Shown in pieces: positions 1 to 64,000 of a stretch of DNA of 64,000 bases. The position numbers and the translations under genes are program-made. The notes under the pieces are model-generated. The model was not told the origin of the DNA and made no database searches. It saw only the letters and a program-made list of their open reading frames with translations. Where the stretch lies: contig NZ_AP018207.1 in assembly GCF_002367995.1 (NCBI RefSeq), forward strand, positions 3,037,083 to 3,101,082, in the 5' to 3' direction. The DNA comes from Calothrix brevissima NIES-22 (lineage in GTDB: Bacteria > Cyanobacteriota > Cyanobacteriia > Cyanobacteriales > Nostocaceae). Every line of letters begins with the position of its first letter. Position 1 is the first letter of the stretch.

Positions 1-682
1 GGAAGTCTTGCATAAATTCATAATGCACCACTGTTTCAGGCGATCGGCTGGTGGTTTCTAAGAATTTTTGCAGACCAGCGCGGGTGACATTATCTACGCA
101 AGGTGTACCTAAAACATACAGCTTTTCTAAGCCTAGTTGTTTTTCTACGGCTCTTAATGCCTGGATTTGACAACCAACGCCAATGACTAATAGTCGCTTC
201 ATCCCCGATTTTTCGATTTGCTCTAAAACTGAGAGATTGGGCGATAGTGTTGGTTTATTTACTCTAGCTGCCAGTATTTCCTCTGGGGTACGGGCGATGA
301 TCGGCATTGGTTGAAAGCGATCTTCTTTGGTGTTTTGCACGCAAACAACACCTTCAACTATGCCCCGATTCAACATTTCAATGGCGAGGGAACTGACAAT
401 ACCCGTCCATTGTGCGCCTTCGATGGGCTGCTGTTTCCGCGCCGCCATCATGTCTTGATGAACGCCGAAGTAAAGTTCATCGGGGTTATCGAGGTTGCGG
501 GGGCGGTTGTGGGCTTGTGTTTCTAAGTCGCCAATCTGCTGATTAATGAAGGCACAGGCTTCTTTGACGTAGTGGATGTAGTATGTATCGCACAATCCAC
601 ACTCGCTGCACAGTTCTTTAGCAGGGCGGCGGCTAGTGGGTTTTAAGGCTTTGGCTTTTTTATGAGGAGAAACCGAAGTCAT
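1..682 (-). CDS. bciB: Divinyl chlorophyllide a 8-vinyl-reductase, ferredoxin type (3' end outside window)
   Basis: The first 227 codons run off the left edge of the window. The protein begins MTSVSPHKKAKALKP and carries a cysteine cluster CSECGLCDTYY near residues 29-39, followed by IGVGCQIQALRAVEKQLGLE and VLGTPCVDNVTRAG. These are hallmarks of the FrhB/F420-hydrogenase beta-like family that includes cyanobacterial BciB (Slr1923 type) and plant 7-hydroxymethyl chlorophyll a reductase. The clustered cysteines are expected to bind iron-sulfur clusters fed by ferredoxin. In cyanobacteria this enzyme reduces the 8-vinyl group of divinyl chlorophyllide during chlorophyll synthesis. Start: ATG at 680-682. 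The catalytic C-terminus is not visible, so assignment to BciB rather than another FrhB-like reductase rests on the N-terminal half. Confidence 0.85.
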   Translation of the reverse strand, partial: MTSVSPHKKAKALKPTSRRPAKELCSECGLCDTYYIHYVKEACAFINQQIGDLETQAHNRPRNLDNPDELYFGVHQDMMAARKQQPIEGAQWTGIVSSLAIEMLNRGIVEGVVCVQNTKEDRFQPMPIIARTPEEILAARVNKPTLSPNLSVLEQIEKSGMKRLLVIGVGCQIQALRAVEKQLGLEKLYVLGTPCVDNVTRAGLQKFLETTSRSPETVVHYEFMQDF

Positions 683-858
683 ATAAATTCTTTGTTTTAT
701 CCAGGCATCGCTTTTACTACAATACCTTCATAGGCTATGCACTTGACGATAGAAATTGAGCATAAAGAAGATAGACACAGTTTTAAGTATTTTTTCCATT
801 CTCATCTGTTTTTTATTTGGAGCATCGTTGATTAAGAGATTCTCCAAATCAATTTAAA

Positions 859-2625
859 GTGACTAAAAATTCTCAAACAGGTGCAGCATTTATTGCTGGA
901 GGTAGCATAACAGGCGCTGGTGTTTCCGCAACAGTTGGCGGGATGGGGTTAGCCGGAGGATTTGGTGCTGTAGGAATTGGTATAGTTCCAGTAGTTGGGA
1001 TTGGTGCTGTCGGTGGTGCAGCAGTTTATGGCGCTTTTACAGCAATAGCACAAGGAGATGCGGCTGCTTTCGGTGCAATGGGAATTGGCGCAGTTGGTGG
1101 TGCTGGCTTTTCTAGCGTCGTGGGTGGTATGGGATTAGTTGCACCAAAAATAGGGCTGGCGTTTGGTATTGGTACAGTACCTATGGTAGGAGTTGGTGCG
1201 GTGGTAGGGCTTGCTGCTTATGGTATCGCCAAGCTTTTAGATGAATCGGAAATTCGGGAAACTCCCACACAGGTTTTTGAACGAATGGAAGAGAAAGTCT
1301 TACAGATGGATTATTCTGCCGCAGCAGTGATGGAGTTGGAGGCATTTTTATCTGGTGAGGATCTCAATCAAAAATTTGCGGCTTTGGAAATTGAAGATGA
1401 GTTGCAAGTATTGAAGGCTAAATTCAAGGAAAAACAGAAAACCCAGAATGATAAATTTGTTAATCCTCAACCTGAGACTCCCAAAACTCAAAAAAAAATA
1501 ATTCCTGTCATCATCCCAGCAACTGAAGCTTGGAAATGTGTGAACACACTTAAGGGACACTTAGCAGCAGTGAATGCGATCGCTCTTAGTCCTGATGGTA
1601 AAATCCTGGCTACTGGCAGTAATGACAAACAAGTTCATCTCTGGGATTTAAGCACCGGAAAATGGCTGTATACCTTCTCTGGACAAGCAGAAGCCGTTTT
1701 ATCTGTGGCGATTAGTCCTGATGGACAGAAAATTATCAGTGGTAGTGGCGATCGCAAAATTAGCAGTTGGCAAATAAATACTCAAAAATTCTGGCGGACA
1801 TATTCTTATTTAAACTCTCCCTACAGTCATAATGGTTTTGTTAATTCAGTAGCTTTTAGTCCAGATGGTAAATACATTGCTAGTGGTAGTAGCGATAAAA
1901 CTATCAGAATTTGGGGAAGTGATACGGGAATAATCAAATTTACGTTAAATGGACATTTAGATGCAGTTATAGCTGTGATTTTTAGTCCAGATGGTAAATA
2001 CATTGCTAGTGGTAGTGCAGATAAAACTATCAGAATTTGGGATATCAAAACTGGGAAACAGTGCTTTATATTATCTGCACATGTAGGAGCAGTTAATACA
2101 ATTGCTATTTGTGCTGATAGTCAAACTTTGATTAGTGGGAGTACAGACACCACAATTAAACTTTGGCATCTCAACACTGGCGAATTAATCCGCACTCTAA
2201 ATGGACACAAAACGGCTATTTTATCTATTAGTCTCAGCCGTGATGGGAAAACTTTAGCTAGTAGCAGCAGTGATGGTGTAATTAACATTTGGGATATTCC
2301 AACAGGGGAAATTATCCAAACTTGTTATGGATTTAGTCCGGTAGCTTTTAGCCCAGATGGTAAAACCTTGATTAGTGGAGGTAATCACGGTACAGCCAAA
2401 ATTTGGCAACAAACTCAAAGCTTTGAAGAATTAATAATCCATAATTTACTTTCTAGCTCTTGGTGGGAAGTTTTGGGTGTCGATAAAAATGCTCATCCTC
2501 AAGAAGTAAAGCTTGCTTACCGTCGATTAGCTAGATTGTATCATCCTGATCTCAATACTTCTGAGAATGCTAAAGCATCAATGCAAGCACTTAATCAGGC
2601 TTATCAAAAGTTTCTCAAACAATAG
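859..2625 (+). CDS. WD40 repeat protein with glycine-rich hydrophobic N-terminus and C-terminal J-domain
   Basis: 588 residues from a GTG start. Residues about 10-125 are a glycine/alanine/valine-rich hydrophobic stretch with repeated GAVGG-type motifs, perhaps membrane-inserting. A charged linker (about 130-215) follows. Residues about 228-510 form seven WD40 blades (SPDGK...GSxDKTIRIWD), enough for one closed propeller. Blades 3 and 4 are nearly identical in DNA (around 1855-1915 and 1981-2041), so that duplication is recent. The last 60 residues are a J-domain (WWEVLGVDKNAHPQEVKLAY, then the HPD signature in YHPDLN), which should stimulate a DnaK-type Hsp70. The family link suggests an Hsp70 recruiter with a scaffold propeller; the client is unknown. 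It stands alone, facing the protease gene downstream. Confidence 0.85.
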   Translation: MTKNSQTGAAFIAGGSITGAGVSATVGGMGLAGGFGAVGIGIVPVVGIGAVGGAAVYGAFTAIAQGDAAAFGAMGIGAVGGAGFSSVVGGMGLVAPKIGLAFGIGTVPMVGVGAVVGLAAYGIAKLLDESEIRETPTQVFERMEEKVLQMDYSAAAVMELEAFLSGEDLNQKFAALEIEDELQVLKAKFKEKQKTQNDKFVNPQPETPKTQKKIIPVIIPATEAWKCVNTLKGHLAAVNAIALSPDGKILATGSNDKQVHLWDLSTGKWLYTFSGQAEAVLSVAISPDGQKIISGSGDRKISSWQINTQKFWRTYSYLNSPYSHNGFVNSVAFSPDGKYIASGSSDKTIRIWGSDTGIIKFTLNGHLDAVIAVIFSPDGKYIASGSADKTIRIWDIKTGKQCFILSAHVGAVNTIAICADSQTLISGSTDTTIKLWHLNTGELIRTLNGHKTAILSISLSRDGKTLASSSSDGVINIWDIPTGEIIQTCYGFSPVAFSPDGKTLISGGNHGTAKIWQQTQSFEELIIHNLLSSSWWEVLGVDKNAHPQEVKLAYRRLARLYHPDLNTSENAKASMQALNQAYQKFLKQ

Positions 2626-2737
2626 CAAGTTAATAATCAAAGCAGAGTTAATTAATTGTCGGTTTTTGTTGCGGTAAAACCATCAGTTTGGAAAATTTAA
2701 CTAATCATTATTCTCAAAAAAAATGTGATCAATTGGT

Positions 2738-2760
2738 AGGGGCATGGCAATGCCATGCCC
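2738..2760. terminator. Short perfect palindrome between convergent genes
   Basis: GGGCATGGCA, one base, TGCCATGCCC lies between the stop of the WD40-DnaJ gene and the stop of the opposing protease gene. It can act as a two-way terminator, although no long T-run follows. The same GGGCATGGCAxTGCC core recurs near 29666 and at both ends of the 37060-37288 element, so it is also a dispersed repeat. Confidence 0.5.
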
Positions 2761-2769
2761 TATTCATAA

Positions 2770-3966
2770 TTAATTTGTAGTTGATTTGGCAATTGCACCT
2801 AATTGCAAACCCGATGGATAATTACCATCTTCTTTGATGCGTTTAATTTCTGCATCGCCAATTCGTAAATTCAGTTTTTGCGCTATTGTTCTGACAATAT
2901 CTCCGCGATCGATGACGCCAGCTACTGTACCAGCAGGAGAAAGTACGGTAATCCTTGGTAACTGTTCATTCTCCATTTTATTAATTACTTCTGCTAAAAC
3001 AGTAGATTCGGCAATTGTAGGTATTTCTGATAAAGGATGGACAATACTTTGAAGAGTTTGGGTTTCCCAGGCGCTTCTTTCTACTAAGCGTAAATCATCA
3101 ATGGCAACCATGCCGCGATAACGTCCATCAGCAGCTGCAAAATAAATTGGTGGCGCATTACTATCTAATAAATATGAATCAGCAAAGGAACGCAATGTTT
3201 GCTCGGCGTCAACTACGCGAAAATCGCGAGTCATTGCATCGCTAGCTGGGACTTTTAACAGAGTTTCTTGTAATGTCGTGACGCTGTCGTAGGTGTTGGC
3301 GTTGCGAATTCCAAACCAACCTATCAAGACAATCCACAAACCTAAGGCTAATTCTCTGGTAAAAAAGTCTATGGCAAAACCTAAAGCGATCGCTCCATAA
3401 CCTAAAATTTGTCCCGCCCTTGCTGCTAAGTGTACGGCTTGAAAGCGATCGCCTGTAATTTTCCATAATGCAGCTTTTAGTACTTGTCCCCCATCTAGGG
3501 GTAAGCCGGGAATTAAGTTAAATAAGGCGACAACTAAGTTAATTCTCGCTAAATCGCTCACCATGACGCTAATGGGGCTAGTTTCTGGTAAGACGTAAGA
3601 TAGTAAACGCAGGATAAAAAATAACCCAATACTTACCAAAGGCCCCGCGATCGCTACTTGAAATGCTTTAAACGGAGTTTTCGATTCTTCTTCTATCGCG
3701 GCAATTCCACCGAATAAAAATAAGGTAATGGAATTAACTCGAATTCCTTGCGATCGCGCTGCTAAACTATGACCAAGTTCGTGTAATAACACTGAAGCAA
3801 ATAGCAGCAGTGCCATTACCATTCCCGCACTCCAAGCTAAAACGCTTCCCCATGCTTCATAAGCTACCCCAAAGTTGAGGGTGGCTAACCCTAAAATTAC
3901 GAACCACAAAGGATCTAAAAATAGTGGAATGCCAAATAAAGATCCGATTTTCCAATTTGTTTGCAT
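2770..3966 (-). CDS. Site-2 protease family membrane metalloprotease with paired CBS domains
   Basis: 398 residues. The zinc motif HELGH lies at residues 62-66 in a transmembrane helix and the second motif NLIPGLPLDGG at 150-160. Together these define peptidase family M50 (SpoIVFB-like group 3). About six membrane segments occupy residues 12-215. The C-terminal 150 residues (from VPASDAMTRDF) form two CBS domains, which usually bind adenine nucleotides and may gate the protease. Such enzymes cut membrane-anchored regulators inside the bilayer; the substrate is not evident here. All catalytic residues (two His, Glu, Asp) are present. No operon partner; it converges with the WD40-DnaJ gene. Confidence 0.9.
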   Translation of the reverse strand: MQTNWKIGSLFGIPLFLDPLWFVILGLATLNFGVAYEAWGSVLAWSAGMVMALLLFASVLLHELGHSLAARSQGIRVNSITLFLFGGIAAIEEESKTPFKAFQVAIAGPLVSIGLFFILRLLSYVLPETSPISVMVSDLARINLVVALFNLIPGLPLDGGQVLKAALWKITGDRFQAVHLAARAGQILGYGAIALGFAIDFFTRELALGLWIVLIGWFGIRNANTYDSVTTLQETLLKVPASDAMTRDFRVVDAEQTLRSFADSYLLDSNAPPIYFAAADGRYRGMVAIDDLRLVERSAWETQTLQSIVHPLSEIPTIAESTVLAEVINKMENEQLPRITVLSPAGTVAGVIDRGDIVRTIAQKLNLRIGDAEIKRIKEDGNYPSGLQLGAIAKSTTN

Positions 3967-4488
3967 GACATTGTCCTAAAAGTAGATATTTACATTTCCA
4001 AGTGATATAAATAATACAAGTGCGTTTTTATACTGGATATTTGCCTATGGGCAAGCGATCGCTCAAAACTCAGATCTATCAAGTCTTGAGGGTAATGCTC
4101 TCATTTCTAGAATAGACAATTAATCATATTTAATCACTTTGAGAAAATAAATTTATTCTTCCTCAAGAATCAATAAATCTGATAAGTGCCCAGTCAGCAA
4201 CCATAATTTCTCAAGTTGCAAATTTGACTTACAGTAAAACTAATAAAATTTATTAAAACTGTTGCGGCACTTATTACAGCAAATTTATCTATTGTTCGGC
4301 AAATCTGCTGAGATAAATGCATCTCTTACTTAAGAATCAGTTATTTTTAGTGACTTTGACAATTTAAGTATCGGCTTATTTACTCATTTTATCATTTTTG
4401 TAAATAGCCGAACTCTTGCATAAAAGAGATTATGTTAGCGTTAGCTTAACGCTGGATTTAGTAATACTATATTTTTGAGATAGACAGT
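3967..4488. other. AT-rich spacer without recognisable gene
   Basis: About 520 bp between divergent genes. It contains one HIP1-type octamer near 4056 and a small inverted repeat (AGCGTTA, 3 nt, TAACGCT) at about 4437-4453, just upstream of the small membrane protein gene. No open frame with a plausible start and no RNA gene were seen. It probably holds the promoters for both flanking genes. Confidence 0.5.
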
Positions 4489-4776
4489 ATGCTTTTACCA
4501 GTTTTATACATGGAAAGCCTAGATGAAATAGACAGCGAAAAACTATCTCGCGGTGAAATTCAAGTGCGTCAGATTGCTAGAAATATGTCTGTATTTCCGG
4601 CTTTTTGTATTTATGCATTATTTTTACCGCTACTGATGATTTTATATTACTGTTATGAACCAGCGAAAGAAGCCTTTCAAGGTTTTATCTTTACTTTTAT
4701 TCTCAAACCAATTCGCTGGATTTGTTACAAAATAGTTTTTATAATTTGTGATGCTGTCAGGAAACTTAATAGTTGA
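4489..4776 (+). CDS. Small two-helix membrane protein, function unknown
   Basis: 95 residues. The N-terminal 30 residues are polar and acidic (MESLDEIDSEKLSRGEIQ). Two hydrophobic segments follow, about residues 35-57 (VFPAFCIYALFLPLLMILYY) and 65-88. An alternative start is the methionine at residue 8. I do not recognise a family. Independent promoter and terminator-like hairpins flank it, so it is probably transcribed alone. It may be a cyanobacterium-specific hypothetical. Confidence 0.5.
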   Translation: MLLPVLYMESLDEIDSEKLSRGEIQVRQIARNMSVFPAFCIYALFLPLLMILYYCYEPAKEAFQGFIFTFILKPIRWICYKIVFIICDAVRKLNS

Positions 4777-4801
4777 AGAATCATCTTAAATATTCAAAAT
4801 C

Positions 4802-4841
4802 GGCAGAAAACCAAGCACTTCTAAGCACTTAGCTTTCTGCC
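4802..4841 (+). terminator. Hairpin after the small membrane protein gene
   Basis: GGCAGAAA at 4802-4809 pairs with TTTCTGCC at 4834-4841, with a smaller CTAAG/CTTAG stem inside. It lies 25 bp after the stop codon. There is no strong T-run, so termination is only plausible. Confidence 0.35.
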
Positions 4842-4966
4842 TAGAGAATCCGTTAATCAGAATATATCTAGCGTTAAGTTAATCTGAAAACGGTAGCAAC
4901 ATATCAATTTAGGTGAGAAACAACCTGACTAAATTTTCAGGATTGTCCCGCTTTTATTCCTAAAAA

Positions 4967-5221
4967 TTATAAGCGACCAATATTAGTCAATCCTAAAACA
5001 ATCCCCACACCGATAATATGACCAAAAGCCATTGCACCGATAAATGTGGTCGCACTGATAGGTAGACCAGGAAATTTGGGGCCGACATTAGGATATTTAA
5101 TTCTGGTAGCCAGCAACACAGAGATAATGCTGCTGATGCTGATAATAGCTCCGACAGTAGGATTCCAAGCGGGTGTGGCAGGAACAGAGGCAGCAGCAGC
5201 TAGTAAAATTGATGGATTCAA
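4967..5221 (-). CDS. psaK: Photosystem I reaction centre subunit PsaK
   Basis: 84 residues, the normal size for PsaK. It has two transmembrane segments (about residues 20-40 and 60-80) joined by the stromal loop RIKYPNVGPKFPGLP, and ends in the family signature AFGHIIGVGIVLGLTNIGRL. The N-terminal residues (LLAAAASVPATPAW) match the short cleaved leader of cyanobacterial PsaK. The subunit sits at the periphery of the PSI core, binds chlorophyll and carotenoid, and in cyanobacteria helps state transitions and antenna docking. Filamentous species usually carry more than one psaK; this may be one paralogue. It is monocistronic. Confidence 0.92.
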   Translation of the reverse strand: MNPSILLAAAASVPATPAWNPTVGAIISISSIISVLLATRIKYPNVGPKFPGLPISATTFIGAMAFGHIIGVGIVLGLTNIGRL

Positions 5222-5343
5222 GGTTGTATCTCCTAAATCGGAAAATCATGTAAACCATCAAGATTATAAAATCTATTAGGAGAAAACTAAAAAATATGAC
5301 CAAAATATCTAACTTTCTGTAGGTATTTATCCGAGATAACTCA

Positions 5344-5988
5344 ATGAATATGCGAGTGAAAATTTGCGGTATTACCCAACCACAGCAGTCTGTAGCGATC
5401 GCTTCTCTTGGTGCTACGGCATTAGGATTTATTTGTGTGCCAACTTCGCCGCGCTATGTTACCATAGCGCAAATTCAAGCCGCAATTGCACCGTTACCAA
5501 AAAATATTGACAAAATTGGTGTGTTTGCTAACACCAGTATTGCACTGATCGAGCAAACAGTTGTTGAGTCTGGTTTAACTAGCGTGCAGTTGCATGGAAA
5601 TGAATTACCAGAATTTTGCTTAGAGCTGCGCCAAGCCTTACCAGGAGTAGAAGTTATTAAGGCTTTTCGGGTGCGTAGCCGCGAGCATCTACAGCAAGTG
5701 ACAGAATATAGCAATTATGTAGACACATTATTGCTAGATGCCTATCATCCCCAACAATTGGGCGGTACTGGTCAAACTTTAGATTGGACTATGCTACAAC
5801 AATTTAGCCCCAGTTCTCCTTGGTTTTTAGCTGGAGGATTGACGCCAGATAATATTTTAGATGCCCTCAGCATGATACGACCTGACGGCATAGATTTATC
5901 TAGTGGTGTGGAAAACGCACCAGGAGATAAAGATTTACATCGAGTCGCCAGGTTATTTGCCAATTTAAGGATGAAGTCTGAGGGGTGA
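5344..5988 (+). CDS. trpF: Phosphoribosylanthranilate isomerase
   Basis: 214 residues, a complete single-domain TIM barrel. It converts N-(5'-phosphoribosyl)anthranilate to CdRP, the third step of tryptophan synthesis from chorismate. The start [11 protein letters not shown] contains the catalytic cysteine (VKICGI). The catalytic aspartate lies in LLLDAYHP near residue 131, and the phosphate loop is [11 protein letters not shown]. An alternative ATG two codons later (MRVKICG) is equally possible. As in most cyanobacteria it is away from other trp genes. It converges with folE and shares a hairpin with it. Confidence 0.95.
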
Positions 5989-6022
5989 AATTTGTCCTTC
6001 CTTCTTCATCCCTGAGGCTTCA
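5970..6022. terminator. Shared hairpin between convergent trpF and folE
   Basis: GATGAAGTCTGAGGGGTGAA at 5970-5989 pairs with TTCATCCCTGAGGCTTCATC at 6004-6023, with three mismatches or wobbles, followed on the + strand by TTTT. It overlaps the last codons of trpF. A bidirectional terminator is likely. Confidence 0.6.
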
Positions 6023-6026
6023 TCTT

Positions 6027-6734
6027 TTAGAAAAACGCTGCTTGATGGCGAATCAAGTTTAAGAATTCTTCGCGGGTTTTTTGTTCTTCTTGGAAGACAC
6101 CCAGCATAGCGCTAGTCACAGTCCAAGAACCTGGTTTTTGGACACCACGCATTACCATGCACATATGAGTAGCTTCCATCACTACAGCTACTCCGTGAGG
6201 ATTGAGGATAGTCTGCACTGCTTCAGCAATTTGGCGGGTCAGTCTTTCTTGAACTTGCAGACGACGGGAATACATCTCGACAATCCGCGCTAGCTTACTC
6301 AATCCCACAACTTTTTGGTTAGGGATGTAAGCAACATGCGCTCTCCCCATGAAAGGTAACATGTGATGTTCGCACAGGCTAAAGAAGTTAATATCCCGAA
6401 CTAACACCATTTCGCTATGGCCTTCATCAAAGATGGCTCCATTGACGAGTTGCTCAAGAGATTGGTTATAGCCACTGGTGAGAAAGCGCATCGCCTCTGC
6501 TACCCGCTTGGGGGTTTTCAACAGACCTTCACGTTCTGGATCTTCTCCCACACCTAGAAGGATTTGGTGGACGGCGGCGGTCATTCGCTCCATATCTTCA
6601 TCTTTGGGATGATGCAATTCCGGTTCATGGCCGTCATGGGTATTGCGATCGGGTCTGAGTGTGATAGCATCTGCTAAATCGGGAATTAGAGGTGATTGAG
6701 AGCGATTAGAACCGTTAGAACTCGCGATAGTCAT
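6027..6734 (-). CDS. folE: GTP cyclohydrolase I
   Basis: 235 residues. It converts GTP to 7,8-dihydroneopterin triphosphate, the first step towards tetrahydrofolate and pterins. The zinc ligands Cys121 and His124 ([10 protein letters not shown]) and Cys192 (THMCMVMRG) are all present. The motif [20 protein letters not shown] is the family core. The first about 45 residues are a polar non-conserved extension, common in cyanobacterial FolE. The enzyme works as a decamer in the cytosol. It converges with trpF, and a long spacer lies upstream. Confidence 0.96.
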
Positions 6735-7598
6735 ATAGTAAATCTTGGTAAAGGTTTGTCATTTGTCATTTGTGGCAAAGTTGAGGTAGTTAGTTGAACT
6801 ACTTGTCTGATTTAAGGCAGTTTTATCTCAGACTTTGCGCTTTGTCATGTTGACAAAGTAGCGATGGCAACTTTGTCCTTTGTCATTTGTGATGAGCCAA
6901 AACAAATGACCGACAACGAAGGACTGATTTAGAGAACGCCAGTATGAGAAATCAGAATTAATTGATTAATTGCTGCTTGTGGTAGCAATAAAGCTGTGTA
7001 CAAAATCTTTGCCGTATCCCACAGTTCAGTAGTAATTAAGGCGCATCGTTTTGGCTCAACGCTCATTCTCTTTCCAAATTGGTTGGCGGTTCTACAAGCT
7101 TTTTCTACACCCCATTATGTGAATCTCTCGGTAGGTCATAGATTAAATTAATCTAATGAATAGATTAAATAAATCTAAATAATCCGAAGATTTTAGATGG
7201 CAGTTGTTATATTACAATGCCATGATGGGTTTCTTGATAGTTAAGTCTTTGTCCAGGGATGACAACACATTGTCCGTCTGGATAATTTCATGGTAACACT
7301 CAAAAGTAGTCAGCAAATTTGAGACAAACCATCTAAGTTCAATAATTACTAATAGGTAATTCGTAATTACTCATGAAAATCACATAGCAGTTACTAAACT
7401 AAAAATTGAGTCTTGCTTCTAGGTAGAGCAACCCGACCAAGATTGTAACTACGAATTACGAATTATCAATTATGAATTGCGCTTTGACTAAGTTTGTCAA
7501 ACATGAAAACGCCTATGACTGAGAAGATTGTTAAAAATCTTTAAGCGTCATAGGCAATTATAGCATTGCTGCCATGCTAATCAAGCATCTGGGGGTTT
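6735..7598. other. Long spacer with short repeats, no gene seen
   Basis: About 860 bp between the start of folE and the stop of accA. It holds TTTGTCATTTGTCATTTG-type heptamer repeats near 6757-6780 and 6885-6900, AT-rich inverted repeats built on TAGATTAAAT around 7140-7185, and a piece of ACGAATTACGAATTA repeat near 7445-7470. No open frame with convincing coding character was found. The accA-side hairpin is listed separately. Confidence 0.5.
7511..7555 (-). terminator. Probable accA terminator hairpin
   Basis: GCCTATGAC (7511-7519) and GTCATAGGC (7547-7555) form a perfect 9-bp stem about 45 bp after the accA stop. On the minus strand the stem is followed by GTTTTC, a short T-run. Confidence 0.55.
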
Positions 7599-8579
7599 TT
7601 AGTGAGCAATTTCTGTAAACACGCCAATCTTGCGGAACTTTTCATAGCGCAATTGGCGACGTTCAGAAGCGGTTAAACGGTTAAGTTCGTCTAAATTCTC
7701 TAATAAAGCTTGTTTAAGAGTGTTAGAGGCTTCAATGGGGTCTGAATGAGCGCCACCAATGGGTTCTGGTAAGATTTGGTCAATAATCCCCAAATTTTTC
7801 AAGTCGTGGGAAATAATTTTTAAAGCGGTAGCAGCTTGTGGGGCTTTAGCTGCATCCTTCCATAAAATGGCAGCACAGGCTTCGGGAGTGGCTACAGTAT
7901 AAACAGAATGTTCAAACATCATTAAGCGATCGCCTACCCCAATACCGAGTGCGCCGCCGGAACCGCCTTCGCCAATGACTGTACAAATAATTGGCACATC
8001 AAAGCAGAACATTTCCCGCAAATTATAAGCGATCGCTTCGCCTTGACCTTGATGTTCCGCTTCTACCCCAGACCAAGCTCCTGGGGTGTCGATAAAAGTT
8101 AAAATCGGCATGGAAAACTTGTTAGCATGTTCCATTAACCGCAGGGCTTTACGATAGCCACCAGGATAGGGCATCCCAAAGTTACGGGCGATATTATCCT
8201 TGGTATCCCGTCCTTTTTGATGACCTAACATGACTACAGGCTGTCCGCCCAAACGACCAACACCACCCACTAAAGCCGGATCGTCACCACCACAGCGATC
8301 GCCATGTAATTCCATCCATTCATCACTCATAGACTGAATGTAGTCTAGAGTACTAGGGCGGCGGGGATGACGAGCCACTTGCAGTCTCTGGGAAGGAGAT
8401 AGACTGGTAAAAATTTCTTCACGCAATTGCATAGCGCGTGCTTCTAATTGGCGTATTTGACCAGAAACATCGACGCCATTTTCTTCTGCAAGTTGCCGAA
8501 TTTGGTCAATCCGGGTGGCGAGTTCTGCTAGCGGCTTTTCAAAATCTAACAGTAGCGGTTTACGCTCGGTAGTTGCCAT
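7599..8579 (-). CDS. accA: Acetyl-CoA carboxylase carboxyltransferase subunit alpha
   Basis: 326 residues, normal length. With AccD it forms the carboxyltransferase that moves CO2 from biotin-BCCP to acetyl-CoA, giving malonyl-CoA for fatty acid synthesis. Recognisable blocks include [53 protein letters not shown] and [16 protein letters not shown] (the oxyanion-hole glycines). It lies downstream of aar and ado on the same strand. This ado-aar-accA order is conserved in many cyanobacteria and ties malonyl-CoA supply to alkane production. Confidence 0.97.
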
Positions 8580-8605
8580 AGTTAGGGATGAGTATGAGGA
8601 TTCGG

Positions 8606-8818
8606 GTATTGGGGTTAGGGGCTAGGGGCTAGAGGTTAGGGGCTAGAGGCTAGGGGTTAGGGGCTAGAGGTGAGGGGCTAGAGTTAAGATGTGATGAAGG
8701 TATTAGAGAGTGGGTAAAGAGCAAAAAGATTTAAATTTGATTTTCAATCCGCCCTAAATCCCCAGTCCCTACAACCTTTTACTCCCTAGTCCCTAGCCCC
8801 TAGCCCCTAGTCCCTGGT
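8606..8818. repeat. Heptamer STRR arrays between accA and aar
   Basis: Two blocks: GGGGCTAGAGGTTAG-type heptamers (GGGGCTA, GGGGTTA, GAGGCTA variants) at about 8612-8690, and the complementary orientation (CCCCTAG, TCCCTAG) at about 8785-8817. The blocks are inverted relative to each other and could fold into a long imperfect hairpin between the two genes. The second block reaches the stop codon of aar. Confidence 0.85.
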
Positions 8819-8819
8819 T

Positions 8820-9839
8820 CTAAACTAGCAGTGGTCTAAATCCATGCTTAACTGAAACCTGACCAATCTGCTCCATTTTGTCTACGGTAATCTGATTGCG
8901 CCCCCAAGAAAAGTTCGTATATAACTTCTCAAACTCCAGAAGCATAGATTCCGCAAAACAAGCAAATAACTGCCTTGCAGGTACATCCATATTGACTATT
9001 TTCATGATTTTCCAGTCAATATCTAGAGAATGTTCGACAATCCCACCGTTTAGCACATATACGCCAGGATGCTGCACTTTTGTGCCTAAATTTTTCGGAT
9101 AGCCACCGTCAATCAATAAACAAGGTTGCTTCAGTAGCTTGGGGTTGATTTCTACGCCTTTAGGCATACTTGCTACCCAAACAACAATATCAGCTTCGGG
9201 TAGGGCTTGTTCTAAGGACATAATTTTGCCCCGCCCTAGTTCATCTTGTAAATTTTGTAGTCTTTCTTGATTCCGGGCGATTAGTAGTAGTTCCTTGACA
9301 TCTGTTTTTGCATCTAGCCAACGAGTTACTGCACTACCAATATCTCCCGTTGCGCCGCATACAGCCACAGTGGCTTTAGATAACTCAATTCCTAATTGTT
9401 TTGAAGCTTGTTCCACCTGCCGACAAATAATATAGGCAGTATGAGTATTACCTGTGGTAAAGCGTTCAAACTCTAGTTTAATATTACGAACTTGGCTAAA
9501 CTGTTCCAAGTTAAAATTTTCAAAAATGATCGAAGAAAATCCGCCTAAAGCTGTGATATTAATCCCATGCTTTTGTGCATGAGCCATAGCATTGAGAACT
9601 TTACGTGTAGCTGCTTTAATCCGGCGATTTGCCAACATCTCAGGTAAAAAGCAGGATTCTACATACTTTCCTTCAATTTTCTGTCCGGTAACACTAGTGA
9701 CGGTAATGTTATCGACAATTTGCGGCGGGGCGCTGCACCAAAAATCTAGCCCTTGATCGGCATATTCTGGGTATCCCAATTCTTGAGCTACTGCTTGAGC
9801 GTGTTCCAAACTAGTCAGATGTCCAATTAGACCAAACAT
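8820..9839 (-). CDS. aar: Long-chain acyl-[acyl-carrier-protein] reductase
   Basis: 339 residues. It reduces C16/C18 acyl-ACP or acyl-CoA with NADPH to the fatty aldehyde, first step of cyanobacterial alkane synthesis. It begins [15 protein letters not shown], the conserved AAR N-terminus. The Rossmann motif GATGDIGSA is at residues 162-170. Cys294 (QLFACFAES) is at the position of the catalytic cysteine that forms the acyl-thioester in characterised AARs. Upstream lies ado and downstream accA, all on the minus strand, but the spacers of about 240 and 330 bp suggest separate promoters or processing. Confidence 0.96.
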
Positions 9840-10016
9840 GTATTGATATATTAGGCGCGTGCTGCGTCGAAAGCGTGGAATTAAGTGAGTTAAGAGGGAT
9901 TAACTTACTCTTAAAAATACTACACAAAGCGTAAGATTCGTCAGGGGTAACACAGTCCACTATGAGGGTGAAGGTATAAAATTAAGAATTTCCACCTTCA
10001 GCTTGACTTTTTAGTT

Positions 10017-10151
10017 AGGGACTTCCAAGTAAAAAATATTCTCGCTGGGATTGTTGACTGTTGACTGTTGACCGTTGACCGTTGACTGTTAACTGTGAAC
10101 CGTCAACAGTCAGCGACTTGAACGGAATAATTGATTTTTTGGAGTTCCCTT
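10017..10151. mobile_element. MITE-like element, AGGGACTTCCAA family, copy 1
   Basis: Ends are AGGGACTTCCAAGTAAAAAA at the left and TTTTTTGGAGTTCCCTT at the right, which are imperfect inverted repeats. The interior is filled by TTGACTG/TTGACCG heptamers (about 10050-10113). A second copy at 38315-38430 has the same ends but a different interior, and a damaged third copy starts at 59412. No coding capacity. It sits just after the ado stop, in the ado-aar spacer. Confidence 0.6.
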
Positions 10152-10168
10152 ACCCCGACAATTTATGT

Positions 10169-10864
10169 TTATGCGGCTTTAAGTCCGTAAGCGGAGAGGC
10201 GCATGATATCGCGAGTGCTGAAGCCAATATTACTTAAAGCTTCACCGTACTGAATCATGAAGTCTTCTACTAAAGCATCTTTTTCCATTGCCAATACTTC
10301 GGCATCATCGGCTACTCGGTTGAGCATTTTCCAAACAATAGGCAAGTTTTGCCGATTGGCTGCTTCTAGTTCAGCTTTTGATTCGGCAAAGTTAGCTTTT
10401 AACCACTCTTCGCCAAAGTTGAGATGACTATACTCATCTTTAACTACGCCTTCAGTGATTTTACGGGCGAAATCATCAGCCACAGGGATATAGATGTTGT
10501 ATGCGGCGATCGCAAAACATTCAATAATTAAAGACTGAATCAGTAAGCAAGTAACTACGTTACCGGCTGCTGCTGCTGTTTGGAAGTTACCGTGTAATTC
10601 TGAGAAAAAATCTTTAGCAAATTCCAGATCTGGCTTTACCTGTAAATTGCGTCCACAAGCTTCAAATCCTTTCTTGTGACGGCTTTCCATTTTCGACAGG
10701 CGAATCAATTCATTTTCACTATCTGGTAGCAATTGTGCCAGTCGGATGTAATTGTCATGGGCTTCTTGTTCGCCTTCAATGACAATCCCATTAATCCGAC
10801 TATATGCGTCTTTGTATTCTTCGCTTTGGAAATTAATTTCAGATTGCTCTGTAATCTGCTGCAT
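10169..10864 (-). CDS. ado: Aldehyde-deformylating oxygenase (alkane synthase)
   Basis: 231 residues from the ATG at 10862-10864, chosen over an ATG ten codons upstream because known ADO proteins start MQQ and because AGGGG lies about 10 nt before this ATG. A ferritin-like diiron enzyme that converts Cn fatty aldehydes to Cn-1 alkanes plus formate. Diiron-binding segments are visible: [42 protein letters not shown] and [13 protein letters not shown]. The C-terminus [20 protein letters not shown] is typical. It acts directly after AAR, whose gene is next downstream on the same strand. Confidence 0.96.
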
Positions 10865-11043
10865 GTTATGTTTACCCCTGTAAACGTGAATCATTTGATA
10901 CCAAAAATAAATGTACCCTATGAGTTTAGGGTAACGATCGCTGTGATTTAATTTAACTTAACAAGTAACTATATTTATAGATTAGCTTTTGCTGGGGGCG
11001 ATGCTCTAGTAGTACAAATGTAAATGCAAAGAAAGCAACAATC

Positions 11044-11871
11044 ATGTCCAAACCAAGCCTAAATCTGAAATCTAGCGATTTCTTGAGCTTCGCAGTCTTA
11101 GTAACAGGCGCTTTGATTATTTTGCTACCTCTATTTGTGGTTTTCCTCACTTCTTTGACTCCATCTGGGGCGACAGTAGGAGGTTTACCGAAAAGTAATT
11201 GGACATTAGTTAATTATCAAGATGCTTGGCAGCGAGGTAAATTTTTATTGGCGTTTGCTAATTCTACCTTAGTAGCGATCGCAGTGACGGCCTTTCAGAT
11301 TGTCACCTCGGCATTAGCGGGTTATGCTCTCGCCAGATTAAAATTTCGCGGTAGACAAGCTCTGCTGTTGATTGTCATCGCTACTTTAGTGATTCCCTTT
11401 CAATTGTTGGTGATTCCCATCTTTTTGGTGTTGAAGTGGGGACATTTGATCAATACATACGGAGCTTTGATTTTACCAACTGCTGTCAACGGCTTTGGCA
11501 TTTTTTTGTTACGTCAATATTTCCAAACAATTCCCGTGGAGTTAGAAGAAGCCGCAACCATTGACGGGGCGAATCGCTGGCAAATTTTATGGCGAGTCAT
11601 GTTACCTTTAGCACGCCCGGCTTTGGTAACGCTGTTTTTGTTCACATTTATTGGTGAATGGAACGATTTATTTAAACCCTTGGTATTTACTACACGCCCG
11701 GAACTTAGAACTGTACAGCTAGCGCTAGCAGAGTTTCAGGAACAATTTACCAATAATTGGCCTTTAATGATGGCGGCGGTAACAATTGCAACTGTACCAG
11801 TCATGCTGCTATTTCTTATCGGTCAGCGTCAGTTTATTCGCGGTATTGCAACTACAGGGATTAAGAATTAG
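11044..11871 (+). CDS. Carbohydrate ABC transporter permease (MalG-type)
   Basis: 275 residues with six predicted membrane helices. The EAA loop that docks the ATPase is EEAATIDGANRWQILWRVMLP at about residues 172-192, as in MalG/UgpE-type permeases of sugar importers. It is divergent from ado. No binding protein, partner permease or ATPase gene adjoins it, so it must work with subunits encoded elsewhere, which is common in cyanobacteria. The substrate cannot be told from sequence alone. Confidence 0.9.
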   Translation: MSKPSLNLKSSDFLSFAVLVTGALIILLPLFVVFLTSLTPSGATVGGLPKSNWTLVNYQDAWQRGKFLLAFANSTLVAIAVTAFQIVTSALAGYALARLKFRGRQALLLIVIATLVIPFQLLVIPIFLVLKWGHLINTYGALILPTAVNGFGIFLLRQYFQTIPVELEEAATIDGANRWQILWRVMLPLARPALVTLFLFTFIGEWNDLFKPLVFTTRPELRTVQLALAEFQEQFTNNWPLMMAAVTIATVPVMLLFLIGQRQFIRGIATTGIKN

Positions 11872-12461
11872 CTCATTGGTTATTGGTGATGAGAATAGGC
11901 AATATTAAGTATATCGGGGGTGTGGTGGATATTTTCGATATTGCCTGTCTTTTTCAGGCTTGTAATGGTTGACTGTTGTCAGGGTGGATTTAGCCGAAAT
12001 AGTTGTTTTACACATGAAAATCTCCCAAAATCTGCAACTAAAGACTGTTGACAAATAACTCGTGACCAATAACTAATAACTTCGGTAAAATTTTATTTTT
12101 TGATGGGTATAAACCCCTAATCCTTTAAGCGCACAATTAATAAAATAAAAATATCTATTGCTTGGTAATTACAAATTATCATGTTTTTTGCTGTATGGAT
12201 AAATTATTAGTCTTGGGTTTAAATGTGCAAAATAATACTTGTTACCAGCAAAATAAACTTGCTTTTGTGATGGGTAAATGATGAATTTATTGCTAATAAT
12301 AAATAATTATTGGCTGATTAAGTGCATATTTTTCCCAAGCCAAATGTAAGTATCAATTAATAGGTGGGTTGCGATATCAGCATTAGGCAATTTATAATGC
12401 GGTTTTCCTATCAGACTTGTCCCGGAATCGCACCACTGGTACAAGAAAGTGAGGCACGATT
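11872..12461. other. AT-rich spacer with no recognised gene
   Basis: About 590 bp. A weak inverted repeat (GGCAATATTAAGTATATCG ... CGATATTGCC) at about 11898-11946 just after the permease gene may be its terminator. The last 70 bp before the MFS gene (ATCAGACTTGTCCCGG ... CTGGTACAAG) could fold, but I cannot match it to a known riboswitch. Confidence 0.4.
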
Positions 12462-13655
12462 GTGGTGAAAACTTTTGATGCTCGGACAGAGATTTTATGG
12501 CAACAGGTTTGGGGATTAGCGGCGTTATTGGCGGCTATTATCTTCAGTTGGATAGTGTATAGTTTCTATCAGCCAAAAATTTTACATCAACTAGAATTTG
12601 GTGAATTGGTTGGTTGGTTAGCAATTATCCAAGGTTTATTAGCTATTGTTACCGAACCAATAATAGGTAAATTCTCCGACCGCTTACAACAATTAATAGG
12701 TAATCGCCTACCGATGATTAGTGTTGGCGTAACATTAGCTGGGTTAATTTTGGCAATTATTTCTCTATTAGTAGAACAAAATTTACACGGAATCATCCGT
12801 TGGTTAATACCAGTATTAATGACTGCGTGGCTATTAGCAATGATTATATTTCGCGGCCCGGCGATCGCATTATTAATTCAGTTTGCGCCTGTGAGCGAAT
12901 TACCCCAGGCTAATGCAGTTTTAGTCTTCGTCTTTGGCTTTGTGGCTTCACTTGAGCCAATATTGAGAATTCTGCTAAATAATCTGGGTGCGTCAATCAC
13001 TTTTTTATTAGCTGCGATCGCTTTAATGATGGCTGCATATATTTTGCGATCGCTAATTCCTGCGCATACCTGGAAGCCTGATTCTGCTAATGAAGAGATT
13101 CCCACTAAAACTCACAATTTATTATTAATTTTACTTTTTGTCGTTGGTTTAGGTACAGGGTTAGAAATAAATTTATTAATGTCCGTATTTCCCCAAGAAT
13201 TACAACGTCAATTCCCGGCGGTAAGATTAGAATTTATTACCTCTAGCATTTTGATTGTATCGGCAATGGCTGCTGTAATTTTTGGCGAATGGACAGCACA
13301 AATAGGCGCTAATAAAGCGTTGTTACTCGGCTTAGGTAGTCTCACAGGCTTAATGGGTTTAGCATTATTAAACGATATCGATACATTTATCGTTGGTTAT
13401 ATTTTTGCTTTTGGTATCAGTGTTAGCTTAATTTTAGTGAGCATGATTCCTTTTTGCTTAGGAAAATTACCACCACATCAAGCAGGTTTAGCTACTGGTT
13501 TATTTTTTGGTGGTGCTGCTGGTGCTACGGCTTTAGTATCCCTTTTAGTTAAACAAGGATTAATAGGAGCGTTAGGAGCATTTTTACTTTCTGAGGTAGC
13601 TTTTTTCGTAGTAGCTGGATCTGTGACTCTATCGAAGAAAATTCAAATTAGCTAA
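12462..13655 (+). CDS. Major facilitator superfamily membrane protein
   Basis: 397 residues with about twelve hydrophobic segments and a central polar break near residue 205 (HTWKPDSANEEIPTK). The loop TEPIIGKFSDRLQQLIGNRLP at about 63-83 is a variant of the MFS loop 2-3 motif (G-x-x-x-D-R). The start is GTG, preceded by GAGG at suitable spacing. No neighbouring gene suggests a substrate. MFS membership is fairly sure from topology and loop 2-3; solute and direction are unknown. Confidence 0.75.
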   Translation: MVKTFDARTEILWQQVWGLAALLAAIIFSWIVYSFYQPKILHQLEFGELVGWLAIIQGLLAIVTEPIIGKFSDRLQQLIGNRLPMISVGVTLAGLILAIISLLVEQNLHGIIRWLIPVLMTAWLLAMIIFRGPAIALLIQFAPVSELPQANAVLVFVFGFVASLEPILRILLNNLGASITFLLAAIALMMAAYILRSLIPAHTWKPDSANEEIPTKTHNLLLILLFVVGLGTGLEINLLMSVFPQELQRQFPAVRLEFITSSILIVSAMAAVIFGEWTAQIGANKALLLGLGSLTGLMGLALLNDIDTFIVGYIFAFGISVSLILVSMIPFCLGKLPPHQAGLATGLFFGGAAGATALVSLLVKQGLIGALGAFLLSEVAFFVVAGSVTLSKKIQIS

Positions 13656-13821
13656 TCTTAACAACTTTATTCAGCAAAAACACATTTTTATTGTCTTAAG
13701 TATAAATGCATAAAGATGTGCCAATAATCATGAAGTTTTGAAGAAGTTATATAATTTGCACAGGCGATCGCATTATTTTTCGTTAAGCTATAAGCGCTAA
13801 TATTTAGAATTATTGCGCTTT

Positions 13822-14652
13822 ATGCACTGGTTACTATCTGGGCCGTTGAGTATCGAGAAATTGACGGTAAAGATTGCAGATTTACCTGCTTCCTTACAAG
13901 GTAAGAAGCTGGTGCAGATGTCAGATTTCCATTATGATGGTTGGTGCTTATCGACAGCGATGTTAAAAAGAGCGATCGCAGTTAGTAACCAAGCTGAACC
14001 AGATTTAGTTTTATTGACTGGTGACTATGTCAATGCTAATCCAAAACCGATTCATAAATTAGCTTTACATCTGAAACATCTTCAGAGTCGCGCTGGTATT
14101 TATGCCATATTGGGTAACCATGATATATGTTACCAACAATCAAGAGGAGAAATTACAGAGGCGTTAAATAACATTGGAATTCAAGTTCTCTGGAACGAAA
14201 TCGCCTATCCATTTGGGAGTGAATTACCTTTGGTGGGTTTAGCAGATTTTTACTCAAGGGAATTTAACCCTGTAGCAGTAATGAATCAGCTAGAAAATCA
14301 TACTCCCCGGATTGTTTTATCTCACAACCCAGACACAGCCGAATTATTGCAAACATGGCGAGTAGATTTACAATTATCTGGTCATACTCATGGCGGACAA
14401 ATTGTCATTCCCGGATTCGGGCCTGCATTACAGTATTACAAAAAAATAATGCGAAAAATTCCTAAAAAATTGCGGCGTCGAATTCCCTATTTTCGTGGCG
14501 ATAAATTTGTAGTACATCGTTGGGAATGGGGGCAAGGTTTCCATAAAGTAGGAAAAAATCAATTATACATCAATCGCGGGTTAGGAACTTATCTACCTGG
14601 GCGTTTATTTTGCCCGCCAGAAGTGACAGTCATCACTCTACAACGAGAGTAA
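13822..14652 (+). CDS. Calcineurin-like metallophosphoesterase, copy 1
   Basis: 276 residues from the ATG at 13822; an in-frame TTG three codons earlier is less likely because the paralogue next door also starts MHWL. All metal-binding blocks of the family are present in order: SDFHYDG, LTGDYVN, LGNHDICY, LSHNPDT and SGHTHGGQ. These coordinate two metal ions. The order resembles the YkuE/YaeI group, which hydrolyses phosphodiesters near the membrane. It forms a tandem pair with the next gene (roughly two thirds identical by eye), a local duplication. The substrate is unknown. Confidence 0.88.
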   Translation: MHWLLSGPLSIEKLTVKIADLPASLQGKKLVQMSDFHYDGWCLSTAMLKRAIAVSNQAEPDLVLLTGDYVNANPKPIHKLALHLKHLQSRAGIYAILGNHDICYQQSRGEITEALNNIGIQVLWNEIAYPFGSELPLVGLADFYSREFNPVAVMNQLENHTPRIVLSHNPDTAELLQTWRVDLQLSGHTHGGQIVIPGFGPALQYYKKIMRKIPKKLRRRIPYFRGDKFVVHRWEWGQGFHKVGKNQLYINRGLGTYLPGRLFCPPEVTVITLQRE

Positions 14653-14815
14653 TTTAGTAACAAAATTACAAATAAATTAGTAATTAAATTGATTATTTTA
14701 CGTATTACACATTTTTTCGCTAAATAAAAAGTGCTGTAATTTATAGCAATAAATTAAGATAGATTTTATTTTTTGGTAAGCTGTAAGCGCTGCTATTGGG
14801 AGTTTATATTGGACT

Positions 14816-15649
14816 ATGCATTGGTTATTTACAGGACATTTAAGGGTAGATGAAATCACGGTTAAGATTGCAGATCTACCTGCATCTTTAGTAGGAACAA
14901 AGATTGTGCAGTTGTCTGATTTTCATTATGATGGAATGCGACTATCTGAGGCTATGTTAGCAGAAGCGATCGCGCGTAGTAATGAAGCTGAACCCGATTT
15001 AGTTGTCTTAACCGGTGACTATGTTACTGACGATCCCTCCCCAATTTACAGATTGGCGCAACGACTCAAATATTTAGAAAGTCGCTATGGTATTTATGCC
15101 ATACTCGGTAATCATGATATCCGTTACAACCAATCAAAATCAGAAATTACGGATGCTTTTACTAGCATTGGCGTGAATGTTTTATGGAATCAGATTGCCT
15201 ATCCATTAGGTGAAGAATTACCCTTAATTGGATTAGCTGATTATTGGTCAAGAGAATTTAAACCTGCGCCAGTCATGAATCAAATAGACTCCGCCACACC
15301 GCGCATCGTTTTATCTCATAACCCAGATACCGCTAAAATATTGGAACAATGGCGAGTAGATTTACAGCTATCCGGTCATACCCACGGAGGACATATTGCA
15401 TTACCTGGTATTGGCCCTTTGGTGTTTCACTATAAAAAGCTGTTGAAGAAACTACCCAAAAAATTGCGGTGTTGGGTATCTTTATTCTTAGGAGATTTCT
15501 CAAAAGTAGTGAGATATTGGGAATGGGCGCAAGGTTTTCACCAAGTAGGAAATAATCAGCTATACGTCAACCGAGGTTTAGGAACTTATCGCCCAGGACG
15601 CTTATTTTGTCCCCCAGAAGTCACGGTAATTACTTTGATTGGTCAATAG
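14816..15649 (+). CDS. Calcineurin-like metallophosphoesterase, copy 2
   Basis: 277 residues, the tandem paralogue of the preceding gene. It keeps all metal motifs (SDFHYDG, LTGDYVT, LGNHDIRY, LSHNPDT, SGHTHGGH). The main differences are in the basic C-terminal third (LKKLPKKLRCWVSLFLGD). The promoter region was duplicated as well: the motif TAAGCTRTAAGCGCT precedes both genes by about 30-40 bp. The two copies may have diverged in substrate or expression. Confidence 0.88.
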   Translation: MHWLFTGHLRVDEITVKIADLPASLVGTKIVQLSDFHYDGMRLSEAMLAEAIARSNEAEPDLVVLTGDYVTDDPSPIYRLAQRLKYLESRYGIYAILGNHDIRYNQSKSEITDAFTSIGVNVLWNQIAYPLGEELPLIGLADYWSREFKPAPVMNQIDSATPRIVLSHNPDTAKILEQWRVDLQLSGHTHGGHIALPGIGPLVFHYKKLLKKLPKKLRCWVSLFLGDFSKVVRYWEWAQGFHQVGNNQLYVNRGLGTYRPGRLFCPPEVTVITLIGQ

Positions 15650-15651
15650 TT

Positions 15652-15799
15652 AGTTGTCAGTTGTCAGTTGTCAGTTGTCAGTTGTCACTGGTAATTATTG
15701 ATTTATTCTCTGCTTAGTAGTTTTGACTTTGGACTTTGGACTATTGACTATTGACTATTGACTATTGACTATTGACTATTGACCATTGACCATTGACCA
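15652..15799. repeat. STRR heptamer arrays
   Basis: AGTTGTC repeated about five times right after the stop codon (15652-15687), then TTGACTA/TTGACCA repeated about ten times (about 15728-15799). Both have a strict 7-bp period. Confidence 0.9.
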
Positions 15800-15805
15800 A
15801 AACAG

Positions 15806-16185
15806 TTGAAACCGCCTCTAGCTACGATGGGAGAATATCGGTAGCTTGGGCGGTTCCTTGAGAACGCAATCGTTCGAGAAATTTTAAAATTCAGAGGAAA
15901 TAACTAAACTAATGTGAACTACGGACAACTTTCGCAACCCCATCTCTCAAACCAGAACTGCTTGCGCATCCACGATCCGACTAGGCAGGTATTTCTGGCT
16001 ATACGTTATATCACCTCCACGACAATTATCTATCAATGAGCTTAAGGCGAAAACACTTAAACGGATGCGACAACTGAGTGGGGAAATGCGAGGAAATTAG
16101 AGCAGGAGGCACAGGCTCTAATATCAAAGGTTTTGATGAACTTTTAACCTTTCTGTACCTTGCTCTTAATGTAGCACCTTATTTT
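15806..16185. other. Gene-free segment with strong secondary structure; possible ncRNA
   Basis: About 380 bp, less AT-rich than the flanks. AACCGCC at about 15808 pairs with GGCGGTT at about 15849, and inside it AGCTACGAT pairs with ATCGGTAGCT, giving a long hairpin. GAACG/CGTTC follows directly. Further on are CTCTAAT-type pairings around 16095-16120 and AAAGGTT/AACCTTT near 16128-16155. No frame is open and it does not match the RNase P, tmRNA or tRNA motifs I know. Strand uncertain: on the minus strand the strong hairpin would be 3'-terminal, followed by a weak T-rich stretch. Confidence 0.3.
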
Positions 16186-16345
16186 CTATCCGCACCATGT
16201 ATTTACTAAACTTGAATGCTATTTATTTATTGCAATAATTTAGCAATATTTCTTAAAAGTTTCCTAGCTAATTAAAAGAACTCACCAATAAAATTGATGA
16301 GTTCGTAGTTAATCAAGAAAGTGCTTGGTGAATGCAGAATCAATA

Positions 16346-16506
16346 GGGAGCATCCCAAATGTGCAAAAACGCCCTCACCCTATAAGGGTGGGGCTAGAAA
16401 TACGAAGCCTGCCTTCGCAGGCTATCAAACTTTTAGCCTGCGAAGGCAGGCTTTGTTGGTATAGCAATACCCTTCTAGGGTATTGCGTCAAAATTGGGAT
16501 GCTCCC
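16346..16506. mobile_element. MITE-like element with nested palindromes, copy A
   Basis: 161 bp bounded by a perfect 13-bp inverted repeat (GGGAGCATCCCAA ... TTGGGATGCTCCC). Inside are CCCTCACCCTATAAGGGTGGGG, a long palindrome AAGCCTGCCTTCGCAGGCT/AGCCTGCGAAGGCAGGCTT, and an inner ATACCCTTCTAGGGTAT. The element at 42040-42174 has the same internal order but different ends. It lies directly after the stop of the TPR gene (minus strand). Confidence 0.75.
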
Positions 16507-16517
16507 GAATCCATATT

Positions 16518-17324
16518 CTACTGAAGTTTCAAAAACTTATCTAAAGCAGCTACCATGCTAGGAGGCCAGCGACGGGTATTTTGTACCCAATCAATGTCTT
16601 TGTAGCGGTTATCTAGTCCATAGGCGGCTACCCAATTGCTTTCAGCTTCGCCTGGATTTCCATTCACCCAGTAAGCAGCAGTCAAAGCTGCACGCATATC
16701 GGCAAATTTAGGATATTTACGGACAATATTTCGCATTTCGCGAATAGCTGTGTCAATTTTTCCAGTTTCATACAAAGCTAAGGCGTAGTTAGCGCGAGCA
16801 AAGGCAAAATTTGGCGCAATTTCTACAGATTTTTTATAATCTGCGATCGCATCTTCCCACTTACCCAACCCAGCTTGAGCATTACCACGATTGTTATATG
16901 CCATCGCATCGTTCGGATCTAATTCTAGGACATGATTATAATCCGCGATCGCCTCTGACCATTTACCCAAACCCTCCAATGCTGCACCTCGATTTAAATA
17001 AGGATCGGTGACATTTGGGGCTAATTCTATCGCTTTGTTGTAATCTGTCAGGGCAGCTTGTAACTTATTCTGACTCACGCGAGAATTTCCGCGATTACTC
17101 CATGCACCTGCATTAGTGGGAAATTGCTCAATTATCTGTGTCCAGAAACCTTCAGCCGTGGCAAAATCACCTTTATTTGTGGCTGCAAACGCCTGATTTG
17201 CCCATTCATTTCCCTGTTCTAATTGCTCTTGAGTAAATTCGGGTTGTGGAGATTGTGCCATGACTGGTGTTGCCCAGCCAAACACAACCAACAGACTGAG
17301 AAAAATACTAATTAACTGAATCAT
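16518..17324 (-). CDS. Secreted/lumenal TPR protein
   Basis: 268 residues. A Sec-type signal peptide (ISIFLSLLVVFGWATPVMA, cleavage expected after residue 23) is followed by about five TPR units between residues 40 and 210 (for example NRGNAQAGLGKWEDAIADYK). The C-terminus ends NTRRWPPSMVAALDKFLKL. Homologous short lumenal TPR proteins in cyanobacteria are mostly uncharacterised, and some assist photosystem assembly; that role is only a possibility here. A MITE-like element abuts the 3' end. Confidence 0.8.
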   Translation of the reverse strand: MIQLISIFLSLLVVFGWATPVMAQSPQPEFTQEQLEQGNEWANQAFAATNKGDFATAEGFWTQIIEQFPTNAGAWSNRGNSRVSQNKLQAALTDYNKAIELAPNVTDPYLNRGAALEGLGKWSEAIADYNHVLELDPNDAMAYNNRGNAQAGLGKWEDAIADYKKSVEIAPNFAFARANYALALYETGKIDTAIREMRNIVRKYPKFADMRAALTAAYWVNGNPGEAESNWVAAYGLDNRYKDIDWVQNTRRWPPSMVAALDKFLKLQ

Positions 17325-17346
17325 CTAATTTGTCGATTTGTGTCTA

Positions 17347-17500
17347 TCTGTAATGGGCTAGAGGTTAGGGGCTAGGGGCTAGGGGTTAGGGGTTAGGGGC
17401 TAGGAGACAAGGGAATGAGGAAAATTCTTGACCATTGACCATTGACCATTGACCATTGACCATTGACTATTGACCCATGCCCCATGCCCCATGCCCATTT
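17347..17500. repeat. Three consecutive STRR families upstream of the TPR gene
   Basis: GGGCTAG/GGGTTAG heptamers (about 17349-17404), then GACCATT heptamers (about 17430-17473), then CCCCATG heptamers (about 17475-17497). All have a 7-bp period. They fill the spacer between ruvB and the TPR gene. Confidence 0.9.
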
Positions 17501-17514
17501 CCTATCTAAAATCA

Positions 17515-18618
17515 TTACAGCAAAGACATCTGTTCGTTAGGTGGCTTAAAGCCTAAATGTTTGTATGCTGCGGTTGTGGCTGTTCTCCCACGGGGGGTGC
17601 GGCTAAGATAGCCAATTTGCATTAAATAAGGTTCGTAAACTTCTTCAATTGTTTGAGTATCTTCTCCTGTAGCGGCGGCGATGGTTTCTAAGCCCACTGG
17701 CCCGCCATTAAATTGTTCAATGATCACACTCAACATTTTGCGGTCTGTCCAATCTAAACCGCAGGGGTCTACTTGGAATAGCTGTAATGCTTCCCCGGCA
17801 ATACTTTGGTTAATTTCTCCAGATTTCTTTACTTCCGCATAATCACGGACACGTTTGAGTAGCCGATTTGCTATCCGTGGCGTACCGCGCGATCGCCTAG
17901 CAATTTCTGTGGCTCCATCTTCTGTAATTGGGGTCTGGAGTAATTGGGCAGTCCGGAGTACAATTTTGCTGAGTTCATCAACTTCATAAAATCGCAGTTT
18001 TTGGACTAAGCCAAAGCGATCGCGTAATGGTGAAGTTAAAGCACCAACGCGAGTTGTGGCTCCCACTAGGGTAAATTTTGACAGGGGTAAACTGCGGATG
18101 CGGGCGCTGGAACCTTTACCAACGGTAATATCTAAGCGATAATCTTCCATTGCTGGATAAAGAATTTCTTCTGTCATCCGCGAAAGCCGATGAATTTCAT
18201 CGACAAACAGAATATCCCCTGGTTTTAAGTTCACTAGTAGCCCTACAATATCCCGTGGACGTTCTAGTGCAGGCGCACTTGTAATTTTGTAGTTTACCCC
18301 CATTTCTGATGCTAAAATCATTGCCATTGTGGTTTTACCCAATCCCGGCGGCCCGTATAGTAGCAAATGATCCAGCACTTCATTTCGTGACTTAGCAGCT
18401 TTGATGGCAATATCTAGCACATCTTTTAAGTCTTTTTGACCAATGTAATCGGCAAATCGCTGTGGCCGAATACTTTCTTCCTGTTTACCTTGTTCATCCA
18501 CAGCAGCTTCGGCTTGCAAAAGTTCTTGATGAGAAGAAGCTTTCTCAGATTCCTGCGGCTGCTTTTTTGGTTGTCCATTGGGTTCTTGAGGCTGTTTTTT
18601 CGAGGAGATAATCGCCAT
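17515..18618 (-). CDS. ruvB: Holliday junction branch migration ATPase RuvB
   Basis: 367 residues. The first about 50 residues are a polar, glutamine-rich extension typical of cyanobacterial RuvB. Then come [11 protein letters not shown], Walker [10 protein letters not shown] (89-97), Walker B FVDEIHRL, the sensor region [18 protein letters not shown] with its arginine finger, and a winged-helix C-terminus ([12 protein letters not shown]). RuvB forms hexameric rings that drive branch migration with RuvA. ruvA and ruvC are not nearby. Confidence 0.97.
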
Positions 18619-18773
18619 AATTCAGCTATCAACTTTAACTTGAGGACTATGTGAGAGAGATTGAGACGACAAAACTAGGCATAAACAAGGCATCCAAAGA
18701 TTTTCGCAACAGAAGACGCACGCCCATTTAAAATTTAAATTCCGGACAATTACCCAGGAGTTAAAAAAATTTT

Positions 18774-19547
18774 ATGTTATCTAAAAGAATCTTACCTTGC
18801 TTAGATGTTAAGGCGGGACGGGTTGTTAAAGGAGTTAACTTTGTTGACCTCAAAGATGCAGGCGATCCGGTAGAACTGGCTAAGGTTTACAATGATGCCG
18901 GTGCTGATGAGTTAGTGTTTCTGGATATTACGGCGACTCATGAAGACCGAGACACAATTATTGATGTAGTTTACCGAACGGCTGAACAGGTCTTTATTCC
19001 CCTGACTGTGGGTGGTGGGATTCAAACCTTAGAAAATGTTAAAGGTTTGTTACGAGCTGGGGCAGACAAGGTTAGTATTAATTCTGCGGCAGTACGCGAC
19101 CCAGACCTCATTAATCGGGCAAGCGATCGCTTTGGTAATCAATGCATAGTAGTTGCTATTGATGCTAGACGCAGAAATGACCCACAAAACCCAGGCTGGG
19201 ATGTGTACGTGCGTGGTGGAAGAGAAAATACAGGTAAAGACGCCTTACTTTGGGCAAAAGAAGTTGAAAAACGGGGAGCCGGAGAATTATTAGTCACAAG
19301 TATGGATGCTGATGGGACTCAAGCCGGTTATGACCTGGAATTGACAAAATCTATCGCTAATGCTGTGCAAATTCCTGTCATTGCTTCTGGTGGTGCTGGA
19401 AATTGCGAACATATCTATGCTGCACTCACCCAGGGGAAGGCTGAAGCAGCATTATTAGCGTCGCTGTTACATTACGGACAATTGAGTGTAGAACAAATCA
19501 AAAATTATTTGCGCGATCGCTCTATTCCAGTAAGAATGCTTAACTAA
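18774..19547 (+). CDS. hisF: Imidazole glycerol phosphate synthase cyclase subunit HisF
   Basis: 257 residues, a complete (beta-alpha)8 barrel. It uses ammonia from HisH to convert PRFAR to imidazole glycerol phosphate and AICAR in histidine synthesis. The start [20 protein letters not shown] places catalytic Asp11 correctly, and the second catalytic aspartate is in VVAIDARRR near residue 130. The phosphate loops VGGGIQT and ASGGAGN are present. It is divergent from ruvB and not linked to other his genes. Confidence 0.97.
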
Positions 19548-19647
19548 ACCATGAATTATCCTTATAGCCACATCTATCCCAGGTCAGAGACGCTTCCCCA
19601 AAACAGTGTTAATATGAATTAACTAGTATGAATAAATATTAACAAAT

Positions 19648-19839
19648 ATGTTGATTCCTATTTTATTATTTGATGTAGCACTAGTGGCTTGGTCACTACA
19701 CCTGATGGAGAAAGCCTTTGAGCACAAGGAATTCTCACTAATGTTAGCTGGTACATTAGTCGCCCTAGCGGCTGCCGCTATGTTAGTAGTTTACTTTCTC
19801 ATGGGTCACTGTATGAGCTACCTGCTACAAGTTTCTTAA
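19648..19839 (+). CDS. Small conserved-type membrane protein, function unknown
   Basis: 63 residues with two hydrophobic helices (about residues 2-19 and 30-53) separated by EKAFEHKEFS. Start ATG at 19648. I do not recognise a named family. It sits between hisF and tRNA-Ala with about 100 bp upstream, enough for its own promoter. The clean two-helix pattern and lack of competing frames make it likely to be real. Confidence 0.6.
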   Translation: MLIPILLFDVALVAWSLHLMEKAFEHKEFSLMLAGTLVALAAAAMLVVYFLMGHCMSYLLQVS

Positions 19840-19932
19840 TTCAACTGCTGAGTACTTGTTTATTTGGTAGCCGCGCTCAATTTATCGTTGACAAACCTCA
19901 TCTGTTTAGGCATAATAGATAAGGCTTCTCAA

Positions 19933-20005
19933 GGGGTTATAGCTCAGTTGGTAGAGCACTTCAATGGCATTGAAGGGGTCAGCGGTTCGAATCCGCTTAG
20001 CTCCA
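19933..20005 (+). tRNA. tRNA-Ala (GGC)
   Basis: 73 nt cloverleaf: acceptor GGGGTTA/TAGCTCC, D-arm GCTC...GAGC with AGTTGGTA, anticodon stem CTTCA/TGAAG around loop ATGGCAT (anticodon GGC), and T-arm AGCGG-TTCGAAT-CCGCT. The discriminator base is A. CCA is not encoded. It reads GCC/GCT alanine codons. Confidence 0.97.
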
Positions 20006-20112
20006 CTGTTAAATTAAAGAATTATTTTCTGAAACAGAATAGTCATAACTGCGTGATATTGAAGGCGATCGCTTAACACATCACCATAGCATCCCTTAAT
20101 TTTACAGCATAA

Positions 20113-22644
20113 TTACATCTTAGATGGCAAAATTTTTTGCTGAGGATCTAATTTGGCGATACCACCAAACATGATTAACCAAGCTACGACTACAACCCAG
20201 TGAATACAAACTATCACCCATAAAGAACCGGTTAGCCTATAGGCAACAGTACAGATAATGCCTAACAATGTAGCTAAAGCCAAAAAATCACGCTGCATAA
20301 AGGTAGGATTGCCAGCTTTAAAAAAGGTTTTAGCATTTAATGGATGATAGACAATAAATAGTAATAAACTGACTATTGCTGATAAACTCCAGGTGAGAAA
20401 ATTGCTATGTTCGCTAGGATGAGGCAATAAAAATACCCGAAAAATCAGTTCTTCCAGCAATGCGGGTGCAAATAAGCAGCGCAAGCTTAACAAACTTTTA
20501 TGTCTCCAATTTGCCGCCCAAACTTGTATATTTAAAAATTGAGATTTCTGTCCATAAGGTAGGGCAATCAAGCTATAAATTAGTAACATGACAACAATTA
20601 CTAACCAATCTTGAATTGTGGGAATTGCTAATGAACCGAAAAACCGATTGAGTAGCAGTGACAGTGGTGCAATATCGGTAAAGGGAAGCTGAATTTGTCC
20701 TAACAATATTGTTGGCGCAATTGGTATAATATCCGCTTGCCAACCGCCTACTTGATTGGTGCGTAATACTTGCATCATCGCCCCATGTGTTAAGAATATC
20801 GTGGCAAAGTCATCATGGGCTTGTCTTGGCATGATAGTTCGCCATGTTGTCAAACCAGCCCAAATACTATGATCTTGAAATACTTTTTGGGTTTTGTCTC
20901 TTCCTGTTCCCGTTAGTATACCAGCTTGACTTTGCCAATCAGCGCGAACTATACCCAAGGGTGCTAATTGTTTATCTAATGATTCGCCTAATTTCATTAG
21001 CTGCTGAAAGCGTAATGCTTCTGGGTGATTGGCGTTGGCTTTTAACCAAGTTTGAATTTTATCATTTGCAGCGACTTGGTTTTTAATTGCGAGGATAGCT
21101 GCAAATAGTGCTTGGCTGGAGTCTTGGATACATGAAGTAGCAGGTGATACCATTGCCCCACCAGTACCATCGCCAACCCGATAACGCGCCATTGTGACTT
21201 GTAATTGTCGCTGGAATTCTTCTAAAGGGGAAATTTTCATCTCGTCAAAATTGTAATCTTGGGTGACAGGAGGAAATTTGATGAGAATATCCGATACTGG
21301 GCGAGTTGCTAACCAACCGCGTTGTAAATTACCCATATAATCAGCCCATGTATGTTTAGCAGCAATAATGCCATCGGGGTTATGGGCATAGATTTGATAA
21401 TATTGAGGATCAAAACGTAATTCTTGCGTAAACTCGTCGCGGATAACTTCAGCGATACCAAAAGCAAAATGTCCGGTAACTGTATATGGTACTCCTAGAG
21501 ATTCTGCTTTATTGCCGCCAATGCCGCCAAACAGATGAAGTGCGATCGCTTTATCGCCTTCCTGCCATTTTACAATAGATTGACTGGGCGAATTTTGGGG
21601 AGCCAGCAATAATGTATTCAATTCGCCTTTATTTTTTGCAGGATTTCGCCAATTTGTAGTTTGAATATAATTGATTGCTAGTTGCTCGTCATTAATAATT
21701 TGACGGGGTTGAATTTGCAATAAAGAACGAGGTACAAGCGCCCTCACAGTAAATACATTTTTTGCATCTTGGGCACCATAAATATACCACCCATCTTTAC
21801 CTGCCGGTGATTTTTCAATTGCTTGGATGCTTGAAGGTGCAAAATTCCGTCTATCAATAATTTGTTGGGGAATGCGAATAGTTTCTTGCACACCATCAAA
21901 TTTCTGAGAACTGGGGTTATAATGTTGGACTAAAAAATAATCATTTGGCGGCTTTGCTGGAGAAAATAAAAGATTTTTATTGATATTTTTAATCGGATTA
22001 AGAATTTTGACTAAGCCATAAAACCTACCAGTCACAATAATCGGTTCATGCTCAATTTGTAAAATATTTGTTTTACCGCTTGTCGCAATATTTGTCGTCG
22101 CATCTAAAGCCACAATTGTCTCATCATCAGGATTCGCACCAGCTAAAGAACGTAAAACCCCTACCTGACGCACTCCATTTAAGCGCACAGGATGAATGTT
22201 ACCTTTTTTTAAGCTTTCTAAGGTTTCCGAAGTGAAATTTATATCTTGTTTGACAGATTCAACGTAATTGAGGACATCTGGATTATTTTGCCATTCTAAA
22301 CGCACAATCTTACCAACCAAATTTTGTGCATTCGCAGGCGCATATTGCACTTCCATCCATACCCAATCTTGACCATCTTGTAATTGTTGTTCTGTTGGTA
22401 AAATTAATCTACCCACCCAATCTGCAATTGGTTTATAAAGATTTTCAGAGGGCATTTTATCAAGAGGATAAAAGCGAGATTGATTAAAATTTTGGCGGAT
22501 ATGTATCGCGTAATGGCTTTGTTTATCTATGGCTGGAGTGGGTTTTGCTGAAATCTGCCAAATAGTGATTAAAGAAATAAATGCTAATAATAAAAAGATG
22601 GTAAATCTTGACCTGGTTTTGCGATTCAATCGACACCGAATCAT
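20113..22644 (-). CDS. CPBP-family intramembrane protease with very large extracytoplasmic domain
   Basis: 843 residues. A membrane anchor lies at about residues 15-33 (FTIFLLLAFISLITIWQIS). About 590 soluble residues follow, with no domain I recognise. The C-terminal 190 residues hold several helices with the CPBP (CAAX protease/Rce1-like) motifs: EELIFR at about 731-736, IVYHPLNA near 764, and a final IHWVVVVAW. The glutamate pair and histidines form the glutamate-type active site in this family. Such proteins process membrane proteins, and some have immunity or maturation roles. The long N-terminal region, facing the periplasm or lumen if the anchor is correct, is unusual for CPBP proteins, most of which are 200-350 residues. 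Confidence 0.75.
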   Translation of the reverse strand: MIRCRLNRKTRSRFTIFLLLAFISLITIWQISAKPTPAIDKQSHYAIHIRQNFNQSRFYPLDKMPSENLYKPIADWVGRLILPTEQQLQDGQDWVWMEVQYAPANAQNLVGKIVRLEWQNNPDVLNYVESVKQDINFTSETLESLKKGNIHPVRLNGVRQVGVLRSLAGANPDDETIVALDATTNIATSGKTNILQIEHEPIIVTGRFYGLVKILNPIKNINKNLLFSPAKPPNDYFLVQHYNPSSQKFDGVQETIRIPQQIIDRRNFAPSSIQAIEKSPAGKDGWYIYGAQDAKNVFTVRALVPRSLLQIQPRQIINDEQLAINYIQTTNWRNPAKNKGELNTLLLAPQNSPSQSIVKWQEGDKAIALHLFGGIGGNKAESLGVPYTVTGHFAFGIAEVIRDEFTQELRFDPQYYQIYAHNPDGIIAAKHTWADYMGNLQRGWLATRPVSDILIKFPPVTQDYNFDEMKISPLEEFQRQLQVTMARYRVGDGTGGAMVSPATSCIQDSSQALFAAILAIKNQVAANDKIQTWLKANANHPEALRFQQLMKLGESLDKQLAPLGIVRADWQSQAGILTGTGRDKTQKVFQDHSIWAGLTTWRTIMPRQAHDDFATIFLTHGAMMQVLRTNQVGGWQADIIPIAPTILLGQIQLPFTDIAPLSLLLNRFFGSLAIPTIQDWLVIVVMLLIYSLIALPYGQKSQFLNIQVWAANWRHKSLLSLRCLFAPALLEELIFRVFLLPHPSEHSNFLTWSLSAIVSLLLFIVYHPLNAKTFFKAGNPTFMQRDFLALATLLGIICTVAYRLTGSLWVIVCIHWVVVVAWLIMFGGIAKLDPQQKILPSKM

Positions 22645-22937
22645 ATAAGATCAAAAAATTTTACTTCCCGATGATCTTACTCTAAATACGGTGTTTTGCA
22701 TCGTGGCTTATTCTTCTGTAATACTGGGTAAGTGTTATGAAAATCTTTTTTTAATGAACCGCCAAGTACGCCAAGTACGCCAAGATAAGAGAAAAAAGTG
22801 AGAGGTTGTAGATTTTATCAATGATTGAGGATTGTTATACCTTAGCCAGTAACCGATTGAAAGTTATACCCTGTGAATCCGGTTCGCCTGTGTCAAGATT
22901 GGAATCAGATATTATGGCATTAAACTAGGCAAACCAG

Positions 22938-25067
22938 ATGTTGGGAAACACACTTGTTGGGAGATACCAAATTGTTAGTCATTTAGGAGGAGGTGGATTT
23001 GGGGAAACGTTTGTAGCTTGTGACACTCAATTACCTGGTTCACCGCAATGTGTCGTCAAAAAACTAAAGCCGCAAGCAAGTGATCCGGTAACTTTAGAGA
23101 CTGCGAGGCGTTTATTTGATACAGAGGCGCAAGTTCTGTATAAATTAGGAACTCATGAATCTATTCCCCAGCTTTTAGCATATTTTGAGGAGAATGCCGA
23201 ATTCTATCTAGTACAAGAATTTATCGAAGGGCACGACCTGAGTCAAGAATTAGTATCAGGGAAAACTTTCAGTCAAGATGAGGTAATTGCTTTATTAACA
23301 GAGATATTACAAATCTTAGAATTTGTTCATCAACAAAAGGTAATTCACCGCGATGTCAATCCGCGAAATTTACTCAGACGTAAGTCAAATAATCGGTTAG
23401 TTTTAATTGACTTTGGTGCGGTTAAACAAATTACTACCCAAGTGATTACACCCCAGGGACAAACTAAAGCGACTGTGGCGATTGGAACACCTGGATATCT
23501 TCCCGGAGAACAAGCACAAGGTAATCCCAAATTTAGTAGTGATATCTATGCGTTGGGGATAATTGCGATTCAAGCTTTGACAGGATTACCGCCAGAACAA
23601 TTAGCAACAGATGCTGATAGTAATGAAATTATCTGGCAAAATCAGACTCAAGTTTCACCAGAGTTTGCTCACATATTAGACAAAATGGTATGTTATGATT
23701 TCCGTCAACGCTACAGTTCAGCTACGGATGCTTTACAGGCACTACAAGAGTTAACAAAACCCACTCCGAAAACAGTGGCGTTAATTCCCGCTTTGCCATT
23801 TAAAAATTTAACCAAATATCAATATAAAAAAGATATAATTCCCAAAATTTTTGCCGGGATATTAATTTTAGGTGTCGGTGGTGTAGCAGGTTTATTTATT
23901 ATTGATGGATTACATACTAAGAATGCTACAGAATTATATAAACAAGGCAATACTTTATTTGATTTACAACGCTATCAAGATGCATTAGCTATTTATGATA
24001 AAGCGGTGAATATTCGCCCAGATTATGCTGAAGGCTGGTATGGAAGAGGTAATACACTCTCGGCATTAAAGCAATATCAAGAATCTCTAGCCGCATATGA
24101 TAAAGCTATTCAACTGGAGCCAGATTACTTAGAAGCTTGGACGAGTCGCGGCTTTGTTTTGCAAAAATTACAGCGCTACCAAGAAGCGATCGCGTCTTTT
24201 GATAAAGCTCTACAATTAGAAAATAACTCTCCAGCAATTTGGAATGCTAAAGGTGATGCCTATAGTAATTTAAAACAATATGAAAATGCGATTAAAGCTT
24301 ACGAGCAAGCGATTGAATTGAAAAAAGATTATTACATTGCTTGGTATAATAAGGGATTGGCACTGCAAAATTTAAAACGTTATGAAGATGCAGTCACAGC
24401 CTACGATAAAGCCATAGAATTAAAACCAGATAATGAATCATTTTGGTATAATCGGGGTAATTCTCTGGTAAATTTAAACCGCTACGAAGATGCATATAGA
24501 GCTTACGAAAAAGCGGTACAATATAAACCCGATTATTACCAAGCTTGGTTATCTCTGGGTAATGTGCTAATGACTTTAAGACGTTATCCCGAAGCAGTGG
24601 AATCCTTTAGTCAAGTAATTAAATATAATCCCAATAATTACCAAGCTGTATATAGCCGAGGTTGGGCACTACATCAAAGTCAACGCTATGCAGAAGCGAT
24701 CGCAGCTTATAATCAAGCAATAGCTTTGAAGCGTAACGATTATCAAGTTTGGTATAACTTGGGAAATTCTCAATATAACTTACAGAAATATCAAGACGCG
24801 ATCGCATCCTACAATCGCGCAGTCCGTTACAAACCAGACCATTACGAAAGCTGGTATAGTCGGGGTAATGCCTTAGTCAATTTACAGCGCTATCAAGAAG
24901 CGATCGCATCATATAATCAAGCAATCAAATACAAGCCAGACTATCAACAAGCCATCACCGCCAAAAAGCAAGCAGAAAATCAACAGCAAACCATCAAACC
25001 ACAACCTGTAGTTGTTCCCGTCATTCCCATTCCCAATCCCTTATTTCCCAATCAGAAACCGCGTTAG
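22938..25067 (+). CDS. Serine/threonine protein kinase with TPR array
   Basis: 709 residues. The N-terminal kinase domain has the glycine loop LGGGGFGET (17-25), the ATP-anchoring lysine in CVVKKLK and the DFG triad (158-160). The catalytic loop reads HRDVNPRN (137-144): the usual lysine two residues after the catalytic Asp is asparagine. One transmembrane helix is at about 302-325, then about ten 34-residue TPRs fill 328-680. A proline-rich tail ends the protein. A membrane-anchored Hanks-type kinase with a probably extracytoplasmic TPR sensor is inferred. It converges with a second kinase gene. Confidence 0.88.
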   Translation: MLGNTLVGRYQIVSHLGGGGFGETFVACDTQLPGSPQCVVKKLKPQASDPVTLETARRLFDTEAQVLYKLGTHESIPQLLAYFEENAEFYLVQEFIEGHDLSQELVSGKTFSQDEVIALLTEILQILEFVHQQKVIHRDVNPRNLLRRKSNNRLVLIDFGAVKQITTQVITPQGQTKATVAIGTPGYLPGEQAQGNPKFSSDIYALGIIAIQALTGLPPEQLATDADSNEIIWQNQTQVSPEFAHILDKMVCYDFRQRYSSATDALQALQELTKPTPKTVALIPALPFKNLTKYQYKKDIIPKIFAGILILGVGGVAGLFIIDGLHTKNATELYKQGNTLFDLQRYQDALAIYDKAVNIRPDYAEGWYGRGNTLSALKQYQESLAAYDKAIQLEPDYLEAWTSRGFVLQKLQRYQEAIASFDKALQLENNSPAIWNAKGDAYSNLKQYENAIKAYEQAIELKKDYYIAWYNKGLALQNLKRYEDAVTAYDKAIELKPDNESFWYNRGNSLVNLNRYEDAYRAYEKAVQYKPDYYQAWLSLGNVLMTLRRYPEAVESFSQVIKYNPNNYQAVYSRGWALHQSQRYAEAIAAYNQAIALKRNDYQVWYNLGNSQYNLQKYQDAIASYNRAVRYKPDHYESWYSRGNALVNLQRYQEAIASYNQAIKYKPDYQQAITAKKQAENQQQTIKPQPVVVPVIPIPNPLFPNQKPR

Positions 25068-25180
25068 ATAATACGAATTATACATTAAAATTAAGTATTA
25101 ACACATAGAATGGCACTGTCAACTCTAGCAAAATAAAGCCGACAGCGCCCCCTCCTGTGACCTTCAATCTCATTCATGTA

Positions 25181-26911
25181 TTAAAAGTAACGGCTATCTG
25201 AGCGAGATTTTTTAGGTGCAGAATTGCTGCGGGATAAAGCTAATTTACTAGATTGCGATCGCAAGCGTTGCTTTTGGGTATACTCGTTTAATTTCATTTG
25301 CGCTTGGACGTAAACAGGTGTATTTTTGGGAACCTTGCGCAAAAATTGCATAGCATCATCAAATTCGCCCAAAGAAGCTTTGTTATAAGCTTTTTGGAGA
25401 AAATAAGTAGCGCGAATTTTTTGCTTTTGATCGTACTCCGCCAATTTTTGCTGAACAATAGCACCAGCAGAACTGTTGATTGGAACTTGACGCAAATACT
25501 CAATAGCACCAGAAAAATCCTTTTTATTAGCGCTTTCGTAAGCTTTGGCTAATAAATCTTGCGTTTGCGCTTCTACTTGGTTGCGTGCTTCTGCTACCAG
25601 TTTATCGGTTTTCGATTGCCAATATAAAATATCCGGCACATTAGCCGCAATTCGCAATACATCTGACCATCTACCCGCACCAGCAGCAGTTTCTAGTAAT
25701 TGATAGTTGTTAGCAGCAACTTGCCATTGCTCTTGCCATTCATCTGCTGTAGCTTGGGCTTCTGGATAGATTTTACTATCTGAGGGAATGGATTTCACCA
25801 GAGCGATCGCTTCTTTTAAATCTCCTGCTTGAAATTCTTCCGTCGCCTGATATAAAGTTTCCTTTTCCGAATAAGCGGGAGAATTAGTAAATACCGAATA
25901 CATTCCCAATCCCAGCAACACCGAATTAGTCGCTATCCCGACTTTCATTCCAGTGATTAAGGGAGCCGATTTTGGAGATTTATAACTGTCTGGTAACCGA
26001 CTTGCTGTAGCTGATTGCTCTACAGGTAAGCTACCCTCTACTTCTTGTATGCTTGGAACATCGGTTTCCCAGAGCATTTCCTGAAGTATGTGTAATACCT
26101 CACTCGCAGATTGAAACCGGTCTTGATAATCGTAGCGGATCATTTGGCTGAGAATAGCTGCTAAATAATCATTCACAGCTATATGTGGAGAATGCCAAAT
26201 AATTTCATTAGTATAAGGGTCTAACTTAAATTCTAATGGTGATAAACCTGTTAAAGCTTGGATAGCAATGATTCCCAAGGAATAAATATCACTGTTGGGC
26301 TGAGTTTGACCAATAAATTGCTCTGGTGGAATATATCCCAAAGAAGTCACAGGAACCGAATGGATAGGTAATTCTGTGTCTTCACCAAAATCAATCGGCT
26401 GGATTGAGCCAAAATCAATCAGCACTAATTTATCATCAAACGCCCGTCTAATCAAATTTTCTGGTTTGATATCGCAATGAATTACCCCTTGAGAATGAAC
26501 AAACTCCAGAATTCCCAAGACATCTTCCAGAAATTCGATGACTTCTGTTTCAGTCCAAATTTTCCCACACTGTTTATGAATAGGTAATTCTTCTGTCAGT
26601 GCATGTCCTTCAATAAATTCTTGCACTAAGTAGAAGCGCTCATTTTCTTCAAAACAGGCGATCAGTTCCGGAATCTGTCTATGTCTTCCCAGACGCTTCA
26701 AGGTTTCCGTTTCCGTGAGGAAACGCAGCCTTAAGTCATCTAAATAACTGGGGTGCATATTGTTAACTTTGAGTTGTTTAACAACGCATTTGGGATTTTC
26801 TGGGTATTCTATGTCTACAGCAATGTATGTCTGTCCAAATACCCCTGCACCTAGGCTTTGGACAATTTGGTAACGCGCTTGTAGTACTTTACCGATCATG
26901 GGGTGGGTCAT
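25181..26911 (-). CDS. Serine/threonine protein kinase, membrane-anchored
   Basis: 576 residues. Kinase domain: LGAGVFGQTY (20-29), Lys45 in CVVKQLK, HCDIKPEN (145-152, a non-RD loop with Cys for Arg) and DFG at 166-168. All catalytic residues are kept. A linker leads to a hydrophobic helix (about 325-342), then a 200-residue helical region with TPR-like repeats (AYESANKKDFSGAIEYLRQVP, AYNKASLGEFDDAMQFLRKVP) and a basic serine-rich tail. An alternative start is the methionine at residue 5. It converges with the kinase-TPR gene with about 110 bp between the stops. Confidence 0.88.
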   Translation of the reverse strand: MTHPMIGKVLQARYQIVQSLGAGVFGQTYIAVDIEYPENPKCVVKQLKVNNMHPSYLDDLRLRFLTETETLKRLGRHRQIPELIACFEENERFYLVQEFIEGHALTEELPIHKQCGKIWTETEVIEFLEDVLGILEFVHSQGVIHCDIKPENLIRRAFDDKLVLIDFGSIQPIDFGEDTELPIHSVPVTSLGYIPPEQFIGQTQPNSDIYSLGIIAIQALTGLSPLEFKLDPYTNEIIWHSPHIAVNDYLAAILSQMIRYDYQDRFQSASEVLHILQEMLWETDVPSIQEVEGSLPVEQSATASRLPDSYKSPKSAPLITGMKVGIATNSVLLGLGMYSVFTNSPAYSEKETLYQATEEFQAGDLKEAIALVKSIPSDSKIYPEAQATADEWQEQWQVAANNYQLLETAAGAGRWSDVLRIAANVPDILYWQSKTDKLVAEARNQVEAQTQDLLAKAYESANKKDFSGAIEYLRQVPINSSAGAIVQQKLAEYDQKQKIRATYFLQKAYNKASLGEFDDAMQFLRKVPKNTPVYVQAQMKLNEYTQKQRLRSQSSKLALSRSNSAPKKSRSDSRYF

Positions 26912-27199
26912 GAGCTGGTTACTGAGTAAGTCCTGATATAGGTTTTCTTAGTTTTGACTCCTCTTTCCGGAATGCCTGATAATTAATTCTACGGAGGGAT
27001 GTCTCCTAGAATGCCCAGCATAGTAATGTAAGTATTTTTTACCAGAAAAAAAAGTAACTTTAGGTTTTTATACAAAATGTGATATTGACAAGCTTTGTAT
27101 TAAATAGTGCAAATATTCCGAAATCTTGGAGTTTGTGCAGATATCAAAACAAAGTCATTCACCGTCACTAGTCAGGAAGTGAAAAAAATACATTATGTA

Positions 27200-27400
27200 A
27201 TGAAAAGTAAACTTAGCTTTTTGATACTGCTTTTTGCCTCAACTTTATATACAGGCGCAATAGCCATGTTTATCAGTATCTTGCTGCCAATTATTACAGT
27301 ACAAAATATACATAGCTTCTTAAGTAACTACCCTGATATAGCGATGAATTTGTTCAGAGTGAGCTTGAAGATAGATATGCTGAATTGTATATTGCTTTGA
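27200..27400 (+). CDS. Small hydrophobic ORF, doubtful
   Basis: 66 residues starting MKSKLSFLILLFASTLYTG, with two hydrophobic stretches. Right after it, in another frame (27337-27465), lies a segment reading EFVQSELEDRYAELYIALS ... LVKLFNTTSCA that looks more like a normal soluble protein end. The two together may be a gene broken by a frameshift near 27335. No homologue recognised. Confidence 0.3.
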   Translation: MKSKLSFLILLFASTLYTGAIAMFISILLPIITVQNIHSFLSNYPDIAMNLFRVSLKIDMLNCILL

Positions 27401-27647
27401 GCAATATCCACGATTTATCGGTTGAAGATTTAGTGAAGTTATTTAATACAACTTCATGCGCATAATCACCCTAAGTAAGCAGAACAAATGTTCTGGTTAA
27501 TCAGAATTTCCCGGTGTTGAATATATTTTTAATTTAAAAATACTAGATTTTACGCAACTGAGCCTAAATTCAAAATTACGAGTAATTCCTCATGTTATAG
27601 GCTAAAAAAGGCGATTATAGTCGAAAAACAAATCACTAAACAGGTAA

Positions 27648-28373
27648 ATGTTTTTTCGATTACTTTTAATAAGTTTAGTTTGTGTAGTCACTACCAGTTG
27701 TAGCGCTAATGCAGAAATTAAAACATCAGTAACTTCAAATAATGAACAAGCTGCTGAGAAATTAATATCAGCTAAGACAGAGAAAATTAGCAGTACTAAT
27801 ACAGCTAAAATTCCCCAACAACATGAAACAGATAAGTTTACCGCCCCTGTAGGTAATTTAACAAATGTATCTGCTCAACCAAATGAACAGAATCTGAGTA
27901 AAGGTAATCCCAAACCTAACCAATACTCAGTTACAACAGGCGGTACTTACATGCAGTTAGTGAAAACTAACGAGGTAAATCAGCTGGGAAACCCGATATA
28001 CGCCCTGCTGCTTTACGCTAACGGACAACAAGTCGGTGCATATAAAACCGTCACAGGACGCGCGCATACCCAAAATAGAGATCGCGATCGCTCTGGAACA
28101 GAAGCACCCCTACCAGATGGAATATACAAAGTTGCTAAACAAGTAGTTCGCGGGACTATTGCTGAAGCTGGCGACAGATTTCTGGCAATACAACCACAAT
28201 TTCCCACAGGTCGTAGCGCTTTAGGCATTCATTACGATCCATCTTTCGATAAAAACAACGGTGAAGATGGAACATCTGGATGTATCGCCTTAACTAATCG
28301 ACAGGATTTGACCGAGGTTTTGGAATACGTTCGGACTTACAAACCTCAAATGCTCAATGTAACTATTCGCTAA
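27648..28373 (+). CDS. L,D-transpeptidase-like (YkuD) lipoprotein
   Basis: 241 residues. The N-terminus MFFRLLLISLVCVVTTSCSAN looks like a lipoprotein signal with the modified Cys at residue 18. A serine/threonine/asparagine-rich linker runs to about residue 100. The C-terminal 130 residues contain PLPDGIYKV, ALGIHYDPSF and GTSGCIALTN, where the cysteine of SGC is at the nucleophile position of L,D-transpeptidases. These enzymes cross-link peptidoglycan or attach proteins to it. The catalytic motif lacks the usual SHGC histidine (Thr-Ser-Gly-Cys instead), a variant also found in other YkuD proteins. Two secreted SH3b proteins follow in the same direction. Confidence 0.75.
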   Translation: MFFRLLLISLVCVVTTSCSANAEIKTSVTSNNEQAAEKLISAKTEKISSTNTAKIPQQHETDKFTAPVGNLTNVSAQPNEQNLSKGNPKPNQYSVTTGGTYMQLVKTNEVNQLGNPIYALLLYANGQQVGAYKTVTGRAHTQNRDRDRSGTEAPLPDGIYKVAKQVVRGTIAEAGDRFLAIQPQFPTGRSALGIHYDPSFDKNNGEDGTSGCIALTNRQDLTEVLEYVRTYKPQMLNVTIR

Positions 28374-28417
28374 ATTTTTCACGGCAAAACTGTTAATTTG
28401 GAAGGAAATTATCAATC

Positions 28418-28735
28418 ATGTTTAAACTATTAATGGCTAGTGCTTTAATCTTTACAGCAGCATTACCTGTAGGCGCTCAAGAAATAAACTCTAAATCTTT
28501 TAAAATAGCTCAATCTTCTTATCCTGCTTATGTATGTACTAACGATGTGGGTGGTACTCTAAATTTACGTAGAGGGCCTGGTCAAAACTACAGAATAGTT
28601 CTTCAGATTCCTAGAGGAAGAGGTGTTTATGTTGTAAGCGATTCTGTAAGAATTAATGGTAGAGATTGGGTGCAAGTTACCTATGGCAATAAAACTGGAT
28701 GGGTTGATTCTCAATATATTTGTGCAGTTCCTTAA
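28418..28735 (+). CDS. Secreted SH3b-domain protein, copy 1
   Basis: 105 residues with signal peptide MFKLLMASALIFTAALPVGA and one bacterial SH3 domain (LNLRRGPGQNYRIVLQIPRG ... WVQVTYGNKTGWVDSQYIC). Such domains usually bind cell wall. A strong ribosome site GGAAGGAA precedes the ATG. It follows the transpeptidase-like gene by 44 bp and is likely co-transcribed. Two cysteines flank the domain and may form a disulfide. Confidence 0.85.
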   Translation: MFKLLMASALIFTAALPVGAQEINSKSFKIAQSSYPAYVCTNDVGGTLNLRRGPGQNYRIVLQIPRGRGVYVVSDSVRINGRDWVQVTYGNKTGWVDSQYICAVP

Positions 28736-28918
28736 TGATTAGTTAAGTAATGGGATTGGGCGACAAAGTTTAGTAATTAAAATAATTATTATTAACTTTG
28801 TCACTGCTCAATCCCTGCAATATTGTATCTTTTTAAATTTATTTAAAGGATACATGAAAACAACATTAACTACATTTATCACCTTCAGAGTAGTTAACTC
28901 GAAATGGAGCGATCACAT

Positions 28919-29248
28919 ATGACTAAATTACTCATGGCGAGTGCATTAATATTTGCAGTAGCATTACCAGCAAGCGCAGGAGAATTATTCCCCGAAGTTG
29001 GTCATATATCTCATACAGAAGGTTATTCTGCTTCTGTATGTACTAACGATCCTAGTGGGACATTACCTTTACGCAGTGGCCCGGGACAGCATCACGATGA
29101 GATCCGACAAATTCCTTCGGGAAAAAACGTGAGGGTATTAAATAGTAGAAGAAGTCAAGATGGTTTTGACTGGTTTAAAATTTCTTACAGAAATACCCGT
29201 GGATGGGTGCGTTCTGACTATGTTTGCAATTCTCGATATACCGATTAA
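28919..29248 (+). CDS. Secreted SH3b-domain protein, copy 2
   Basis: 109 residues from the ATG at 28919; an ATG five codons upstream is less likely because GGAG lies 9 nt before this one and the signal peptide MTKLLMASALIFAVALPASA aligns with its neighbour. One SH3b domain (LPLRSGPGQHHDEIRQIPSG ... WFKISYRNTRGWVRSDYVC). It is a diverged tandem duplicate of the previous gene, keeping the same two cysteine positions. Probably periplasmic and wall-binding. Confidence 0.85.
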   Translation: MTKLLMASALIFAVALPASAGELFPEVGHISHTEGYSASVCTNDPSGTLPLRSGPGQHHDEIRQIPSGKNVRVLNSRRSQDGFDWFKISYRNTRGWVRSDYVCNSRYTD

Positions 29249-29352
29249 CATTTGTCATTGGTCATTTGTCATTTGTCATTTGTGAGAGTTTTAAGCTTAT
29301 TTAAGTTCGTAAAATAGACATACTTATCTGATTAGCAAGTAAATAAATTTTG

Positions 29353-29380
29353 AAGGGACGTTATTATTTAACGTCTCTTT
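29353..29380 (+). terminator. Rho-independent-like terminator after the SH3b genes
   Basis: AAGGGACGTTA and TAACGTCTCTT form an 11-bp stem (one wobble) with a short loop, followed by TTTAATT. It lies about 105 bp after the SH3b copy 2 stop. Confidence 0.6.
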
Positions 29381-29456
29381 AATTATGAGAAAATATTCTA
29401 GTGCTGCATGGCGTAAATAACCATACCATTTTATAAATTCATTTTGATAATCTAGA

Positions 29457-29508
29457 GTAGTGCGAGCATCTTGCTCGCTGACAAACGCGAGCAAGATGCT
29501 CGCACTAC
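29457..29508. repeat. Long perfect hairpin repeat (GCGAGCAAGATGCTCGC family), copy 1
   Basis: Two perfect 22-bp arms separated by 8 nt. The core reads GCGAGCAAGATGCTCGCACT. A diverged copy with different spacer is at 43380-43435. CATACCATTTT and AATGGTATG flank this copy, suggesting it sits inside a larger inverted element. Confidence 0.85.
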
Positions 29509-29746
29509 AATGGTATGCTCATTTCCGCCGACCTGTACTAGTACAATACGGCGTCAATAAACATACCATTCTCAATGGCGCAAAAGTCCAGAATATAAGT
29601 TTTTTGACTTTTAACTTTTAATACCAATTCAAATAATCTTTGCGACACATCAAAATATTCTAGAGGGCATGGCAGTGCCAGTGCCCCTACAATCTGTCGC
29701 ATTCTTTTTTCCAATTGATATAACTTTTGACTTCCGCGTAGCGATA

Positions 29747-31300
29747 CTAGCTATTGGCTTCTGTATCTTCTTTAACTACTTCAATATTGGCTTGTAAAGG
29801 TTTGACTACTCGCGCGATCGCTTCTTGAACAAAAGCCTTGATAAACTCATCCCGGCGATTAATTTGAAACTGTCGCTGGACAACTTCCGTCATTCCCCCA
29901 TCACCCCAATCTTGATCGTGACGGAAATATTCAATAAAACTTTTTCCCGCAATCCGAGTTAAATAAGCGGCTGTCACGCCTTGCACTGCTCGCCCGACAA
30001 TAAAAGTAGCTGGATTAGTTTGCAAAGCTGTCGATAATAATTGAATCGCACCTTTAACAATTCCCAAACTGGCGATGGTTTTAGCTAAGGATAAGGCTAA
30101 CTCGCGCCCGCGTTCCATGTTTAATTCGCAACCATATATTCTGCCAATTTCTACCACCATTTGGGCATTTACAGCCGCAGTTGCTAGTAAATCTACTACA
30201 GGTAAAGGTGTCACTGATACTACGCCAGCGCCAATCCACTGAAATCTTTCGACAATTTTATCGGCTTGGCGGCGACGTTGAGCATCGATGAGTTTGCGGG
30301 CTTCTTCTCCTAAGCGTAGAGATTGCAAGAGAATATTATCTGCTACTAAATCTTCACCTTCAGCGCGTAAAATCGCCGCCATCCGTCGCAATAAGGGGAC
30401 AATATCTGCTTCTGGTTGGTAGATTTCGCCGGTTTCTAGTTGGGCGCTTTGGGGATTAGCCGCGATCGCAACGACATCGTTAGTGGCAATAAATCCGCGC
30501 ACTCGTTGACGCAATCTCGCTAAGATAGCTTCTTTATCTTCGTCGGTGTATAAATCAGTTTTGTTGAGAATTAACAGCGATCGCTTACCAATTTCAGCTA
30601 AACCCCGCAATGGTTCATATTCGGAACGACGTAAATCATTATCCACCACAAATAACAGTAAATCAGCTTCCGTTGCCAACGCCCTGGCGAGTTGTTCCCG
30701 TTCCGTTCCCGCTACCCCTGCTTCTAAAATCCCTGGTGTATCGGTAATTAAAATTTTCCGTTCTAATCCCTTCAACCGCAGACAATAGGTTTCGCCTACT
30801 TGGGTTGTACCCATCGGTGCATTTACCTCGCCTACCATGCGCCCCATAATGGCATTTACCAGAGAAGTTTTACCGGCGCTTCCCGTCCCAAATACTACAA
30901 CTTGAATTTCCCCCCGTGATAAATTGACTTCAATTTCTCGCGATCGGCTGAGTAAAGCTTGCTTCGCTACTTCATCTTGAATTTGTGCTACTTGTTGGCG
31001 TACAGCTTTTAAAGTTGTCGAAGCTGCATCAGATTTAGCGGCGGGAATTTGCGCAGGTGTAACGCGGGGACGTTGACGACGCGATCGCGTCTCACCTGCT
31101 TGCAGCACCATCACATAATAAACAAAGGCTGCTACTAAACCACCTATCAGCACAATCAACAACAGCAACAGCAAATTGCCCAGCAGTGGCGAATACGACA
31201 ACTGCCAGTAAAGGCGTGACAGGGAATCAATCAGCCACAGGCTTAACCCCAAAATAACTATCAAACCAACAATCAGCGTGACTATCCGTGACAGAGGCAT
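29747..31300 (-). CDS. Membrane-associated GTPase with C-terminal DUF697-like domain
   Basis: 517 residues. Two N-terminal transmembrane helices (about 6-30 and 40-67) are followed by a basic linker. The G domain has the P-loop GTGSAGKTS (138-146), the switch region GTTQVGETY, G3 ITDTPGI, and G4 LNKTDLYT. After residue about 345, hydrophobic segments (GAGVVSVTPLPVVDLLATAA) match the DUF697/YcjF-like region found with Era-like GTPases in cyanobacteria. The cellular role is not established; membrane remodelling or stress functions have been suggested for relatives. No operon partner. Confidence 0.85.
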   Translation of the reverse strand: MPLSRIVTLIVGLIVILGLSLWLIDSLSRLYWQLSYSPLLGNLLLLLLIVLIGGLVAAFVYYVMVLQAGETRSRRQRPRVTPAQIPAAKSDAASTTLKAVRQQVAQIQDEVAKQALLSRSREIEVNLSRGEIQVVVFGTGSAGKTSLVNAIMGRMVGEVNAPMGTTQVGETYCLRLKGLERKILITDTPGILEAGVAGTEREQLARALATEADLLLFVVDNDLRRSEYEPLRGLAEIGKRSLLILNKTDLYTDEDKEAILARLRQRVRGFIATNDVVAIAANPQSAQLETGEIYQPEADIVPLLRRMAAILRAEGEDLVADNILLQSLRLGEEARKLIDAQRRRQADKIVERFQWIGAGVVSVTPLPVVDLLATAAVNAQMVVEIGRIYGCELNMERGRELALSLAKTIASLGIVKGAIQLLSTALQTNPATFIVGRAVQGVTAAYLTRIAGKSFIEYFRHDQDWGDGGMTEVVQRQFQINRRDEFIKAFVQEAIARVVKPLQANIEVVKEDTEANS

Positions 31301-31341
31301 AACGGGTATTCAGTAGGCGGATGCTTTTAATCTTAATAGGT

Positions 31342-31382
31342 TGATGGGGTATTGGGCATTGGGCATGGGGCATTGGGCATTG
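31342..31382. repeat. STRR heptamers GGGCATT/GGGCATG
   Basis: About five tandem heptamers in the divergent spacer between the GTPase gene and xseA. A TTTTAGATTTTAGATTTTGG-type AT repeat follows at about 31391-31417. Confidence 0.85.
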
Positions 31383-31557
31383 GAAACAATTTTAGATTTT
31401 AGATTTTGGATTTTAGATTGAATTCCAATCCAAAAGACGCTCGCGGACTCGCTAACGCTGCGCTATCGTAAATCCAAAATCCAAAATTTCTTGTCTCCCT
31501 GCTCCCTGCTACCATTTGAATAGTCTCTTGCTGGTGTATCCTTTTTAGGCGTCTTCG

Positions 31558-32790
31558 ATGACTTCCGATTTTGTTAATTCTGTAATTCCTCAGACTGCCC
31601 TATCTGTCGCTGGATTAACTGACTATATCCGCTTGCTATTGGAACAGGATGAACACCTGCGTCAAGTTTGGGTGGTGGGAGAGGTTTCTAGTGCTAATCA
31701 TCATCGCAGTGGTTTATTTTTCACGTTGCAAGATCCTGATGGTACGGCGGGGATTAAGTGTGTAGCTTGGAATGGGCAATTGGCGAAATTGGCACAAATA
31801 CCAGTTCCGGGGGAGCAAATCATTATTTTAGGTAGTCTTAGGGTTTATCCGCAAAGGGGAGAATATCAGCTATCTGTATGGCAAGCTTTTCCGGCTGGTG
31901 CGGGTTTACAAGCGTTACGCTATCAACAGTTAAAAAATCGCCTGTTGGCTGAAGGTTTGTTCGATCCCGAAAGAAAGCGATCGCTTCCTTTGCATCCCCA
32001 AACTATCGCTGTTGTCACTTCACCAACGGCTGCGGCTTGGGGTGATATCCAAAAAACTCTCAAACATAGGTATCCAGGGTTACATATATTATTTTCACCC
32101 GCAACAGTACAAGGCGAGCAAGCGCCAGAATCTATAGTTAAAGCCATTGAACGAGTAGAAAAAGATGGTCGTGCCCAGGTAATAATTTTAGCTAGGGGCG
32201 GTGGTGCGGTGGAAGAATTAGCTTGCTTTAATGATGAACGAGTAGTGCGATCGCTTGCTAATTGTTCTATACCTGTAATTACGGGAATTGGTCATCAAAG
32301 AGATGAATCTTTAGCCGATTTAGCCGCAGATGTCTGCGCGCACACCCCGACAGCCGCAGCCGAGATAGTTGTACCCGCCTTAGCAGAATTGTATACTCAA
32401 CATCGGCAGCGAGTGGCAGTGTTACAGGAAGTAATGCAATACTCTGTTGATACTGCACAAAATAAATTACAGGTGTTGCAAAATCGGTTACGGCATTTAC
32501 GCTTAGATCGACAAGTAAAGCAAGAAGTAGAAAAATTAGCCTGGAAACGTCAGCAGTTAATTCAAGCGACAAAAAGGCGATCGCAACAAGCCAGCCAACA
32601 TTTGGAAATGTTGCGGCAAAAATTAGCTACACTTGACCCCAAAGCCGTATTACAGCGTGGTTACGCTGTAGTTAGACAAGAAAATGGCGCGATCGCCCGT
32701 TCCGTTGCTGAGTTAGCTGTTGGGGATGAATTATTGATTCAATTAGGGCAGGGCGAAGCTAAAGTTAAAGTTACGGAAGTACAAGAATGA
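31558..32790 (+). CDS. xseA: Exodeoxyribonuclease VII large subunit
   Basis: 410 residues. N-terminal OB fold ([19 protein letters not shown]), catalytic core with [33 protein letters not shown] and [14 protein letters not shown], then a long coiled coil (about 270-350) and C-terminal [14 protein letters not shown]. With XseB it degrades single-stranded DNA to oligonucleotides, acting in repair. The stop codon overlaps the ATG of xseB (ATGA), so the two are translationally coupled. Confidence 0.97.
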
Positions 32791-33020
32791 TTAAACGTGG
32801 TAAAGCTGAGAATTCTGAAGCAATGACTGCGGGGAATTATGAAGCGAAAGTGGCGGAAATTGAAACAATCATCACTCGCATTGAAACAGGTGAGTTGGAA
32901 TTAGAACAAGTATTTGCTCAATTTTCTACTGCTGTGGAATATTTACGTCAATGCGAGAATTTTCTTCAGCAGCGACAACAGCAGGTAGATTTGTTAATTG
33001 AAACCTTAAGCGATGATTGA
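32787..33020 (+). CDS. xseB: Exodeoxyribonuclease VII small subunit
   Basis: 77 residues of helical coiled-coil type ([40 protein letters not shown]), the XseB pattern. Several small subunits bind the coiled coil of one XseA. The first ATG overlaps the xseA stop; a later ATG (MTAGNYEAK, residue 13) gives the more usual length of about 65. Both are possible, with the overlap favouring the first. Confidence 0.93.
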
Positions 33021-33124
33021 AATGGTCAATCAATTTTAAATTTTGGATTTTGGATTTTAGATTTTCTCTAAAATCTAAAATTGTTTCGGTCAAACATCGC
33101 AATTTTTGAGCTAGCAATATAACT

Positions 33125-33455
33125 TTTTCACTTTCGGAAAACACTAAAATGATTGCGTGATTTACCGAAACGAGTAAGCGATATACCTTTTCACTTGCGG
33201 AAAACACTAAAATGATTGCGTGATTTACCGAAATGAGTAAGCGTTAAGGCTTAATGAGTAGGTGAAATGGTATTTCACTTGCGGAAAACACAATAATGAG
33301 AAGCTGAAAAGGCTTAATAAGAACGTGAAATAGCTTTTTGCTTACTAAAAACAGGAAAATGAGTACTTGATTTAGATAAATGAGAAAGCGATCGCCTTTT
33401 TTGTTTACTAAAAATATAAAAACGAGAACTTATTTATGTGTAAATGATAAAGCTG
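33125..33455. repeat. Degenerate tandem array in 63- and 84-bp steps (21-bp modules)
   Basis: TTTTCACTTGCGGAAAACAC-type modules start at 33125, 33188, 33272, 33335 and 33398, giving steps of 63, 84, 63 and 63 bp, all multiples of 21. Each unit splits into 21-bp modules such as AAAATGATTGCGTGATTTAC(C) and GAAATGAGTAAGCGTTAAGG(C). The first two units are almost identical; later ones decay. No frame stays open. It occupies the xseB-ccdA spacer, together with CCCCATG heptamers at about 33467-33497. Confidence 0.85.
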
Positions 33456-33555
33456 GCGCATTTTGCCCAATGCCCCATGCCCCATGCCCCATGCCCAACA
33501 TCACAAAGTAAGCTAAAATTCAAGCATAGTAAGCATTCCCTGCCTAAGATACCCC

Positions 33556-34296
33556 ATGCTTGAGACTTTGCAAATCCAACTTTACAAACTCGAACAATTT
33601 GCCAACGCCCTTGTTGCTAACCAACTCGGACACCTCAGCTTGGTGAGTATTGGCATTATTTTTCTAGCTGGTTTACTTACCAGCCTCACGCCCTGTATGC
33701 TTTCGATGCTGCCGATTACTATTGGTTATATCGGCGGTTATGAAGCAAAAAGCCGTCTACAAGCCGCAGCCCAATCAACTTGGTTTGCGCTGGGATTAGC
33801 AACCACACTCGCCGGATTGGGAATTATCGCCGCTTTTGTGGGCAAAGTTTACGGTCAAGTGGGAGTTGGCTTACCAATTATTGTGAGTATTATCGCCATT
33901 CTCATGGGGTTAAATTTATTAGAAGCTTTACCCCTGCAATTTCCTTCTTTAGGCGAAACAAATTGGATTTCGACGGATTTACCGCCAGGAGTCCGTTCTT
34001 ACGCTTTGGGTTTAACTTTTGGGTTAGTCGCCTCACCTTGTAGTACCCCAGTTTTAGCCAGTTTACTGGGTTGGGTGGCGACTAGCCAAGACTTAATTTT
34101 AGGGGCTGTTTTACTCATTGCTTATACAGCAGGCTATGTTGCACCCTTAATTTTGGCTGGTACCTTTACTGCTGCAATTAAAAAGCTGTTAGAAATGCGT
34201 CGCTGGTCTGGTTGGATTAATCCAGTTAGCGGTGTGCTATTGGTAGGATTTGGTGTATTTTCGTTAATTTCGCGGATTCCCTTGGGAAGTTTTTAA
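33556..34296 (+). CDS. ccdA: CcdA-type thiol-disulfide transmembrane protein
   Basis: 246 residues with six predicted helices. The two redox cysteines are Cys47 (SLTPCMLSMLP) in the first helix and Cys162 (VASPCSTPVL) in the fourth, the CcdA/DsbD-beta signature. It passes electrons from the cytosolic thioredoxin pool across the thylakoid or plasma membrane to keep apocytochrome c haem-binding cysteines reduced. The next gene, only 3 bp away, is the CcsB partner of system II cytochrome c maturation, so they form an operon. Confidence 0.95.
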   Translation: MLETLQIQLYKLEQFANALVANQLGHLSLVSIGIIFLAGLLTSLTPCMLSMLPITIGYIGGYEAKSRLQAAAQSTWFALGLATTLAGLGIIAAFVGKVYGQVGVGLPIIVSIIAILMGLNLLEALPLQFPSLGETNWISTDLPPGVRSYALGLTFGLVASPCSTPVLASLLGWVATSQDLILGAVLLIAYTAGYVAPLILAGTFTAAIKKLLEMRRWSGWINPVSGVLLVGFGVFSLISRIPLGSF

Positions 34297-34299
34297 GCA

Positions 34300-35700
34300 A
34301 TGACAACAGACAATTCCCCCACCACAGAAACAAGTTGGTGGTTATTACCTGGTCGCTTTTTGCGGCGAGAATTTTTACCTGTACTCACAGATTTGCGTTT
34401 AGCGATCGCACTTTTACTGATTATCGCTTTATTTAGTATTAGCGGTACTGTCATCGAACAAGGTCAGTCACCGGCTTTTTACCAAGCTAATTACCCCGAA
34501 CATCCTGCTTTATTTGGTTTCCTGACTTGGAAGGTCATCCAAGTAGTAGGATTAGACCATGTATATCGTACCTGGTGGTTTTTAGGCATACTCGTCTTAT
34601 TTGGTACTAGCTTGACTGCTTGTACTTTTACTCGCCAACTTCCCGCATTAAAAGCAGCCCAGCGCTGGAAATATTACGAAGAACCACGCCAATTTCAAAA
34701 ATTAGCTTTGAGTGCAGAATTAGAAACAGGTTCTTTAGATAGCCTCACGCAAATATTAAAAAATCAGCGTTATAAAATTTTTCAAGAAAAAGACGATATT
34801 CTTTATGCGCGTAAAGGAATAATTGGACGCATCGGCCCGATTATCGTGCATATTGGCATTGTCACCATTCTCTTAGGGGGAATTTGGGGCGCAATGACTG
34901 GTTTTATGGCTCAAGAAATGGTTCCCAGTGGTTCTACATTTCAGGTAAAAAATATTATCGATGCGGGGCCTTTAGCATTATCGCAAGTGCCTAAAGATTG
35001 GTCTGTTCGCGTTAATCGCTTTTGGATTGATTACACCCCTTCAGGCGGAATCGATCAGTTTTATTCTGATATGTCGGTGTTAGATAACCAGGGAAAAGAA
35101 GTTGACCATAAAAAGATTTTCGTCAATCAACCACTGCGTTATCACGGCGTCACATTCTATCAAACTGATTGGGGAATTTCCGGGGTAAAAATTAAATTTA
35201 ATAATAGCCCCATTTTTCAATTACCAATGGCACAATTAGATACTAATGGTGCAGGGCGAATTTGGGGTACATGGATTCCCACTAAACCAGATTTAAGTGA
35301 AGGCGTTTCTTTAATTGCCAAAGATTTACAAGGAATGGTATTAATTTACGATGAAACTGGTAAGTTAATAGATACAGTCCGTGCGGGGATGTCTACCCAA
35401 GTTAATGGAGTGAGATTAAGAATTTTAGAAGTCATTGGTAGTACAGGTTTACAAATTAAAGTTGACCCAGGTATACCAATTGTTTATACAGGCTTTGCTT
35501 TACTGATGTTGGGTGTAGTAATGAGTTACTTTTCCCATTCCCAAATTTGGGCATTAAAAACAGGCGATCGCTTATTTGTTGGCGGTAAAACCAATCGCGC
35601 CCAAGTTGCTTTTGAACAGCAAGTCTTGGATATTTTAGAGCAGTTGAATAATCCCTCAGAAAGTCAAGTTAAAACTCAAGCTAGTGGCGTATCTTCTTGA
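34300..35700 (+). CDS. ccsB: Cytochrome c biogenesis protein CcsB (Ccs1/ResB)
   Basis: 466 residues. Three N-terminal helices (about 32-50, 90-110, 180-200) and one C-terminal helix (about 395-415) enclose a large lumenal domain. Family blocks include [20 protein letters not shown], a [21 protein letters not shown] segment and [20 protein letters not shown]. With CcsA it forms the system II haem-delivery and ligation complex for f- and c-type cytochromes. ccsA is not in the window. Co-transcribed with ccdA. Confidence 0.95.
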
Positions 35701-35800
35701 TATTTGCCAGACAAAATTATCAAGTTTTTAATTTGGTGGGCAATGCTCACCAAATTAACATATACAACTATCACAAATCTTTTAATCAACCACTATAATC

Positions 35801-35862
35801 ATTTGACTGTTGACTGTTGACTGTTGACTGTTGACCGTTGACTATTGACTATTGACTCTGAA
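35801..35862. repeat. STRR heptamers TTGACTG/TTGACTA upstream of pstS
   Basis: About eight tandem heptamers end about 20 bp before the pstS start, leaving little room for a conventional promoter unless the repeat carries it. TTGACT resembles a -35 box (TTGACA). Confidence 0.85.
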
Positions 35863-35883
35863 CTATTGAAACTCTAACTTTTC

Positions 35884-36936
35884 ATGTTATCTCATCTTCA
35901 ATTTAAGCGATCGCCTGGTCTTATACCCTTAATTGCTGTCTCATTAAGTTTAGTTTCCTGTAGTGCTAACTCTAAAAACGTCAATACTGTTTCTTTGATA
36001 GGTGCTGGCGCAAGTTTTCCCGCACCTTTATATCAGCGCTGGATTGCAGACTATAATCAGGTAAATCCTCATGTGGAAATTAACTATCAATCTTTAGGTA
36101 GCAGTGTCGGCATCCAACAACTGATTGATGGTACTGTAGACTTTGCAGGCAGTGATATCGGCATTACCCACGAACAAGCAGCTAAAATTAAAAGAGGTGC
36201 GATCGCTTTACCTATGACTGCTAGTTCAGTCGTGTTAGCTTACAATGTGCCCAATATACCCAATCATCTCAAACTATCACGCCAAGTCTACACAGATATT
36301 TTTTTAGGGAAAATTACCAATTGGAACGATCCCCGCATCGCCAACGCTAATCCAGGGATAAAGTTACCGAATCTCCCAATTCAAGTCATCCACCGAACTG
36401 ATGGTAGCGGAACTACCAGCGTTTTAACAGAACACTTCAGCGCTATCAGTCCAGAATGGAAAAATAAAATCGGGGCTGGTAGATCTATACAATGGCCTGT
36501 AGGAATAGCTGCTAGGGGAAATGAAGGTGTTACCGCCCAAATTCAACAAACTTTGGGGGCGATTGGCTATGTTGAATATGTCTACGCCACACACAACAAA
36601 TTACCTGTAGCCGCTTTAGAAAACAAATCTGGTAATTATATTATCCCCACACCAGAGTCAGTAGCTAAAACCTTAGAAGCAGTCAAATTACCCACCGATA
36701 CTTTGATTGCTTTTATTGCCGATCCGATAAAAGCCGAATCTTACCCAATTGTCACTTATACCTGGTTGTTAGCTTATAAAAAATATCCAGATCCCGCGAA
36801 AGCTCAAACAATCCAAAACTTTGTCAATTGGGCTGTGACTGAAGGACAAAAATCTAGTTTAGAACTGGGATATATTCCTCTGTCTCCCAAAGTGGTAAGT
36901 CAAGTAAAGTCAGCAGCGCAGCATATTGAGAAATGA
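35884..36936 (+). CDS. pstS: Phosphate ABC transporter substrate-binding lipoprotein PstS
   Basis: 350 residues. The signal ends LSLVSCSAN with a lipobox cysteine near residue 27. Phosphate-binding blocks are IGAGASFPAPLYQRWI, DFAGSDIG and HRTDGSGTTSVLTEHF. It captures phosphate in the periplasm for PstCAB. No pstCAB genes follow here, so this is a stand-alone paralogue, common in filamentous cyanobacteria, which keep several PstS. No clear Pho box was made out in the repeat-filled upstream region. Confidence 0.94.
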   Translation: MLSHLQFKRSPGLIPLIAVSLSLVSCSANSKNVNTVSLIGAGASFPAPLYQRWIADYNQVNPHVEINYQSLGSSVGIQQLIDGTVDFAGSDIGITHEQAAKIKRGAIALPMTASSVVLAYNVPNIPNHLKLSRQVYTDIFLGKITNWNDPRIANANPGIKLPNLPIQVIHRTDGSGTTSVLTEHFSAISPEWKNKIGAGRSIQWPVGIAARGNEGVTAQIQQTLGAIGYVEYVYATHNKLPVAALENKSGNYIIPTPESVAKTLEAVKLPTDTLIAFIADPIKAESYPIVTYTWLLAYKKYPDPAKAQTIQNFVNWAVTEGQKSSLELGYIPLSPKVVSQVKSAAQHIEK

Positions 36937-36943
36937 TTCTTAA

Positions 36944-37010
36944 TTAGGGGCTAGGGGTTAGGGACTAGGGGCTAGGGGTTAGGGGCTAGAGGCTAGGGTT
37001 AGGGGAGAGA
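36944..37010. repeat. STRR heptamers GGGCTAG/GGGTTAG after pstS
   Basis: About nine GGGGCTA/GGGGTTA/GGGACTA heptamers begin a few bases after the pstS stop. Confidence 0.85.
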
Positions 37011-37059
37011 AATTTTTATGTTTGATTTTAAGAGTAATTTTAAACAAGAATGCGACTAT

Positions 37060-37288
37060 AGGGGCATGGCATTGCCCATTGGTGTCAACTTAAGGCGAAA
37101 CCCGCTCGGTGGTAAGGTTTTTGCCCTCACCCCCAGCCCCTCTCCCAGAGGGAGAGGGGAGCAAGAGATTTAATTCCCCTTCTCCTGGGGGAGAAGGGGT
37201 TAGGGGATGAGGGCGAGAGGTTTTTGTACAACGCCCGTCCTCTATAGCTTTTAGCTTAAGTTGATACTAATGGGCAATGCCATGCTCT
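37060..37288. mobile_element. MITE-like element with 34-bp imperfect terminal inverted repeats
   Basis: The left arm contains GGCATGGCATTGCCCATT then GGTGTCAACTTAAG. The right arm contains CTTAAGTTGATACTAAT then GGGCAATGCCATGC. The arms match with about four differences. The interior has two GC-rich palindromes (CCCCTCTCCCAGAGGGAGAGGGG and CCCCTTCTCCTGGGGGAGAAGGGG split by an AT stretch). A related right end, CTTAAGTTGACACCAAT, occurs at about 59648-59666. No coding capacity. Confidence 0.65.
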
Positions 37289-37556
37289 CTAGAATAGATT
37301 GATATGCCGCTTGATTAATCAGAAACTGCGATTAGCGAACAGAACATTAGAAAATATGTAAAGCTATTGTTGCAATTAATGAGTGGTAATTATCAAAGTA
37401 GTAAAGTTTAATTTCAGTATGAAATCTCAGAATTTAATGATGTTATTTTAATGATTGAAGCTACAGAGCTTCCCTGGCAGATACAACAGCCAAGATGATA
37501 GAGTCAACGTTAGTTAAGAGGTAAAAAAGCTGTTACATAGTCTGTCTCGTCAACTA

Positions 37557-37722
37557 ACAACAACACCCAACTCGAAAGCTAATATTTCCTCAATATGGTA
37601 AAGAGGGGGTAATACAAATAAACATTAATTACATGGCGAGTATGTAATTATGAATTGTATCCCCAGATTTCATGATAAAGCAGAGGAAATCACTAAGCAG
37701 GTCGCAGCTTGGGTGTTGTTGT
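37557..37722. mobile_element. Inverted-repeat element with perfect 14-bp ends
   Basis: ACAACAACACCCAA at 37557-37570 and TTGGGTGTTGTTGT at 37709-37722. The 138-bp interior has no long open frame. It could be a MITE or a structured RNA. No second copy was found in this window. Confidence 0.4.
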
Positions 37723-37755
37723 ATTTATAGGGCATTTGGCAAGAAGTCCCTTAAA

Positions 37756-37899
37756 TCGCAATACGTTTCAGTTAAGGATCAACGTAGGTTGGGTTGAACG
37801 AAGTGAAATCCAACAAATCGCCGAAAATGTTGGGTTTCGTTCCTCAACCCAACCTACGCGGTTTAAGGTTTTTGACGCTAACTGAACGGTATTGCCTTA
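37756..37899. mobile_element. Nested inverted-repeat element (GTAGGTTGGG core)
   Basis: Outer ends: CGCAATACGTTTCAGTTAA and TTAACTGAACGGTATTGCC-like, imperfect. Inner ends: CGTAGGTTGGGTTGA (37783) and TCAACCCAACCTACG (37858). A GTTGGGTTTCG core lies within. A diverged fragment of the same family occurs at about 43263-43350 (CAATACGGTTTAATGAAGG, GTAGGTTGAGC, GTTGGGTTTCGGG). This looks like one small element inserted in another. Confidence 0.55.
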
Positions 37900-37902
37900 A
37901 AT

Positions 37903-38312
37903 CGATTAGATCAACTCATAAATGAGTTTTGTGGAAGCGTAATTCGATTTGATTAATTCATTTATAAGTTTTGTTTAAACGTAATTCGATTTGATATAAG
38001 TGTTTATCGATTAGCTCAATTCATTTATAAGTTTCGCTTAAACGTAATTCGATTTGATTAATTCATTTCTAAGTTTTGTAGAAGCGTAATTCGAGCAGAA
38101 ATAAGTGTTTATCGATTAGCTCAATTCATTTATAAGTTTCGCTTAAATGTAATTCGATTTGATTAATCCATTTCTAAGTTTTGTAGAAGCGTAATTCGAG
38201 CAGAAATAAGTGTTTATCGATTAGATCAACTCATAAATGAGTTTCGCTTAAACGTAATTCGATTAGACATCAGCATTTATCGATTCGATCAATGCTTTTG
38301 TTGATTTTGTTT
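37903..38312. repeat. Higher-order tandem array, 105-bp period made of 42+42+21 bp modules
   Basis: Units start with CGATTAG at 37903, 38008, 38113 and 38218, exactly 105 bp apart. Each unit has two related 42-bp modules (CGATTAGCTCAATTCATTTA... and CGATTTGATTAATTCATTTC..., both ending GTAATT) and one 21-bp module (ending AGTGTTTAT). The last unit is shortened to 42+21 plus a diverged tail. The sequence is AT-rich and contains in-frame TAA codons, so it does not encode a repeat protein on the + strand. Confidence 0.92.
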
Positions 38313-38314
38313 TA

Positions 38315-38430
38315 AGGGACTTCCAAATAAAAAAACATCCCAATCATTAACTTACCAAGCCCGCAACTCGTAGGGGCGGGGTTACCCCGCCCCTACAATT
38401 TGGGATAATTTATTTTCTGGAGTTTCCTTA
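38315..38430. mobile_element. MITE-like element, AGGGACTTCCAA family, copy 2
   Basis: Begins AGGGACTTCCAAATAAAAAA and ends TTTTCTGGAGTTTCCTTA. The interior holds CGTAGGGGCGGGG/CCCCGCCCCTACA, a perfect hairpin. It immediately follows the 105-bp array. Compare copy 1 at 10017 and the damaged copy at 59412, which shares the ACATCC...AATTAAC and CGTAGGGGCG parts. Confidence 0.65.
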
Positions 38431-38550
38431 GCATTAATGAATCGGACAACTGTTCGACTTTACAGGCTACCAAGCTATCCGACTCGGTTTGATATTTGGA
38501 GGCAGATTTTTATCAACCTCACTGGATTAAGGCTGGACTCTTTTTGGTAC

Positions 38551-38632
38551 TGCGCCGCACAACCACAACCCGAAAACGCGCGTTATAGTTGCGATACGCC
38601 GAACGGCAATGAACCACCACACAGCAGAATCG
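38551..38632 (-). pseudogene. Decayed copy of the 3' end (variable-region-like segment) of the caspase-FGE gene
   Basis: 82 bp aligning with the last about 125 bp of the caspase-FGE gene at 38824-38960. A 24-bp block coding for FRVVVVRR is identical. The copy has two internal deletions (about 20 and 23 bp) and a handful of substitutions. In the part that matches the central variable segment there are only two differences, and both are adenines in this copy (coding strand) where the intact gene has C and T. The deletions destroy the frame. It may be a remnant of a second FGE gene, or of a DGR template or variable repeat. Confidence 0.7.
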
Positions 38633-38716
38633 TAGGGTGTGTTGTCGCGCAGCGCAACGCACCGATGCACCATCAACAATTAACGGTGCGTTAGCCTATG
38701 GCATAACACACCCTAC
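38632..38716. mobile_element. Small inverted-repeat element (GTAGGGTGTGTT family)
   Basis: 85 bp with 14-bp ends GTAGGGTGTGTTGT and ATAACACACCCTAC, matching at 13 of 14. Inside, GCGCAACGCACCG pairs with CGGTGCGTTAGCC. It abuts the decayed FGE copy exactly, so it probably inserted into it. Confidence 0.75.
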
Positions 38717-38823
38717 TGGACTCATCTAAAAACCATAAAAAAATTGATCGCGCTTTGCGCGAAGGGTTAAGAAGGGTAAAGAAAAAAGTGCAGAGAGCTA
38801 AAGGGCAAGAGTGTAAAGTGCTA

Positions 38824-40740
38824 TTAAGTCCAGCGCCGCACAACCACAACCCGAAACCCCACGCGGTTGTCCCAACCGCCACGCGCGTAATAGTTGCGAG
38901 ACGCCGAACGGCAATCCCTGGGAGCGTAGTTCCACGAACCACCACGCAGCAGTCGATTTTTATTATTTTCATCATCACCAACTAACAAAGTACTAGCGTC
39001 TGTTGGTGCATTATTATAGTTATCGTGCCACTCATCCTGACACCACTCCCATACATTACCACACATATCAAATAAACCAAAGGGGTTGGCAGGAAATTTT
39101 CCGACATCGGTTGTTTGCTCCCGATATTCACCTTTTGTGCCAGAACCGTAGGTGTAATTTCCATTGTAATTGGCTAAATCGGTGGTAATCGTTTCGCCAA
39201 AATAAAACGGGGTAGTTGTTCCCCCACGACAAGCATATTCCCATTCGGCTTCACTGGGTAAGCGATAGGTTTCACCTGTCTTTTTCGAGAGTCTGGCGCA
39301 AAACTCAATTGCATCATCCCATGAAACACGTTCAACAGGTCGATTAGCGCCTTTAAAATTGGATGGATCGGGATTTAAATCAATATTTACTTTATCAAGA
39401 GCAGCGACGGCTTGCCATTGGCTCTGAGTTACGGGAAATTTCCCCATGAAAAACGGTTGAATGGTGACGTTGTGCAGTGGTCTTTCCCAATCAAGTCGTT
39501 CTGGCTCATTCTCTGGGGAACCCATGAGAAATTTACCACCGGGAATTGCTACCATTTCTAAAACTACGCCATTACCCAGGCTTTCTGTAAAAAACTCAGC
39601 ACTTCCCTGACTGTGTACCTTCACTATTTCCAAGTCCAACTGATTCGTCGTCTTCTGGGTAGGGTTTTTTGATTTACCAAGAATCAATTCTTCAATTGGC
39701 GCAACATCTTCATCTCTCAACCCCAAATGTTGCTGATAGTCTCTCAAATCATTGAAAGTAGTTTCACTTAGTGCTGGCTCATCTTTAATTGTCTCAACCA
39801 GCGTTTCCTTATATTCTGCTAATTTCCGCTCATACTCACGATATGGTTGTAGAACTTCGGCTTCAATAGCATCAGCAATCTCAGTATCAAGTTTCCACTG
39901 AACGCGCAATGAGTTTAACAAGCGACGGGCGGGGGTGGTAAACTTACCACGATTGAGGCGGCGTTCTACTTCCTTGCGATATTTCAGCCGAGGATCATCC
40001 TTGGGCGACTTAGCTAGAAAAATCCGGTAACCTTCCTTAATCGGATAGAACTCTGGTGTCATGGCGGGGACTGCTTCTTGTACTTTGCTTTTCGCATACT
40101 TATGCAACTCATCTACCGCAATCCAGCCATCACCATCTACATCTGCTGCACCTTTTTCAATTCCTTCTACTAAATAATGGGTGTAAATCGAAAGTTCCAA
40201 GCCATCGGATTGAAAAGCATATTGCATAGAAGTAGAAGCGGTGAGAATTGCTCTACCTTCACCGCCTAAATGCTGTTGCAAATCAATATTACCGCCATCT
40301 TTAGCGGTTAAATCCTTGGCAAATGCACCACTAAAGCAGCAATCTAAAATTACTACCAGTCGCTTAGATTTGCTTTCGTTCATCAAACTATGTACAGTTC
40401 TGGCGGCTACGGCGGAAGTTGGAATCAACTTTCCCTGATTTTTCCGGGTGTAGCGCGTCGAAAAGAAAAAATCACCATTATCTACTTTTACGCCATGACC
40501 AGAAAAATATAAAAGCAATAGGTCATCTTTTTGACGATTGGCATACAAATTATAAATAGCATCTTCCATGTCTTGCCGTGGGGGATCTTTTAGCACGGTG
40601 ATATCCCCCTCCGCAAAACCGCCCATTTCTGGGTTGAGCAAAACTCGCCGCATCGCCTCTACATCTTTGACAGCGCTTGGTAGGGGTGCTAATCCCGGTT
40701 CATATTCACTAATCCCTATCAGCAGTGCTACCTTCGCCAT
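38824..40740 (-). CDS. Orthocaspase (C14 peptidase) fused to FGE-sulfatase/C-type-lectin-fold domain
   Basis: 638 residues. The caspase-like domain covers residues 1-250, with the catalytic His82 (YFSGHG) and Cys135 (ILDCCFSG) both present. A helical linker lies at about 255-375. Residues about 385-635 form an FGE-sulfatase (SUMF1-type) domain: MVAIPGGKFLMGSPENEPE, FPVTQSQW, PVERVSWDDAIEFC, YRLPSEAEWEYACRGG, GLFDMCGNVWEWCQDEW, LLRGGSWNYAPRDCRSASRN and VGFRVVVVRRW. The lectin-like C-terminal segment (RGGSWN...GFRVV) has the layout of DGR-diversified target proteins. The first 32 bp overlap the upstream EACC1-like gene. By analogy with conflict systems, the FGE part would sense a ligand and the caspase would act as a proteolytic effector. 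Confidence 0.92.
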   Translation of the reverse strand: MAKVALLIGISEYEPGLAPLPSAVKDVEAMRRVLLNPEMGGFAEGDITVLKDPPRQDMEDAIYNLYANRQKDDLLLLYFSGHGVKVDNGDFFFSTRYTRKNQGKLIPTSAVAARTVHSLMNESKSKRLVVILDCCFSGAFAKDLTAKDGGNIDLQQHLGGEGRAILTASTSMQYAFQSDGLELSIYTHYLVEGIEKGAADVDGDGWIAVDELHKYAKSKVQEAVPAMTPEFYPIKEGYRIFLAKSPKDDPRLKYRKEVERRLNRGKFTTPARRLLNSLRVQWKLDTEIADAIEAEVLQPYREYERKLAEYKETLVETIKDEPALSETTFNDLRDYQQHLGLRDEDVAPIEELILGKSKNPTQKTTNQLDLEIVKVHSQGSAEFFTESLGNGVVLEMVAIPGGKFLMGSPENEPERLDWERPLHNVTIQPFFMGKFPVTQSQWQAVAALDKVNIDLNPDPSNFKGANRPVERVSWDDAIEFCARLSKKTGETYRLPSEAEWEYACRGGTTTPFYFGETITTDLANYNGNYTYGSGTKGEYREQTTDVGKFPANPFGLFDMCGNVWEWCQDEWHDNYNNAPTDASTLLVGDDENNKNRLLRGGSWNYAPRDCRSASRNYYARGGWDNRVGFRVVVVRRWT

Positions 40741-41143
40741 GTTCGCTGTCTTGTTTCTTTTGGGTATTATTCAAAAAATCCTGTGCTTTTTGGTAAGCAA
40801 AGTCAAACTCTTCCCGACTACTAGCTTCTAGGTTGAGTTCTCTACCATCGCTACCTTTGACTACTAGCTTAATGGGTTTGTTGCCGAAGCGATCGCTCAA
40901 AAAGGTAAACAAGTTTTTGATATTCGCCGGATTAATTTCTAAATTTAACAATCCCAACAAAAAGCCGCCGAAAGCTTTTGCACCCCTGGGTGTATCTTCC
41001 ACGGTTACTAAATCTGCTGTTTCTACGCCATCGACTTCGTTTAGCTGGGGGCGCAAATTTTCTGCTTCTGCTTGCAAATCTTTCTCGTCTAAACCCAGCC
41101 CAGCTAAGTCAACAGTCACCTGAACGTTAGATATAGTTGCCAT
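40709..41143 (-). CDS. EACC1-like small protein (effector-associated constant component)
   Basis: 144 residues. It has an N-terminal strand (ISNVQVTVDLAGLG), a helix, the turn VEDTPRGAKAFGG, an amphipathic segment, a beta pair KPIKLVVKGSDGRELNLEA and a final helix with a charged tail. This order matches EACC1, a small constant partner of caspase, trypsin and other effectors in bacterial conflict systems described by comparative genomics; I assign it from pattern memory, not from a search. The gene overlaps the caspase-FGE start by 32 bp in another frame, so translation is coupled. It may hold the caspase inactive or link it to a sensor. Confidence 0.65.
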   Translation of the reverse strand: MATISNVQVTVDLAGLGLDEKDLQAEAENLRPQLNEVDGVETADLVTVEDTPRGAKAFGGFLLGLLNLEINPANIKNLFTFLSDRFGNKPIKLVVKGSDGRELNLEASSREEFDFAYQKAQDFLNNTQKKQDSEHGEGSTADRD

Positions 41144-41254
41144 GTGAACGCCTAAGTAGTTTCAATAGTGTTTTTTAACCATAGTATCCGTTATTCTGGG
41201 TAATTTAGACAATATGGGGAAGTGCGAACTATAAAGATCATTCGTGAAAAATTT

Positions 41255-41287
41255 AGATCCCCGACTTCTCAAAGAAGTCGGGGATCT
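41255..41287. repeat. Palindromic repeat AGATCCCCGACTTCT family, copy 1
   Basis: Perfect 15-bp arms AGATCCCCGACTTCT/AGAAGTCGGGGATCT with loop CAA. An identical pair of arms with loop TCA is at 63627-63659. It lies between the Uma2 gene and the EACC1-like gene and may terminate transcription. Confidence 0.9.
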
Positions 41288-41336
41288 GAGCAGATCGATT
41301 TTCATAAATCAAAGAGGAATGCTATATACAGCTTTT

Positions 41337-41915
41337 TCATTCCCAAATTTTCTGCAAATTTAAAATAAATCCGGGTAACACATCTTCGGCGATAAAGCTT
41401 TGAGGTGCTGGTAAAATTTCTACTTTATCATCGGGACGATAGATTTCTAATTCTTGTTTTTTGCGGTTAATTAATAAACCGAGACGACAGCCATTGTCTA
41501 AATACTCTTGCATTTTTTCTTGGACTTTTTGCAATCTATCTGATGGGGATAGTATTTCAATGACAAAATCGGGACACAGGGGAATAAATTTTTCTCGTTG
41601 TTCTTTTGTTAAAGCATTCCAGCGACTTTTTTCAATCCAAGAAACATCAGGCGAACGGTCTGCCCCATTTGGTAAAGTAAATCCAGTGGATGAATCGAAA
41701 ACTTCTCCTAACTGGTTTTGTTCGTTCCATACCCACAGTTGAGCATTGATTGTAGAATTTCGTTTTCCTGTTTCTCCTCCGGTAGGTGGCATGATAATTA
41801 GTTCTCCTGCGGCGTTTCGTTCTAGCTTCAAATCGGGGTTATCTTGACATAGCTGATAAAACTCTTCTGAAGTTAGTTTGATTACAGAATTGAGATTTAA
41901 TGTAAGTGGTGCCAT
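41337..41915 (-). CDS. Uma2 family (DUF820) restriction-endonuclease-fold protein
   Basis: 192 residues. The motifs LKLERNAAGELIIMPPTGGE, RSPDVSWI, CPDFVIEILSPSDRL and QEYLDNGCRLGLLINRKKQE are the conserved blocks of the Uma2 family, very numerous in filamentous cyanobacteria. The fold is PD-(D/E)XK-like, with candidate catalytic residues in PDVSWI, DFVIEI and the later lysine. No biological role is settled. A (GGACAAGGA)n repeat sits just before its ATG. Confidence 0.9.
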   Translation of the reverse strand: MAPLTLNLNSVIKLTSEEFYQLCQDNPDLKLERNAAGELIIMPPTGGETGKRNSTINAQLWVWNEQNQLGEVFDSSTGFTLPNGADRSPDVSWIEKSRWNALTKEQREKFIPLCPDFVIEILSPSDRLQKVQEKMQEYLDNGCRLGLLINRKKQELEIYRPDDKVEILPAPQSFIAEDVLPGFILNLQKIWE

Positions 41916-41920
41916 AAGGG

Positions 41921-41956
41921 AAGGGGGACAAGGAGGACAAGGAGGACAAGGGAGAT
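41921..41956. repeat. 9-bp repeat GGACAAGGA upstream of the Uma2 gene
   Basis: Three to four GGACAAGGA/GGGACAAGG units in the leader of the Uma2 gene. The same 9-mer is expanded twelve times in frame inside the RND exporter gene at 46058-46170. Confidence 0.85.
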
Positions 41957-42039
41957 AAGTATTTATAATTCATTTAGGATTGCTATATCTAAATATTATT
42001 ATCGATGACAACTTATATTCTGAGAGCTTCTGGCTGATT

Positions 42040-42174
42040 CCGAAATAACGCCGTCACCCTATAAGGGTGCGGCTAATAGAACAAAGCCCACCTTTGTGGG
42101 CTAAATTTCTACAGCCCACAAAGGTGGGCTTGGTAACGATAGCCCCAGGCTTTAGCCTGTGGGCGTTATTTCGG
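42040..42174. mobile_element. MITE-like element with nested palindromes, copy B
   Basis: 135 bp with perfect 13-bp ends CCGAAATAACGCC and GGCGTTATTTCGG. The interior repeats the plan of the 16346 element: GTCACCCTATAAGGGTGCGGCTA, then a long palindrome AAGCCCACCTTTGTGGGCT/AGCCCACAAAGGTGGGCTT, then a CCCAGGCTTTAGCCTGTGGG hairpin. Its last 23 bp are the 3' end of the HpnG-like coding sequence. Confidence 0.8.
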
Positions 42175-42862
42175 GTAAGTGAGGAATCGGAATCTTTTTG
42201 CTGACTTGTTCTAATACTTTTAATCCCTGTAAAGAACCGCGAATTAAACGAATAGCAGCTATCGGCTGTTTAATAAATGTCATTGCTAAAGGTAAAGGGC
42301 GCAGGGAACCATCGGGGCTAATGGCTGATGTTAAGTCGGGGATATCATGGTGACAATCATCGCTGACGACACGCAATATTGTGACTGATACGCCAAGGGA
42401 ATTGAAAAATTCTAAGGCTGCAAATCCTTCCATATCGACAACATCAGCGCCTAGAGTTTCACCAAGTTGACGTTTTTCTGTTGCGGAACAAATTACGCGA
42501 TCGCTTGTTAGTCCCTTAACTAAGGTAAGCTGTGAATTTAATTGCGATCGCATCTGTGCTGTAAAAGCACTATCGCACTCTTGCGCTTTTCCCTGATAAA
42601 TACAGTTTTCATACAATACAATCTTTCCCACTGGGTAATTGGGCGATAAACTACCACACAAACCCATCAGCAGTATTCTTAGCTGTGGATGATTGCTAAA
42701 TATTCCATCTGCTTGCAATTTGTGCAGGTATGTGGTTAATGGTTTTATACCTACAGGAATCGAAATGACATTTGGCTTGGTGGTAGTGACACGGTTTAAG
42801 CCACGACACACAGCTTGATATTCTGCGCCTTGAGGGACAAGGATTAATGGGGTATGGGGCAT
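42152..42862 (-). CDS. hpnG: Nucleoside-phosphorylase family protein, probable HpnG (adenosylhopane nucleosidase)
   Basis: 236 residues. PNP/UDP-type blocks: LLMGLCGSLSPNYPVGKIVL (substrate pocket), LTSDRVICSATEKRQLG, VVDMEGFAALEFF (ribose-binding Met-Glu) and LRVVSDDCHHD (the catalytic acid). With hpnA and hpnH 5-6 kb away, it fits HpnG, which removes adenine from adenosylhopane to give ribosylhopane. The start ATG lies inside a CCCCATG/CCCAATG heptamer array and has no Shine-Dalgarno sequence. The last residues (LPEITPTG) and the stop codon come from a MITE-like element. The family assignment is firm, HpnG likely. The native ends may have been replaced. Confidence 0.75.
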   Translation of the reverse strand: MPHTPLILVPQGAEYQAVCRGLNRVTTTKPNVISIPVGIKPLTTYLHKLQADGIFSNHPQLRILLMGLCGSLSPNYPVGKIVLYENCIYQGKAQECDSAFTAQMRSQLNSQLTLVKGLTSDRVICSATEKRQLGETLGADVVDMEGFAALEFFNSLGVSVTILRVVSDDCHHDIPDLTSAISPDGSLRPLPLAMTFIKQPIAAIRLIRGSLQGLKVLEQVSKKIPIPHLPEITPTG

Positions 42863-42929
42863 TGGGCATTGGGCATGGGGTAAGCTTGAGTTTTGAGATT
42901 CATAAATTAAAGAATGAGGCTCAAAGACT

Positions 42930-43181
42930 CGTTAATCAGTCTTTGATACTCGTTAACCAGTCTTTGATACTCGTTAATCAGTCTTTGATACTCGTTAACC
43001 AGTCTTTGATACTCATTAATCAGTCTTTGATACTCGTTAATCAGTCTTTGATACTCGTTAATCAGTCTTTGATACTCGTTAACCAGTCTTTGATACTCGT
43101 TAACCAGTCTTTGATACTTGTTAATCAGTCTTTGATACTGATTAACCAGTCTTTGATACTCATTAATCAGTCTCAAAGACT
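42930..43181. repeat. Twelve tandem 21-bp repeats
   Basis: Consensus CGTTAAYCAGTCTTTGATAC(T), units starting every 21 bp from 42930 to 43161. Variation is almost confined to four positions. Because 21 is a multiple of three, frames remain open on both strands: LVNQSLI repeats on +, and RLVNEYQ heptads (coiled-coil-like, TTG start at 43197) on -. Neither frame has a recognisable ribosome site. It lies 45 bp upstream of the HpnG-like gene. Confidence 0.95.
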
Positions 43182-43182
43182 G

Positions 43183-43212
43183 AAAAAGCACTGTCAATGG
43201 ACAATGCTTTTT
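43183..43212. terminator. Terminator-like hairpin beside the 21-bp array
   Basis: AAAAAGCACTGTC pairs with GACAATGCTTTTT (one mismatch) with a 4-nt loop. A-run on one side and T-run on the other make it look bidirectional. On the minus strand it would separate the ferritin-like gene from the hpnG-like gene. Confidence 0.65.
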
Positions 43213-43379
43213 GTTCCTATTCTCTTATTTTTCTGAGATAGAGTGGGCGCGATCGCTGAAAGCTCAATACGGTTTAATGAAGGATAAATTGTAGGTTGAG
43301 CTTACCGTGTGTAAACCCAACAAGCAGCCGAAAATGTTGGGTTTCGGGACATCTAATTTTTTAAATACCCAATCAATTT

Positions 43380-43435
43380 GTAGTGTGAGCGTCTCGCTCG
43401 CTTTAGAACAACAGCGAGCAAGATGCTCGCACTAC
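43380..43435. repeat. Hairpin repeat (GCGAGCAAGATGCTCGC family), copy 2
   Basis: GTAGTGTGAGCGTCTCGCTCGC-like left arm (diverged) and GCGAGCAAGATGCTCGCACT right arm, loop about 12 nt. Same family as 29457-29508. It lies after the stop of the ferritin-like gene. Confidence 0.8.
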
Positions 43436-43470
43436 GGAATATGGGTAATTTATTTTTTGTAAGTAATTTT

Positions 43471-44343
43471 TTAATCAAATATGATATTGTCTGTTTTCTC
43501 CTTAAAATTGTGCTGCTGGCGCTTCTTGGGAATTAACTGCAAAGTGCGGTAGGCAATAGTAGCTAGTTTGGGCATTAATTCAGGTTTGAGTAAGCGCTCG
43601 TCATACTTACTCATGCGCTGGTAATTTTCTTGAATGCATACGCTGAGAAACTTTTCTAATGTCAAGTCGTCGGTGAAAATGCTAGCACCAGTGGCGGTAA
43701 AACCTGTACCGCTAGAATCGGCATCGCCAAAGGCGGTAATTAAATTACTCAGTGCTTTGCCGTAGTATCCTAAAGTTCTGATGATTCGCAGAGGGAGAAA
43801 TCCTTGACGGCGATTAATCTGAATGTAGGTAAACCAGTTGACAAAAAAGACAATATGCCTTGCTTCTTCGTCCAAGATGGGATCGAAAATGGTGAAGAGT
43901 GCTTCTGGAAAGACTTTGGCGTCACGGGCAATTCCAAATAGCCCAAAGGCAAAGAATGAATCTAGGCATTCTTCAAAGCCAAAGGTGGTAAATGCTGGCT
44001 CAATTTTGGGGGGTAGTACCACCGGCGGACGTTCCGGCATGTTGATACTATAACGGTCAATTAGGGTTTTAATTAGCCTAGCATGGCGCGATTCTTCTCT
44101 ACCTTGGAGAGCGATCGCTTCATGTAACAGGGGATCTGTGACAGTGGCGGCGTAACTGCTAACCATTGCGCCAGCTTCCCGTTCAATATCTAATGCTTTC
44201 TCCCAAAAGGGGATTGCTTGCAGACGAGCTAAATCTGCTTCATTTAAATTCGGCCAAGGAAGATTTTCCGGCTCATATTCTAAGTGGCTATCTAAAAAGT
44301 TGCGGCAGAATAATTCCTTGTATTCAACAGAGCCAAGTTTCAT
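43471..44343 (-). CDS. Ferritin-like diiron protein, function unknown
   Basis: 290 residues, mostly helical. Carboxylate/histidine motifs of a four-helix diiron protein appear in order: DIEREAGAM (about 53-61), QGREESRHARL (about 79-89), FEECLDSFF and LDEEARHIVFFVNW (about 157-170). ExxH pairs occur twice (EESRH, EEARH). I do not recognise a named enzyme; the arrangement suggests a diiron oxygenase or hydroxylase. It lies between hpnG and the RND-hpnA-hpnH group, divergent from the latter, so a role in hopanoid modification is possible but unproven. Confidence 0.7.
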   Translation of the reverse strand: MKLGSVEYKELFCRNFLDSHLEYEPENLPWPNLNEADLARLQAIPFWEKALDIEREAGAMVSSYAATVTDPLLHEAIALQGREESRHARLIKTLIDRYSINMPERPPVVLPPKIEPAFTTFGFEECLDSFFAFGLFGIARDAKVFPEALFTIFDPILDEEARHIVFFVNWFTYIQINRRQGFLPLRIIRTLGYYGKALSNLITAFGDADSSGTGFTATGASIFTDDLTLEKFLSVCIQENYQRMSKYDERLLKPELMPKLATIAYRTLQLIPKKRQQHNFKEKTDNIIFD

Positions 44344-44495
44344 ATCTCAACTTTCCATTTAGTATAAAAAATTAATTCATACCAAGGTGAGAACATTCAG
44401 CAATCTTGCTAATTGGGGATTACCCGAACTCGTAAACTGTAAGTGATTACTGTAGCATGTCAATAATTGTGTCACCCGCACGATAATTTTCCAAG

Positions 44496-47276
44496 ATGGT
44501 CAAGCCTAATAGCCCTAAATCTGCAAGAGAACGCTTCAATATTTCTAAATTGGCCATTGAATTTTCGTGGCTGACGGTAAGTTTTTGGATTGCTGTGACG
44601 GTAGCTGGACTTTTAGCTTTCAGTTCCCTCAAGTATGCTTTGTTTCCAGATATTACCTTTCCGGTGGTGGTAGTAAATGCGACTGCTCCTATCTCCACAG
44701 CCCTGGATACTGAGACAAAACTTACCCAACCACTCGAACAGCGTTTAAAATCCCTGGAAGGAATTGAGGATATTCGCTCATCTACTTATCCGGGACAAAC
44801 GGCTGTTAGTTTATCTTTTGTTGTTGGCACAAATTTAGAAACATCGACGCGCCAAGTTGAGAATAAGCTGAAGAATTTTACTTTGACTGAGGGGGCAAAG
44901 TATAAGATTATTCCCCTGAATTTAAATGAGTCAGCAGCGATTAGTTATGCCATTGAGAGTCCTCAAAGGAATCTCACGGATTTGGCGAAGTTGGCAAAGG
45001 AAAAAATTGTGCCAGCGATCGCTAAATTGCCAGGAGTGCTAAAAGTTGTATTGTTAGGCGAACCGAGTAATTCCCCACCGCAGTTAGCAGCTGATACAGC
45101 AGCTTTACCGGAAGGTGGCGCAACTTTAATTCGCTTTAACGGTAAGGATGCTTTAGCATTTCAGGTAATTAAAAAGGGGACGGCGAATACTTTAGAAGTT
45201 GTCAGCCGGGTAGAAGATGAAGTCAAAAAGCTGCAATCTTCCCTCAAGGATGTGAAACTCACCTTAGCTGCGACTCAAGCCGAGTATATTCGCAACGCTA
45301 CTCACTCCACAATCGATGCTTTAATTGAAGCCATTGTGTTATCGGTGATTGTCATCTTTCCGTTCTTATGGAATTGGCAAGCTACCTTAATTTCTGCCTT
45401 AGCGATTCCCACATCTTTGTTGGCGACATTTATCGTTATGGCGTTTTTTGGCTTTAACTTAGAAACGATTACCCTGTTAGCTTTGGCGTTGGTGATTGGT
45501 AGTATTGTCGATGACGCGATCGTCGATGTAGAAAACATCATGCGTCACGTTGAAGATGGGGAAACACCCCGCCAAGCAGCGCTAATTGCTACTAATGAAA
45601 TTGGCTTAACAGTTACAGCCGCCACATTCACCGCCGTGGCGGTGTTTTTGCCAATTGGGTTAATGGGTGGAGTCATTGGACAGTTTTTTAAACCCTTTGG
45701 GATTACTGTTTCGGCGGCGATGCTGGCTTCTTTGCTAGTAGCCAGAACTTTATCACCAGTATTATCTATATATTGGCTCAAACCTGCATCAGCCCGTTCT
45801 CCCCGCCGTGAATCAAAGCTATGGATCGGCTTTGCTCAAGGTTACCGCGATTTACTATCTTGGTCTTTGGATCATAAGCGGATTGTCATGAGTTTAGCTT
45901 TACTCAGCTTCATTGCGGGTATTGCCATTATTCCCATGATTCCTAAAGGGTTTATTCCCAAATTAGATCGGGGCGAATTTAACATTACTTACACCACTCC
46001 TTTAACTGTACCTGATGCTTTTCGGTCAGCCGCAGATGATGCAGCGCAGTTAGTTTTAGGGGGACAAGGGGGACAAGGGGGACAAGGAGGACAAGGGGGA
46101 CAAGGGGGACAAGGAGGACAAGGGGGACAAGGGGGACAAGGAGGACAAGGAGGACAAGGAGGACAAGGGGGAGTAAATTCTATCCCTAATCCATTGCAAG
46201 ATTCGCTGCAAGTTGCCAAGAAATTAGAAGATGTAGCGCTGAAATCGCCAGTTGTGCAAACGGTATTTACTACTGTGGGTTCCCGTGAAGGCGAGCCGAA
46301 TAAAGGCACAATTTATGTGAAACTCAAGAAAGACCGCAATGTGACAACTGGGGAATTACAAGAACAACTGCGGAGTTCTTTACCCAATTTGCCAAATGTA
46401 AATACCAGTGTAGAAGATATTCAATTTGTCGATACTGGTGGACAAAAACCCTTACAGTTGGCATTAAGAGGTAATGACCTAAAAGAACTCAGCAAAGCTG
46501 CGAAAGCGATTAAAGACCGATTAGTTAAAGTACGAGGATTTGCTGATGTCACTGTTACAGGTGAAAAAAATCAAAACGAGCAAATTTTCCAAATTGAACG
46601 CCTAGATAATCAACGGGTAGCTTATATCAGCGCTAACCTGGGTAAAGATATGTCTTTAGGTGATGCTACTGAGAAAGTAGTAGCAGAAGCTAAAGCAGTT
46701 TTACCTCCTAGTGTTTCTTTAGATTTAGGCGGAGATTCTGCCCGTTTAGGTGAGGTGTTTGGCAGTTTTGGTACTACCTTAGGTTTATCAGCTTTGTGTA
46801 TTGTTGTGGTCTTAATTTGGCTATTCAAAAGCTGGGTAGATCCGGTAGTGATTGGCGTGTCTTTACCTCTAGCTATAGTCGGGGCGATGTTGGCGCTGTT
46901 AATTACTAAGAGTGATTTCGGCATGATTTCCCTGATTGGCTTTGTGTTTTTGTTGGGTATTGCCAATAAGAATGCCATTTTAATTGTGGACTACATCAAT
47001 CAATTGCGTCTATCGGGAATGGAGCGAAAAGAAGCGATTCTCAAAGCCGGGCCAGTGCGCTTAAGACCAATTATGATGACAACGGCGGCAACAATTTTAG
47101 GCATGGTTCCCATCGCTTTAGGATTGGGTGCGGGTTCAGAATTGCGATCGCCTATGGCAGTGGCTATTGCTGGCGGGTTAGTCAGTTCTACAGTCCTGAG
47201 TTTAATTGTGGTGCCTGTAGTCTACGCCATTTTAGATGATTGGTTTCCCCGATTTAAAAAGAGGTGGAATCCTTGA
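44496..47276 (+). CDS. RND-family efflux transporter (AcrB/HAE-like)
   Basis: 926 residues, shorter than the usual about 1030. It has the N-terminal helix, a porter domain, TM2-7 with the proton-relay pair in ALVIGSIVDDAIVDVENI, a second porter domain, and TM8-12 with the relay lysine in LLGIANKNAILIVDYINQ. GLMGGVIGQFFKPFG and GPVRLRPIMMTT are further family blocks. A run of twelve Gly-Gly-Gln triplets (about residues 521-558) interrupts the second porter domain. The stop codon overlaps the hpnA ATG (TGATG), so it is translationally coupled to hopanoid genes and may export or position hopanoids, like the unrelated-subfamily HpnN. Confidence 0.88.
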   Translation: MVKPNSPKSARERFNISKLAIEFSWLTVSFWIAVTVAGLLAFSSLKYALFPDITFPVVVVNATAPISTALDTETKLTQPLEQRLKSLEGIEDIRSSTYPGQTAVSLSFVVGTNLETSTRQVENKLKNFTLTEGAKYKIIPLNLNESAAISYAIESPQRNLTDLAKLAKEKIVPAIAKLPGVLKVVLLGEPSNSPPQLAADTAALPEGGATLIRFNGKDALAFQVIKKGTANTLEVVSRVEDEVKKLQSSLKDVKLTLAATQAEYIRNATHSTIDALIEAIVLSVIVIFPFLWNWQATLISALAIPTSLLATFIVMAFFGFNLETITLLALALVIGSIVDDAIVDVENIMRHVEDGETPRQAALIATNEIGLTVTAATFTAVAVFLPIGLMGGVIGQFFKPFGITVSAAMLASLLVARTLSPVLSIYWLKPASARSPRRESKLWIGFAQGYRDLLSWSLDHKRIVMSLALLSFIAGIAIIPMIPKGFIPKLDRGEFNITYTTPLTVPDAFRSAADDAAQLVLGGQGGQGGQGGQGGQGGQGGQGGQGGQGGQGGQGGQGGVNSIPNPLQDSLQVAKKLEDVALKSPVVQTVFTTVGSREGEPNKGTIYVKLKKDRNVTTGELQEQLRSSLPNLPNVNTSVEDIQFVDTGGQKPLQLALRGNDLKELSKAAKAIKDRLVKVRGFADVTVTGEKNQNEQIFQIERLDNQRVAYISANLGKDMSLGDATEKVVAEAKAVLPPSVSLDLGGDSARLGEVFGSFGTTLGLSALCIVVVLIWLFKSWVDPVVIGVSLPLAIVGAMLALLITKSDFGMISLIGFVFLLGIANKNAILIVDYINQLRLSGMERKEAILKAGPVRLRPIMMTTAATILGMVPIALGLGAGSELRSPMAVAIAGGLVSSTVLSLIVVPVVYAILDDWFPRFKKRWNP
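46058..46170 (+). repeat. In-frame 9-bp repeat encoding (GGQ)12
   Basis: GGGGGACAA/GGAGGACAA units repeated twelve times inside the RND gene. Only the third base of the first Gly codon varies (GGG/GGA). The 9-mer equals the spacer repeat at 41921-41956. The period of three codons keeps the frame open. Confidence 0.97.
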
Positions 47277-48259
47277 TGCAAGTCTTTGTCACCGGCGGAA
47301 CTGGTTTTATAGGTGCCCATGTAGTTCGCTTGTTGCTGCAAGAAGGATATACAGTCAAAGCCCTGGTACGCCCTAGCAGCAACCTAGAAAACTTGCAAGG
47401 GTTAAAGGTGGAACTTGTCAAGGGCGATTTAAATGATGCCAATCTTGCAGAGAAAATGCAAGGTTGTCAGTATTTATTTCATGTCGCCGCCCATTATTCC
47501 CTGTGGCAAACAGATAAAGAGCTACTTTACGAGCATAACGTCCAAGGTACGCGCAACGTACTTGCCGCCGCCCAACAAGCTCTTATTGAACGCACAGTAT
47601 ATACTAGCTCCGTTGCTGCCATTGGTGTCGGGGAATCTGGTAAAGTCGTAGATGAAGCTCATCAGAGTCCCTTAGAAAAATTGGTTGGTCACTATAAAAA
47701 GTCCAAATTTCTGGCAGAACAAGTAGCTATGCAAGCAGCTATTAAAGGTCAGGAAATCGTTGTAGTCAATCCTAGCAGCCCAATTGGGCCATTGGATATT
47801 AAACCGACGCCAACAGGTGATATTATTCTGCGATTTTTGCGGCGACAGATGCCATTTTATGTAGATACAGGACTGAATTTCATTGATGTGCGAGATGTAG
47901 CCTGGGGACATTTACTAGCTTTACAGCGAGGTAAAAAAGGCGATCGCTATATTCTAGGACATCAAAATCTCAGTCTCAAGCAACTGCTAGAACAACTCGC
48001 CGAAATTACAGGTTTAACAGCACCGCAAACCGCCGTACCTAGTTGGTTACCCCTGAGTGTTGCTTGGATTGATGAAAAAATTCTTGCACCCTTAGGTAAA
48101 CCACCCTCAGTCCCCTTAGACGGTGTACGCATGGCGCAACAACCAATGTATTACAATCCAGCAAAAGCAGTCACAGAATTGGGCTTACCTCAGTCTTCCC
48201 TAAAAACAGCACTACAAGATGCTGTGGATTGGTTTACGAGTAAGGGATACGTCAACTAA
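47276..48259 (+). CDS. hpnA: Hopanoid-associated sugar epimerase HpnA
   Basis: 327 residues from the ATG at 47276, which overlaps the RND stop (TGATG) and has GAGGTGGAA 7 nt upstream; a GTG four codons earlier is less likely. An extended SDR fold: TGGTGFIGAHVVRLLLQEGY (NAD-binding), the catalytic tyrosine/lysine in HYKKSKFLAEQ, and NPSSPIGPLDIKPTPTGDII, diagnostic of the HpnA group. It belongs to gene clusters for hopanoid side-chain synthesis, although its exact substrate is unsettled. hpnH follows after about 100 bp. Confidence 0.92.
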   Translation: MQVFVTGGTGFIGAHVVRLLLQEGYTVKALVRPSSNLENLQGLKVELVKGDLNDANLAEKMQGCQYLFHVAAHYSLWQTDKELLYEHNVQGTRNVLAAAQQALIERTVYTSSVAAIGVGESGKVVDEAHQSPLEKLVGHYKKSKFLAEQVAMQAAIKGQEIVVVNPSSPIGPLDIKPTPTGDIILRFLRRQMPFYVDTGLNFIDVRDVAWGHLLALQRGKKGDRYILGHQNLSLKQLLEQLAEITGLTAPQTAVPSWLPLSVAWIDEKILAPLGKPPSVPLDGVRMAQQPMYYNPAKAVTELGLPQSSLKTALQDAVDWFTSKGYVN

Positions 48260-48356
48260 GGCAAACCTCACCGATAATACCAATGCCTAATGCCCCCTAG
48301 AAGGGAGTGAGCTTTTAGTGGTGTTTTTCTACTTAATCGAGGAGTGAACAGAGTCA

Positions 48357-49373
48357 ATGGCAATTAATTTACAACAAGCTATAGATATCGGGAAATATTT
48401 GGTAACTCAGCGTTTAAAAGGACGCAAACGCTTTCCCTTAGTATTAATGTTAGAACCGCTATTTCGGTGTAACCTTGCCTGTAACGGTTGCGGTAAAATC
48501 CAACATCCACCGGAAATCCTCAAGCAAAACCTCACCCCAGAACAGTGCTTCGCTGCCGTAGAAGAATGCGGCGCACCAGTAGTTTCCATTCCTGGGGGAG
48601 AACCCTTACTACATCCGCAAATTGATGAGATTGTGCGCGGCTTAGTCGCACGCAAGAAATATATTTACTTGTGTACAAATGGTTTGTTATTAGAGAAAAG
48701 TCTGCATAAATTCCAACCTTCCCCTTACTTAACTTTCAGCGTCCATTTAGACGGAATGCGCGAGTTACACGATCAATGTGTTGATCGTCAAGGGGTTTTT
48801 GATATTGCTGTCAAAGCCATTCGCGCCGCTAAAGCCCAAGGTTTCCGGGTGACAACTAACACCACCATCTTTAAGGATACTGACCCTAAAGAAATGCAGG
48901 CGTTCTTCGACTTCCTGGAAACCTTAAATACTGATGGGATGATGATTTCCCCAGGTTACAGCTACGAATGGGCACCAGATCAAGAGCATTTTCTCAAACG
49001 CGAACAAGCCCACGCCTTATTTAGAGAAATTCTTGCACCCCATCAATCTGGTAAGAAAAACTGGAATTTCAATCACAACCCCTTATTCCTAGACTTCCTC
49101 ACTGGTGAAAAAGACTATGAATGTACACCTTGGGGTAGCCCTAGTTACAGCGTTCTGGGCTGGCAAAAACCATGCTATTTATTAAATGAAGGCTATTACG
49201 CCACATTTAAAGAATTACTAGAAGACACCGACTGGAGTCAATACGGTCGCGCTAGCGGTAATCCCAAATGTGCCGATTGCATGGTTCACTGTGGCTATGA
49301 ACCCACAGCCGCAATGGATGCAATGCAACCGCAAAATATTGCCCGTTCCTTGGGTACAGTGTTTGGTAAATAA
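48357..49373 (+). CDS. hpnH: Adenosyl-hopene transferase HpnH (radical SAM)
   Basis: 338 residues. The radical-SAM cluster motif is Cys38-x3-Cys42-x2-Cys45 ([13 protein letters not shown]), followed by [12 protein letters not shown]. The C-terminal cysteines ([16 protein letters not shown]) may bind an auxiliary metal or cluster. It adds the 5'-deoxyadenosyl group to diploptene, the first step of extended (C35) hopanoid formation. It is downstream of hpnA. A strong terminator follows its stop, so the RND-hpnA-hpnH unit ends here. Confidence 0.95.
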
Positions 49374-49401
49374 AGATTGGCTGACTTGAGATAACTTATT
49401 G

Positions 49402-49424
49402 AGGCGGGGGAAACCCCGCCTTTT
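49402..49424 (+). terminator. Rho-independent terminator after hpnH
   Basis: AGGCGGGG-GAAA-CCCCGCCT followed by TTT: an 8-bp GC-rich stem with a stable GAAA tetraloop, 29 bp after the hpnH stop. It is also only about 10 bp from the stop of the opposing giant gene and may serve both. Confidence 0.85.
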
Positions 49425-49433
49425 ACAGCAATC

Positions 49434-52400
49434 CTAGAAAATCAAGTTGCTTTGATTAAAGTTACCAGCAGTAAAGTTGTTAATTGTAACTAACGTGCTA
49501 AAACTAGCATTGGTACCCAAACCATCACTGTCAATTTGAATCAGAGTATTTGCCCCAGATTGTATGGCTCTAACATAACCATCAGCAATGGGATTAGTGC
49601 CGCTATAGTTCAAATTAACCAATAGGGTTTGCAACACTAACACATCATCTGTACGGCTAAAGTCGGTAATGGTATCAGAGCCTTCACTTAAACTCTCAAA
49701 AACAAATCTATCATTACCAGAACCACCACTTAGCTGATCTTGACCAAATCCACCCACTAGTACATCGTTACCTAAACCACCAGATAAACTATCATTGCCA
49801 TCGCTACCATAAAGGCTATCATTGCCGTCATTTCCTCTCAAAGTGTTAGTACCAGAGTTACCAATGAGGATGTTATTGCGATCGTTACCAGTACCAGTGT
49901 TGTTACCAGTTCCAGTTAGGGTTAAGTTTTCTAGGTTAGCACCCAAAGTCCAACTAACAGAGGAATTAACTAAATCTGTCCCCGCATCCAATTCTTCGGT
50001 AATTACATCAGTACTAATATTGACAATGTAAGTGTCATCACCTAAACCACCGATGAGACTATCCTGATTCGCACCACCATCAAGGAAATCGTTACCTTCG
50101 CCACCTAACAATGTATCATTGCCTGAAGCACCATTGAGGCTATCATCGCCCAGTCCCCCACTCAAAGAGTTAGCTCCGGTATTTCCCGTAATCAGGTTAT
50201 TGAGATTGTTACCTGTACCGTTAATCGCTGAACTACCACTGAGAGTAAGATTTTCTACATTTGCGCTTAAAGTCCAGGTTACAGAGGAATTAACTAAATC
50301 CGTACCTGCATCTACACCCTCAGTCACAATATCATTGATGTTATCTACGGTGTAAGTATCATTGCCTAATCCACCATCAAGACTATCACTTCCGGCACCA
50401 CCAATTAGGCTATCATTGCCATCTCCCCCAATTAAGGTGTTAGCTCCGCTATTTCCCGTAATCAAGTTATTGAGATTGTTACCTGTACCGTTAATTGCTG
50501 AACTACCACTGAGAGTAAGATTTTCTACATTTGCACTTAGAGTCCAGGTTACAGAGGAATTAACTAAATCCGTACCTGCATCTACACCCTCAATCACAAC
50601 ATCATTGATACTATCTACGGTGTAGTTATCATTGCCTAATCCACCATCAAGAATATCATTGCCAGTACCGCCAATTAGGGTATCGTTACCGTCACCAGCA
50701 ACTAAGTTGTCATTACCGGAACCACCATCTAAGCGATCGTTACCGTCACCAGCAGCTAAGATATCATTACCTCCACCACCAACTAGGGTGTCGTCACCAC
50801 TTCCTCCACTTAAGGAGTTAGCTCCGGTATTTCCTGTAATTAAGTTATTGAGATTGTTACCTGTACCGTTAATCGCTGAACTACCACTCAAAGTCAAATT
50901 TTCTACATTTGCACTTAAAGTCCAGGTTACAGAGGAATTAACTAAATCAGTACCTGCATCTAAAGCCTCAGTCACAATATCATTGATACTATCTACGGTG
51001 TAATTATCATTACCTAATCCACCATCGAGACTATCATTGCCAGTACCACCAAATAGGGTATCGTTACCTGCTTCTCCAAACAAAGTATCATTGCCAGCAC
51101 CGCCGACTAGACTATCATTACCATCGTTACCATTAAGGAGGTCGTTATTATCCAGCCCTGAGATTGTATCATTGCCCTGAAGGCCTGAGATCATATCTCT
51201 TTGCGTAGTACCAGTTAAATTGTCTGCGCCTGAAGTGCCATTAATCACATTGAAATTAGGATTAATAGTTAAGTTAACAGTGGCAGTGCTGGTGAGTCCT
51301 AATACATCACTGATAGTGTAAGTGAAGCTATCAGAACCAAAATAGCCAGTAACAGGAGTGTAAGTGTAAGTGCCATTACTGTGAACTAAAGTTCCTTGGC
51401 TAGGTTGGCTAAAAGCAACAATAGTCAAAATATTTGCGTCTACATCACTATCATTACTTAGTAAAGTAGCTGCACTAATTGAAACAGCTGTATTTTGAAC
51501 AGTAGTGACAGCATCATTTGTAGCAACAGGAGCATCATTCACAGCAGTCAGACTGAAAGATTGCGTCGCCGCAACAGTACCGGCATTACCATCGACTACG
51601 TTGTAGCTGAGGTTAACTGTGCCGTTGAAGTTGTTATTTGGGGTGAAGGTGTAATCATTACCAACATTATCTTTGACTACTGTGCCGTTAGTCGCTGTCA
51701 AGTTGGCGACTGAGAGATTATCGCCATCGACATCGCTAAATCCTTGCAACAAGTCTGAGACTTTAATAGGGTAATCGGTATCTTCTATACCATCTACTAA
51801 GGATGCACTGGCTGTACCCGTAGGTGCATTGTTGACAGCAGTCAGATTGAAAGATTGAGTCGCTGCAACAGTACCGCCATTACCATCAACTACGTTGTAG
51901 CTGAGGTTAACTGTGCCGTTGAAGTTGGCATTTGGGGTGAAGGTGTAATCATTACCAACATTATTTTTGACTAATGTGCCGTTAGTCGCTGTCAAGTTGG
52001 CGACTGAGAGATTATCGCCATCGACATCGCTAAATCCAAGCAGTAAATCTAAGACTTTAATGCTGTAATCGGTGTCTTCTGTACCATCTACTAAGGATGC
52101 GCTAGCAACACCTGTGGGTGCATCATTGACAGCAGTCAGATTGAAAGATTGAGTCGCCGCAACAGTACCACCATTACCATCGACTACGTTGTAGCTGAGG
52201 TTAACTGTGCCGTTGAAGTTAGCATTTGGGCTGAAGGTATAATTGCCGTTATTGTTGTTGACTAATGTGCCGTTAGTCGCTGTCAAGTTGGCTACGCTGA
52301 GATTGTCACCATCGACATCACTAAATCCTTGCAACAACTTTGAGACATCAATAATGTAGGCTGTATCTTCTGTGCCATTCACTAAGGATGCAGTGGCTGT

Positions 52401-55400
52401 ACCTGTGGGCGCTTCATTAATATTGTTGATTGCGATCGCGATCGCTTTCTCGTAAAATAAGCCATCTTGATCTGTAGTGCGAACGCGGATACTATAGCTA
52501 TTCTTGGTTTCGTAGTCAGGAGAAATGTTAATCCGTAGCTGATTGCCAACAATGCTAAAGCTGCTGTTATCTGTGCTACCTGCACCTGTAACTAGCGTAT
52601 AAGTATGAGTGTTGCCTAAATCTGGATCAGTGGTACTTAAGTTACCAATGACTGTATTCGCGATCGCATTTTCGTTGATACTATTATTACTCAAACTCAC
52701 ATCAGTGGGGGCACTGTTGAGGTTCAGGGCAAACAGTTCTTGCCCAACGTTACCGTTATCGGCAACAAAGTAAAGTTTGCCGTTAATATAGGTTAAATCG
52801 CTAGGATTAGAAGCCGCCGAACCAGGAAATAAATCATTGACTCTGACAGTACCTGCTACTGTGCCATCACTTTTCCACAACTCTGTACCACCTGTGCTGT
52901 CAGTAGCTGTAAAGTATAGCGTGCCGTTGACATTGGTTAAGTTAGATGGGTTAGAAGATTCTGTACCTGCAAAGATATCTCTGACTCTGATAGTACCAGC
53001 ATCAGTACCATCACTCTTCCACAACTCTGTACCACCTGTGCTATCGGTGGCTGTAAAGTACAGTATTCCGTTAACATTGGTTAAATTAGAGGGATCGGAA
53101 GAGTTTACACCTGCGAAGATATCTTTAACCATGACAGTACCAGCCTCAGTACCGTCACTCTTCCACAACTCAGCCCCACCTGCGCTGTCAGTTGCCACAA
53201 AATAGAGCGTACCATTAACATTCGTTAGCCCGTATGGATCGGAAGATTCTGTACCTGCAAAGATATCTCTGACTCTGACAGTACCAGCATCAGTACCATC
53301 ACTCTTCCACAATTCAGTGCCACCTGTGCTATCGGTGGCAGTAAAGAATAATGTGCCGTTGACATTCGTCAGATTTTGCGGAAAAGAGGAATCTGTATTA
53401 CTAACAATATCTTTCACTCTGATAGTGCCAGATGAAGTACCATCGCTCTTCCATAATTCCCGTCCTCCAGTGCTGTCAACAGCAGTAAAGAAGAGGGTGC
53501 CGTTGACATCCGTGAGATTTTGGGGTGTAGAAGAGTTTGTGCCCGCAAAAATATCTCTAACTCTAACAGTACCTGCATCAGTGCCATTACTTTTCCACAA
53601 TTCAGTGCCACCACTACTATCGGTGGCAGTAAAGTAGAGTGTACCGTTGATATTCGTCAGATTTGATGGGTTTGAAGAGCCTAAGCCAGTAACAATATCC
53701 TTGACTCTGACAGTACCAGCTGAAGTGCCATCACTTTTCCACAACTCATTGCCACCACTACTATCGGTAGCAGTAAAGTAGACTATACCATTGACATTGG
53801 TGAAATTCTGGGGGCTAGATGAGCCTGAGCTAGAGACGATATTCCTCACCATGACAGTGCCGGCTTCAGTGCCATCACTTTTCCATAACTCCCGTCCATT
53901 ACTACTATCAGCAGCAGAAAAATATAGCGTGCCGTTGATATTTGTCAAATATTGGGGTTTGGAAGAGCCTGTACCAGCAAAGATGTCCTTAACTCTGACT
54001 GTCTCGGCTTTAGTATTGTCAGTTTTCCATAATTCCCGTCCATCACTGCTGTTAGCGGCAGAAAAATATAGGGTACCGTCAACATTTGTTAGACTTTGCG
54101 GCGTAGAAGAGCCTGTACCAGGAACAATGTCTTGAACTCTAACAGTACCGGCTGAAGTACCATCACTTCTCCACAACTCATTGCCACCAGTGCTGTCGGT
54201 GGCAGTAAAGTAGAGTGTGCCGTTAACATTTGTCAAATTCGATGGATTAGAAGAACCTGTTCCAACAAAGATATCTTTAACTCTGACAGTACCGGCTAGA
54301 GTACCATCGCTCTTCCATAACTCCCGTCCTCCACTACTATCAATGGCAGTAAAATAAAGGATGCCGTTGACATTTGTCAGATTCTGGGGAGTTGAGGAGC
54401 CTGTACCGCTAACGATATCTCTAACTCTGACAGTACCGACTGAAGTACCATCACTTTTCCATAATTCAGTACCACCAGCGCTATCAGTAGCAGTAAAGAA
54501 CAGCGTACCGTTAACATTTGTCAGATTGGATGGATTAGAGGAGCCTGTACCGCTAACGATATCTCTAACTAAGACAGTACCGACTAGAGTACCATCACTT
54601 TTCCATAATTCAGTACCACCAGCGCTATCAGTAGCAGTAAAGAATAAAGTACCGTTAACATTTGTCAGATTGGATGGGTTAGAGGAACCTGTACCAGCAA
54701 AAATATCCCTAACTAGGACAGTACCAGCAGCAGTGCCATCACTCTTCCATAATTCAGTACTACCAGTACTATCAGTGGCGACAAAATAGAGTATGCCGTT
54801 AACATTTGTCAGATTAGAGGGGTTAGAAGAGCCAGCACCAGCAACAATATCGCTAACGAGGACAGTACCGGCTAAAGTGCCATCACTCTTCCATAATTCA
54901 GTACTACCCGTGCTATCAGTGGCGACAAAGTAGAGGGTGCCATTAACATTTGTCAGATTATATGGATTGGAAGAACCAGTACCACTAACAATATCTCTAA
55001 CTCTGACAGTGCCGGCTTGTGTACCATCACTCTTCCATAATTCCGCACCACCACTGGCGTCATAGGCAACAAAGTAAAGTGTGCCGTTGACATTGGTTAA
55101 ATATTGTGGGTTCGAGGATTCTGTACCGCTAACGATATCTCTAACTCTGACAGTACCAACTTCTGTACCATCACTCTTCCATAATTCTGTTCCACCATTG
55201 CTGTCATAGGCGATAAAGTAGAGTGTGCCGTTGACATTAGTTAAATATTGTGGGTTCGAGGAAAGTCCACTGGTATTGATATCTTTGAGGAGGGTGATTG
55301 TGGTGTCTCCTGACAACACATGGGGATAAGCTGACATTGCTTCTGGCTCAAAGGCGATCGCTGTGGTAATTTTTCCTGTAGTGACATTTAAATCCCAATT

Positions 55401-55877
55401 ACCACCAACAAGCGCGTTACCAACTTTGCTAGCAGCTGCTGCAACTGGCTTTTCTAGCAATTTACCCAGCTTCTCAATAAATCTAACACCGAGTTTTCCT
55501 GCCCCTACTTCGCAACCATACAGCAAAATGTTAGCGGTTGGTGCTAACGATGCTTTCCATTGCTGTAAAGCAGCATTGTAGAAATCGAGGGTAAATAGAT
55601 TCAGGGTTGAGTACCCTAATTGTATCTGTCCTAGCTGTCCGTGGGCGACAAGATGTAAACTTGTAAGTCCCTTGTACCGTGATAATTTCAGGCTAATTTC
55701 CGCAATTCCATCATTTTGGGAGTCTAACACTATTACTTCCAACCCAGGAATTACGGCTACTGCCAATAGTTCATATTGCGGTACACTGGCATCAATTAAG
55801 ACAACACCAGTAACCTTTTTTTGCTGAACATTAACAGGTCTTACAGAATTAAATCTGGCGAAATCAACCGTTGTCAT
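49434..55877 (-). CDS. Giant RTX-type secreted protein: DUF4347, 17 ELWxxDGT repeats, cadherin-like and RTX repeats
   Basis: 2147 residues. Residues 25-170 resemble DUF4347 ([42 protein letters not shown]), the N-terminal module of many cyanobacterial adhesin-like proteins. Residues about 200-1047 hold 17 copies of a 48-residue repeat ([18 protein letters not shown]...TNVNGTLYF). Next come one cadherin-like unit, three near-identical tandem-95/cadherin-like units ([19 protein letters not shown]) and one Big_9-like unit. From about 1560, RTX nonapeptides (GGxGNDxL) bind calcium, interleaved with [17 protein letters not shown] blocks. The end ([13 protein letters not shown]) is a type I secretion signal region. 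It is therefore probably exported by a HlyBD/TolC-type system and acts at the cell surface. No secretion genes adjoin it. Confidence 0.9.
49700..51250 (-). repeat. RTX nonapeptide blocks and 3-fold repeated spacer
   Basis: Glycine/aspartate nonapeptides alternate with a roughly 55-residue block ([10 protein letters not shown]...[19 protein letters not shown]) that appears three times almost identically and once diverged. These are within the giant gene. Confidence 0.9.
52739..55280 (-). repeat. Seventeen tandem 144-bp coding repeats
   Basis: The 48-residue ELWKSDGT units of the giant gene. DNA identity between units is high but patchy, indicating ongoing gene conversion or unequal crossing-over rather than simple ancient duplication. 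A weak eighteenth unit ends in ELFALNL. Confidence 0.9.
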
Positions 55878-56418
55878 AACCGTTTTTCCGTAATTGTTAG
55901 GTAAGAAGTACGAGTAAAATTAAGGATTGGTAGATACTCCCAGTGCGATCGCAATTTTGCGGATTGATGAACAATCTCTAGTAATATTTAATGAAAATTA
56001 ATGTGCTTTTCTATACGAAAGTCCCATAATTTTGGTTTGTTGAACTAGTAAAGCTTTTGAGAGAACAGTCCACTTTTTTCCAAAAAGCGGAGTTTTATTA
56101 CTCTTTTAAGCAACTATCCCAAGATAGAGATATTTAGCTCAAAAAAAGTATAATTTATTAAGGTTTGGTTAAGTAAATCTCACGGCAAACTTAGTTAAGT
56201 CTTTAAGGAGCAACCGTAGATTCAGCGTTTTGATTCATTCAAACTTTATAGTTAAATTAATTTTTATCAGGAAATTTACTGTTTTGGTCAATGGTCAATA
56301 GTCAATGGTCATTGGTCATTTGTCCCCCCTGCCTCCTGCCCTAGACTTGACGGTAAGCTGTAAAGCACGGCAAAATTAGTACGAAAGTTCCAGTGGATAA
56401 AAGCTGGAGGTCTTGAAG
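55878..56418. other. Spacer upstream of both the giant gene and the aldehyde dehydrogenase
   Basis: About 540 bp, AT-rich. It contains GGTCAAT/GGTCATT heptamers at about 56287-56322. Nothing coding was seen. It must hold the divergent promoters. Confidence 0.5.
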
Positions 56419-57921
56419 ATGACTACTGTGCTTAGTTGCCGTAATTATATTGATGGTCAATGGTTGAGTGCTGGTGGGGAAGCTATCTTAGAAAGTCGTA
56501 ACCCTGCTGATAAACATGAAGTGGTTGCTACCTTCCCCCGTTCGGTAGCAGATGATGTGAATGCAGCCGTAAAAGCAGCCCGCCAAGCTTACCGCAGTTG
56601 GCGAAAAGTACCAGCCCCAGCGAGAGCAGAATATATTTTCCGTGTTGGGGAAATATTACTGCAACATAAAGAAGAACTAGCTCAGTTAATTAGCCGAGAA
56701 ATGGGTAAACCCTTAACTGAAGCCAGAGGCGATGTTCAAGAAGGAATAGACTGTGCTTTTTACAGCGCTGGTGAAGGGCGGCGGTTATTTGGGCAAACTA
56801 CACCTTCAGAAATGCCGAATAAATTCGCCATGACCGTGAGAATGCCTATAGGGGTATGTGCTTTAATTACTCCCTGGAATTTTCCTGTAGCGATTCCTTG
56901 CTGGAAAGCGATGCCAGCACTAGTATGCGGTAATACAGTCATCCTCAAACCCGCAGAAGATACTCCCGCCTGTGCTACTAAACTGATTGAGATTTTTGCT
57001 GAGGCTGGTTTACCACCGGGAGTCATTAATTTAGTGCATGGTATTGGTGAAGAAGCTGGGAAAGCTTTAGTTGAGCATCCTGATGTGGATTTAGTTTCTT
57101 TTACTGGTTCCTCAGAAACAGGTGCATTTGTTGGCGCTACTTGTGGACGCACTCACAAGCGCGTTTGCTTAGAAATGGGCGGTAAAAATGCCCAAGTAGT
57201 TATGGAAGATGCAGACTTAGAACTGGCGTTAGATGGCGCTGTTTGGGGAGCTTTTGGCACAGCTGGACAAAGATGTACAGCAACTAGTCGCTTAATTTTG
57301 CACCGCGATATCAAAGAAAAATTTACTGCCATGCTTTATGAGCGTACCAGTAAGTTACGCTTAGGGGCAGGTACAGATACCAATACAGAGATTGGCCCGT
57401 TAATTAATGAATCTCAACTGCAACGGGTAAATAATTATATGCAAATTGCTCGTGAGGAAGGAGCAAAAATTTTAATTGGTGGAGAAATTGCGAGGGAAGG
57501 GGAACTAAAAAACGGTAACTTCTTTCAGCCAACGATTTTAGATAATGTCACTCCCAATATGCGGGTGGCGCGTGAGGAGATATTCGGGCCTGTAGTGGCA
57601 TTAATTGAAGTTAGCTCATTTGAAGAAGCGATCGCAATTCTCAATGATACCAATTATGGTTTATCATCCTCAATTTACACCCGCGATATCAACCGAGCTT
57701 TTACAGCCATGCGCGACATTGAAGCGGGTATCACTTATATTAACGGCCCCACAATTGGTGCCGAAGTACACTTACCCTTCGGCGGCGTCAAACATACAGG
57801 CAACGGTCACAGAGAAGCTGGCACTACAGCCTTAGATGTTTTCACTGAATGGAAAAGTATTTATGTTGACTTCTCCGGCACCTTACAACGCGCCCAAATA
57901 GATAATAGGGTTAGTCAATAG
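56419..57921 (+). CDS. NAD(P)+-dependent aldehyde dehydrogenase
   Basis: 500 residues from the ATG at 56419, chosen because GGAGG lies 8 nt upstream; a TTG two codons earlier is less likely. Family blocks: [20 protein letters not shown] (cofactor pocket), SFTGSSETG, the general base glutamate in CLEMGGKN, the nucleophile cysteine in GQRCTATS and the EEIFGPV hinge. [12 protein letters not shown] ends the catalytic domain. It is closest in style to the semialdehyde dehydrogenases (alpha-ketoglutarate or aminoadipate semialdehyde type), but the substrate cannot be fixed. Stand-alone gene. Confidence 0.92.
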
Positions 57922-57993
57922 TCAGTTGTCAGTTGTCAGTTGTCAGTTGTCAGTTGTCGAAAAATAGTCTTTTTATCCCCCATGCCCCATGCC
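57916..57993. repeat. STRR heptamers between aldehyde dehydrogenase and TPR genes
   Basis: AGTTGTC heptamers at about 57920-57958, beginning at the aldehyde dehydrogenase stop codon, then CCCCATG heptamers at about 57977-57993. Confidence 0.85.
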
Positions 57994-57999
57994 CATATC

Positions 58000-58842
58000 C
58001 TACTGCCCCAATTCTTTGATATTATTCATTACCTGCTGATACAAATCTTTATTGCCTTGATTTTGAAAGATATCGGCGGCTTTTTGTAAATCTTTGATTG
58101 CGCCGGGTTTATCTCCTTGGGCTGCGCGGGCATTACCTCGATTATTATACGCAGCGCCAAAGTTAGGATTGATGCGAATGGCTTGATTATAATCAGTGAT
58201 GGCTGCTTTGCGATCGCCTTTAGCAGCCAGAAGATTACCCCGGTTATTGTAGGCGATCGCATATCTTGTATCTAAGCGAATCGCTTGGTTAAAATCTTCT
58301 AGCGCCCGATTTTGCTCCCCAGTAGCCGCCAGGGCATTTCCTCGGTTATTGTAGGCTTCGGCATAACTAGGCGCAAGGCGAATGGCTTCATTGTAATCTT
58401 CCAACGCGCCTTTATTATCCCCTTGAGAGGCGCGAGCATTAGCGCGGCTATTAAAAGCTTCCGCATCATTGGCATTGAGCTTTAATGCTTCATTATAATC
58501 TGCGATCGCGGCTTGTTTATTACCCGCATCAAAGTAAGCCAGCCCCCTAGCCTTGTAAGCTGCACCATATCGGGGATTTTGGCTAATAGCTTTACTATAA
58601 GATGCGATCGCCGCTTGCGAATCACCTTTAGCGTGCTGATTTTTACCTTGCAAATAAAATTCCTCCGCCCTTGATGTTCTCGCTGAACGACGGTTAGGGG
58701 GACTCACACCAATTTCTGTTACTAAAACATCACTTTGTTTACTACATGAAAGGTTAGTAGTTGCACTCAATATAGTTAATAAACCTATAATTAATGCTCT
58801 GCCTATTTGTATCCACTCTTGCTCAAACAATTGCAGTTTCAT
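58000..58842 (-). CDS. Exported TPR protein
   Basis: 280 residues. The hydrophobic N-terminus (GRALIIGLLTILSATTNLSC) is a signal, possibly of lipoprotein type although the lipobox (NLSC) is poor. About six near-identical 34-residue TPRs fill residues 60-265 (for example AYNNRGNLLAAKGDRKAAIT). It probably acts as a scaffold in the periplasm or at a membrane. The function is unknown. It converges with the aldehyde dehydrogenase gene. Confidence 0.8.
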   Translation of the reverse strand: MKLQLFEQEWIQIGRALIIGLLTILSATTNLSCSKQSDVLVTEIGVSPPNRRSARTSRAEEFYLQGKNQHAKGDSQAAIASYSKAISQNPRYGAAYKARGLAYFDAGNKQAAIADYNEALKLNANDAEAFNSRANARASQGDNKGALEDYNEAIRLAPSYAEAYNNRGNALAATGEQNRALEDFNQAIRLDTRYAIAYNNRGNLLAAKGDRKAAITDYNQAIRINPNFGAAYNNRGNARAAQGDKPGAIKDLQKAADIFQNQGNKDLYQQVMNNIKELGQ

Positions 58843-59411
58843 AAGTTGTTCTAAACCGCCATTATACCTAGATAAAATTATTCCTTTAATGAATTTGGGC
58901 TTGAAGTTTATCCGGCAATCCTATCTGATTTATGGAAATCATTCTGTTAACCGACTGCCAATAATGAAGAGATTTCACGGAATCATTTAGGGTTGCTATA
59001 TCCTCTAGGTTTAATTAACGATTATGTCTACTATTAAATGTGAAGCGCGTAGATATCACCTGGAGTTATTGTCATAAATAAACCCCAGAAATACAGTTAG
59101 AGACAGAGATTAGATAGTTCCAGCTTAGATTGAAGTATAAAAACTACAATTTATCCTGATTTATCTGGTGAGTTTCTCTCGTACTGAAACTGATATTCTA
59201 GGCAACAATACTCTATTTTTGCCGCTTTTAATTATACTTTTTAAACTCTATTAAAATAATAATTTTAATTATTTTAGCAAAATCTTCATAAAGATAAAGT
59301 TTTCTCATGGAGGCTACAAGCTAATACTGAATCATCGCTACTGAGTAACCAAATCAAGACAAGATAAGTAATCAATAATAATTACATACCTAAAAAATGA
59401 CAAATCCCTTT
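58843..59411. other. AT-rich spacer, no gene seen
   Basis: About 570 bp upstream of the TPR gene. No open frame with a sensible start, no STRR and no obvious RNA structure beyond AT-rich pairings. Confidence 0.5.
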
Positions 59412-59690
59412 AAGGATTTCCAAATAAAAAAACATCCTAATAATTAACGTAGCAATCCCGCAATTCGTAGGGGCGAGTTCACCCATACGTGAGTTACCGC
59501 AAGGAACTTCAGTTTCTTGCTAATAACCAAAGTCATCGTCAGATTCCTAAATATCCTCCAAATCTTGAGTCTACTTTAGTAGACTTGGGCTATGAGCCTT
59601 GAGCGAAGTCGAAAGGCGGGCGACAAAGCTAAGAGTGAGGCTATTTTTAGCTTAAGTTGACACCAATGCCCCGCCCCTACAAGGTTTTGC
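59412..59690. mobile_element. Damaged AGGGACTTCCAA-family element (copy 3) with another element inserted
   Basis: Left end AAGGATTTCCAAATAAAAAA then ACATCC, AATTAACG, CGCAATTCGTAGGGGCG as in copy 2. At the CGTAGGGGCG/CCCCGCCCCTAC hairpin the sequence is interrupted by about 190 bp. The inserted part includes AGTCTACTTTAGTAGACT (59568-59585) and ends CTTAAGTTGACACCAATG, the same right end as the 37060 element. The hairpin then resumes (CCCCGCCCCTACA). The outer right end is not recognisable. Confidence 0.6.
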
Positions 59691-59762
59691 TACAACGACA
59701 AAACCGTTCAAACATCCTCTTATTGCTAATGTAATTTACATTACATAATTACGAATTACGAA

Positions 59763-60677
59763 TTACGAATTATCACCATCTGGCTTTTTAGCAGTCAATC
59801 GCCAAGTAGTAGTTGCATCAATTTCTACAGATAATTGTTCTAAATTCTCACCTAAATCTTTTTGCATTTTCTGAGTTAAGGTTATCGGAAAATCTAAATT
59901 TATACCTTGAGTTTCTACTAACCTGACTAATTCAGCAAACGCAACCTTCACCGTTTGACGCTGGTAACTAGTAAGTTTACAGTACGATGTTTCCGATACA
60001 TCTTGAGCCTGCATCGCTTTTTTAATCCGTTCTTGCAAATGTTCTAATTCCGAATTAATAATTTGAGATTGTTGCTCAACTTCAGTATACCTAGCACCAA
60101 GTAAAACTAAATCTTCTGTTGTCGGATCGGGATTAATTTTTGCTTGCAATTCTAACAATTTTAAATGCACCTGCGCCAGATAGATACAATCTAAATAAGC
60201 ATAATCAATCTGTTCTTCAGCTAAAGGACGCTTTCCCCAATCACTAGTTTGCTCTTGCTTATCGATATTATGGAAATTACAAAGTACTGCGGCTAAAGTC
60301 TTGAGTTGATAATTAGGTAAAGGTAATAAATAGTAAGGAATAGTTTTAGCTAGTTCTAAAGTACAAGTCACATTTTTAGCTTTTTTATTACCCAACAGCT
60401 TTAAATCGTAACTAGCATTATGAAATACCTTCTCAATTTCCTGATTCAGCATAATTTGGGTAATAAATTCCTCAATAATATCAGGTTGCTCTAACACATC
60501 TAAAAGACAAATATCAGAGCCACTCATATCTTCGGGATTATCTAATACCTGAATTAGGGATAATCGAGGATTCCGACTTTTATAATCAGCAACTTCTGTA
60601 TCTATCCACAAAGTTTGAGCTTGGCTATATTCAGCGATTTTAGCCTGAATTTTTCTCGCATCAGTCAAGTATGGCAT
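59763..60677 (-). CDS. Ribonuclease D-like 3'-5' exonuclease (DEDDy)
   Basis: 304 residues. The DEDDy exonuclease motifs are present: Exo I LWIDTEV (Asp26, Glu28), Exo II KVFHNASYDLKLLG, and Exo III YAYLDCIYLAQ with the tyrosine. The C-terminal about 130 residues are helical and lack a clear HRDC domain, as in short cyanobacterial RNase D proteins. Likely role: 3' trimming of tRNA or other small RNAs. It is divergent from the cupin gene. Confidence 0.88.
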   Translation of the reverse strand: MPYLTDARKIQAKIAEYSQAQTLWIDTEVADYKSRNPRLSLIQVLDNPEDMSGSDICLLDVLEQPDIIEEFITQIMLNQEIEKVFHNASYDLKLLGNKKAKNVTCTLELAKTIPYYLLPLPNYQLKTLAAVLCNFHNIDKQEQTSDWGKRPLAEEQIDYAYLDCIYLAQVHLKLLELQAKINPDPTTEDLVLLGARYTEVEQQSQIINSELEHLQERIKKAMQAQDVSETSYCKLTSYQRQTVKVAFAELVRLVETQGINLDFPITLTQKMQKDLGENLEQLSVEIDATTTWRLTAKKPDGDNS

Positions 60678-60917
60678 GAGGCAATTTTAGTTGCAGTAGA
60701 AGGATTAAGAAAGCAAAAGGTTAATTTTATCTCAAAAATTGCAGTATTTCCTTCTGTCCGGTTGGTGAGTTTCGGTTTTGCTCAACCACCGCTTAGTCTA
60801 ACCACTGCCCTCTGCTTTTGTTATAAGTATAAAAGATCTAAAAGTGATAAAGACCATAAAAGCTTATATTCACTTTCTCATAATCTTAATCTTGCATCCA
60901 CAGATACAGGTATTAAA

Positions 60918-61823
60918 ATGAACAATAAAACTAACACAGGGCGCAAACATATAGAAACAGAAGAGTCATTGGAATCAGTTCGCCAGTTTCCCCAAGTGGA
61001 TTTTAACGTGAAAAACTTTGTTACTGGTGAATATGGTACGGCTCAGATTCTATCAGTAAACGAAAGTACAGGTGAATCTACACAGCGAGTCTTCTTGAAA
61101 AAGGGTTGGAATGCACCTATTGGTCATTTCACTACTGATGTAGAAATTTTTGTGCTAACAGGTGCACTTTACCAAGGTGGCTTTTTACTCCGCAATCTCA
61201 GTTACTCTTTCATCCCTGCTGGTATACCCACTGGCCCTTGGAAAACCGAAGAAGATACCATTCTCTTATGGATGCCAGACGCTACCCCTACCTACATCAC
61301 AGAAGACTATGCCAGCCTTGCGCAAATCCCAGAGAATTCTGTATATCATGAGAATATGCAGACCCATGAACGAATGCCCGAGTATATTCCCTTACAAGAA
61401 CTCCACGCAATGAAATGGGAAAGCACAACCTTTTTACCTCCCGGATCAGCGCGTAAAAGCTTATATACAAATAAAAAAACCGGACGTGCTACATGGATTT
61501 TAGGCTTAGTACCGATGTGGATCGAAGGTAACTTTTATGCTGGTCATCCTACTACTGAAGAAGCATATGTTATTTCTGGAGATGTGCTGGGACATTGGTC
61601 GATGAGTGACGATCCTTTTAATAGACGTTATGCGGCAATGCGCAAGGACGGTTACTATTGGCGACCAGCACATATTCCTCACGGCCCATTTTGGACAGAA
61701 AGTGGCGCACTACTTCTATTTCGTACGAATGACCGCCTAGATTGTTATTGGATACTGCATAATCCCGATATTACTCAGCAAGATGAAGCCCGCCTCAAGA
61801 CTGCACTTGAACAGAAAAAATAA
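60918..61823 (+). CDS. Cupin-domain protein (DUF4437-like)
   Basis: 301 residues from the ATG at 60918 (MNNKTNTGRKHIETEES). A longer frame runs upstream into the RNase D gene but is not credible. Two cupin-like halves are visible: GWNAPIGHFTTDVEIFVLTG near residue 60, and WIEGNFYAGHPTTEEAYVIS near 205, followed by HIPHGPFWTESGALLLF. The second half keeps His and Glu in a metal-binding pattern. The enzyme activity is unknown. It faces the aspartyl/asparaginyl hydroxylase gene across a shared terminator, a possible but weak link. Confidence 0.75.
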   Translation: MNNKTNTGRKHIETEESLESVRQFPQVDFNVKNFVTGEYGTAQILSVNESTGESTQRVFLKKGWNAPIGHFTTDVEIFVLTGALYQGGFLLRNLSYSFIPAGIPTGPWKTEEDTILLWMPDATPTYITEDYASLAQIPENSVYHENMQTHERMPEYIPLQELHAMKWESTTFLPPGSARKSLYTNKKTGRATWILGLVPMWIEGNFYAGHPTTEEAYVISGDVLGHWSMSDDPFNRRYAAMRKDGYYWRPAHIPHGPFWTESGALLLFRTNDRLDCYWILHNPDITQQDEARLKTALEQKK

Positions 61824-61862
61824 ATTCGTACCAGGAATTTTCCTCGTTAACGCAGTATGTTT

Positions 61863-61894
61863 AGGGTGCATTATTAAAAAGTGTAATGCACCCT
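61863..61894. terminator. Bidirectional terminator between cupin and hydroxylase genes
   Basis: AGGGTGCATTA and TAATGCACCCT form a perfect 11-bp stem with a 10-nt A-rich loop, followed by ATTCTT. It lies between the two convergent stops. Confidence 0.75.
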
Positions 61895-61913
61895 ATTCTT
61901 AGCAATAAAGATC

Positions 61914-62714
61914 TCAACTTGACAAAGCCTTATCCCATTCTAACTGATGACCCAAACCATACTTAATAAAATCTGATTCTTGCGCTTTATCGCTCTTACC
62001 AAAAACACCTAAACTATAAGGATTATCCTGCATCCGTTCTGCAACTTGCTCTTGTTCAAATTGTCTGACTTCTTCTCGTGGCTTATCTGTTTTAAAAAAG
62101 TCTACAACTAAAACTGTTCTGTGATGATTTGTATAATTATGTGGACAATGGGGATAGCTATGATCTAACACCATAAATTCCCCCTCATGCCAATAAAGCT
62201 GATCGTGACATATTTTCATCGCAATATCTCCCTCAGGGACAATCAAACCTAAATAGCCACGATTCATGTGAGGGTTATAGTTTACATGGAGTTTAATATC
62301 CAAACCTGGATGGAATGTCCCAAAATATGCATTTCTGATGATATTATCGTTGGTAAAATTTACTTTTTCTATGACCTTAGTTAAATTGAGAAAATATTTC
62401 TCTCTTAAAGCCAGTGCTTTTTTTGCTGCCTCATCTGTTCCATAATCAGGATATTGGATTTGATGCAATTTAATATATTCGTCAATCAATAAACCTTGAA
62501 ATAAAATTCCAAAAGCACTGTATTTTGAATTACCCTTAGTTTTAATAGTTTTACTCTTAGGCCCTAAAACATCGTAAGTGAATTTCAACTCCTCATTTGA
62601 TGCATGATTAATAAAGTATGTAAACTCATCTCTAATCACTTGCCAGTTATCTTGTAAGCTTTTGAGAAAAGGAAATTGCTGGGGATTGAGATGATATTCA
62701 TTAAAATTTTCCAT
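61914..62714 (-). CDS. Aspartyl/asparaginyl beta-hydroxylase family protein
   Basis: 266 residues. The C-terminal half is the Asp/Asn hydroxylase (cupin-type, Fe(II)/2-oxoglutarate) domain: FGTFHPGLDIKLHVNYNPHM, YLGLIVPEGDIAMKI, the second metal histidine in LDHSYPHCPHNYT and the 2-oxoglutarate arginine in HHRTVLVVDFF. The N-terminal 90 residues are family-variable. It would hydroxylate a peptidyl residue or a small molecule; the substrate is unknown. The ATG follows a purine-rich stretch. Confidence 0.85.
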   Translation of the reverse strand: MENFNEYHLNPQQFPFLKSLQDNWQVIRDEFTYFINHASNEELKFTYDVLGPKSKTIKTKGNSKYSAFGILFQGLLIDEYIKLHQIQYPDYGTDEAAKKALALREKYFLNLTKVIEKVNFTNDNIIRNAYFGTFHPGLDIKLHVNYNPHMNRGYLGLIVPEGDIAMKICHDQLYWHEGEFMVLDHSYPHCPHNYTNHHRTVLVVDFFKTDKPREEVRQFEQEQVAERMQDNPYSLGVFGKSDKAQESDFIKYGLGHQLEWDKALSS

Positions 62715-62906
62715 TGTCTTTGCTCCTCAACCAAATATGTTATTTTTTTTATATGGATTGTTATAAACTTTTATCTCAGTATTAAGGTTAATGCAACATG
62801 ATTTACTAATATAATTTTAAGTATTAATTTAAGAAAGAATGAATGAAAAATATTGTTTACTTTTGAGTCATAATAATTAAAATTGTTTGTTTATATCTAT
62901 AATAAC

Positions 62907-63047
62907 ATGATTCAAACTACTCTGAACTTCAAAAACCTGGAAAATACTATCAATCCTGTAACTTTTCATCCGCGTTTTGGTTGGTTGAAAAAAGGATTTG
63001 ATGCAGCTAAGAGAAATTCATACAGCTTACGATCGCTTATTGAGTGA
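62907..63047 (+). pseudogene. Truncated N-terminus of a DUF4007-like protein
   Basis: 46 codons. The frame reads VTFHPRFGWLKKGFDAAKRN, the conserved opening of DUF4007 proteins as I remember them, and then leaves the family abruptly (SYSLRSLIE, stop). It overlaps out of frame with the next fragment, so a deletion seems to have joined the two genes near 63005-63018. DUF4007 genes are found in phage-defence gene sets with sulfurtransferase-like and ATPase genes. The family call is from memory only. Confidence 0.45.
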
Positions 63048-63531
63048 TTGTCAAAAACTGATTTATGAAGCCTTTGGTGTAAGAAGTCAGGAAACAAAAC
63101 TTAGGGAAGATTTGCGAGTCAGGGCGAATTATTTAGCAGGGAAATGTATTGAGCCGCTACTAAAACGCTTTATTTGTGCTGCATCGGATGAAAGCAAGAG
63201 TGATTCTCAGTGGTTGGAAGCATTGGTGATGATTGTCGCGGATAAACCTGCTGAATCTTGGACGGATGATGATGCGATCGCCTTTGAGATGAAGTTAGCT
63301 GATTTGGTGCGACGGTTTAAAAATCTGGAAGCTTTACAAAAGGAAGTAGCCGCCAAAGGGGAAGGTTTTGAAGCGCGACGAATTACCATGACTCGTCCCG
63401 ATGGTCAGGAAATCCATCAAATGGTATGGGTAGATCATGGGAGAGAATCGCAGGTTGAGCAGATTGTTGATAAAATTCTGGCGGAATACCAGACGATCAG
63501 CAGTTACGCCAAGCAATTTTGGCAAAGTTAA
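63001..63531 (+). pseudogene. Probable C-terminal fragment of a larger protein (ATPase-like, defence-associated?)
   Basis: 176 codons from an ATG at 63001. The frame is open, helical and charged (AYDRLLSDCQKLIYEAFGV, EFEARR-like, ITMTRPDGQEIHQMVWVDHG, ESQVEQIVDKILAEY). It has no start-proximal domain and looks like the tail of a long protein, perhaps a DUF6079/BrxC-like ATPase. It begins exactly where the DUF4007-like fragment ends. It might still be translated as a short protein. I do not recognise it with certainty. Confidence 0.4.
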
Positions 63532-63626
63532 GCGAACGGATTTTAAATCCCGATGTGGGAGAAGGGGTGACGAAGATTCAGGAAAAGCGAACTGATGAAA
63601 TGAACAAGAAAAAGTTAGGATAAACA

Positions 63627-63659
63627 AGATCCCCGACTTCTTCAAGAAGTCGGGGATCT
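63627..63659. repeat. Palindromic repeat AGATCCCCGACTTCT family, copy 2
   Basis: Perfect 15-bp arms identical to those at 41255-41287, loop TCA. It lies between the ATPase-like fragment and the antitoxin gene. Confidence 0.9.
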
Positions 63660-63750
63660 GAACCTCTCAAATTTACTGTTAATTCATCGGAAAAGTTAGG
63701 TTCAAAATCTTGACCGTGGTGAGTGGCTGTATTTAATTTTGAATTTTGAT

Positions 63751-63981
63751 ATGAAACAAATTATCCTTGCAGAACTTCCCGAAACCGTTCAAAACCTAAT
63801 TAACCAAGCCCAAAAAACAGGTGAAACCCTGACTATCATCCAAAATGGTGTCCCCTTCGCCATCATTTCCCCCATTCCAAAAAAATCTCTCTTAGAAACC
63901 CTTTCCACTCTTGAACCATTGGACGAAGACTTTCCCGATGTGGACGAAGGATTATTACCCTTAGATGATATCGATTTATAA
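63751..63981 (+). CDS. Type II antitoxin-like protein (Phd/YefM-style)
   Basis: 76 residues from the ATG at 63751 (an upstream TTG adds four residues). N-terminal QNLINQAQKTGETLTIIQNG and VPFAIISPIP match the DNA-binding half of Phd/YefM-type antitoxins. The tail is strongly acidic (LDEDFPDVDEGLLPLDDIDL), as expected for the toxin-neutralising half. The next ATG follows its stop by 2 bp, fitting an antitoxin-toxin operon. Confidence 0.7.
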   Translation: MKQIILAELPETVQNLINQAQKTGETLTIIQNGVPFAIISPIPKKSLLETLSTLEPLDEDFPDVDEGLLPLDDIDL

Positions 63982-63983
63982 AA

Positions 63984-64000
63984 ATGAGTTATTTATACTT
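63984..64000 (+). CDS. Start of the probable partner toxin (cut by the window edge)
   Basis: Only ATG AGT TAT TTA TAC TT (MSYLY) is visible. Position directly after the antitoxin gene suggests a toxin, such as a PIN-domain VapC, but nothing in the five residues proves it. Confidence 0.35.

Follow-up and report, generated by a model that had tools for sequence, protein, structure and literature searches.

Evidence for a former DGR variable region in a caspase-FGE gene of Calothrix brevissima NIES-22, beside the eroded remnant of its template repeat

The window analysed here is a stretch of 64,000 nucleotides from the genome of Calothrix brevissima NIES-22 (NZ_AP018207.1, positions 3,037,083 to 3,101,082), and all coordinates without a locus name are positions in it. 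On its minus strand lies a gene for a protein of 638 aa, in which a Pfam search detected the domains Peptidase_C14 (7.2e-22) and FGE-sulfatase (3.2e-60), and the caspase part belongs to NF047832 of NCBIfam (caspase, EACC1-associated type). The FGE part appears by sequence search to be related to solved FGEs and to variable protein 1 of Treponema denticola (PDB 2y3c, E=1.8e-21), which we take to be a DGR target and which differs from the window protein in that the same search matched no caspase domain. The features of the locus, named according to the reading that is argued below, are the following.

40709..41143, minus strand: companion gene of 144 aa, upstream of the caspase gene and kept adjacent in the related genomes G001, G002, G003 and G006
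38824..40740, minus strand: caspase-FGE gene (putative former DGR target), with an N-terminal caspase and a C-terminal FGE-sulfatase domain
38831..38952, minus strand: variable region (VR), the 122 columns of the adenine test; the match to the template repeat of G002 covers 38827-38959
38833..38856, minus strand: block of 24 bp that is the same in the VR and the relic, coding FRVVVVRR, the IMH-like 3' end of the VR
38748..38762, minus strand: hairpin, 61 nt past the stop codon, as behind DGR targets
38720..38725, minus strand: ATGAGT, probably what is left of the start codon of avd, by eye against G001-G003
38632..38716, no strand: MITE-like element with an inverted repeat, 95% identical to its counterpart in G002, which is sited between avd and RT
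38547..38631, minus strand: relic of the template repeat (TR) with internal deletions; its pieces match the VR and the G002 TR
38397..38550, minus strand: sequence matching, with 84% identity over 156 columns (E=3.4e-35), the flank behind the TR of the complete cassette of G002

The companion gene had no match in Pfam or NCBIfam. Just downstream of the locus, at 37901-38330, there is a tandem-like degenerate repeat array with six copies in register and spacings of 42 and 63. Another array of short repeats, at 42847-43236, is open on both strands (NQSLILV and NEYQRLI) and is probably low-complexity DNA rather than a gene.

The original prediction was made from the letters of this stretch, and sequence comparison confirmed its description of the locus. 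The copy is homologous to the end of the gene, has the same orientation and lies about 190 bp from the gene stop; the 24 bp coding FRVVVVRR are identical in both, and the only two differences in the central block are A in the copy against C and T in the gene. The copy reaches to about 38547, further than first described, and a third piece of it (38611-38627, 17 nt, 94%) also matches the gene end. When the whole genome was searched with 181 bases around the VR, six matches were obtained. Besides the query and a match of 19 bases, these were two FGE paralogues and two pieces of the copy, and since the pieces of the copy match at E=3.5e-8 and 6.3e-5, its origin by chance is unlikely. The predicted hairpin TCGCGC-TTT-GCGCGA is where it had been placed. 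It reads TCGCGC-AAA-GCGCGA on the gene strand, and both its sequence and its distance of 61 nt are identical in G002. The strict pattern, with a variable loop, is present in 6 of 7 intact cassettes and in 26 of 53 related loci, and because a run of T follows, the hairpin could possibly serve as a terminator as well.

The same-genus sample consists of eight genomes, the window genome included, and a DGR reverse transcriptase (RT) is present in two of them, G002 and G003. In G002 a complete cassette (locus L042) is laid out on a single strand in the order caspase-FGE/VR, avd, RT and TR.

5650-7593: caspase-FGE gene
5209-5547: avd (NF033474, 141 bits)
4031-5074: RT (RVT_1, 1.7e-22), with the motif IGNLTSQ, the DGR form of this RT motif
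about 3868-4001: TR

Three blocks of the window match this cassette in the same order. The first comprises the gene and the stretch behind the VR (83%, up to 38720), the second is the MITE-like element, which in G002 is sited between avd and RT, and the third is the flank behind the TR (38550-38397). The copy occupies the place of the TR, and avd and RT are absent in between. The 6-nt trace ATGAGT rests on comparison by eye, being too short for BLAST, which gave no credible match to avd around 38720..38725. The MITE-like element may be an independent insertion in the window, because such elements are dispersed. The cassette of G002 stands at another chromosomal place, with upstream neighbours unlike those of the window, and is therefore a homologous cassette and not a strict orthologue. 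In contrast, G006 has the upstream neighbours of the window, and it too holds a TR relic without avd or RT.

The original prediction proposed that the domain is, or was, diversified in trans, for which a DGR RT and a template would have to exist in the genome. The assembly of the window genome comprises 9.26 Mb in 9 contigs and is given as 100% complete, and a profile search found four RVT_1 matches in it, none of DGR type. Two of them exceed the NCBIfam cut-off of 300 for group II maturases (340 and 343 bits), the third is of the group II maturase family at 276 bits, under that cut-off, and the fourth is nearest to retron RTs, under their cut-offs, with which PADLOC concurs. Their motifs are QGGIISP, QGGVISP, QGGVVSP and QGAPTSP, and the RT of phage BPP-1 as query matched only the RT at C1:4.11 Mb (9e-4). 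Since the DGR RT of G002 scores 1.7e-22, the RVT_1 search should have caught an RT of this kind. For Avd, the best match in the window genome reached 24.4 bits against a cut-off of 80; it was rejected as a DGR Avd because it is far under the cut-off and has similar ones elsewhere, six of the seven other same-genus genomes (all except G006) having matches below the cut-off, of which that of G007 (C1:7210355) is an avd stub behind an FGE gene. When the window genome was searched with the VR and its surroundings (181 bases), the local eroded copy was the one template-like sequence to come up, and no second template was found. Separately, the retron-like RT (L004 286-2298, at C1 about 1.95 Mb of the window genome) adjoins a gene of 309 aa without a match to a PADLOC model.

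With no DGR RT, no Avd over the cut-off and no other template, the VR of the window is most likely frozen, and the present tense of the prediction does not hold. It would nevertheless be conceivable that a DGR elsewhere in the cell still diversifies this VR in trans: passages of two papers report DGR targets at remote sites for cyanobacteria (PMC7517822) and, for Thiohalocapsa, activity in trans (PMC10907252), and the window keeps the IMH-like end and the hairpin. Furthermore, the VRs of G001 and G003 are only about 81% alike in one block of 100 columns, as against 94-97% elsewhere, despite a deletion junction that is common to both (by eye). However, the non-coding stretch behind these VRs has diverged too (about 76%), which favours recombination over trans homing, and the 9.26 Mb of the window genome yielded none of the three components searched for. 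Continued rewriting in trans is consequently considered very improbable, and the copy is better understood as what remains of the local template of the cassette itself.

The copy might also stem from the duplication of a caspase-FGE or FGE gene of which only a broken 3' end is left, with no DGR ever involved, as tandem FGE genes do occur in related loci (L098, L104, L105 and L110, for example). This reading, which is less probable still, is rejected on the flank and the end of the copy. The sequence next to the copy corresponds to the TR flank of G002 and not to the VR flank, and the copy terminates in CAGTAC like the TR of G002, whereas the VR terminates in CTGGAC; the differences between gene and TR are, moreover, adenine-specific. 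In comparison with the TR of G002, the copy shows two internal deletions, and one further deletion lies just beyond the 3' end of the relic (by eye). The relic and the VR of the window both carry GTGGTTGTG and AACTATWAC, where the TR of G002 has GTGATGGTG and AACAGGAAC, and these lineage-specific bases in common mark them as partners. The copy is thus taken as an eroded TR in what follows.

The adenine test was carried out on an alignment of eight sequences and 122 columns with the TR of G002 as template. The VR of the window differs from it at 18 of 29 adenines and at 4 of 93 other bases (P=1.1e-10), and the changes comprise nine A>G, six A>T and three A>C. Against the same template, the VR of G002 itself differs at 14/29 adenines and 0/93 other bases, that of G006 at 18/29 and 8/93, that of G001 at 17/29 and 5/93, and that of G003 at 16/29 and 4/93. 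With the roles reversed and a VR taken as template, the bias was gone in four of four controls (P 0.61-0.92), which left out the VR of G002. Since the relic of the window itself differs from the TR of G002 (3/10 adenines, 4/68 others), part of the 18 adenine and 4 other changes belongs to the template lineage. The bias of the window VR is modest when the relic of the window serves as template (3/8 adenines, 2/70 others, P=0.0066), with one of the three adenine differences falling in the IMH, and the VR of G006 against its own relic differs at 15/21 adenines and 7/54 others (P=2e-6). The other changes were rejected as a clock for the time of loss, as such sites are too few (2/70). Of the two FGE paralogues of the window genome near C1:3.31 Mb, one is adenine-biased against the TR of G002 (15/27 vs 15/80, P=0.00043) and the other is not (10/28 vs 19/80, P=0.16). 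The original caution that two substitutions cannot prove an adenine bias was right, and the proof came from the relatives. An even spread of differences over all template bases, which together with the lack of an RT and template had been named as speaking against the prediction, did not appear; the RT was indeed missing, but the differences are adenine-specific.

Between the window and G006, dN/dS pools the time before and after the loss of the RT and amounts to about 0.15 in the caspase part (dN 0.056, dS 0.376), 0.22 in the linker (0.102, 0.472), 0.21 in the FGE core (0.091, 0.440) and 1.65 in the 42 codons of the VR (0.362, 0.219). The caspase-FGE gene is still open and, from these codon comparisons, looks to be under purifying selection outside the VR. 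The VR value above 1, and the AAY-type codons common in such domains, would fit ordinary positive selection on the binding surface with an adenine pattern due to codon make-up, but this reading has next to no probability and is contradicted by the bias itself, which falls on adenines of the template no matter which base replaces them, disappears when VR and TR exchange roles and recurs in five more full-length VR/TR pairs (L067, L070, L076, L100 and L071) with 12-19 adenine changes against 0-2 others.

Because there is an intact cassette in G002, the differences are adenine-specific, and the copy has a TR-type end and a TR flank, it is strongly supported that the C-terminus of the caspase-FGE protein is a former DGR VR and the copy the eroded TR of the same cassette, which is the core of the original prediction. 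The locus appears to combine the features expected of such a relic, that is, a C-terminal VR in a domain of C-type-lectin/FGE type, an IMH block with a hairpin, and a TR in the same orientation at the place of the TR. Very probably, then, a complete local DGR was followed by the loss of avd and RT, leaving an eroded TR and a VR that can no longer be rewritten. The complete cis-acting cassette would have held the caspase-FGE gene with its VR, the hairpin, avd, RT and TR, and the TR would have been copied into the gene end with random bases at the template adenines, varying the tip of the FGE (C-type-lectin-type) domain while the caspase part stayed constant. Domain families and published DGR work suggest that such a protein would couple ligand sensing to a caspase effector. 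Deletions would then have removed avd and RT, with the MITE-like element remaining in the gap, and the TR would have eroded to about 85 bp, while the receptor gene stayed open with its VR beyond rewriting; the order of the deletions and the completeness of the loss are what we infer from the present remains.

Such decay of cassettes seems to recur in many relatives. The window protein served as query in one scan, whose reach is limited to close relatives, and the 75 loci obtained became 78 with the window, G002 and G006. From these, 20 without a VP 3' end passing the filter and five with less than 2.5 kb downstream were removed, leaving 53. In seven of the 53, avd is accompanied by 300 aa or more of RT, and 23 have only pieces of avd or RT: avd with a truncated or absent RT was found at five loci, an avd stub at nine and the start of avd alone, at the DNA level, at nine. 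By the applied test, 23 loci, those of the window and G006 included, had no trace of avd. The similarity to avd ends after 20 nt in G001 and G003, 33 nt in L083, 47-62 nt in L060, L078, L092, L096, L099 and L112, 100 nt in G007, 108 nt in L118, 115 nt in L059 and L061, 120-122 nt in L065, L068, L075 and L106, 182 nt in L089 and 224 nt in L090, where the 3' part of a TR follows. Independent losses are fewer than loci, because some of these ends are common (L059/L061 and L075/L106, by eye). At six loci (L059, L061, L065, L068, L075 and L106) the similarity stops at about 115-122 nt with partly unrelated sequence beyond, which may reflect either a hotspot or a shared old breakpoint.

In Brasilonema sp. 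UFV-L1 (L071 8133-8460, outside the 53 loci owing to its short flank), a TR of 125 bp lies behind the VR, 195 nt past the stop, and 19/28 adenines and 0/97 other bases are changed between the two; a decayed avd stands between VR and TR with no RT there, and what the RT query matched in this genome does not resemble a DGR RT. In L061, whose record is a MAG, the frame of the caspase-FGE homologue hits a stop within the VR at about 7980. Another observation concerns G003, where an avd-RT-TR set (L043 3214-4760) has no FGE target gene adjacent and may have remote targets; its TR matches a gene region at C37 of G003 (L032) with 15/39 adenines and 11/116 other bases different, and the match extends beyond the TR end. 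The DGR of G003 itself (C4) was rejected as the writer of the caspase-FGE VR of G003, since the match between its TR and that VR is limited to 57 bp (8/13 adenines, 8/44 others). The caspase-FGE 3' ends of G003 (L044) and G001 (L046) have an avd-stub/MITE junction in common (by eye), and the divergence of their VRs would come either from recombination at the FGE end or from diversification at a later time.

With the RT of G002 as query, matches at E <=1e-20 were found in 13 of 30 genomes, the window genome included. Three of the 13 (G016, G017 and G029) are distant RTs, 31-32% identical, and were rejected as DGR RTs because their motif, QGAVISP, is not of DGR form; the gene beside the one in G017 is, by eye, presumably cas1. 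RT matches at E <=1e-40 occurred in 44 of the 145 genomes of the family sample, and absences are uncertain because many of the genomes searched are drafts.

Parts of this picture are already published. The published description of DGRs in cyanobacteria covers CLec modules that are part of kinase and orthocaspase proteins, remote targets, and paralogues lacking a proximal RT (PMC7517822, in part). The window cassette resembles these systems in phylum, in its caspase plus CLec/FGE architecture and in the logic of the cassette, and differs in having lost avd, RT and most of the TR. The same source reports all3226 of Nostoc sp. PCC 7120 as a remnant of TR-VR homology without a proximal RT, proposes that the diversifier is removed after the selection of a good variant, and mentions two other DGRs of PCC 7120 that might act in trans (PMC7517822). 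The window case is likewise an RT-less TR-VR remnant, but PCC 7120 keeps those two DGRs whereas no DGR RT was found in the window genome, and the window can be compared with an intact homologous cassette of the same genus. DGR targets of this kind have been proposed, in passages of another paper, as antigen sensors of conflict systems (PMC10907252). For Nostoc punctiforme, whose DGR is intact, both expression of the DGR and hypermutation specific to adenines have been reported (PMC12691664). The DGR of Bordetella phage BPP-1 has the same VR/TR/RT logic and a hairpin behind the VR, and two pieces of the G002 RT are 42% and 32% identical to Brt; in contrast, its target is a phage tail protein, and its type of hairpin has a stem of 8 bp with a conserved loop of 4 nt (PMC3240598, in part) instead of the 6-bp stem and variable 3-nt loop seen here. 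Among titles and abstracts of the open-licence literature, we recognised none that surveys related loci for stages without an RT. What goes beyond the caspase-type targets and the PCC 7120 remnant, as far as those passages of PMC7517822 go, is the recurrence.

One published remark deals with a TR-VR remnant that lacks an RT, and the window now adds to it a well-documented example for which a homologous cassette in intact form can be compared. The loci form a series, from intact cassettes through avd with a broken RT, an avd stub and a TR without RT to the hairpin only, from which one may learn what becomes of a hypervariable sensor after the loss of its diversifier, conservation as a fixed receptor or decay. 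For annotation, many caspase- and kinase-FGE genes of Nostocales may hold former VRs without an RT nearby. It is a tentative and rather doubtful idea that the disappearance of avd and RT from behind the VR belongs to the normal course of these receptors and is no accident. Nostocales would employ the DGR until a good binding tip is found and then fix that tip through loss of the writer, and the retained IMH and hairpin would keep the receptor rewritable should a DGR arrive later. If this were true, many fixations of this kind would have left their record in the serial decay, where similarity breaks off at various points in avd, RT and TR.
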